35,176 nucleotides of DNA from Caulobacteraceae bacterium. Its GTDB lineage: Bacteria; Pseudomonadota; Alphaproteobacteria; Caulobacterales; Caulobacteraceae. Where the stretch lies: the NCBI GenBank assembly GCA_947452365.1, contig CANGCO010000017.1, positions 1-35,176 on the forward strand. The letters are read 5' to 3'. The position numbers and the translations under genes are program-made. The stretch's first letter is position 1; each line of letters starts with the position of its first letter. Of this stretch, positions 1-35,176 are shown in pieces. Below the pieces are notes generated by a model. The model was not told where the DNA came from. It did no database searches and saw only the letters and a list, made by a program, of their open reading frames with translations.

Positions 1-6
1 CCGGGA

Positions 7-363
7 CTATTCGTCCGAGGCTTGAGGCGTATTGGCTTCGCGCAGGGCCCGCAAATCGTCGCTAATGCGGAACACGGCGACATAAAACTCGCAAAGGGCG
101 CGCCACAGCAAGATCAAGGCGGATAGAACCAATATGCCGCCGACCAGAACCGGAATGGCGATCAAGACGCCGGCAATGGTTCCGTCCCGCAGCGCCAGAC
201 CGATCGCCCCGCCAACCAGGCCAAACCCCATCAAGCCGATCAGACCAAGACCGGCCCAATAGATCAGATGTACGACGGGACCGGTCAGCAGTCGGTCAAA
301 GGTCAATAGGTCCCAGGCCAGGGTCTTGATCTGATAGGCCGTGATCTTGCCTTCTATACTCAT
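7..363 (-). CDS. DUF4282 domain membrane protein
   Basis: A 118-residue protein with a soluble N-terminal stretch, two hydrophobic segments (roughly residues 30-58 and 64-90) and a C-terminal part reading FYVAVFRISDDLRALRE. This layout (an FDRLLTGP-like stretch, two helices, then an aromatic FRISDDL tail) matches the DUF4282 family of small inner-membrane proteins. The function of the family is not known. The ATG at 363 is preceded by a GGGG-type ribosome site about 5 bases upstream. It lies downstream of the SbtA-type transporter on the same strand, across about 100 bases, so co-transcription is possible but not shown. The family call is from pattern recognition only. Confidence 0.75.
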   Translation of the reverse strand: MSIEGKITAYQIKTLAWDLLTFDRLLTGPVVHLIYWAGLGLIGLMGFGLVGGAIGLALRDGTIAGVLIAIPVLVGGILVLSALILLWRALCEFYVAVFRISDDLRALREANTPQASDE

Positions 364-380
364 GATCGCCCCAAACCCTT

Positions 381-389
381 TTATCCACA
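381..389 (+). promoter_or_regulatory. Perfect DnaA-box 9-mer
   Basis: TTATCCACA, an exact match to the DnaA-box consensus, lies in the gap between the transporter and the DUF4282 gene, 18 bases upstream of the DUF4282 start. It is a single box without a cluster, so it is not an origin. It could bind DnaA as a regulatory site or be chance. Confidence 0.35.
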
Positions 390-466
390 GACCTCAATCG
401 CCTATTGGCTAGCAGGGCGCGTCGGTCTTCGCAATGTCTGGCTTGATGAAACAAGGGGTTTAAACC

Positions 467-1462
467 TCATCCGCCATACAGTGTTGATGTCATGAGCGTA
501 TAGAGCGGTATGCCGAGCAGCAGATTGAACGGAAAGCTGATGCCAAGCGCAAGAGTCAAGGATAGGGCGCTATCGGCTTGCGGCAAGGCAAGGCGCATGG
601 CTGCGGGGGCGGCAATATAGGAGGCTGACCCCGCCAGTATGGCGATCAAGGTGGCATCATTAAGCGGCAGGCCAAGCGTGTGCGCGCTCACCGCGCCAAG
701 ACTGGCACCAAGCAGGGGCAATACAATCGCCATGCCAAGCGTCATCGGCCGGATCTTGTGTGCCGAGCGCCAGAAACTGGCGACATTAATGCCAAGATCG
801 AGCAGAAACAGGCACAAGGCACCCTGGAAAAGCGGGCCGGTAAAGACGGCCAGTTTCTCACCGCCCGGCTTGCCTGTGATCATGCCAATGACAAAGCTGC
901 CGACCAGCAGCAGGCTGGCGCCGTTGAAAAACACATGGCTCCAAATGCTTTTTGAGGCGTGGCCGGTCTTAAGGTTTGCCCCGCCAGCACGGCTAGCAAG
1001 CCATAGTCCGGTCAGTATGGCCGGGGTCTCCATCACCGCCAAGACAGCAGACATATAGCCATTCGTGACCATGCCTGTGCTGGCCAGATAGGTCTGGGCC
1101 GCCGCAAAGGTTACCACGGACACAGATCCGTAATAGGCCGCGGTTGCCGCCGCATTCAGCCGGTCCAGTCCGGACCAGCATAGAAGCGCAAAGGCGGCGA
1201 GCGGCAGGGTTAGGCTAAGGCCAAGGCCAAGGCTGGCCGCCGTCATAAAGCCTGCGTCTAGGCCATGCAGCCGTGCCTCGACCCCGCCCTTAAAGCCAAT
1301 ACAGAGCATCAAAAACAGCGACAGGTTCTTGGCGGCGGTTCCGGGCAAGCCGAGGTCAGAGCGCACCAGGGCCGCGATCAGGCCAAGCGCAAAAAACAGC
1401 ACGGCGGGTTGAATCAGATTGGTCAGGCCCAGACCCAGGCCGTGGGTTAAAGCATCGAACAT
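467..1462 (-). CDS. SbtA-family sodium-dependent bicarbonate transporter-like permease
   Basis: A very hydrophobic protein with about ten membrane segments that matches the SbtA (sodium-dependent bicarbonate permease, DUF897) family. Family-like features are the first segments with FFALGLIAALVRSDLGLP, the glycine-rich LCIGFKGGVE stretch, the AAYYGSVSVVTFAAA segment and LFLLDLGINVA. The reading frame is open to 1519, but ATG 1462 is preferred: GGGGAAG lies 5 bases upstream, and the protein (331 aa) then begins just before the first helix as in homologues. In cyanobacteria SbtA imports bicarbonate; in proteobacteria the substrate is mostly untested. It is divergent from a LysR gene that probably controls it. 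Confidence 0.8.
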   Translation of the reverse strand: MFDALTHGLGLGLTNLIQPAVLFFALGLIAALVRSDLGLPGTAAKNLSLFLMLCIGFKGGVEARLHGLDAGFMTAASLGLGLSLTLPLAAFALLCWSGLDRLNAAATAAYYGSVSVVTFAAAQTYLASTGMVTNGYMSAVLAVMETPAILTGLWLASRAGGANLKTGHASKSIWSHVFFNGASLLLVGSFVIGMITGKPGGEKLAVFTGPLFQGALCLFLLDLGINVASFWRSAHKIRPMTLGMAIVLPLLGASLGAVSAHTLGLPLNDATLIAILAGSASYIAAPAAMRLALPQADSALSLTLALGISFPFNLLLGIPLYTLMTSTLYGG

Positions 1463-1553
1463 TAGTCTTCCCCTATCGGCCAAAAGCGTGGCCCAGGGCG
1501 GGCTATAGGCCAGGCCCAATGATTTACGTGTTTAATTTTAATAATAGGTATAA

Positions 1554-1571
1554 TATGATTTTCCCATCATA
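1554..1571. promoter_or_regulatory. Inverted repeat in the sbtA/lysR divergent promoter region
   Basis: TATGAT and ATCATA are separated by six bases (TTTCCC) and form a perfect 6-bp inverted repeat inside an AT-rich stretch (about 1520-1571). This stretch is the only AT-rich part between the divergent transporter and LysR genes. It ends at the LysR ribosome site AAGGG (1571-1575). Position and symmetry fit a LysR-type operator that would also cover the lysR promoter, allowing autoregulation. The spacing is one base off the classical T-N11-A form. Confidence 0.4.
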
Positions 1572-1581
1572 AGGGCGCGCC

Positions 1582-2454
1582 ATGGCAAGACTGGATAATC
1601 TGGACCTTGATCTGGTGCGCAGCTTTGTCGCCGTGACCGAGGCCAAGAGTTTTACAAGAGCCAGTGAGCGGATGGGCCGGTCGCAGTCTGCGATCAGCCT
1701 GCAATTGCGTCGGCTCGAAGACCGGGTCGGTCAGGACCTGTTATCGCGCGATCCGCGCCATGTGACCCTAACCGAGGCGGGGGCGGCCTTCTTGCCACAG
1801 GCAAGGCGGCTCTTGCGGCTCAATGACGAAATCCTGGCCGGGCTTTCGGCGGACCTGATGGAGGGCGAGGTGCGGCTTGGTGCGCCGGAAGATTTTGCCA
1901 CCAGCCATCTGCCCCAAGTTCTGGGTGGTTTTGCCCGTAGCCATCCCAAGATTGCCTTATCCGTCACCTGTGATTTGACCCTTAATCTGATGGACCGGTT
2001 GGGTGAGGGGGCGCTGGATCTTGCCCTCATCAAGCGCGAGCCGGTGGGGCCGGATCTGGGCGTTCGGGTCTGGCGCGAGCCCTTGGTCTGGGTCGGGCTG
2101 GGCGATGAGGAGGCCTCCTTGGCTCCGGGTAAGGCGATTTCGTTAATCCTTGCGCCATCGCCCTGTGTTTATCGCAAGCGCGCCATTACGGCCCTAGAAG
2201 ACGGCGGCTGGGCCTGGCGAGCGACCTATACCAGCCCCTCTGTAGCCGGGCAGTTGGCGGCCTTGCGCGCAGGCCTTGGGGTCACGGTCTTACCCAGAGA
2301 AATGGTGCCGCCAGACCTGACCATATTGGGCGCGCCCATGCCCGCCCTAGCCGATGCTGAAATCGCGCTTCTGCGGGCCAAAACAGCCGTGCCGCCCGCC
2401 GCCGAGCGCCTAGCCGAATTTATCTTATCCTCGCTCGATCGCCGAGTCGGCTAG
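1582..2454 (+). CDS. LysR-family transcriptional regulator
   Basis: A 290-residue protein of normal length for LysR regulators. The N-terminal winged helix-turn-helix is clear at residues 5-65 (DLVRSFVAVTEAKSFTRASERMGRSQSAIS, then LRRLEDRVGQDLLSR and VTLTEAG). It is followed by the periplasmic-binding-fold effector domain starting near GEVRLGAPEDFA. The ATG follows AAGGG with a 6-base gap. It is transcribed divergently from the SbtA-type transporter, the usual arrangement for a LysR regulator and its target. The effector cannot be read from the sequence. Confidence 0.93.
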   Translation: MARLDNLDLDLVRSFVAVTEAKSFTRASERMGRSQSAISLQLRRLEDRVGQDLLSRDPRHVTLTEAGAAFLPQARRLLRLNDEILAGLSADLMEGEVRLGAPEDFATSHLPQVLGGFARSHPKIALSVTCDLTLNLMDRLGEGALDLALIKREPVGPDLGVRVWREPLVWVGLGDEEASLAPGKAISLILAPSPCVYRKRAITALEDGGWAWRATYTSPSVAGQLAALRAGLGVTVLPREMVPPDLTILGAPMPALADAEIALLRAKTAVPPAAERLAEFILSSLDRRVG

Positions 2455-2553
2455 GTTAAATCCACATTCAAGGATTCCAGTTTGTCTTAAAATTCAGGAA
2501 CCGCATCGAAGCGCGGCTTCAACCCGCTCAAGCACGCCCGCCCCTCAGCCGCC

Positions 2554-2630
2554 TTCCCCGCGAAGGCGGGGATCCAGTGTGTAGATTACAGGTCGTGCGA
2601 AACAGTCTGGGTCCCCGCCTTCGCGGGGAA
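2554..2630. repeat. REP/BIME-like element: paired 24-bp arms each containing a hairpin
   Basis: Two 24-base arms (2554-2577 and 2607-2630) are reverse complements with one mismatch, separated by 29 bases. Each arm is itself a small hairpin, CCCCGC-GAAG-GCGGGG. The core CGCGAAGGCGGGG followed by ATCCAG resembles the dispersed extragenic palindromes common in alphaproteobacterial chromosomes. It sits between convergent genes, where it could also act as a bidirectional terminator. No second copy was noticed in this window. Confidence 0.75.
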
Positions 2631-2737
2631 TGCGGAAGGGGGCGTGGGGGCCGCTTGGTCCCCCCCGGTCGATTGTGAATTGAACCCGGGTAATCCTTCC
2701 ACCGGTTTTCCCACAATGGCTAATCCATACGCCGAGC

Positions 2738-2746
2738 TTATCCACA
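2738..2746 (+). promoter_or_regulatory. Perfect DnaA-box 9-mer
   Basis: TTATCCACA occurs 20 bases beyond the flhA stop codon. It is the second exact DnaA-box match in the window and, like the first, isolated. Chance is a fair explanation for a 35-kb window. Confidence 0.3.
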
Positions 2747-2765
2747 AGCCATGCCCAGTTTTTGC

Positions 2766-4865
2766 CTAGACCTGACCGGCCGACTTTAAGCGAATCCGCG
2801 GATGGATTTCATTTTGTGACATGACCACGGTCTGGCCGCGGAAGCGTTCAATGATCGCGCGGACATGCGGCCGCACGCCGGGGCTGGTCAAAAGCACAGC
2901 GGCGTCTCCGGCCACCGCGGCGGTCTCAAAAGCGGTACGCACCAGACCGATAAAGTCTTGCAGCTTGGACGGGGCGAGGGCCAGTTGCGGATCATCGGGC
3001 GGCCCAATCAGGGCATCGGCAAAGGTCTGTTCCCAGTCTGGCGACAGGGTAATGATCGGCAGATTGCCCTCTTCGTCGCGATATTGCCAGCATAGCTGCT
3101 TGGCAAGCCGCATGCGCACGTGTTCGACAATCTGGGTGATCGAGCCCTTCATGGCGCTGGCCTCGCCCATGCCTTCCAAAATGGCGGGAAGATCGCGGAT
3201 CGAGACCCGTTCGCGCAACAGGGCCTGCAAGACCCTCTGCACAGTGGTGGCGCTAACCACGCTCGGGATCAGGTCCTCGACCAGTTTTTTCTGCTCAGAC
3301 GGTAGGTCCTTCAGCAGTTTTTGCACCTCGGAATAGGATAGAAGGTCGGGCATATTGTCTTTAAGAATCTCGGTCAGATGCGTGGTCAAGACCGTTGCTG
3401 GGTCGACAATCGTATAGCCCTTAAAGGTCGCTTCCTCGCGCAATTCGTCCTCAATCCAGGTAGCGGGCAGGCCAAAGGCCGGTTCGCGCACATGCTCGCC
3501 CGGCAGATCGACCTGACCGCCTTGCGGGTCCATGACCATGAGATGGCCAAGCCTGACCTCGCCGGATCCCGCCTCCATCTCCTTGATGCGGATGGCATAG
3601 CCATTATTGCTCAGGCGCATATTGTCGAGAATGCGCACGGACGGCATAACAAACCCAAAATCGGTCGCAAGCGTTCGGCGCAGGGCCCTGATCTGGTCAG
3701 TCAGACGCCGACCCTCGATGTCATTGATCAGATTAAGCAGGCCATAGCCCAGCTCGATCTTGATATCGTCAATGGTCAGGGCCGTGGTGATGGGCTCTTC
3801 AATATCGGTTGGCGCGCTTGGGATCGCGTCCGCCGCCGCAGCGACGCGGGTCTGTTCTTGCTGTGACCGGCGCCAGGCAAGCACGCCCGCCCCGATCGAA
3901 ATCGCCGCAAACGGCAAGATCGGCATGCCCGGTACCAGGGCAATCACACCAGACGCCGCCGAGACTATGCCAAGACTGACCGGATTGGTTGCCAATTGGG
4001 TGACAAGCGCCTTGTCGGCCGCTTCTTCCACCCCGGCCTTGGACACGAGAAAGCCAGCGGCAATCGAGATCACCAAGGCCGGAATCTGGCTAACCAGCCC
4101 GTCGCCAATGGTCATAATGGTATAGGTGGCGGCCGCCTCACCAATCGGCAGGCCGTGCTGCAAGACCCCAATCAAGATGCCGCCGACAATATTGATCCCG
4201 GTAATGATCAGGCCGGCAATCGCGTCGCCTCGGACAAATTTGGACGCGCCATCCATGGCCCCGAAAAAGGTAGATTCCTGTTCCAGCTCCTTACGGCGGA
4301 TCTTGGCGGCGGCCTCGTCAATCATGCCCGCCGATAGATCAGCATCTATGGCCATCTGCTTGCCGGGCATGGCGTCGAGGGTAAAGCGGGCCGCGACCTC
4401 GGCAATGCGGCCCGAGCCCTTTGTAATCACGACAAAATTGACAATCACCAGGATGATAAACACCACCACCCCAATGACGAAATTACCCTGCATCATCAGA
4501 TTGCCAAAGGCGGCAATAATCTGACCCGCCCCGTGCACACCCTCGTGCCCGTGACCAAGAATGAGCCGGGTCGAGGCAATATTCAGCGCCAAGCGGTATA
4601 GGGTGGTCACAAGCAGAACGGTTGGAAAGGCGGTGAATTCCAGCGGCCTACGCAGCAAGATGGCCGTCATCAAGATCAAGACAGCGCTGGTAATCGATAT
4701 GGCCAGCAATAGGTCCAAGAGCAGGGCTGGGACCGGCAGGATCAAGAGGACAATAATGCCCACGACCCCAAGGGCCATGATCACATCGCCGCGCGCAACC
4801 CAGCCTCGCACCTCTTTCAGGGTCGGGCGGTTTGCCGCTAGATTGGAAAGACCAAGATCAGCCAT
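2766..4865 (-). CDS. flhA: Flagellar export gate protein FlhA
   Basis: A 699-residue protein with the full FlhA plan. A short cytoplasmic N-terminus is followed by about eight membrane helices (residues 30-330, including LILPVPALLLDLLLAISI), then the FHIPEP-type signature around YRLALNIASTRLILGHG and GDAIAGLIITGINIVGG, and a large cytoplasmic domain (residues ~360-699) that docks chaperone-substrate complexes. FlhA forms the ring under the flagellar type III export gate and couples proton flow to secretion. The ATG is preceded by GAGG. It starts 15 bases after the flbD stop, so it is the last gene of the fliF operon. In Caulobacter crescentus, as I recall, flhA is not at this position. Confidence 0.97.
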   Translation of the reverse strand: MADLGLSNLAANRPTLKEVRGWVARGDVIMALGVVGIIVLLILPVPALLLDLLLAISITSAVLILMTAILLRRPLEFTAFPTVLLVTTLYRLALNIASTRLILGHGHEGVHGAGQIIAAFGNLMMQGNFVIGVVVFIILVIVNFVVITKGSGRIAEVAARFTLDAMPGKQMAIDADLSAGMIDEAAAKIRRKELEQESTFFGAMDGASKFVRGDAIAGLIITGINIVGGILIGVLQHGLPIGEAAATYTIMTIGDGLVSQIPALVISIAAGFLVSKAGVEEAADKALVTQLATNPVSLGIVSAASGVIALVPGMPILPFAAISIGAGVLAWRRSQQEQTRVAAAADAIPSAPTDIEEPITTALTIDDIKIELGYGLLNLINDIEGRRLTDQIRALRRTLATDFGFVMPSVRILDNMRLSNNGYAIRIKEMEAGSGEVRLGHLMVMDPQGGQVDLPGEHVREPAFGLPATWIEDELREEATFKGYTIVDPATVLTTHLTEILKDNMPDLLSYSEVQKLLKDLPSEQKKLVEDLIPSVVSATTVQRVLQALLRERVSIRDLPAILEGMGEASAMKGSITQIVEHVRMRLAKQLCWQYRDEEGNLPIITLSPDWEQTFADALIGPPDDPQLALAPSKLQDFIGLVRTAFETAAVAGDAAVLLTSPGVRPHVRAIIERFRGQTVVMSQNEIHPRIRLKSAGQV

Positions 4866-4880
4866 GCGCGCCTCGGATCA

Positions 4881-6257
4881 TCAGGCGGCGCTGGCCCCGG
4901 CCCCTTGCGGGGCGGGGATGTCGAGGCCCAGATCGGCATAGTCCTTGAGCTTGTTGCGCAAGGTCCGGATCGAGATGCCCAATATATTGGCCGCATGGGT
5001 ACGGTTGCCAAAACAGTGACTAAGCGTGCCCAAGATCAGTTGTTGCTCGACCTCAGCCACGGTCTGGCCGATAAAACCACCAGCCGACGATGCTCCGGTG
5101 CGGGCCATGACCTCGGCGGCGCGGCTGGCGGCCTGAGCGGTTTGAGTGCTTGGGCGAATGCCCTCGGGCAGCCGGATCGCAAAGGCATCGATCTGGGCCC
5201 CTGCCGATAAGAGCACGGCCCTGTGCATGGCGTTTTCCAGCTCGCGGACATTTCCCGGCCAGTTATGGGCTGCCAGCTTTATGCGGGCCTCCTCGGACAG
5301 GCTGCGTTCGTCTAGATTATTCGCCAGTGCATATTTGCGGCCAAAAAACGCGGCCAGGGCGGTGACGTCATCCGGTCGCTCGCGCAGGGGCGGAATATGT
5401 AGGGTAATGACATTGAGCCTATAAAGCAGGTCTTCGCGGAAACTGCCCTCGCGCACGGCCTGGGCAAGGTCGCGGTTTGAGGTCGCAAGAATGCGGATAT
5501 TGACCTTGACCGGGCGGGTGCCACCAACCCGGTCAATCTCGCGCTCCTGAATGGCGCGCAAGAGCTTGGCCTGCAGCCGCACATCCATTTCTGAAATCTC
5601 GTCAAGCAAGAGGGTGCCACCATCGGCCTCTTCGAACTTGCCAATTCGGCGGGCGACTGCGCCGGTAAAGGCCCCTTTTTCATGACCAAACAGCTCTGAT
5701 TCCAAAAGGTTTTCTGGAATGGCGGCGCAATTGACCGAGATGAAGGGGCGGCTGGCCCGGCGCGATTTTTGGTGCAGATAGCGGGCAATCACCTCCTTGC
5801 CGACCCCGCTTTCACCGGTAATCAGGATCGAGGCCTCGGAGGGTGCAACCTGATCGGCCATGGCCAGCACAGCCTGCATGGCCGCATCCTTGGCAATCAT
5901 GGGTCGGTCGTCATCGGTCACAGCGGCCAAGACGGCGGCAATCAGCTCTGCCTCTGGCGGCAGGGGGATGAATTCCTTAGCCCCGGCCCGGATCGCATCG
6001 GCCGCGCGGCGCGGATCGGCGCCAATGCCGCAGGCCACGACCGGCACATGAATATGCTCGGCCTCATTCGCCGCGATCAGGGCGGCAATATCGAGATCAT
6101 AATCGACCATCAGCAGGTCTGCCCCCTGACCGGCGCGCAGGGCATTGGTGGCCTGGTGGCTGGTTTCCACATGGGCAACCCGCGCGCCTGTGGCCATGGA
6201 CATTTTCACCGCGGTAGATAGCTGCCCGCTCAAGCGTCCAACGACCAAAAGCCTCAT
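4881..6257 (-). CDS. flbD: Sigma54-dependent flagellar regulator FlbD
   Basis: A 458-residue NtrC-type activator. The N-terminal receiver-like domain (1-120) begins MRLLVVGRLSGQLSTAVKMS and contains NALRAGQGADLLMVDYD, very close to Caulobacter FlbD as I recall it. The AAA+ domain has Walker A GESGVGKE (148-155), the sigma54 contact loop GAFTGA (195-200), Walker B GGTLLLDEI and an arginine finger region FREDLLYRLNV. The C-terminal Fis-type helix-turn-helix ends NRTHAANILGISIRTLRNKL. In Caulobacter FlbD activates late flagellar genes and represses the fliF promoter. The ATG follows GAGGG with a 9-base gap. It lies 29 bases after fliN and 15 before flhA. Confidence 0.95.
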   Translation of the reverse strand: MRLLVVGRLSGQLSTAVKMSMATGARVAHVETSHQATNALRAGQGADLLMVDYDLDIAALIAANEAEHIHVPVVACGIGADPRRAADAIRAGAKEFIPLPPEAELIAAVLAAVTDDDRPMIAKDAAMQAVLAMADQVAPSEASILITGESGVGKEVIARYLHQKSRRASRPFISVNCAAIPENLLESELFGHEKGAFTGAVARRIGKFEEADGGTLLLDEISEMDVRLQAKLLRAIQEREIDRVGGTRPVKVNIRILATSNRDLAQAVREGSFREDLLYRLNVITLHIPPLRERPDDVTALAAFFGRKYALANNLDERSLSEEARIKLAAHNWPGNVRELENAMHRAVLLSAGAQIDAFAIRLPEGIRPSTQTAQAASRAAEVMARTGASSAGGFIGQTVAEVEQQLILGTLSHCFGNRTHAANILGISIRTLRNKLKDYADLGLDIPAPQGAGASAA

Positions 6258-6286
6258 AATAACAACCCTCTTCTCGGGTCCGGAGC

Positions 6287-6664
6287 CTAGTTCTGGCCTT
6301 CGCTATCCTTGATGATTTCAGTCATGGTGACCCCTAGCCGATCATCGACAATCACCACCTCGCCGCGGGCGACCAGGCGATTATTGACGAAGATATCGAT
6401 GGCCTCGCCTACCTTTCGGTCCAGCTCCAGCACGCTACCGGCCCCCAATTTGAGTAACTGGGCGACAGACAGGCTCGAGCGTCCGAGCACAGCGGAAATA
6501 CTGACCGGAACCTCAAACACAGTGCTCAAATCATTGGCGGTACGGTCGTTCTGATCGATCGGGGCATCAGAGGCCAGCGGCTCGCTGGTTTCAAAGTGTT
6601 CGAGCGGCATGGCGGTGGTTGGTGCCTCTGGCTCGTCCGAAAAGGTGGGGGTATCGCTTGCCAT
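6287..6664 (-). CDS. fliN: Flagellar C-ring protein FliN
   Basis: A 125-residue protein whose C-terminal 75 residues are a SpoA domain (VPVSISAVLGRSSLSVAQLL, then LELDRKVGEAIDIFVNN and RGEVVIVDDRLGVTMTEI), diagnostic of FliN. The acidic, low-complexity N-terminus (residues 1-48) is usual for alphaproteobacterial FliN. It builds the lower C ring with FliG and FliM and works in switching and export. The start is 2 bases beyond the fliH stop, with the GGAG site inside the fliH end, so the two are probably coupled. Confidence 0.95.
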   Translation of the reverse strand: MASDTPTFSDEPEAPTTAMPLEHFETSEPLASDAPIDQNDRTANDLSTVFEVPVSISAVLGRSSLSVAQLLKLGAGSVLELDRKVGEAIDIFVNNRLVARGEVVIVDDRLGVTMTEIIKDSEGQN

Positions 6665-6666
6665 GG

Positions 6667-7446
6667 TCAGGCTCCGTTTTGCGGCCGCACAGGAGTGGGA
6701 TTGGGGGTGAGGGTCTGGGCATTGGCCAGGGCCGCCCTTAAGGCAGCGCCAATCTTGTCGGCCGCCGATTGGGGATCAAATTGGGCGCGGCCATCGCCCC
6801 AGTTAAAATCAAACCCTGCCAGCGGCATGTCCGGATCGGCCGTGACCTGGATCTGACAGGGCAGGCCAAGCGCGCGGGCCTTTTGATCCAGCGCCGTTTG
6901 AAAACCTGGGGCCCAGTCAGCCCCTGCGCGCACGGTCAGGCGCGGTTGGGACTGGATCTCGGTCGCTAGGGCGCCCATGGCGGCCAAGATCGCCCCTTGC
7001 GGAAACGATCTCAGGGCTTCACCCGCAATCTGTCTTGCGCAGACCAGGGCCAGCTCCGCCGCCTGTTTCCAGTGGGCTTGGCTAATCTCGGCCAGGTCCG
7101 AAAATGCGCTCTGGCTATGCTGGATCAGGGCCTCGACCGCCTCCAGTGTGCGCTGTTCAGCGGCATGGCGCGCGTGCTCAGCCGCGACCCGCAACTGCTC
7201 TTGATGAATACGGGCCTCTTCGGCATGGCTGAGTGCATCCTGGGCCTGAACGATCAGTTCTTGCGCCCTAACCAGGGCTGTGGTCTGGCCTTTTTCGAAG
7301 CATTCCTGGCGGATCTTTTCGACATCTTGCCGCGTGAATAGGCGCTGCAGGCGCGGTGCGCTGACCGACTGATCGCTATCGGCCGAAAAATCGGCTTCGA
7401 AGATAAACTTCTTCGGCGCGTGGGTGGTCATGTTATCGCGCATCAA
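6667..7446 (-). CDS. fliH: Flagellar export ATPase regulator FliH (FlbE)
   Basis: A 259-residue protein with a conserved N-terminal start ([11 protein letters not shown]), a long Ala/Gln/Glu-rich helical middle (residues ~60-130, coiled-coil-like) and a C-terminal FliH/HrpE domain. This matches Caulobacter FlbE, the FliH homologue, which controls the export ATPase FliI. It overlaps the fliG stop by four bases (ATGA), a sign of translational coupling. ATG 7446 is used because of this overlap; Met6 is an alternative start. The position between fliG and fliN supports the call, since sequence conservation in this family is weak. Confidence 0.9.
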
Positions 7447-8477
7447 TAGATCAACTCATCATCGCCGCCCTGGCCGGCCAGCATGATTTCGCCGCGTGAG
7501 GCCAGATCCTTGGCAATGGCCACGACCGCCATCTGGGCGGCATCAACGTCTTTCAGGCGTACCGGCCCCATATTTTGCATATCCTCGCGCATGATATTGG
7601 AGGCCCGCGTGCTCATATTGCTAAAGAACAGGTCTCTTAACCGGTCCGACGAGCCCTTCAGCGCCATGGCCAGCTGTTCGCGATCGATTGCGCGCAACAG
7701 GGTCTGAACGCCGCCGGGATCGAGTTTGCAAAGGTCCTCAAACACAAACATTAAGGCGCGAATGCGCTCGGCGCTTTCGGCGGCCCGGTCTTCGAGGGAT
7801 GTCAGGAAGCGGTTTTCGGTTTGACGGTCGAAATTGTTGAAAATATCGGCCATCAATTCGTGGCTGTCGCGCTTGGAGGTGCGTGCCAGGTTGGACATGA
7901 ATTCGCTGCGCAGGGTTTCTTCGATCTTGTCGAGGATTTCTTTTTGTAACGGCTCCATCCGCAACATGCGGGTTACACATTCGAGGGCGAAATCGTCGGG
8001 TAGGGCGGCAAGGACCCGGGCGGCATGGTCGCTGCGAATCTTGGACAGGATGACCGCCACAGTCTGGGGGTATTCATTCTTCAGATAATTGGCCAAGACG
8101 CCTTCATTCACATTGGCCAACTTGTCCCACATGGTGCGACCGGCTGGACCGCGGATCTCCTCCATTAGGGCGTCGACCTTATCGGACGGCAGGAAGCTAT
8201 TGAGCAGGCGCTGGGTCTGTTCATAAGACCCCATGATCGCGCCGGTCGCGGACATGCCGGAGACAAATTCGATCAATACATCTTCGACCACGGTTGCCGG
8301 GACGGTGCCCAGACCCGCCATGGCTAGGGAAATTTCCTTAATCTCCTCCTCGTCGAGCCGGTCCCAAAGGGTATGCTCTTCCTGACCCAGGGCCAGCATG
8401 ACCACGGCAACCTTTTCCGGGCCCTTTAGGTCGGAGGTCTGGGTTATTTTTGGCTTGGTTTCGGTGCGGCTCATCAT
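7443..8477 (-). CDS. fliG: Flagellar motor switch protein FliG
   Basis: A 344-residue protein of normal FliG length. The N-domain starts [21 protein letters not shown]. The middle domain contains [13 protein letters not shown] and [11 protein letters not shown] (the EHPQ-like motif). The C-domain holds the charged torque helix region ([32 protein letters not shown]) that contacts the stator. FliG joins the FliF MS ring to the C ring. It overlaps fliF by four bases (ATGA), fitting tight stoichiometric coupling with fliF. Confidence 0.96.
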
Positions 8478-10108
8478 GCGGATTCGTGCAACCAGCTACG
8501 CAAAATTGCGATGGATTCGTCAGGGTGCTGCTCGATGAATGAGACCACCCGCTTGATGGAGGAGGATTTCACCTGGCCTTCGACGCGGGCAATATTGATG
8601 CGTCGGTCCAGATCGTCGGGGTCGAACAGTTGCGGAATGCCTTCCAGCGTTTCCTCTTCATAGGTCAATTGCTCAAGCAGGCCATCGTCTGGCCCTTCGA
8701 GCAGGGCCGGTTCCTCCGAAACAGGCTCTGGCGCTGTATTTGGAGGCAGGATCATTGGCCGGATCACAAAGAAGATCACAAGCGCCGCAACAATCGCCAA
8801 AATGCCAAGCTCAGCGGCCCGCATCATGTCATTCTTGTCAAAACTCGACAGGAATGAGCCGGTCGGAATGGCTTGGTCGTCGCGGGTGAACTTGACATTA
8901 TAGACCGTGACCTTGTCGCCGCGCGGCTCGCTATAGCCGACAGCAGAGCGCACCAGATCTTCAATGCGCCGCATTTCCTCGGCATTGCGCGGCACATAGG
9001 GGCCCAGTTTCCCGTCCTTGCCGATGGTTTGGCTGCCATCGACCGCGACGGCGACCGATAGGCGCTTGATCTGGCCCGGTGCCGTGACCGTGGTCGTATC
9101 AAGGGATGAGATTTCGTAATTGGTGGTCGCATCGCGCTTGGAACTGCTGTTGGTTGGCGCATTGGTTGTTGGCTGGGTCTGGGTGCCGCCGGGGATGTTA
9201 TTGGCAACCGTGACCTGGCCATCGCCCTGGTCCGTTTCTTGCGCGTTTTCTTCGCTGGTCTGGTTGGAGCGGACAACTTGGCCGTCGGGATCATATTTTT
9301 TTTCTTGAGTGGTGACCTGAGACAGGTCCAGATCCGCCGTGACATTGACGCGAACCTTGCCGGGGCCAACCACGCCCTCGATCAGGTCGCGAACCTTGCG
9401 CCGGATCGATTCTTCAACCTCGGTGCGCCGCTCGTCCCCCGCGGCCCCAAGCGTGTCACCATCCTGACCGCCGCCAAGCAGCTTGCCCTTTTGATCGACA
9501 ATCGTGACCTTTTCAGGGGTGAGGCCCGGCACGGCACTCGCCACGAGGTTTTGCAAGGCGCGGACCTGTTCGGTATTGGGTGTGCGACCCGTCACCCCGA
9601 TCGTGACCGCCGCCGTGGGGGCTTGAGGCGCTTCCTCGAACAGTTCGCGTTTGGGCATGGAAAGCTGCACCCGGGCAAAATTTACCCAGTCTTGCGAGCG
9701 GATGGTCCGGGCAAGCTCGCCCTCCAGTGCCCTTTGGCGGTTCAAATTCTGTACAAAATCGGTCTGGCCCAGCGCATTGGTCTGGTCAAAAATCTCATAA
9801 CCGACAGAGCCAGAACTGGGCAGGCCCTTGCCCGCCAAGAGCATTCGGGTCGAACCCACCTTGTCGCGGGATACAAAAATCGTCGAGCCATCACCCTTGG
9901 CCTCATATTTAATACCCGCCTGATCAAGGGCCTGGGAAATGGATGAGGCTTCTTTTAGGTCAAGATTGGCATAGAGTAGGGCTTGTGGAGATTTTCCTAA
10001 ATTAAAAGTCAGTGCAATCAAGGCAGCCGCGACCGCTGCCGAGACACCAATAATGGCGGCTAAACGGCCTATGCCAAATTTTTGCAGACTTTCAATAAAC
10101 TGTTCCAA
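8474..10108 (-). CDS. fliF: Flagellar MS-ring protein FliF (TTG start)
   Basis: A 544-residue protein with an N-terminal membrane helix (residues ~17-36), periplasmic ring-building domains (YscJ/FliF domain from ~35 to 210, with [19 protein letters not shown]), a low-complexity Thr/Asn/Gln-rich linker near 290-330, a second membrane helix (~435-455) and a C-terminal tail that binds FliG. The start codon is TTG: the upstream frame meets TAA before any ATG or GTG, and AAGGG lies 7 bases in front of the TTG. It is the first gene of the flagellar operon, with a CtrA-like promoter element about 65-80 bases upstream. Confidence 0.95.
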
Positions 10109-10156
10109 AACCCAACCCTTGCCGGGCGGCGATTCTTATCATCACCACTAGGCAGG

Positions 10157-10178
10157 ATTTACCCAGTGCAGGGTAAAT
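10157..10178. promoter_or_regulatory. Perfect 8-bp inverted repeat in the fliF promoter region
   Basis: ATTTACCC-AGTGCA-GGGTAAAT: two perfect 8-base arms with a 6-base spacer, about 50-70 bases upstream of the fliF start. One arm overlaps the CtrA-like box. It could be a repressor site (in Caulobacter FlbD represses fliF) or part of another regulator's operator. There is no T-run, and the orientation does not suggest a terminator. Confidence 0.5.
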
Positions 10179-10188
10179 GAAAGCTTAA
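10173..10188 (-). promoter_or_regulatory. CtrA-like binding site upstream of fliF
   Basis: Read on the minus strand the site is TTAAGCTTTCATTTAC, matching the CtrA consensus TTAA-N7-TTAAC except for one base in the second half. It is 65-80 bases upstream of the fliF TTG, a good position for a -35-region activator site. In Caulobacter the fliF operon is a class II gene set switched on by CtrA. Direct evidence is the motif match only. Confidence 0.6.
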
Positions 10189-10202
10189 CTGACCGGAAGA
10201 CG

Positions 10203-10379
10203 TCAGGTTTCGCGCTTGGTTTGTTTCAGTTTTTCGGCCAACCGAGCGGCCTCAAGCCGGATGGCCGCCTTGTCCGCCTTAGCCTGGCCAAAGCGGACGC
10301 GGTTTTGCTGGGCAAGGGCCTTGTCCGCGGTTTTTGCCGCGGCCTTGCGGGCCTTATTCAGATTGATCGGGTCAGCCAC
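10203..10379 (-). CDS. DUF4169 family small protein
   Basis: A 58-residue protein starting MADPINLNKARKAAAK, then a run of Ala/Lys with NRVRFGQAKADKA and a basic end KLKQTKRET. This matches DUF4169, small, highly charged, helical alphaproteobacterial proteins with a conserved NLxxARKAxA start and RVxFGRTKAxK core. The start is GTG at 10379; the frame upstream reaches TAG with no ATG. It begins 15 bases behind the fumC stop, and in many alphaproteobacteria a DUF4169 gene follows fumC, which supports both calls. The function is unknown. Confidence 0.85.
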   Translation of the reverse strand: MADPINLNKARKAAAKTADKALAQQNRVRFGQAKADKAAIRLEAARLAEKLKQTKRET

Positions 10380-10394
10380 CGTGTTGGGTTCAGT

Positions 10395-11786
10395 CTAGCC
10401 GGGCGAGATCATGGTTTCGGGGCGAACAACCGCGTCAAATTCCGCATCAGTGACATAACCGCCGCCGACGGCCTCTTCGCGCAAGGTGGTGCCGTTCTTA
10501 TGCGCGGTCTTGGCGATCTTGGCGGCATTGTCATAGCCAATCTTGGGGGCCAGGGCCGTGACGAGCATCAGCGAGCGTTCCAGCGCCGCCTGGATATTGT
10601 CGCGCCGCGCCTCAATACCGACCACGCAATTATCGGTAAAGGAAATGGCCGCATCGGCCATCAGGCGCACAGATTGCAGGAAGTTATAGGCCATGACCGG
10701 GTTAAACACATTCAGCTCAAAATGGCCTTGGCTGCCCGCAACCGTCATGGTGGTCTGGTTGCCAAACACCTGGGCGCAGACCATGGTCAGGGCCTCGCAC
10801 TGGGTCGGATTGACCTTGCCGGGCATGATCGAGGAGCCCGGCTCGTTTTCTGGCAAGGAGAGTTCGCCAAGGCCCGAGCGGGGGCCTGACCCGAGGAAAC
10901 GGATATCATTGGCAATCTTGAACAGGGCCGCAGCCGCCGAATTAATCGCGCCATGGCCAAACACCAGGGCGTCATGCGCCGCGAGGGCCTCGAACTTGTT
11001 GGGGGCGGAGGTAAAGCCAAGGCCGGTGATGGCGGCTATGCGCTCGGCAACCTTTTCGGCAAAACCGACCGGTGCGTTCAGGCCCGTGCCCACCGCCGTG
11101 CCGCCTTGGGCCAGCTCCAAAATGCCCGGCAGGGTCATTTCGATCCGGGCAATGGCATTGGCGACCTGCTGGGCATAGCCGGAAAACTCTTGGCCGAGCG
11201 TCAGGGGCGTGGCGTCCTGGGTATGGGTGCGGCCAATCTTGATAATGTCCTTAAACGCGTCCTGCTTGGCGACCAGGGCCTTGTGCAGATGCTTTAGGGC
11301 CGGGATCAGGTCGTGGACCACCTGTTCAGCTGCCGCAATATGCATGGCGGTTGGATAGGTATCGTTAGAGGACTGGCTCATATTAACATGGTCATTGGGG
11401 TGAACCGGCTTTTTCGAGCCCATTTCGCCGCCGAGCATCTCAATGGCGCGGTTCGAGATCACCTCATTGGCATTCATATTGGACTGGGTACCAGAGCCGG
11501 TCTGCCAGACGACCAGGGGGAAATGGTCATTCAGCTTGCCATCAATAACTTCTTGCGCCGCGCTGACAATGGTGGCCGAAAGCTTGGGGTCTAGGCGGCC
11601 TAGCGCGGTATTGGCCTCGGCGGCGGCGCGCTTGACAATGCCAAGCGCGCGCACGACGGGAAGGGGCTGACGCTCCCAGCCAATCTTGAAATTGCCGATA
11701 GACCGCTGCGACTGGGCGCCCCAATAGCGGCTGGCATCGACCTCGATCGGGCCAAAAGTGTCGGTTTCGGTGCGGGTTGCGGTCAT
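10395..11786 (-). CDS. fumC: Fumarate hydratase class II
   Basis: A 463-residue enzyme of normal length for class II fumarases, converting fumarate and malate in the TCA cycle without an iron-sulfur cluster. The fumarase/aspartase signature [16 protein letters not shown] is present. Other family motifs are [39 protein letters not shown] (containing the catalytic His) and [19 protein letters not shown]. The ATG at 11786 gives a standard N-terminus ([21 protein letters not shown]). It probably shares a transcript with the downstream DUF4169 gene and is divergent from the RusA-like gene. Confidence 0.97.
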
Positions 11787-11908
11787 CGGATCAATCCCAA
11801 GCCAATGTGGTGTGTGCAGGTTTCAAGGGGGTTTATCGCTAGAGGCGCCTTCTGCAAAGTCGCCATTGCACTCTGGGCATCTGGCGCAGGGCCAGATATG
11901 AGCGTGGT

Positions 11909-12292
11909 ATGACTGAGAACTGGACCGGTAAGGGCAAGGTGAGGGCGCGCGAGACCCGCGAAGGCCTTGAAATCACTATTGAGGGCCTGACCACGCAGGC
12001 CAAGTATTATAAGCCGCTCGTACATGAGTTTTTCCGCAAGGAATGGCGCGGCAGCCGCCCGGCCTGGGGCGAATATGTGGTCGAGATCGGCATGGACTAT
12101 GTCGGCGAGCCGCCCTGGATGGATCTGGATAATCTCGCCAAGGCCCTGTTGGACGCGGTTAAGGGCTATGCCTTTCACGATGATGCCCAGGTTTGCCGGC
12201 TGGTGGTCGAGCGTCAGGCTGCGAGTCGCGAAGGCATAAGCATCCGCATTGCCCGCCGCGGCGACCTGCCCGCCGCACCGGGCCTGCGCTAG
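11909..12292 (+). CDS. RusA-family Holliday-junction resolvase-like endonuclease
   Basis: A 127-residue protein with the RusA catalytic pattern: MDLDNLAKALLDAVKG (Asp72 and Asp74) followed by FHDDAQV (Asp91). These match in spacing the metal-binding aspartates of Escherichia coli RusA (70, 72, 91). RusA resolves four-way DNA junctions and is often phage-borne, but chromosomal versions without nearby phage genes are common in alphaproteobacteria. No phage genes are seen here. The ribosome site before ATG 11909 is weak. It converges with the serine hydrolase; the two TAG stops lie a few bases apart. Confidence 0.85.
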   Translation: MTENWTGKGKVRARETREGLEITIEGLTTQAKYYKPLVHEFFRKEWRGSRPAWGEYVVEIGMDYVGEPPWMDLDNLAKALLDAVKGYAFHDDAQVCRLVVERQAASREGISIRIARRGDLPAAPGLR

Positions 12293-12296
12293 GTCC

Positions 12297-14444
12297 CTAG
12301 GCGCTCCAGGGCTCCAATCCACCGCGCAGGGCCAGCAATAGGGCAAAGATTGCAAAAATCAGCAAGGTTGCGGTGAATCTGAGCTTGCGCCCCGTGCTCC
12401 AGCTGTCTTGGCGGCGGCCACCGCGCCATACGGCCGGGCTAAGGCCAAGGGTTGCCAGGGTGAACAGGGCCGCGAGCAAGGCGCAGGACGAGGCCAAGGT
12501 CATTTTCAGGTTTGGCCAATCAAAAAATATGTGCGTGACATCCGAAGCCGAGATCGCCCAGGCCCCGAACAGGCAGATGGCGGCGACCCATAGGCCCGAG
12601 GCACAAGCCTGTAACACATGCGCCTGACTTTGCGAGCGGGTCTGGCGATAGTCTGGGCGGCGATCCGTGAACTGGCCGATAAACAAAAACAGGGTGGCCA
12701 AAACCGTCAATCCGGCCATGAGGCCCAAGCCCGCATTGCTTTGCCAAAACCCAATCCGCTCATAGGCACCAGTCCCGCTTGGATCATAATACCGAACGGC
12801 TTGGTCGCCGACCCGGTCAAACCGGACCTGTTCAGGATCATTGAGCCGCGAAAGCCAGCCTGGCTTTTCGCTCAGGCGATAAGCTTTTTCGCCATTCCGC
12901 GATTGGATAATCACCTGACCGTCGGGCGAGACCGCGACCTTGGATTCGCCGCTGACGGTCTCAACCAGTTTTTCCAGTCCGCTATAGGCGCGGCGCGTCG
13001 AGCGATAGGTACCGTTATAGACAGGGCCCTGACCGACGAGTTGGGCAGAGCCAGAGATCTGGGTCTTGACCGGGCTTGCATAGAATTGACCAATAATCTG
13101 ACCGGGCAGAGCCCTGACCAAATCCTCCCCCGTGCCGGTATTGGTCGCTACAAACACGCCCAGCCTCAATTGCGGCACGGTGACCATATTGGACATGAAC
13201 ATCAAGGTTGCCCCGGCATGCCCTTGGCCGTGAAAGCCGCCGGGCAGGGCATAATCGATAAAGCCATGGTTCCAGCTATTTTGACCATAGGCTGGGCGGA
13301 TCAGCGGGGTCTGGAAGGCCTTGGCCGTGGCTGGTCCATAGACGATGGCGCCGTCTAGGCTGCCGCCATTGAGGATCATCTGCATATAGCGGCCCATATC
13401 GGCGGCAGTGGCACTGCCCGAGCCCGCCGGGGCGAGCTGGCTGACATATTCAAATGGGCGGGTTTCAAACCGGTCGCCGGTCCAGACAAAGCCTTGTGAG
13501 ATCTGGCGCGCTAGGGCTGGGCGCATGGGGGCGGGCAGGCCGTCTGTCTGGGGATAGGGCTCGCGCAGGGTCAGGTGGTTCAGGCCAAGCTTGCCGGTAA
13601 TCTGGCGCTCGACATATTGCTCAAAGGTCTGACCGGTAACGTGAACGACAATCTCGCCGGCCAAGGCCGCGCCATAATTGGAATAGGTCGGAAAGGTCCC
13701 GGCTTCGCGCACGCGTTTGGGGCGTTCTTGGCGCAGATAAGTGGCCAGCGCCCGCACCCGGCCCGGATCCTGCTCGAATAATTGACCCAGGGCGCGATCT
13801 TCAAAGCCGGTGGTGTGGGCCATTAGGTCCCGCACCTTGATCGGCCGTGAAAAGCCATTATCGGGGATCTGTAGGGCTTGTGGTAGATAGGTATTGACCG
13901 GGGCGTCGAGCCGCACCTTGCCGGCCTCGACCTGTTGCATAAGCGCAATCCAGGTCAGGGTCTTGGAAATCGAGGCTAGGCGAAACAGGGTCTGGTCTGG
14001 ATCAACTGTGCGGGCTGGACTGGCCTGTGACAGGCCATAGCCTTTTTTCATCACCACCTGCCCGTTTTGCACAATAATCACGACGGCCCCGGCAATATGG
14101 TCTGTCTCAAGGCTACGGCGGACATAGCCATCGACAAAGCTTTGTAGGGCAAGCGGTGGCAGGGCCTGGTCGGGGGTTAAGAGCGCGCCCGTGTGGAACT
14201 GGACCGGTTGAACGGGATTGACCACGGGAATGGCCGCTTTTGGCCGCCAATAATTGCCGCGGTAACGTTTTTGGAATGATGTTGGCGGCGATGGCGCAGG
14301 TTCGGCGGCAGGTGGTGCGAGGTCGGCGGCTAGCGGTACTATGCCTCTATTTGGGCCATAGGGCTGGGCAGAGGCATAGGGTGGAGCCATTGCGGCCATT
14401 ACGGCCAAAAAGCAGGCCAAGATCGGTCTGGTCACCACGGTCAT
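12297..14444 (-). CDS. CubicO/beta-lactamase-type serine hydrolase with C-terminal membrane helices
   Basis: A 715-residue exported protein. It has a signal peptide (residues 1-26, ending near ASA), a Pro/Ala-rich linker to ~85, then a class C beta-lactamase-like domain. That domain shows SISK (Ser158-Lys161), the nucleophile motif SxxK, then YSN (254-256) and a GHAG motif as the third element. After a ~100-residue beta-rich segment come three hydrophobic helices near the C-terminus. Such proteins act on peptides or esters, often of the cell wall; resistance to beta-lactams is not implied. The frame opens at a GTG (14450), but ATG 14444 has better spacing from AAGGGA. The substrate is unknown. 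Confidence 0.88.
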   Translation of the reverse strand: MTVVTRPILACFLAVMAAMAPPYASAQPYGPNRGIVPLAADLAPPAAEPAPSPPTSFQKRYRGNYWRPKAAIPVVNPVQPVQFHTGALLTPDQALPPLALQSFVDGYVRRSLETDHIAGAVVIIVQNGQVVMKKGYGLSQASPARTVDPDQTLFRLASISKTLTWIALMQQVEAGKVRLDAPVNTYLPQALQIPDNGFSRPIKVRDLMAHTTGFEDRALGQLFEQDPGRVRALATYLRQERPKRVREAGTFPTYSNYGAALAGEIVVHVTGQTFEQYVERQITGKLGLNHLTLREPYPQTDGLPAPMRPALARQISQGFVWTGDRFETRPFEYVSQLAPAGSGSATAADMGRYMQMILNGGSLDGAIVYGPATAKAFQTPLIRPAYGQNSWNHGFIDYALPGGFHGQGHAGATLMFMSNMVTVPQLRLGVFVATNTGTGEDLVRALPGQIIGQFYASPVKTQISGSAQLVGQGPVYNGTYRSTRRAYSGLEKLVETVSGESKVAVSPDGQVIIQSRNGEKAYRLSEKPGWLSRLNDPEQVRFDRVGDQAVRYYDPSGTGAYERIGFWQSNAGLGLMAGLTVLATLFLFIGQFTDRRPDYRQTRSQSQAHVLQACASGLWVAAICLFGAWAISASDVTHIFFDWPNLKMTLASSCALLAALFTLATLGLSPAVWRGGRRQDSWSTGRKLRFTATLLIFAIFALLLALRGGLEPWSA

Positions 14445-14552
14445 GCTCACATCCCTTGTAGGTCACCGCGCCAGCGAACCCTAAAGGTTCATAGGATACA
14501 ATCGGTGCCGATTGCAGTCACAATAACAAGAATTTTCATTGGGCCCGCCCCT

Positions 14553-15368
14553 TCAGCGCCGTGCCGCCTTGATAGGCGAATTGTCCAGCTGCAGCAGGGC
14601 CAAGAGCGGCCGAATCTGCGCGCCAAGATACAGTTGCGGCTCTGATGCCGGACTAACGCCTGTGGTTTGCTCGCGCAAGGAAATGCAGTTTTGAACCTCA
14701 GTGGCTAGAGCGGAAAAATCCTGCGCTTGAAAGAGCTGGGACAAAAAACAGGTGTCAAAATAGGTATAGACATCGTTTTCGCCGCAACCGAACGAGGTCC
14801 GATCCGGCCTTGCTGCGGTAAGAATCATCCGGTTGGGCCGTGCCAAGGGATTCACAAACACGCCGGAATAACAGGCGCTGATCACGGCAATAGTCGGTCT
14901 TTGTCCGCAGGTCTGGTCCAGCATGGCCCCGAGCATGGCCGGGGTCAGCACTGTATCGCCAAATACAATGCCTAAAGGGCTGCCATGCGAGGTCAGATAA
15001 ACGAGGCAGCCACCCCTGGCGGTTGCGGGGGCACGATCAAGCGTCTCAAACAGGCCTTGCAGATGGGTCAGATAAGGTTTTGGCGCGCGGTACTGCTCTG
15101 GCCGAACCGAGAATTGCGCGACATTGAGCGGGTCAAACCCGGCGGTTATCAAGGCCTTGGCAATGTCACGGCGGGCATTGTCGAACACCTCAGACGGCGC
15201 GCCGCTATGGGCATGCCAGTCGCCTGCGACGACTAGGGCGCTCCAGTCGGCAAAATCGGACTGGGGCCCGGCTGCGTAACCCTGACCAGGGATGAGGAGA
15301 CCAATAAGCACAGCAAGCCCAAGGGTAATCTGACCCAGTCCGCGCCTTATTCCTGACCCCGTCCCCAT
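14553..15368 (-). CDS. Legumain-family (C13, caspase-fold) cysteine peptidase, exported
   Basis: A 271-residue protein with an N-terminal hydrophobic signal (residues 10-32). The clan CD dyad is visible as YLTSHGS (His128) and AVISACYSG (Cys166), each at the end of a hydrophobic strand as in legumain and caspases. VYLTSHGSPLGIVFGD and RMILTAARPDRTSFGC match the bacterial peptidase C13 family. Legumain-type enzymes cleave after Asn or Asp; for bacterial members the substrates are largely unknown. GGGAGG stands 7 bases before the ATG. It follows the thioesterase by 12 bases, so it is probably in the sspB operon, and the serine hydrolase lies about 100 bases downstream. Confidence 0.82.
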   Translation of the reverse strand: MGTGSGIRRGLGQITLGLAVLIGLLIPGQGYAAGPQSDFADWSALVVAGDWHAHSGAPSEVFDNARRDIAKALITAGFDPLNVAQFSVRPEQYRAPKPYLTHLQGLFETLDRAPATARGGCLVYLTSHGSPLGIVFGDTVLTPAMLGAMLDQTCGQRPTIAVISACYSGVFVNPLARPNRMILTAARPDRTSFGCGENDVYTYFDTCFLSQLFQAQDFSALATEVQNCISLREQTTGVSPASEPQLYLGAQIRPLLALLQLDNSPIKAARR

Positions 15369-15380
15369 GCTATTGCCTCC

Positions 15381-15848
15381 CTAGGCTTTAAACTTTCCAA
15401 AAGGCGTTGGAATGGCCGTTGCGGTGGCTTTTGCCAGCAAACGGTTTTCGGAATCGTAAAGTTCGCCCTCGGTAAAGGCTATGGTGCGACCATATTTGAT
15501 CACCCGCCCAACCCCGCGCAGCGTGCCGGGCAGGGCAGGCCGCAAAAAGCTGGTCTTCATTTCAAGGGTCGGCAGCACGCAGGTCATGTCCGACGCGACC
15601 ATACCGGCCACCGACATGCATTCATCGAGCATGGCGCATAAATAGCCGCCCTGGATCTGGCGCATTGGATTGCAAAAATCGGTCTTGGCATCAAATGTGA
15701 CCTCGACCTGCTTGGCCTCGCGATCAACCGCTATCATTTTAAAGCCCAACAGGGCCGAGCCCGGCGGCGGGTTCTTGCTGTTCTGGAAACGGCTCAGAAT
15801 CTGCTCGTCAGTCAGTTGCAAAGGTGTTTCAGACGCGACGTCGGCCAT
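15381..15848 (-). CDS. PaaI-family hotdog thioesterase
   Basis: A 155-residue protein with the hotdog-fold pattern of PaaI/YigI thioesterases: FCNPMRQIQGGYLCAMLDECMSVAG (helix with the catalytic acid region), LEMKTSFLRPALPGTLRGVGRVI and the C-terminal strand ENRLLAKATATAIP. It should hydrolyse an acyl-CoA in the cytoplasm; the acyl chain cannot be told. It begins 3 bases beyond the sspB stop and is followed within 12 bases by the C13 peptidase gene, so these three form one transcription unit by spacing. Confidence 0.85.
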   Translation of the reverse strand: MADVASETPLQLTDEQILSRFQNSKNPPPGSALLGFKMIAVDREAKQVEVTFDAKTDFCNPMRQIQGGYLCAMLDECMSVAGMVASDMTCVLPTLEMKTSFLRPALPGTLRGVGRVIKYGRTIAFTEGELYDSENRLLAKATATAIPTPFGKFKA

Positions 15849-15851
15849 CAG

Positions 15852-16325
15852 CTATTTCTTCCGGAACTGGTCAAGCGAGACAATCTTGGGGCCGTCATCC
15901 TTGGGCGGGGCGGTTGGCTCTGGCTCGGGTTCCGGCAGGGTGGTCGGCACGCCCTCGACATCGAATTGCAACATGAACTGGACGCTGGGGTCGAAAAACC
16001 GGGTCACGGCAGCATAGGGCACGATCAGGCGCTTGGGCTGGCCACCAAAGCTTAAGGTAATGCCAAAACCCGACTCGCTGGTATTGAGGTCCCAGAACTG
16101 GTGCTGAAGCACAATCGTCATTTCATCCGGGAACTTGGCCAATATATCGCCCGGACAGGACGCGCCGGGCGCCTGGGTTTTGAATGTAATGTAAAAGTGA
16201 TGCTCGCCGGGAATGCCCACGGGCGATGCCGCACGCTCAACGGCCGCCTTGATCACCCCGCGCAAGGCGTCTTGAACCAGGTGCTCATAATGCATCTCGT
16301 CCGGCGGCAATTTTTCCTTGGACAT
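15852..16325 (-). CDS. sspB: ClpXP adaptor SspB, alphaproteobacterial type
   Basis: A 157-residue protein with an SspB fold. HYEHLVQDALRGVIKAAVERA forms the first helix, HHFYITFKTQAPGASCP and MTIVLQHQFWDLNTSESGFGITLSFGG the substrate-binding beta sheet, and a Pro/Glu-rich flexible linker leads to the tail PKIVSLDQFRKK, the short ClpX-binding module. SspB delivers ssrA-tagged and other proteins to ClpXP; in Caulobacter this affects cell-cycle proteolysis. The frame opens to 16403. Met at 16325 fits the length of homologues best, but Met at 16379 (GGGG upstream) cannot be excluded. Confidence 0.9.
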   Translation of the reverse strand: MSKEKLPPDEMHYEHLVQDALRGVIKAAVERAASPVGIPGEHHFYITFKTQAPGASCPGDILAKFPDEMTIVLQHQFWDLNTSESGFGITLSFGGQPKRLIVPYAAVTRFFDPSVQFMLQFDVEGVPTTLPEPEPEPTAPPKDDGPKIVSLDQFRKK

Positions 16326-16601
16326 GGGCTTAAGGTCACTTTCAATCAAGGCAAACTTCAATTTGACAGGTTCAGACATAACCCCACAGGGCCATGCCGC
16401 CAAGCCTTGCTGTGGTCGGTCTATCGACGCTTTTGAAATGTTTGGTCGGCCAAGGCGGATTTTGCTGGCACAAGCGCGGTGACCGGTTCAAAAGCGGCTT
16501 AGATGTTCGGTGCGGGTTTGCGCTTGACGCCGCGTGGTGTAGAAGCCGGGTTACGTCTTGCGAGATGTGACGGGGGCGTCGTTTTCTAGGGGTGAGGATA
16601 C

Positions 16602-17570
16602 GTGCTTCGTAAAACCTGGGGCCGCTGGCCAGTCGTCATAGTGTCTTTGATCGCCGCGCTTAGCGTGGCCTCTTGCGCAGGCAAGTCTAAAAAGCCGTCC
16701 ATGGCCTATGAAGAGCGGCCGGTTGAGCTGCTCTATTCGGTTGGGGCTGAGCGGCTGGATGCCGGGCTCTGGAACGAGGCCGTGGACTATTTCCGCGAGG
16801 TTGAGCGTCAGCATCCCTATTCGGAATGGTCGCGCCGGGCGATCCTGATGACCGCCTATGCGCACTATCAGGGTAATCAGTACGAAGAAGCCATTGGCGA
16901 TGCCGACCGGTTTGTGTCGCTTTATCCGGGCAATCCGTCCGCCGTTTATGCCTATTACCTCAAATCTATTTGTTATTTTGAGGAGATTGTTGATGTGGGC
17001 CGCGATCAGGCCGCGACCGAACAGGCCTTGGCCGCCCTGCGCGAAGTGGCGCAGCGCTATCCGCGCAGTGAATATGCCGCCGATGCCCGCCTAAAGATCG
17101 ACATGGTCAATGACCAGTTGGCCGGCAAGGAAATGGCGGTTGGCCGCTGGTATCTGCGCCAGGGCGATACCATTGCCGCGATCGGTCGATTCAAGGCCGT
17201 GATTGATCGCTATCAGACCACCAGCCATACACCCGAAGCCCTCTATCGTCTGGTCGAGTCCTATCTCACCGTTGGCCTGATCGATGAGGCTAATCGCAAT
17301 GGTGCTGTGCTCGGCTATAACTTCCCCGGTGATCGCTGGTATGCTGATGCCTATGCGCTCCTGTCAGGCAAGGGTTTGAAGCCCGCCATAGAGCCGACCG
17401 CGCGCGGATTCAATCTGAACCCTTTCAAGTCCAAGCCCGTGGCCAGCCTCGATCTGTCGAAAAAGGGCACAGCGCTTGCCCCGCCAGAGGCGACGACGCC
17501 ATCAAGCGATGCGACCCCTGCGCCAAAAAAGAAGCGCAAGGGTCTGCTCGGCTGGTTCAAAAAGGACTAG
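16602..17570 (+). CDS. bamD: Outer-membrane assembly lipoprotein BamD
   Basis: A 322-residue lipoprotein. The signal peptide has lipobox SVASC with acylated Cys25. TPR-like repeats follow over residues ~38-270 (ELLYSVGAERLDAGLWNEAVDYFREVERQHPYSEWSRRA, YPGNPSAVYAYYLKSICYFEE, YPRSEYAADARLKIDMV), the typical BamD pattern. A basic Pro/Lys-rich tail ends KKKRKGLLGWFKKD. BamD helps BamA insert beta-barrel proteins. The start is GTG 16602 behind AGGGGTGAGG. In alphaproteobacteria bamD is normally followed by recN and ligA, as here. Confidence 0.95.
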   Translation: MLRKTWGRWPVVIVSLIAALSVASCAGKSKKPSMAYEERPVELLYSVGAERLDAGLWNEAVDYFREVERQHPYSEWSRRAILMTAYAHYQGNQYEEAIGDADRFVSLYPGNPSAVYAYYLKSICYFEEIVDVGRDQAATEQALAALREVAQRYPRSEYAADARLKIDMVNDQLAGKEMAVGRWYLRQGDTIAAIGRFKAVIDRYQTTSHTPEALYRLVESYLTVGLIDEANRNGAVLGYNFPGDRWYADAYALLSGKGLKPAIEPTARGFNLNPFKSKPVASLDLSKKGTALAPPEATTPSSDATPAPKKKRKGLLGWFKKD

Positions 17571-17641
17571 GGCTAGGTCAATGCGGCAGCCAAGCGCTTA
17601 TACTGGCTCCCTCATGATCAGAATCAGACCAGACTAGCGCC

Positions 17642-19342
17642 ATGCTGATCGGTCTGAACATTCGCAATGTCGTGCTGATCGAGAGCCTGGACCTAGGCAT
17701 AGGCCCGGGCCTCACAGCCCTGACCGGTGAGACCGGGGCAGGCAAGTCGATTATTCTTGATGCCCTGGGCCTGGCCACCGGCGCGCGGGCCGATGCGGGC
17801 CTAGTGCGGCGCGGTGCGGCGCAGGCTTCTGTCACCGCCATGTTTGACCTCGCTCCATCCCATACTGTCTGGTCCATGCTGGACGATAAGGGTCTGGGCT
17901 ATGCGCCGGGTGAGGAATTGATCCTGCGCAGGCTTTTGGGCGCCGACGGCCGCTCACGCGCCTTTGTCAATGATCAGGCCACCAGTGTCGGCGTGCTCAA
18001 GGACTTGGGCAATCTCTTGCTTGAGGTCCATGGCCAGCATGAGACGGTTGGCCTGCTCGATGCGCGCAATCATCGCCCCTTGCTCGATCAGTTTGGCGAT
18101 TGCGGCGCGGCCTTGAACGCTTGTGGGCGGACCTGGGAGACCTGGCGGATGGCCCGGCAAAGGCTGGAGACCTTGCGCGACCAGACCCAAAAGGCCGCCC
18201 AAGACCTAGACATGCTAACCCTTAGACTCGAGGAGCTGGACCGGCTCGCGCCCAAGGCGGGCGAGGAAACGCAGCTGGCCGCCCAGCGCGCCTTGCTTGG
18301 GGCCTCTGAAAAAGCGCTCACCGAGATTGCCGCTGCACGCGAAGCCTTTTCGGGCGAATCCTTGACCCAAAAACTGGCCCAGGCGTTCCGGGCGGTAGAG
18401 CGGGCGAGGGAACGCGCGGTGCAGGCCGGGGCCAGCCCAGACAGCCCAGCCGTGACGCGTCTGACCACAGCCGCCGCGACCATTGACCGAGCCCTGGTCG
18501 AGGCGCAAGAGGCCGCCGCCGCGATCGATCTAGCCGCAGAAGCCTTTGATTTCGAACCGGACCAGCTGGACAAGGCCGAAGAGCGGCTATTTGCCTTGCG
18601 GGCCATGGCGCGCAAGCTGAATGTGCCGGTTGAGGGCCTGCCCGCCGCCCGGATCGAGATTGCCCAGACTCTCGCCGCCGTGGAATCGGCTGATGAGGCG
18701 CTCAAGGCCGCCGCTGCCGAGGCTGAGCAGGCGCGGGTGCTATATCGGGCTGCTGCCTCGGACCTGACCGCGCGGCGACAGCAGGCGGGCCATGCCCTAG
18801 CCCTGGCCGTGGAGGGCGAGCTTGCGCCGCTCAAGTTGGACAAGGCGCGGTTTCGGGTCGCGATCGAGCCCTTGACCGCCGAGCGGGCCGGACCCGCCGG
18901 TATGGACCGGATCGAGTTTGAGGTCATGACCAATCCGGGTGCACCGTTTGGCGGTCTTGGCGTGATTGCCTCTGGCGGCGAACTGTCTCGGTTTGCGCTT
19001 GCGCTGAAGGCGGCCTTGGCGGGACGCGCCGATCAGGCCCAGCCCCTGATGATTTTTGACGAGGTCGATCAAGGCGTCGGCGGGGCTGTGGCCGATGCTG
19101 TGGGCCTGCGTCTGCGCAAGCTGGCGGCCAATACCCAGGTTCTGGTCGTGACCCACAGCCCCCAGGTCGCTGCCCGCGCCAATGCGCACTGGCGCGTGGC
19201 CAAGGCCGGTGACGGCGATAGCGTCTCGACCCGTCTCGATATTCTTCCAGAGCCGGAACGTGAGGAAGAATTGGCCCGCATGCTGTCGGGGGCCAATGTC
19301 ACCGAAGCCGCCCGCGCCGCCGCCAGGGCCTTGATGGGCTAG
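17642..19342 (+). CDS. recN: DNA repair ATPase RecN
   Basis: A 566-residue SMC-like protein. The N-terminal half-ATPase has Walker A GETGAGKS (29-36). A long coiled coil spans ~155-390 (Ala/Glu/Arg-rich). The C-terminal half has the ABC signature ASGGELSRFALALKAALAG, Walker B PLMIFDEVDQGVGG and VLVVTHSPQVAARA. RecN acts in double-strand-break repair with RecA. The length is standard. It lies 71 bases after bamD and 48 before ligA on the same strand, so the three are probably one operon. Confidence 0.97.
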   Translation: MLIGLNIRNVVLIESLDLGIGPGLTALTGETGAGKSIILDALGLATGARADAGLVRRGAAQASVTAMFDLAPSHTVWSMLDDKGLGYAPGEELILRRLLGADGRSRAFVNDQATSVGVLKDLGNLLLEVHGQHETVGLLDARNHRPLLDQFGDCGAALNACGRTWETWRMARQRLETLRDQTQKAAQDLDMLTLRLEELDRLAPKAGEETQLAAQRALLGASEKALTEIAAAREAFSGESLTQKLAQAFRAVERARERAVQAGASPDSPAVTRLTTAAATIDRALVEAQEAAAAIDLAAEAFDFEPDQLDKAEERLFALRAMARKLNVPVEGLPAARIEIAQTLAAVESADEALKAAAAEAEQARVLYRAAASDLTARRQQAGHALALAVEGELAPLKLDKARFRVAIEPLTAERAGPAGMDRIEFEVMTNPGAPFGGLGVIASGGELSRFALALKAALAGRADQAQPLMIFDEVDQGVGGAVADAVGLRLRKLAANTQVLVVTHSPQVAARANAHWRVAKAGDGDSVSTRLDILPEPEREEELARMLSGANVTEAARAAARALMG

Positions 19343-19381
19343 AAGGCTCTAGGGCTTCATATTGACCACGGCCTCGGCTAG

Positions 19382-21490
<2,109 letters not shown>

Positions 21491-21498
21491 ACGGATTG

Positions 21499-21521
21499 GG
21501 GCCTCCCCGCCGGGGAGGCCC
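21499..21521. terminator. Strong hairpin between convergent ligA and SDR genes
   Basis: GGGCCTCCCC and GGGGAGGCCC form a perfect 10-bp stem with a 3-base loop, 8 bases after the ligA stop and 17 bases beyond the end of the SDR gene on the other strand. There is no T-run, so the efficiency is uncertain, but the position suits a shared bidirectional terminator. Confidence 0.6.
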
Positions 21522-21538
21522 TGCACCGATGGTCGGTA

Positions 21539-22444
21539 TTAGCCGCCCGCGAGTTTGCGGAAGAATTTTTGGCCCTGTTCGCCGCCGGCAAAATAGGCTT
21601 GCTGGCCAGCGGGGTCGGAAATCTTGCCCCAGTTTTCGGCCACTTCTTCGGCGGACAGGCCGCCCTCGCCCAGATAGACGCCTTCGGTTTCGAAAATGCG
21701 CGACAGGCCAAACACGCCCGCGCCTGCGGTGAGGATGGCCCCTGTGGGTGCATCTTCGCTGACCAGATAGACCACGCCGGGCGTGACATATTCGGGCTTT
21801 AGCTTTTCCAGCACTTCTGGCGGCATCAGGCCTTCGGTCATGCGGGTGGCGGCAACGGGGCTGATCGCATTGACGCGGATATTATTCTTCTGGCCCTCGA
21901 TCTTGAGCGTATTCATCAGGCCCAGCACCGCCATCTTGGCCGCGCCATAATTGGCCTGGCCGAAATTGCCATACATGCCCGACGAAGACGTGGTGACAAC
22001 GATCCGGCCATAGTTTTGGGCCTTCATGATTTCCCAAACCGCCTTGATCGGCTTGAAGGTTCCCCAAACATGGACCTGCATAACCGCTTCGAAATCGGCC
22101 AGTTCCATCTTGGAAAAGGACTTGTCGCGCAAGATGCCGGCATTGGCGATCAGGATATCGATCTTGCCCCAGGTATCCATGGTCTGCTTGACCAGCTGGG
22201 CCACGCCCGCGTCATCGGTCACAGAGGCACCATTGGCGATGGCTTCGCCGCCCATGGCCTTGATCTCAGCCACAACGGCCTCGGCCGCTGCACTATTGCC
22301 GCCCGATCCATCCATAGACCCGCCCAGATCATTGATCACGACCTTGGCGCCGCGCCGTGCGAGTTCCAGAGCGTGCTGACGGCCCAGTCCGCCGCCCGCG
22401 CCAGTGACAATGGCAACCTTGCCGTCGAAACGGATGTCAGACAT
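21539..22444 (-). CDS. SDR-family oxidoreductase (MFE-2-like 3-hydroxyacyl-CoA dehydrogenase type)
   Basis: A 301-residue short-chain dehydrogenase. It has the cofactor motif VTGAGGGLGRQHALELARRGAKVV, the conserved NDLGG after strand 2 and an NAG motif (IANAGILRDKSF). The active site is SSS...YGAAK. The stretch VVINDLGGSMDGSG and a long C-terminal extension (~250-301) resemble the dehydrogenase part of peroxisomal multifunctional enzyme 2, acting on 3-hydroxyacyl-CoA with NAD. The frame opens at 22465, but ATG 22444 has GGGAG 7 bases upstream and gives the usual start. Substrate specificity is inferred. Confidence 0.85.
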   Translation of the reverse strand: MSDIRFDGKVAIVTGAGGGLGRQHALELARRGAKVVINDLGGSMDGSGGNSAAAEAVVAEIKAMGGEAIANGASVTDDAGVAQLVKQTMDTWGKIDILIANAGILRDKSFSKMELADFEAVMQVHVWGTFKPIKAVWEIMKAQNYGRIVVTTSSSGMYGNFGQANYGAAKMAVLGLMNTLKIEGQKNNIRVNAISPVAATRMTEGLMPPEVLEKLKPEYVTPGVVYLVSEDAPTGAILTAGAGVFGLSRIFETEGVYLGEGGLSAEEVAENWGKISDPAGQQAYFAGGEQGQKFFRKLAGG

Positions 22445-22580
22445 GTGATGCTCCCGAATGTTCATGTTTGTAAAACTGGGCCGGATTAGTGGTGTGCCAA
22501 GGCTTTGGCGTCAAGCGCCTGTTGGATATTGTTTCGTATTGGTGGGGGGGTCTAGCGGTGGGGATGATTTGCATACTGAT

Positions 22581-22686
22581 AATCTTCCCCCTCTGGGGGA
22601 AGTATCGGCGAAGCCGGGGAAGGGGGTTTTACCGAGCTGGCCCCCTCCACCGCTTCGCGGTCCCCCTCCCCCGATGGGGGAGGATT
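22581..22686. repeat. Dispersed palindromic repeat, copy A
   Basis: A 106-base element starting AATCTTCCCCCTCTGGGGGA and ending in a CCTCCCCC...GGGGGAGGATT hairpin, with CCCCCTCCACCGCTTCGCG inside. The ends and internal G-rich and C-rich blocks can fold on themselves. It nearly touches the DUF1289 stop codon (2 bases away). It is highly similar to copy B at 23496-23603. Such elements are common, high-copy, non-coding repeats in alphaproteobacterial genomes. Confidence 0.85.
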
Positions 22687-22688
22687 AG

Positions 22689-22895
22689 TTAAACCAAGCC
22701 CAGCTTTTCCGGCGCGATCTTGGCGCGGCGGGCGGGCAGGTCGGCCATGATGGTGGCGCGGGCTGCATCATCCATCCGGCCCCATTGCGCGATTTCCGGC
22801 AAGGTGCGCTGGCAGCCTAGGCAATAGCCGCTTTGGCCATCGACGGCGCAGACCTGGATACAGGGTGTGACAATAGGGCGGGGCACGGTGTTCAT
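22689..22895 (-). CDS. DUF1289 family small cysteine-rich protein
   Basis: A 68-residue protein with the DUF1289 pattern: TPCIQVCAVD, then SGYCLGCQRTLPEIAQWGRM, then AARATIMADLPARR. The four cysteines (C-x3-C and C-x2-C) suggest metal or iron-sulfur binding. The role of the family is not established. The frame can start at TTG 22931, but ATG 22895 gives the usual short N-terminus; its ribosome site is weak. It follows the thioesterase gene on the same strand at short distance and probably shares its transcript. Confidence 0.85.
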   Translation of the reverse strand: MNTVPRPIVTPCIQVCAVDGQSGYCLGCQRTLPEIAQWGRMDDAARATIMADLPARRAKIAPEKLGLV

Positions 22896-22937
22896 GGGAT
22901 AAGTTTTGCCGTCAGACGTATCCAATGGCAAGGCCGA

Positions 22938-23369
22938 TCACTGCGCAGGCAGGGCATAGGCCACCACGGCATGGGCACAAGGCTTGTCTGGCCCCTCTGT
23001 GTGCAGATGCACATCGGCTGTTGCGATCCGCCGTCCCAGTTTCAACAGGCGCACATCTGCGGTCAGGGGGCCGGGCTTGGCGGGGCGCAAAAAATGCATG
23101 GTCAAGGAGGTCGTGACCGCCATGGGCTGTTCGCCAATATGGCCAAGGATCAAGGCATAGACGGCGGTATCGGCTACGCTCATCAGGGTCGGGCCTGAAA
23201 TAACGCCGCCTGGGCGCAGGGTGCGTTCATTATAGGGCAGGACCAACCGCGCCTTGCCCGGTTCGATCTGAATGACCTCGGCAATGGCGGCGTCCGTGGT
23301 CAGCGGAAAGGCGCGTTTGAGAAAGGCGTTCAGGGCCGCTGCATCCATCAAGATTTCGATCTGGGCCAT
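22938..23369 (-). CDS. PaaI-family hotdog thioesterase (second)
   Basis: A 143-residue hotdog-fold protein with NERTLRPGGVISGPTLMSVADTAVYALIL (hotdog helix), AVTTSLTMHFLRPAKPGPLTADVRLLKLGRR and a closing strand AHAVVAYALP. This is the same superfamily as the thioesterase at 15381-15848 but clearly a different subfamily. ATG 23369 is chosen over the open frame to 23423 because AAAGG lies 7 bases upstream. The DUF1289 gene follows. The substrate is unknown. Confidence 0.82.
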   Translation of the reverse strand: MAQIEILMDAAALNAFLKRAFPLTTDAAIAEVIQIEPGKARLVLPYNERTLRPGGVISGPTLMSVADTAVYALILGHIGEQPMAVTTSLTMHFLRPAKPGPLTADVRLLKLGRRIATADVHLHTEGPDKPCAHAVVAYALPAQ

Positions 23370-23434
23370 GGGATGCCTTTGGCTTTCAGGGCGGGGTGTC
23401 GCTGGATTCAATCTGCAAGACATCTGTGCTCACG

Positions 23435-23467
23435 CCAAGGCCGCTTGGCAAGTCGGCAGGGCAAGGC
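23435..23467 (+). repeat. 33-bp direct repeat, left copy
   Basis: CCAAGG-NN-GCTTGG followed by CAAGTCGGCAGGGCAAGGC. It is identical at 31 of 33 positions to 23737-23769; the only differences are the two loop bases. The first 14 bases can form a small CCAAG/CTTGG hairpin. Confidence 0.85.
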
Positions 23468-23495
23468 GATAGAGATTGGGTATTAGCCATAGCCA

Positions 23496-23603
23496 AATCT
23501 TCCCCCTCTGGGGGAAGTCCCGGCGATAGCTCAGGGAAGGGGGGTAGGCCCGGTGCGAGCCCCCTCCACCGCTTCGCGCTCCCTCCCCCGGTGGGGGAGG
23601 ATT
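23496..23603. repeat. Dispersed palindromic repeat, copy B
   Basis: A 108-base element sharing with copy A the start AATCTTCCCCCTCTGGGGGA, the central CCCCCTCCACCGCTTCGCG and the closing CCTCCCCC...GGGGGAGGATT. The middle part differs (CCCGGCGATAGCTCAGGGA here). It is in the same orientation as copy A. Confidence 0.85.
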
Positions 23604-23614
23604 TAGATACGGCA

Positions 23615-23663
23615 AATCTTCCCCCTTTCGGGGAAGTCCCGGCGATAGCTAAGGGGAGGGCGG
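23615..23663. repeat. Dispersed palindromic repeat, truncated copy C
   Basis: This is the left ~49 bases of the same element, in direct orientation 11 bases after copy B. It has AATCTTCCCCCTTTCGGGGA followed by the AGTCCCGGCGATAGCT stretch that is also in copy B, then breaks off without the right half. Confidence 0.8.
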
Positions 23664-23736
23664 ATTGGACGGTTTAGCCCAAGTCAAAAGCCGCCTAGGG
23701 TTTAGACAGCATAGTCCTTAAAGCACGTCCGTTCAT

Positions 23737-23769
23737 CCAAGGATGCTTGGCAAGTCGGCAGGGCAAGGC
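23737..23769 (+). repeat. 33-bp direct repeat, right copy
   Basis: The second copy of the element at 23435-23467, ending 12 bases before the cobT start codon, so it lies in the probable cobT leader or promoter. The loop bases are AT instead of CC. Confidence 0.85.
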
Positions 23770-23781
23770 TATGGCCAAGCC

Positions 23782-24780
23782 ATGAGCACCCATCCTTTTG
23801 ACGATATTGCCGCCTTGATGGCCAACCTGCCTGGCCCCGATCTGGAGGCGCGCGCCCGCACTGCCGAGCGTGAGGGGCGGCTGACCAAGCCCCTCGGCAG
23901 CCTGGGCCGCTTGGAAGAGATCACAGACTGGTTGGCGGCCTGGCGCGGTGTGACCCCGCCCAAGGTGGTGCGGCCCGTGATTGCGCTTTATGCCGGGGCC
24001 CATGGGGTGGCGGCGCGCGGGGTTTCGGCCTTTCGCCCCTCAATGGCGCGACAATCTCTAGAATTGATCGCCGCTGGCGGTGCGCCGATCAGCCAGATGG
24101 CGGCCTTTCATGGCGCAGGCCTTGAAGTGTTTGACCTGGCGATTGATCGCCCCGTTGCTGATAGTACTGAAAAACCGGCCATGAGCGCGCGGGAATGCGC
24201 CGCAACCATGGCCTTTGGTATGGAGGCCCTGGCCAAGCAGCCCGACCTCTTGATCCTGGGCGAGGTGGCGGCGGGTAATACGACGGCGGCAGCCGCGATT
24301 GCGCACAGCCTTTATGGTGGTCAGGCCCAGGATTGGACCGGACGCGGCGGCGGCATTGATGATGGCGCCTATGAACTGAAACTTGAGGCGGTCCGCACCG
24401 CTGTGGCCCGCGCCAAGGCCGAGGGCGCCGAGGCGCCGCTTGAAATCCTGCGCCAAGTCGGGGGGCGCGAAATCGCCGCGATTGCTGGGGCGATCTTGGC
24501 TGCCCGTGTTCAAAAAGTTCCGGTTTTGCTGGACGGTTATGGCGTTGGGGCGGCTGCGGCTGTGCTGCACGCTATGGACCCCAGCGCACTGGATCATTGC
24601 TTGGCAGGCCATGTCAGCGCCGAGCCGGGTCACCGCCTCTTGCTGAAAAAGATCGGCAAGACGCCCTTGCTCGATCTGGGCCTATCCATGGGCGCGGCCA
24701 CGGGCGCAGCCGCTAGCCTTGGCCTGATTAAACTGGCCTGCGAGATCCATGGCGGCACAGCAACCCAAGACCAGGCATGA
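23782..24780 (+). CDS. cobT: Nicotinate-nucleotide-dimethylbenzimidazole phosphoribosyltransferase-like (CobT)
   Basis: A 332-residue protein of family length. It has LTKPLGSLGRLEEI at the N-terminus, LYAGAHGVAARGVSAFRP, LILGEVAAGNTTAAAAIA, GRGGGIDD and LLDGYGVGAAAAVL, all CobT-like. CobT makes alpha-ribazole phosphate for the lower ligand of cobalamin. Odd point: the C-terminal loop that is normally GEGTGA reads GAATGA, so the glutamate I recall as the catalytic base (Glu317 in Salmonella) is Ala here. ATG 23782 is preferred to the frame opening at 23743. No other cobalamin genes are near. Confidence 0.85.
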   Translation: MSTHPFDDIAALMANLPGPDLEARARTAEREGRLTKPLGSLGRLEEITDWLAAWRGVTPPKVVRPVIALYAGAHGVAARGVSAFRPSMARQSLELIAAGGAPISQMAAFHGAGLEVFDLAIDRPVADSTEKPAMSARECAATMAFGMEALAKQPDLLILGEVAAGNTTAAAAIAHSLYGGQAQDWTGRGGGIDDGAYELKLEAVRTAVARAKAEGAEAPLEILRQVGGREIAAIAGAILAARVQKVPVLLDGYGVGAAAAVLHAMDPSALDHCLAGHVSAEPGHRLLLKKIGKTPLLDLGLSMGAATGAAASLGLIKLACEIHGGTATQDQA

Positions 24781-24781
24781 C

Positions 24782-24808
24782 GGGGCACAGATGATTGCCT
24801 CTGTCCCC
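24782..24808 (+). terminator. Hairpin after cobT
   Basis: GGGGCACAGA pairs with TCTGTCCCC across an 8-base loop, with one bulged C (about 9 pairs). It starts 2 bases after the cobT stop codon, between cobT and the convergent rcnB-like gene. No T-run follows, so this is a probable but weak terminator. Confidence 0.5.
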
Positions 24809-24824
24809 CGCCCAGACACTGGAG

Positions 24825-25340
24825 TCACCAGTTATTGATCACGACCTCCATGATCAGGCCTGTGCGGATATTGATCAGCAACAGGCTATCGCCCGCCCGG
24901 ATCCAGGCAAACCCCCTGGGGGGCGGGCGAAGACGATAGCTGCCATAGTCGCGGATAAGGCTATTGCGATAATATGGGGCCAGATATTGGCCGCGTGACC
25001 AGGCGCGGTAACCTGGCTCGTAATACCCATAGGCCGGGGGTGGTCCATAAAACCAGCGGCCCTGCGCCATATAGCCATTATGCCTGTGCTCGTCCCAAAG
25101 GGCGTGGCGGCGTTCGTGATAGCGGTCGCGACCGCCCCTGTCTTGATCGCCCCCATCTTGGTCGCCCCTATACTGATGATCATAGCCCTGGTCGCCACGG
25201 TCTGATCTTTGTTGGTCGCGGCGGTCAAAATCGCCGTGCGCACCGCGGTCTCGGTAACCGGGATCGGCTAGGGCTAGGCTAGGGGCGGCTAGGCTCAAGG
25301 CCGCTATGGCCGCCAGTAAATAAGCACGTGATCGGGTCAT
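24825..25340 (-). CDS. RcnB-family periplasmic protein
   Basis: A 171-residue exported protein. It has a signal peptide (residues 1-26, ending ALA), a low-complexity Asp/Arg/Gly/Gln-rich middle (27-85, many DRGDQ-like repeats) and a C-terminal RcnB domain. The domain reads YRAWSRGQYLAPYYRNSLIRDYGSYRLRPPPRGFAWIRAGD, then TGLIMEVVIN. In E. coli RcnB tunes nickel and cobalt efflux; in alphaproteobacteria many paralogues are of unknown role. ATG 25340 follows AAAGGA with a ~9-base gap and gives a clean signal peptide, unlike the frame opening at 25412. It converges with cobT. Confidence 0.83.
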   Translation of the reverse strand: MTRSRAYLLAAIAALSLAAPSLALADPGYRDRGAHGDFDRRDQQRSDRGDQGYDHQYRGDQDGGDQDRGGRDRYHERRHALWDEHRHNGYMAQGRWFYGPPPAYGYYEPGYRAWSRGQYLAPYYRNSLIRDYGSYRLRPPPRGFAWIRAGDSLLLINIRTGLIMEVVINNW

Positions 25341-25719
25341 AATCTGTGTCCTTTTGCGGTTACCCCGTGAAAGCACACTGCGCTGCTGGCCCTGAACCCA
25401 GTCTGAATGCAATCCTCAGCCTAGATTGGGGTTTGAACCGCTGGTTTGATCAAATGAGCAATGCCAAAAATCTTCCATCAAAACATTCGGCGAAAGTCCG
25501 ATTGGGAGCAAATAAGTCGGGCCGACAGCCGTCCAATAACTTAATCCTCTATAAACAAGTCGATTTGAAAACCCCCTCCAACCCATCCGGTCTAAAGATC
25601 AATTTTTGATGATGGGGATTTTTACCGTATTTTTACAGGCCACAGTGTTTCATTGCCCAAGACTAGGCCGACGCTTGGGGACCAAAATGGTCTTTTGCGC
25701 TCAAAATGGGAATGAGGTC
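25341..25719. other. Intergenic region upstream of rcnB-like and Sel1-like genes
   Basis: 379 bases between divergent genes, less GC-rich than the flanks, which should hold both promoters. An 87-residue open frame (25346-25609) has no recognisable features and is not called. No repeat or structured RNA is evident. Confidence 0.5.
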
Positions 25720-25995
25720 ATGCTTGCTTATCGAGAAGTTTCATTGGTCTCCAGCCTGCCCTTTCCGGCAGGGGATATATCTGCCGACGAATTGTTTCGC
25801 CTCGGCATGCAGTATTCGACGGGTCAAGGCGGCGTTCCGATTGATTTTGTCTCGGCGCATATGATGTTTAACCTGGCAGCCATGCGCGGGTCTCTCGAAG
25901 CAAAGATTTATCGACGTGAATTAAGCCAAGAAATGGATCCGTCTGAAGTCGCTGAAGCTCAAAAAGCTGCGCGCGAATGGCTAGGCCATCACTAA
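25720..25995 (+). CDS. Small Sel1-repeat-type protein
   Basis: A 91-residue protein: LAYREVSLVSSLPFPAGD, then a single Sel1-like (TPR-related) helix pair, ADELFRLGMQYSTGQGG followed by DFVSAHMMFNLAAMRGSLEA, and a last helix SEVAEAQKAAREWL. Proteins of this size and pattern are conserved in Caulobacterales and Rhizobiales; their function is not known to me. The frame is open from 25606, but ATG 25720 (GAGG just upstream) matches the length of the conserved family. It stands alone before the polysaccharide genes. Confidence 0.75.
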   Translation: MLAYREVSLVSSLPFPAGDISADELFRLGMQYSTGQGGVPIDFVSAHMMFNLAAMRGSLEAKIYRRELSQEMDPSEVAEAQKAAREWLGHH

Positions 25996-26079
25996 ATTCT
26001 TAAGCCCTTCTTTTCTATAGAGATGATTTAAGCCGAAAAATCGACTAGACCCCTGTAGCAGCGCTGATAATGACGCTGT

Positions 26080-27396
26080 ATGCTTGCGTTCAATGGAATG
26101 CTCGACAATGGGGTTTTGCACTTAGGCATGGATGATTTTCGCGCCCATTTTCGACAAGCGGGGCAGGTTTCGCGCCTCGGGCGGACGAGGGCGGTGTGGC
26201 TGGGTCCGGCATCGGTCTTGGGCGCGCGGTTGCGCGACCGTTTTAGCCTGTTACCCCGTGAAATCTTGCCAATGATAATGGTGTTCGCCGTGGTCCTGTC
26301 GATCGGCCTCGGCCTAGCCCTGCCGCAGCCCATACTGTTTACCGCCGAGGCCAGCCTCACCGTGCCGCGCGATCAGGGTCTATCCTTTTCCAGCTGGTCC
26401 CATGTGACCGGCGCGGCCCCAGACAATATTCAAGGTGGCGTGACCCAGTCCGCTATGGACGACCTTTCCAGCCAAAGACTGATTTTGCAAACCATAGAGA
26501 CCATTGGTCTTGGCAAGCTTTATCCCGATCTTGCGGGCTTGGGCGCGGATGGTCATCAGGAGGCCTTGAGGCGTTTATCCAAGGGTTTGAAACTGAATCA
26601 AGCCGCGGGTTCAAGCCAGCTCACAGTCCGCTTTTCTCACACGGTGCCGAGCCTAGCCGCCTTGGTGCCCAATACGCTGATCGCGGCCTATATAAGCGAA
26701 TATGCGCGGCGGCTCGGTCCGGCTGCCGAGCCAGGGCTTGGTGGCATTGCGCCGGGCAATGTCGCGCCTTCGCAAGCCCTGGCGGATACCCCCGATCGTT
26801 TGCGGGCAGACCTTGAGCGGCAATTAGCGGCCAAGCGCCGCGCCCTATACCGTATTGAACGCGATCTCACCGCCCAGGCCTCCATGGTCCATCTGTCTTG
26901 GCAGGGCATGACCAATAGTCTGAGGGCGGATGGTCATGAGCACACATTTGGCTTTAACACCCAATACCAAGCGCTGCAGATTGAGCAGAGGCGAACCATG
27001 ATTGCGATCGGCAATTTAAAGCGCAAAATTGCCGGTTTGGGCCGTCCGATCGCCGGACCGTCGGGTCCACCAAGGGCCGGCTTGGCCAATAATGCCAATA
27101 GGGCCGGTCCTGAGGCCAGTCCCAATCAAAAACCCGCCGTCGGGCTTGAGCCGGTTCGAATTGTGAAATTAGCAATGGCGCCGCGCGAAGGGCGCCGTCA
27201 GGGCGCGCATCTTGTCCTTATGGCTGCACTGTTCGGCGCTGGGCTAGGCTTGGTGACGGGCCTCGTCTTAAGCACACGGCGTACGGGGTTTGGGTCTGCT
27301 CGATTGGCGAGTCAAATGCTTGATCTACCAGTGCTAACGCGTGTCGGTGTTTTGCCGCAGGGCCGGACCGCCTTGTCGCGTGGTGGGTTTGAATAG
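26080..27396 (+). CDS. Wzz/chain-length-determinant-like membrane protein
   Basis: A 438-residue protein with the layout of polysaccharide co-polymerases. A cytoplasmic N-terminus of ~60 residues is followed by one membrane helix (~64-84), then a long periplasmic part beginning FTAEASLTVPRDQG, with SSQRLILQTIETIGLGKLYPDL (Wzz-typical) and a helical region ~240-320. A second membrane helix (~395-415, LMAALFGAGLGLVTGLVLS) lies near the C-terminus. There is no fused kinase domain; the next gene, 3 bases on, resembles one. It should help set chain length or export of a surface polysaccharide. The start is uncertain: 26080, 26098 and 26128 are all possible. Confidence 0.75.
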   Translation: MLAFNGMLDNGVLHLGMDDFRAHFRQAGQVSRLGRTRAVWLGPASVLGARLRDRFSLLPREILPMIMVFAVVLSIGLGLALPQPILFTAEASLTVPRDQGLSFSSWSHVTGAAPDNIQGGVTQSAMDDLSSQRLILQTIETIGLGKLYPDLAGLGADGHQEALRRLSKGLKLNQAAGSSQLTVRFSHTVPSLAALVPNTLIAAYISEYARRLGPAAEPGLGGIAPGNVAPSQALADTPDRLRADLERQLAAKRRALYRIERDLTAQASMVHLSWQGMTNSLRADGHEHTFGFNTQYQALQIEQRRTMIAIGNLKRKIAGLGRPIAGPSGPPRAGLANNANRAGPEASPNQKPAVGLEPVRIVKLAMAPREGRRQGAHLVLMAALFGAGLGLVTGLVLSTRRTGFGSARLASQMLDLPVLTRVGVLPQGRTALSRGGFE

Positions 27397-27399
27397 CCC

Positions 27400-28107
27400 A
27401 TGAACACATTGAACTCAGATCTGGAACAGCTTTGGTTCGCCTTGGGCATGGCCGAATACGGCCCCTCGGCTAGCTTGCAATTCATCGCTGCCGATAGTGG
27501 CGAGGGCACATCCCTATTGGCCCGTGAATTTGCAGCCTATGCTGCGCGGCGTATGGATCGTCCGGTTTGGTTGGTCAGTCTTGAGCCCGGTTCGGCGGTT
27601 CACATCGATGCCATCCAGGCCCAACCCTGGCGCTTCGGGCCACTAGGTGAAATGAAGCAGGCTAGTCCTGACCGTTCAATGTTTTTTGAAGTTTGGCCTG
27701 AGGCGCGCGATCATCGCGGCCGCAGGGTTGAGGATGCGGATTATTTGGTGGCCTATGGGGTGTGTGAACAGCGCCTTTGGGTGACTGAGTTTCGCACCGA
27801 CTTGCTGGATCCAGACCAGATCATACAGGTCACGGCGAGTGCGGCCTATTGGAACGCCTTGAAAGCCTATAGCGGCCTGATCATTGTCGATTGTCCAGCC
27901 CTAGACCGATCCATAGACGGCTTGACCATAGCCCCGTTTATGGATCAATCGGTTATTGTGCTGGCGGCGGATGGTGCCAGTGTGCGCGGGCCCGCCTTGT
28001 TGAAAAATGCCCTGATGGCGGCCGGGGCCAATTGCGTTGGCCTTGTCTTTAATCGTGACCCCGCGCGGCGCGGTAGGCGGCCCAAGATTTTACAGAGGTT
28101 GCGTTAA
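27400..28107 (+). CDS. BY-kinase/MinD-like P-loop protein with degenerate ATP site
   Basis: A 235-residue protein with the fold pattern of Wzc/CpsD-type tyrosine kinases: FIAADSGEGTSLLAREFAAYAARR (Walker A region, 29-51), WLVSLEPGSAV (Walker A' position) and GLIIVDCPALD (Walker B), then IVLAADGASVRGPALLKNALMAAGANCVGLVFNRD. The expected GEGK[ST][ST] reads GEGTS, so the ATP-binding lysine is missing, the Walker A' aspartate is absent, and there is no C-terminal tyrosine cluster. It is probably a non-catalytic partner of the upstream Wzz-like protein. The gap to that gene is 3 bases. It resembles the split Wzz plus kinase-like arrangement of holdfast genes hfsA/hfsB, but that identity is not proven. 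Confidence 0.75.
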   Translation: MNTLNSDLEQLWFALGMAEYGPSASLQFIAADSGEGTSLLAREFAAYAARRMDRPVWLVSLEPGSAVHIDAIQAQPWRFGPLGEMKQASPDRSMFFEVWPEARDHRGRRVEDADYLVAYGVCEQRLWVTEFRTDLLDPDQIIQVTASAAYWNALKAYSGLIIVDCPALDRSIDGLTIAPFMDQSVIVLAADGASVRGPALLKNALMAAGANCVGLVFNRDPARRGRRPKILQRLR

Positions 28108-29105
28108 TGTATCGTCCCGGCCCTCTTAATCTGATCACAGATCTTGCGGGCCTAAGCGTAGGCCATGCCACCGATCAGGCCGTGATGACGGGCGTGACCT
28201 CAGTCCTATGCCAAGGCGACTGGACCGGGGCGGTGGATGTTCGCGGCGGCGGGCCGGGTTCGCGCGAGACCGAGGCCTTGGCGCCGGAAAACTTTGTCGA
28301 TCTGGTACACGCCGTGGTCCTAACTGGCGGCTCTGTGTTTGGGCTGGGCGCCGCCGATGGCGTGACCGCGGCCCTCTCGGCCCAGAATGTGGGCTTACGG
28401 CTTAGCCCGACCTCTCCGGCAATCCCGATTGTGCCTGCTGCCGTGCTGCATGATCTAGGGAATGAGGGCAATAAGGCCTGGGGCCTGAACCCGCCCTATC
28501 GCGATCTGGGCATGGCCTCTGTGGTCGCCGCCGCGAAACAGTTTGCGCTTGGCGCGGTCGGGGCCGGGCGCGGGGCCATGGCGGGCATGGTCAAGGGCGG
28601 TATAGGCTCGGCCTCGCTCGATCTTGGCGGCGGGCTGATGGTCGGGGCGATTGTGGCGACCAATCCGGTTGGGTCGGTCTATATGCCGGACGACAAGACC
28701 TTCTGGGCCTGGCCATTTGAGATTGATGGCGAGTTTGGCGGTGTTCGGCCCGATCCGACCGCGCATGCGAATGATCCCTTGCCCGAACAATCGCGCTTGA
28801 AAATGACCGGGCGTCTGACCCCCGGGGCCAATACCACCCTGGCCGTCGTTGCCGTCTCAGCGCGCCTGACCAAGGCCGAGGCCAAGCGTCTGGCTATGAT
28901 GGCGCAGGACGGGCTGGCGCGCGCCATTCGCCCGGTCCATGCCCCCTATGACGGCGACACTGTCTTTGCCCTATCGAGCCGCCAGATCGAGATCGGTGAC
29001 GGGGCAGAGCGTTTGGTGCAATTGACCCGCCTTGGCTCAGCCGCCGCCGATTGCCTAGCCCGTGCGATTGCGCGCGGCGTCTATTGCGCGAGGAAGACGG
29101 TCTGA
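28107..29105 (+). CDS. P1-family peptidase (DmpA/BapA-like, family S58)
   Basis: A 332-residue protein with the P1/DmpA fold: ITDLAGLSVGHATD at the start, VDVRGGGPGSRETEAL, VHAVVLTGGSVFGLGAADGV, GAVGAGRGAMAGMVKGGIGSAS and GANTTLAVVAVSARLTKAEAKRLA. The last is the region where these proteins cleave themselves in front of a Ser or Thr nucleophile. Members are aminopeptidases or beta-peptidyl hydrolases of unclear physiological role. The start codon overlaps the stop of the preceding kinase-like gene by one base (TAATG), so the two are translationally coupled, which is unusual company for a P1 peptidase. Confidence 0.88.
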   Translation: MYRPGPLNLITDLAGLSVGHATDQAVMTGVTSVLCQGDWTGAVDVRGGGPGSRETEALAPENFVDLVHAVVLTGGSVFGLGAADGVTAALSAQNVGLRLSPTSPAIPIVPAAVLHDLGNEGNKAWGLNPPYRDLGMASVVAAAKQFALGAVGAGRGAMAGMVKGGIGSASLDLGGGLMVGAIVATNPVGSVYMPDDKTFWAWPFEIDGEFGGVRPDPTAHANDPLPEQSRLKMTGRLTPGANTTLAVVAVSARLTKAEAKRLAMMAQDGLARAIRPVHAPYDGDTVFALSSRQIEIGDGAERLVQLTRLGSAAADCLARAIARGVYCARKTV

Positions 29106-29129
29106 GTGACTTGACCGCCGGCTGATTTA

Positions 29130-29149
29130 ATTGCACTTAATGTGCCAAT
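29130..29149. promoter_or_regulatory. Operator-like inverted repeat upstream of the dehalogenase
   Basis: ATTGCAC-TTAAT-GTGCCAAT is an imperfect inverted repeat (one extra C in the right arm) lying 28 bases upstream of the dehalogenase start codon, in the only AT-rich part of the gap. It could be a regulator site; no regulator gene is adjacent. Confidence 0.35.
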
Positions 29150-29176
29150 ATATCAAATCGGTTGGGAGCAGGGACT

Positions 29177-30082
29177 ATGCAGGTATTAAGAACGCCCGAT
29201 GATCGGTTCGCAGGCTTGGCCGATTGGCCCTATGCGCCGCACTATACCGATATTGCGGATGCCGATGGCACGACGCTGCGCGTCCATCATGTCGATGAAG
29301 GCCCTAGCGATGCTGCCCCCGTGCTATTGATGCATGGCGAGCCGTCCTGGTCTTATCTCTATCGCAATTTCATCCCCAATCTGACGGCCAAGGGCCACAG
29401 GGTGGTCTGCCCGGACCTGATCGGTTTTGGCCGCTCCGATAAGCTTGGTGCGCGCACGGACTATACTTTTGAGCGGCATGTGACCTGGATGAGCGCATGG
29501 CTGCTGGCCAATGATCTGAAGAATATTACCCTGTTTTGCCAAGACTGGGGCGGCCTGATTGGCCTGCGTCTGGTTGCCGCCTTTCCCGAGCGGTTTGCGC
29601 GCCTGGTGATCGCTAATACCGGCCTGCCGATTGGCACAGGCTCTTCGGACGGTTTTGATAACTGGCTGACCTTTAGCCAGTCCGTGCCAGAGTTTCCCGT
29701 TAGCCTGATCATTGATATGGGCACGGTTCGCAGCCTGACCGACGCCGAAAAGGCCGCCTATGACGCGCCCTTCCCAGACGAGACCTATAAGGAGGGCGCA
29801 CGCCAGTTCCCGACCCTGGTGCCCATCACGCCCCAGCATGCTTCGGTCCCCGAAAACATTGAGGCCTGGAAGGTCCTGTCCAGCTTTACCCGCCCGGTCC
29901 TGACCTGTTTTAGCGATTCTGATCCCGTCTCAAAGGGCGGCGAGAAGGTGTTTATCGACAAGGTGCCCGGGGCCAAGGGCCAGCCGCACCTGATTATCGA
30001 AAAAGGCGGTCATTTCCTGCAAGAAGACCAACCCGAACAGCTATGTGACCTGATCGACGGCTTTATTCGCCAAGCCTCTTAA
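29177..30082 (+). CDS. Haloalkane dehalogenase, DhlA-like subfamily
   Basis: A 301-residue alpha/beta hydrolase close to Xanthobacter DhlA. It has [10 protein letters not shown] at the N-terminus, oxyanion and halide region [16 protein letters not shown] (His53, Glu55), GFGRSDK, the nucleophile elbow CQDWGG (Asp123, halide-binding Trp124), the acid in [10 protein letters not shown] and the base in KGGHFLQED. All catalytic residues are present, so cleavage of carbon-halogen bonds is a fair prediction, though natural substrates of chromosomal members are often unknown. The start is ATG 29177 behind GGGA rather than the TTG at 29162. It follows the P1 peptidase by about 70 bases. Confidence 0.9.
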
Positions 30083-30202
30083 ACGCGGCGCCAGTTTGGG
30101 CTTGCCTGACCCAGCGCTAGCCGGAACATAGCGCCACAAAGATGATTCCCAAGACCGGGGGTCATGCTGTGGCGGCCAGATCGGCCAAGAGGGAACGGGT
30201 CT

Positions 30203-30568
30203 ATGATTGGGTATGTGATGGTTGGCGCTAATGACTTGGAAAAGTCAGCGGCCTTTTATGATGCGGTTCTAGGGGTTATGGGGGCCAAGCGCGCCATGGC
30301 CAATGACCATATGATCGGCTTTAGCGGCCCTGTGCGCGGACCGATGTTGGCGGTCTGCACGCCGTCTGACGGTGGTCCAGCCAGCTTTGGCAATGGCACC
30401 ATGATTGCCTTGGCCGCGGCGTCGCAAGACCAGGTGCATGAGGTCCATGCCATGGCCCTTGCCAGTGGCGGCACTGACGAGGGTGCACCCGGCGCGCGCA
30501 CTGAGAGCTTTTACGGGGCCTATTTCCGTGACCTAGACGGCAATAAGCTCTGCATTTTCAAGATGTAG
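30203..30568 (+). CDS. VOC-superfamily (glyoxalase-like) protein
   Basis: A 121-residue protein with two beta-alpha-beta-beta-beta units: IGYVMVGANDLEKSAAFYDAVLGVMGAKR at the start and a C-terminal module ending YGAYFRDLDGNKLCIFKM, the typical VOC metal-site strand. This resembles small single-domain VOC proteins annotated as glyoxalase/bleomycin-resistance family; the substrate is unknown. ATG 30203 (upstream GAGGGA) is preferred to the frame opening at 30164. It is followed at once by a strong terminator. Confidence 0.85.
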   Translation: MIGYVMVGANDLEKSAAFYDAVLGVMGAKRAMANDHMIGFSGPVRGPMLAVCTPSDGGPASFGNGTMIALAAASQDQVHEVHAMALASGGTDEGAPGARTESFYGAYFRDLDGNKLCIFKM

Positions 30569-30574
30569 ATAAAA

Positions 30575-30606
30575 AAGGGCGGCGCCAAGCCTTTGGCGCC
30601 GCCCTT
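30575..30606. terminator. Bidirectional intrinsic terminator
   Basis: AAGGGCGGCGCCAA and TTGGCGCCGCCCTT form a perfect 14-bp stem around the 4-base loop GCCT. A run of six A's (30571-30576) at the left edge becomes the T-run for minus-strand transcripts from purU; on the plus strand GAATTTTA follows. It serves the convergent VOC and purU genes and is the best terminator in the window. Confidence 0.92.
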
Positions 30607-30634
30607 GAATTTTAGGTTGAGGCAAACGGCGCGC

Positions 30635-31495
30635 CTAGTCGCGAAACACAACCGTCTTTGAGCCATTAATGATCACGCGGCCGTCCAGATGCAGGCCAAC
30701 CGCCCGCGCTAGAACGCGGCGCTCAATATCGCGGCCCTTGCGCACCAGATCGTCGGGCTGCTCGGCATGGGTAATGCGCTCGACATCCTGTTCGATGATT
30801 GGACCCTCATCGAGGTCGGCATTGACATAGTGGGCCGTGGCCCCAATCAGCTTCACACCCCGGCTAAAGGCCTGATGATAGGGCTTGGCGCCCTTAAAGC
30901 CGGGCAGGAAGGAGTGGTGGATATTGATGCAGCGCCCGGCCAATTTGGCCGACAAGTCATCGGACAAGATCTGCATATAACGCGCCAGAACCACCAGTTC
31001 CGCGCCGGTCTGGTTCACCAGGGCCATGATCTGGGCTTCTTGCTGCGGCTTGGTGTCCTTGGTGATCGGCAGATAGTGGAAGGGGATGCCGTCAAAATCG
31101 AGATAGGTATAGGTGTCGCGGTCATAATTAGAAATGATGCCGACCACATCCATCGGCAATTCCCCGATCCGCCAACGATAGAGCAAATCGGCCAGACAAT
31201 GGTCAAAGCGTGAAACCAGGATCAAGACCTTGGCGCGTTGGCTCTTAGGCTTGATCGTCCATTCCATATCAAAATTGGCGGCTATCGCCGCCATGCCGGT
31301 CCTTACGATCTCGCTGGCGTCCGCGCCGGCAAAATTGAACACAACCCGCATGAAAAACTGGGTGGTTTCTTGATCGTCAAATTGGTGGGCTTCAAAAATA
31401 TTGCCGCCGCAATTGGCCAGATGCGCAGACACCGCCGCGACAATACCGGGCCGATTCGGGCAGGAAAGGGTTAGGATGTATTTTTCGTCCGACAC
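30635..31495 (-). CDS. purU: Formyltetrahydrofolate deformylase
   Basis: A 286-residue enzyme. The N-terminal ACT domain reads [28 protein letters not shown]. The formyl-transferase domain has [41 protein letters not shown] and the catalytic Asn-His-Asp set. It splits 10-formyl-tetrahydrofolate into formate and tetrahydrofolate, balancing one-carbon pools. The frame opens at ATG 31558, but GTG 31495 has GGAGAAG 7 bases upstream and starts right before the ACT domain as in homologues, so GTG is chosen. Confidence 0.93.
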
Positions 31496-31558
31496 GATGG
31501 TCTTCTCCGAATGCAGTCTTAAGCCGTTTAAGGCCGCATTGGCCCGTTTCTGACCCAT

Positions 31559-31951
31559 GGCCTAGGCAAGCAAAGCCCCTAGGTCAATCAAACCCGTCAC
31601 CCGGAAACATTTTTGCATAGGCACAGGGGGGGTAATGCGGGTCTGGCATTGGCGAGGGAGGATTTGACTAGCGAAAGCCGTTCAACAAGACCTTATTGCT
31701 GACCCGCCGATCAAAGCCCTGTCCTGCTCGTGTATGGTAAGCGCTACGATCTTGACTATGCAGCCCTTTACCCGACTTTTCCCAAGCCACCTCGATCAGA
31801 ACCGCTTCGGGATTATGGGTAAGGACCGCCTTGGCGCGGGCCAATACGGTCACTTCTGTTTCCGCATAGTGACTTTGATAGCCGGGATGAAAGAAATCGC
31901 CGCCATTAGAGCGCCTCATTTTGAGTATAATAGTCGCACAAACAGATATGA
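31559..31951. other. Gap between purU and an IS3 remnant
   Basis: 393 bases with no recognised gene. Two overlapping open frames exist (minus 31668-31919, 83 residues; plus 31734-31970). The minus one (with VLARAKAVLTHNPEAVLIEV) has some protein-like composition but I do not recognise it. Given the transposase remnant next door, this may be decayed DNA. Confidence 0.4.
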
Positions 31952-32218
31952 TTGTATGGGTTGGCCGTGACGCTGGACTTTTCGAGGCTAGGCAAGCCTG
32001 CGCATAACGCCTTCATCAAACGCTTTTACGGACGCCTACGAGATGCGTGTTTGAATGCAAACTGGTTCTTGTCTTTGGACGCGGCACGAAGCAAGATCGA
32101 GGCGTGGAGACAGGCCCATAATGAGGTCTGTTTTCACACGCCCCTGGGTTGTATGGTGTCGGCCGAATTTGCTTCATCTGCCGGGCCCCGGCAGATGAAG
32201 GCCGGGCACTCACATTGA
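31952..32218 (+). pseudogene. IS3-family (IS407-like) transposase OrfB, C-terminal remnant
   Basis: About 85 residues matching the last part of the IS3-family OrfB integrase: VTLDFSRLGKPAHNAFIKRFYGRLRDACLN, then WFLSLDAARSKIEAWRQAHNE and GCMVSAEFAS. Homologues read FIESFNGRLRDECLN here, the Glu being the last residue of the DDE triad. In this copy it is Lys, so even the remaining active-site residue is lost. A stop codon sits directly before the frame (31949-31951), and no OrfA or upstream OrfB sequence is present. GGGGGACCGTGAC at 32235-32247 may be the worn right inverted repeat. Confidence 0.85.
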
Positions 32219-32580
32219 GACCGGAGGAGTTATTGGGGGACCGTGACCTAGGAGCGGTCTCTAGTCATTCTTGGACGAGTTTCAGGGGATCATGTCATGA
32301 GACTGCGTGGCTGTGATAAATCTAACTAATTTTTGCCTTTTCAAATAATAGAAACGGAAACGAATATTTTTCTTCGGATCCTTTGATTGAATGATTGATG
32401 TAAATTTATTTGGGTGTGCAGAGACTTTTAAGGATTTTTTAAATAATATTTTTACGGTTTCAGTTAGTTTTTCTTGGAAAATATTGGGCCTATACTTTTT
32501 TTTAATAGCATGTATCATATTACAATTCCCTGTCCGTTTTGATGTTGATGATTCAGAGAATTTCGAAAGGAGGCGCTGAT
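32219..32580. other. AT-rich island between the IS remnant and the polysaccharide export genes
   Basis: The segment 32341-32520 has 48 G or C in 180 bases (27% GC), against a GC-rich background. It holds a 62-codon plus-strand frame (32391-32579) with one hydrophobic stretch (ILGLYFFLIACIILQF) and a 101-codon basic minus-strand frame (32282-32587). Neither is recognised or has a good ribosome site, and they overlap, so neither is called as a gene. It may be foreign DNA left by insertion, or a promoter and silencer-binding region for the downstream genes. Confidence 0.55.
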
Positions 32581-32850
32581 ATGGCAAAAATTGGTATGGT
32601 TTGCGCCATGGCCGTGGTCATGGTCTTGTCTGGGCAAGTAATCGCTGAGGCCGCTGCTTCCGGTATCGTGGGGTCGCGCGCAAAATTGACGAGGGCTGGC
32701 GATCGCACCTCCGTCTACGATCCGTCGACTGAGGGCGATCGTTCAAATAATGAATTGATGTGGGTTCTTGCTGCAACCGGCGTTGCGGTTGTTTTCGGCC
32801 TCGTTGGCGGGTCGGGCGGGTCTAAGTCCGAAACGCCAAAAAGCCCCTAA
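32581..32850 (+). CDS. Small exported or membrane protein, unrecognised
   Basis: An 89-residue protein with a signal-like N-terminus (MAKIGMVCAMAVVMVLSGQ, then AEAAA), a polar middle (35-58) and a hydrophobic helix (~60-76, WVLAATGVAVVFGLVGG) followed by a Gly/Ser-rich end. The ribosome site is the strongest in the window: AAAGGAGG, 7 bases before the ATG. I do not recognise the family. It stands 203 bases in front of the polysaccharide export gene, and similar small glycine-rich membrane proteins do occur in exopolysaccharide loci, so a role there is a guess. Confidence 0.75.
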   Translation: MAKIGMVCAMAVVMVLSGQVIAEAAASGIVGSRAKLTRAGDRTSVYDPSTEGDRSNNELMWVLAATGVAVVFGLVGGSGGSKSETPKSP

Positions 32851-33053
32851 GGTTGAGGTGGCAATTGGGCGGCTCTGGATAAGTGCTGTGGCAGTCTGAG
32901 GAGAAGTTTCAAAATTTCCTTGTCCAAATTGGTTGTTAAATCATGGCGTGGCCTTGGGTTATTTCGCGCCAACCCACCGCCCCGGCGTATTTGAAATTGC
33001 ATTAGGGGGCGGGTCGCCTTTCTAAATTGGTTCGAGTTTGAAGATCTGGAAAA

Positions 33054-33773
33054 ATGAATTCGCTCAATTCCGCCTTATCCAAAAAGATGGCTCCCGCGCT
33101 TGGTGCGTCTGTACTGATCTTGTTATGCATTGGCGCCGTGACGATGGCCCCAGAGCGCGCCCTGGCCCTATCGCCGGACTTGCCGCGCCCGGAAGCGGCG
33201 GCCGCCAATCCGCGATATGAGTATGTGATCGGCCCGCAAGATACGATTGATGTGAGTGTTTTTCAGATTAAGGACCTAACTTTAGAAAAAATCCAGGTCG
33301 ATGGATCTGGGCGTATCCTCTTGCCCCTGATCGGTACAGTGATTGCCGCAGGTAAAACAGCGCCGCAGCTGGCTGATGAGATTGCCGAGCGCCTAAGGGG
33401 TAAGTTCGTTCAAGACCCGCAAGTTGTGGTAATGGTGCGCGATGCGGCGAGCCAGAGGGTCACGGTTGATGGCGCGGTCGTTAAGCCGGGTGTCTATGCG
33501 CTAATGGGCCCGACCACCTTGCTTCAGGCGGTTGCCTTGGCCCAAGGGCCCGACAACAAATACGCAAATTTGCGACGGGTCATCCTGTTTCGGGTTGAAG
33601 ACGGTAAGCGCAAGTCTACCGTTTACAACCTCGCTGACATACGGTCTGGGCGCACGGACGATCCCGATGTCCGCGCCAATGATGTGGTCATTGTCGATGG
33701 CTCAAACATCAAGGGCGCTTGGCGTGAAGTCCTTGGCGCCCTGCCAGGCCTAGCGATCTTTCGCCCATTCTGA
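33054..33773 (+). CDS. Polysaccharide biosynthesis/export protein (Wza/OPX family)
   Basis: A 239-residue exported protein. It has a signal peptide (roughly residues 12-39), a polysaccharide-export domain (YVIGPQDTIDVSVFQIKDLTLEKIQVDGSG, RILLPLIGTV, TAPQLADEIAERLRG, DPQVVVMVRD) and one SLBB domain (RVTVDGAVVKPGVYALMGPTTLLQAVALAQG). There is no lipobox cysteine and no C-terminal outer-membrane helix like that of E. coli Wza. It is therefore the short OPX type, which may need a partner to cross the outer membrane. A Wzc/GumC-like gene follows 36 bases later, the standard pairing for Wzx/Wzy-type export. ATG 33054 is preceded by GGAAAA. Confidence 0.9.
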   Translation: MNSLNSALSKKMAPALGASVLILLCIGAVTMAPERALALSPDLPRPEAAAANPRYEYVIGPQDTIDVSVFQIKDLTLEKIQVDGSGRILLPLIGTVIAAGKTAPQLADEIAERLRGKFVQDPQVVVMVRDAASQRVTVDGAVVKPGVYALMGPTTLLQAVALAQGPDNKYANLRRVILFRVEDGKRKSTVYNLADIRSGRTDDPDVRANDVVIVDGSNIKGAWREVLGALPGLAIFRPF

Positions 33774-33809
33774 CCCCCCTGCTAACGGTACTAAACTCGG
33801 AGACGCCTG

Positions 33810-35176
33810 ATGGATCCTGAACGCGGGAGAGCGATGTTGCCGCAAGTCGGGCATGGCGATGAGGCTGCCCGCCGAGGGGCGGTCATTGTCAGATATGGCC
33901 GGGATGTCGATCCCTATGAGGATTTCAATAACCAGTCCTTTGAAGACCAACAAAGACTTCAACTGGCCGCCATATGGAACGCGATTGTCAAGCATCGCTG
34001 GGTCATAGGCGGCGTGCTGGTCGCGGCCTTATTGCTGGGTGTCTGTGCAACCTTGCTTATGGAGCGACGCTACGACTCCAAGACCGTTTTGCAGATCGAC
34101 AGAGAATCGAGCAAAATCATCAATGTTCAGGGCATGGATCCTACCGAGGCTTTGACGGGAAATGAGTTCCTCGACACTCAGGTTGGCCTGTTAAAGAGTG
34201 ACACACTGGCGCGGCGCGTCGTTGTTGATCTGGGCTTGGGGCGCGATAATGTGTTCCGCGATTTTGCAGGTCTTGCCCCCTTGGTGCCTGGCCGGCCGGT
34301 CAGCGACCCGGCCAATGTCATGGACAGGCTCACCAAGACGGTGCTGAAGGCGGAAAAGGTCCAACAGCAGGGTCTTTCGCGTCTGGTGGTGGTCGAGTTT
34401 ACCAGCCCCAGTGCTGACTTATCCGCACGAATTGCCAATTCCCTGGCCGCAAATTTCCAAACCCTGTCTATGGAGCGAAAGTTTGAGGCCTCTGGATATG
34501 CCAGACAATTTCTTGAGGAGCGACTGCGGCAGGTCAAGCAGCGTCTAGAAGAGTCTGAGCGCAGCCTAGTGGCCTATGGCGCCAAGAACGAGATCATAAA
34601 TGTCACCCCGTCCAGCCAGTCTGGGACCATGGATATGGCCAGCCAGTCGCTTGCGGCCTCTACCCTGTCCTCGATCAATAGCATGCTTACCCAAGCTCAG
34701 GGCGAGCGTATACGCGCCGAGCAGCGCTGGCTTCAGGCCAAGACGTCCCAGCCGCTGTCCTTGCCAGAGGCCCTCGATGACCCAACCATCCAGTCTCTCT
34801 TGCAACAACGCGCTGCCCTAGCTTCGAGTTATAAGGAAAAGCTGCGGATCTATGCGCCGGGCATGCCTGAAATGCAGCAACTTAAGGCGCAAAAAGACGA
34901 GGTTGATAATCAACTTGAAATCGCCAGCCGCAGCGTCCTGACCTCGATCCGGTCACACTACGAAATCGCGCTTCGTCAGGAGCAGTCCCTAGCCTCACAA
35001 GTGGCACATTTGAAGGGCTCCTTTAACGGCCTAAGGCAGAGGAATATTGAAAATACCATCCTGCAGCGTGAGGTGGATACCAATCGCAGCCTCTATGACG
35101 GCCTGTTGCAGCGCTATAAAGAGGTCGGTGTCGCTGGCGGGATTGAGGCTAACAATATCTCGATCGTCGATCGGGC
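33810..35176 (+). CDS. Wzc/GumC-type polysaccharide chain-length protein, truncated by window end
   Basis: At least 455 residues, open to the window edge. A cytoplasmic N-terminus (~1-70) carries DPYEDFNNQSFEDQQRLQLAAIW. Then come a membrane helix (VIGGVLVAALLLGVCATLL), the Wzz domain (YDSKTVLQIDRESSKIINVQGMDP, FLDTQVGLLKSDTLARRVV), long helical periplasmic parts (FLEERLRQVKQRLEESERSL, a GNVR-like coiled coil) and NTILQREVDTNRSLYDGLLQRYKEVG. The last motif lies just before the second membrane helix in GumC/Wzc proteins. A C-terminal tyrosine-kinase domain, if any, would lie beyond the window. The ATG follows GGAG with an 8-base gap. Confidence 0.9.
   Translation, partial: MDPERGRAMLPQVGHGDEAARRGAVIVRYGRDVDPYEDFNNQSFEDQQRLQLAAIWNAIVKHRWVIGGVLVAALLLGVCATLLMERRYDSKTVLQIDRESSKIINVQGMDPTEALTGNEFLDTQVGLLKSDTLARRVVVDLGLGRDNVFRDFAGLAPLVPGRPVSDPANVMDRLTKTVLKAEKVQQQGLSRLVVVEFTSPSADLSARIANSLAANFQTLSMERKFEASGYARQFLEERLRQVKQRLEESERSLVAYGAKNEIINVTPSSQSGTMDMASQSLAASTLSSINSMLTQAQGERIRAEQRWLQAKTSQPLSLPEALDDPTIQSLLQQRAALASSYKEKLRIYAPGMPEMQQLKAQKDEVDNQLEIASRSVLTSIRSHYEIALRQEQSLASQVAHLKGSFNGLRQRNIENTILQREVDTNRSLYDGLLQRYKEVGVAGGIEANNISIVDR

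Follow-up and report, generated by a model that had tools for sequence, protein, structure and literature searches.

We asked why a gene for an S58/P1 peptidase lies immediately behind a Wzz-like and a kinase-like gene in a bacterial genome. An initial annotation had left two answers side by side: an undescribed module in which a self-processing hydrolase acts with a Wzz-like complex, or a fortuitous fusion of two operons. The window analyzed here (35,176 nucleotides) spans contig C17 entirely; the draft genome (G000), from a member of the Caulobacteraceae, is 2.59 Mb in size and 97.75% complete. The ORF coordinates (Table 1) confirm the three open genes of that annotation, with 3 bases between genes 1 and 2 (TAG CCC ATG) and a 1-base overlap between gene 2 and the peptidase gene (TAATG). 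The peptidase start and its next codons are identical in five congeners that do not have genes 1 and 2, which supports this start. One other species of the genus (G004) has the same two junctions and equally long genes 1 and 2, the protein identities between G000 and G004 being 84% for gene 1, 84% for gene 2 and 93–94% for the peptidase. Judged from their spacing, the three genes are probably co-transcribed. Spacing of at most 4 bases or overlap is, however, found in 8 of 21 same-strand neighbor pairs in the window, the two pairs of the trio included, and in 6 of 19 without them (counts from a hand-picked gene list; the six include a 59-base overlap, possibly caused by a wrong start). Because these other pairs are equally close, we do not accept translational coupling as special evidence. 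A promoter scan of the window returned two candidate sites, each on the minus strand, where 2.0 were expected, and a terminator scan two terminator-like sites (4.1 expected).

Table 1. Features of the window, with the evidence for each assignment
Feature	Position	Strand	Length (aa)	Evidence and remarks
RcnB-domain protein	24825–25412	-		PF11776, E 1.1e-15; conserved left flank of hfs locus
Sel1-repeat-like protein	25606–25995	+		PF08238, E 0.0017, below cut-off; left flank of hfsA
Gene 1 (Wzz-like ORF): shortened HfsA, holdfast PCP-2 co-polymerase	26080–27396	+	438	Identity to relatives, locus position, profiles, Foldseek
Gene 2 (kinase-like ORF): HfsB, stand-alone bacterial tyrosine pseudokinase	27400–28107	+	235	Identity to relatives, profiles, model
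Gene 3: S58/P1 peptidase, ThnT-like (presumably DmpA-like), predicted self-processing amide hydrolase	28107–29105	+	332	PF03576, ThnT match
Haloalkane-dehalogenase-family hydrolase	29162–30082	+		NF002043, E 1.4e-138, above cut-off
OPX/EpsE-like outer-membrane polysaccharide export protein	33054–33773	+		PF02563, 5.4e-23
EpsF-like Wzz protein	33810–35176	+		PF02706, 8e-9; TIGR03017, 1e-31, below cut-off; cut by contig end

Genes 1 and 2 encode HfsA and HfsB of the holdfast locus, a pairing of co-polymerase and stand-alone pseudokinase that has already been described. Each by itself stays below every Pfam cut-off, and profiles and structural models place gene 1 as a PCP-2 fold and gene 2 as a BY-kinase fold. 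Besides its G004 counterpart, gene 2 shares 37–51% identity with 16 relatives; its profile matches are CapB/VpsO kinases, and its model (pLDDT 86.5) retrieves the kinase domains of Wzc, CapAB and Etk in Foldseek. All 18 aligned HfsB sequences (gene 2 and 17 relatives) have a GEG-x-S motif without the Walker-A lysine, and HfsB has no C-terminal tyrosine cluster. The pseudokinase call of the initial annotation is thus borne out, and the type is the known HfsB, a stand-alone BY-kinase fold. Gene 1, which we take to be hfsA (as we take the Wzy gene of related loci to be hfsC), shows PCP-type matches to PslE (1.9e-26) and Wzc (5e-5), and its weak model (pLDDT 62) matches WzzE/Wzc in Foldseek. The protein formerly labeled Wzz-like is HfsA; the gene occupies the sel1–hfsA–hfsB position of Caulobacteraceae. 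Outside G004, its identity to 16 family relatives is 23–30%. It retains its C-terminal LDLPVL segment and two transmembrane helices, seen as hydropathy maxima at positions 62 and 379, and there is no kinase domain. HfsA from G000 and G004 does not contain 103 alignment columns, mostly from the periplasmic portion, that 12 or more of the 16 relatives have, and the full-length periplasmic coiled coil is absent (438 residues compared with aligned spans of 469–502 residues in the relatives).

PMC12004946 describes Caulobacter crescentus HfsA as having no kinase domain and HfsB as a pseudokinase that is important for HfsA stability and needed for holdfast, and presents a model in which the last 27 HfsA residues contact HfsB; the pseudokinase/PCP-2 pairing is thus on record for HfsAB. 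PMC13001252 gives the numbers 2430 for C. crescentus hfsB and 2432 for hfsD. We assigned the names hfsA (gene 1) and hfsC (Wzy gene) from position and from these two sources. The G000 pair resembles the non-canonical bipartite PCP-2 of C. crescentus in the flank and order of the family locus, in sequence and fold, and in its pseudokinase without Walker-A lysine or tyrosine tail, but has a shorter periplasmic coiled coil and no adjoining hfsD/hfsC. EcpK/EpsV from Myxococcus xanthus likewise combine a PCP-2 protein that has no kinase domain with a stand-alone pseudokinase, as described in PMC12004946; the likeness is one of published description, and they differ in belonging to a myxobacterial EPS gene cluster.

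The third protein has an S58 domain (PF03576, E 6.8e-53) and the Asn-Thr nucleophile site of S58/P1 peptidases. Its closest PDB match is ThnT (3s3u, 4e-53; a variant entry scores 8e-54), and by PDB comparison it is similar to the S58/P1 members ThnT and NylC over most of its length. Its Asn-Thr-Thr aligns with the ThnT nucleophile site, and among 15 aligned peptidases Thr-243 is found in all and Asn-242 in 14; self-cleavage is predicted, by analogy, between these two residues. A likeness to DmpA is presumed from the family, and the genomic setting is presumably unlike that of the thienamycin (ThnT) or nylon-oligomer (NylC) genes. Hydropathy reveals neither a signal peptide-like N terminus nor a clear transmembrane segment, and the enzyme looks cytoplasmic by this measure, whereas most of HfsA is periplasmic. 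The peptidase is found in 336 of 398 genomes of the order. In a tree of 15 peptidases the genus forms one clade (1.000), which splits into G000 with G004 (0.977) and the other five genomes (0.998), with G010 as neighbor (0.880), as vertical descent predicts.

The typical Caulobacteraceae locus reads rcnB–sel1–hfsD (Wza, divergent), then hfsA–hfsB–hfsC (Wzy), with an initiating transferase, a flippase, glycosyltransferases and a deacetylase close by. In G062, for example, the order is PF02397 transferase, PF13440 flippase, GT2, deacetylase, GT2, Wzy_C, HfsB, HfsA and Wza. We surveyed the best 80 of 203 candidate HfsB loci, with flanks of up to 6 kb, several of which are cut by contig ends; neighbors were sought by tblastn with one query each, and misses may thus reflect divergence. 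HfsA is found in all 80 loci, Wza in 72, the sel1 gene to the left of hfsA in 70, and the RcnB-domain gene in 61; the latter is also matched in each of the six congener stretches. The usual gene behind HfsB is the polymerase HfsC (Wzy-type, 55 of the 80 loci); for 48 of these, its nearest in-frame start and the HfsB stop share a 4-base overlap. An S58 peptidase occurs in the flanks of a single locus among these best 80, that of G004.

Within the genus two arrangements exist. G000 and G004 have the order rcnB–sel1–hfsA–hfsB–peptidase–dehalogenase, and the trio is thus present in 2 of 7 genus genomes. In G001, G002, G003, G005 and G006, rcnB and sel1 are followed directly by the peptidase, at a distance of 86–87 bases from sel1 (obtained by ORF picking that was otherwise used as a guide, since it called false antisense ORFs as well where loci are GC-rich). 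We find no hfsA/hfsB match in these five genomes and no remnant of either gene between sel1 and the peptidase (best E 0.026); all are drafts (G005 97% complete, and the five congeners other than G005 63–89%), so that a single absence may be a gap. Among the six congener stretches, the dehalogenase gene that follows the peptidase in G000 is matched only in G004; the G001 contig stops within the peptidase, its downstream side being outside the data.

Our strict adjacency count covers 100 genomes, with HfsB in 59 and the peptidase in 74: 38 have both, 21 HfsB only, 36 the peptidase only and 5 neither. Of two match rows for G039, the weaker is not part of the adjacency count. The two genes adjoin in 2 of the 38 (G000 and G004); in 8 they are on the same contig at least 42 kb apart, and in 28 on different contigs, which in drafts could in principle be close. 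There is no enrichment of co-occurrence, and Fisher's test points towards avoidance (p 0.011, kinship ignored); we thus reject a link between HfsB and the peptidase through co-occurrence. Across the order, HfsB-type matches are found in 298 of 398 genomes, weak ones at E near 1e-4 included, and by eye no HfsB–peptidase adjacency besides that of G000 appears among the matches listed for these genomes. In G058 we looked for window genes across the whole stretch that separates HfsB from the peptidase, and in G185 across most of it; the only match inside was to the beta-lactamase-like gene (27–29%). A literature search joining 'peptidase S58' with exopolysaccharide returned no clearly related paper. 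The trio is shared with G004 and seen nowhere outside the genus among the 100 genomes, which gives no support to the undescribed module. It comes close to the outcome that had been named as fatal to that idea, a trio confined to this strain with the peptidase elsewhere in relatives: a second species has it, but in relatives the peptidase is located elsewhere, and 36 of the 100 genomes carry it without HfsB. As HfsB and the peptidase are neighbors in only 2 of 38 genomes with both, we reject a P1-peptidase/Wzz module.

Very probably, the trio is a deletion junction left by contraction of the holdfast locus, and not a designed module. From the gene identities, the synteny and the presence or absence of the families, we infer the following order of deletions. 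In the genus ancestor, hfsD and the genes beyond hfsB would have been removed or moved, which would have made a pre-existing S58/P1 peptidase gene the next one after hfsB. One clade, that of the five congeners, would later have lost hfsA–hfsB too, leaving sel1–peptidase, as their synteny suggests, and the clade of G000 and G004 would have kept a shortened hfsA together with hfsB. The synteny thus favors the fortuitous fusion of two operons. By analogy with the Caulobacter and Myxococcus literature, HfsB probably continues to scaffold HfsA independently of phosphorylation, and the pair may work with the OPX/EpsF-type proteins encoded 5–6 kb away. The peptidase, judged from ThnT-type homologs, probably cleaves itself and then hydrolyzes amides or peptides in the cytoplasm in the ordinary way, unrelated to export.

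A functional module, with the self-processing hydrolase working alongside the HfsA/HfsB complex, for instance by trimming a precursor's peptide or amide substituent or by processing a partner protein, would be consistent with the conserved TAATG junction, with genes that stay open in two species and with purifying selection on all three. We give this reading next to no credence, as the peptidase is kept without hfsA/hfsB in five congeners, is not adjacent to HfsB in the remaining 36 genomes that carry the two genes, is widespread in the order, and looks cytoplasmic next to a mostly periplasmic HfsA. It is also very improbable that the G000/G004 lineage gained hfsA–hfsB by horizontal transfer into the interval from sel1 to the peptidase. 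The low identity of HfsA to its relatives and the poorly supported place of G000 HfsB among them (0.433) would fit such an event, but sel1–(hfsD)–hfsA–hfsB is the common family order, and the pair consequently sits where vertical descent predicts. That hfsA–hfsB is a decaying, functionless pair appears improbable too: partner families are missing and HfsA is without the 103 columns, yet neither gene has an internal stop in either species, their lengths are equal in both, and dN/dS values between G000 and G004 are 0.198 for hfsA and 0.146 for hfsB. The peptidase gives 0.077, and the comparison genes dehalogenase, cobT and rcnB give 0.039, 0.071 and 0.158, respectively (Nei-Gojobori with Jukes-Cantor correction, one species pair). 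By this sequence measure, hfsA and hfsB look maintained by purifying selection. The junctions are conserved between the two species at dS 0.4–0.7, an age at which the arrangement could have acquired some use.

The initiating transferase (PF02397) and the flippase (PF13440) expected in a holdfast pathway are found in none of the seven genus genomes, G000 included, and in all three family controls, so that by these two families the genus has no complete Wzx/Wzy holdfast pathway. PF04932 has one match in six of the seven genomes, two of them below cut-off, and in G000 this lies on another contig. Poly_export (PF02563) has no match in the six congeners; the OPX/EpsE-like gene is its sole match in G000 and lies away from the HfsD position. 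PF02563 and PF02706 are matched only in G000 among the seven genomes, in adjacent genes at the window end (the PF02706 model misses G000 HfsA and is thus no test for hfsA). FlhA is present in all seven genomes (in G004 as a fragment below cut-off, in G000 inside the window), and at least one flagellar gene has hence been kept where searches for the tested holdfast core families found nothing. PMC12700997 reports that flagella and holdfast were lost together in Acaudatibacter species and P. immobile; given FlhA in all seven genomes, we reject the idea that the genus is the flagellum-less lineage of that text.

An hfsAB pair without flippase, initiating transferase or exporter of its own has no clear job. 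Bare hfsAB is retained in this FlhA-bearing genus without PF13440 or PF02397 matches and in five Phenylobacterium-type loci among the best 80 (L180, L187, L190, L197 and L199; all but L197 are titled Phenylobacterium), which have neither Wza nor Wzy in their flanks. In L190, L197 and L199 sel1 stands just before hfsA, in L180 about 1.4 kb before it, and in the L187 flanks sel1 was not found. L187 and L190, the two examined, have a convergent PF02397 transferase behind hfsB and an HfsA ORF of 450–454 residues. In the HfsB tree, the five fall into a group of eight with L182, L184 and L186, which have Wza and HfsC neighbors, and so they form no clade of their own. L208 also shows no Wza or Wzy match in its fetched flanks. 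The five bare loci may represent parallel contraction. That the shortened HfsA–HfsB pair outlives the remainder of the Wzx/Wzy holdfast machinery because it is kept for another job, for example with a different exporter, and in the G000/G004 lineage may also be co-expressed with the P1 peptidase, is a tentative and rather unlikely proposal.

Our best reading is that the trio joins two unrelated units brought together by locus contraction, the lasting, short HfsAB pair being its mildly interesting part. Three genes can come to look tightly coupled in this way, which calls for caution when function is deduced from operon overlap. The genus would provide a natural case of a bipartite pseudokinase co-polymerase that persists without most of its usual machinery, and could serve to test what HfsAB does alone.

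Among the matches listed, hfsB and the peptidase gene lie ∼40–45 kb apart on opposite strands in four g22 genomes (genus g22: G058, G185, G399 and G145; L225–L229) and ∼64 kb apart in genome G204, a proximity that possibly reflects an older linkage. Behind the peptidase, a haloalkane-dehalogenase-family gene is common to G000, the genome of the window, and its congener G004; the sequence retrieved from the five remaining congeners gave no match to it, the G001 contig stopping within the peptidase.

Neither Wza nor HfsC was found in the fetched flanks of HfsB loci L180, L187, L190, L197 and L199. L187 and L190 each contain a short HfsA ORF (450–454 amino acids) and a convergent PF02397 transferase gene behind hfsB.

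A family search of G000 returned the OPX and EpsF-like Wzz genes as its sole PF02563 and PF02706 matches, and searches of six congeners gave no match to either family. The remainder of this polysaccharide locus lies beyond the contig edge.

Features of the window outside the trio
Feature	Position	Location
FlhA	2766–4865	
Haloalkane-dehalogenase-family gene	29162–30082	behind peptidase
OPX (EpsE-like) and EpsF-like Wzz genes	33054–35176	contig end

Across the seven genus genomes, the flagellar gene FlhA is kept (as a fragment in G004), while the tested holdfast core families were not found. The genus differs in this from the lineages reported in PMC12700997, in which flagella and holdfast were lost jointly.
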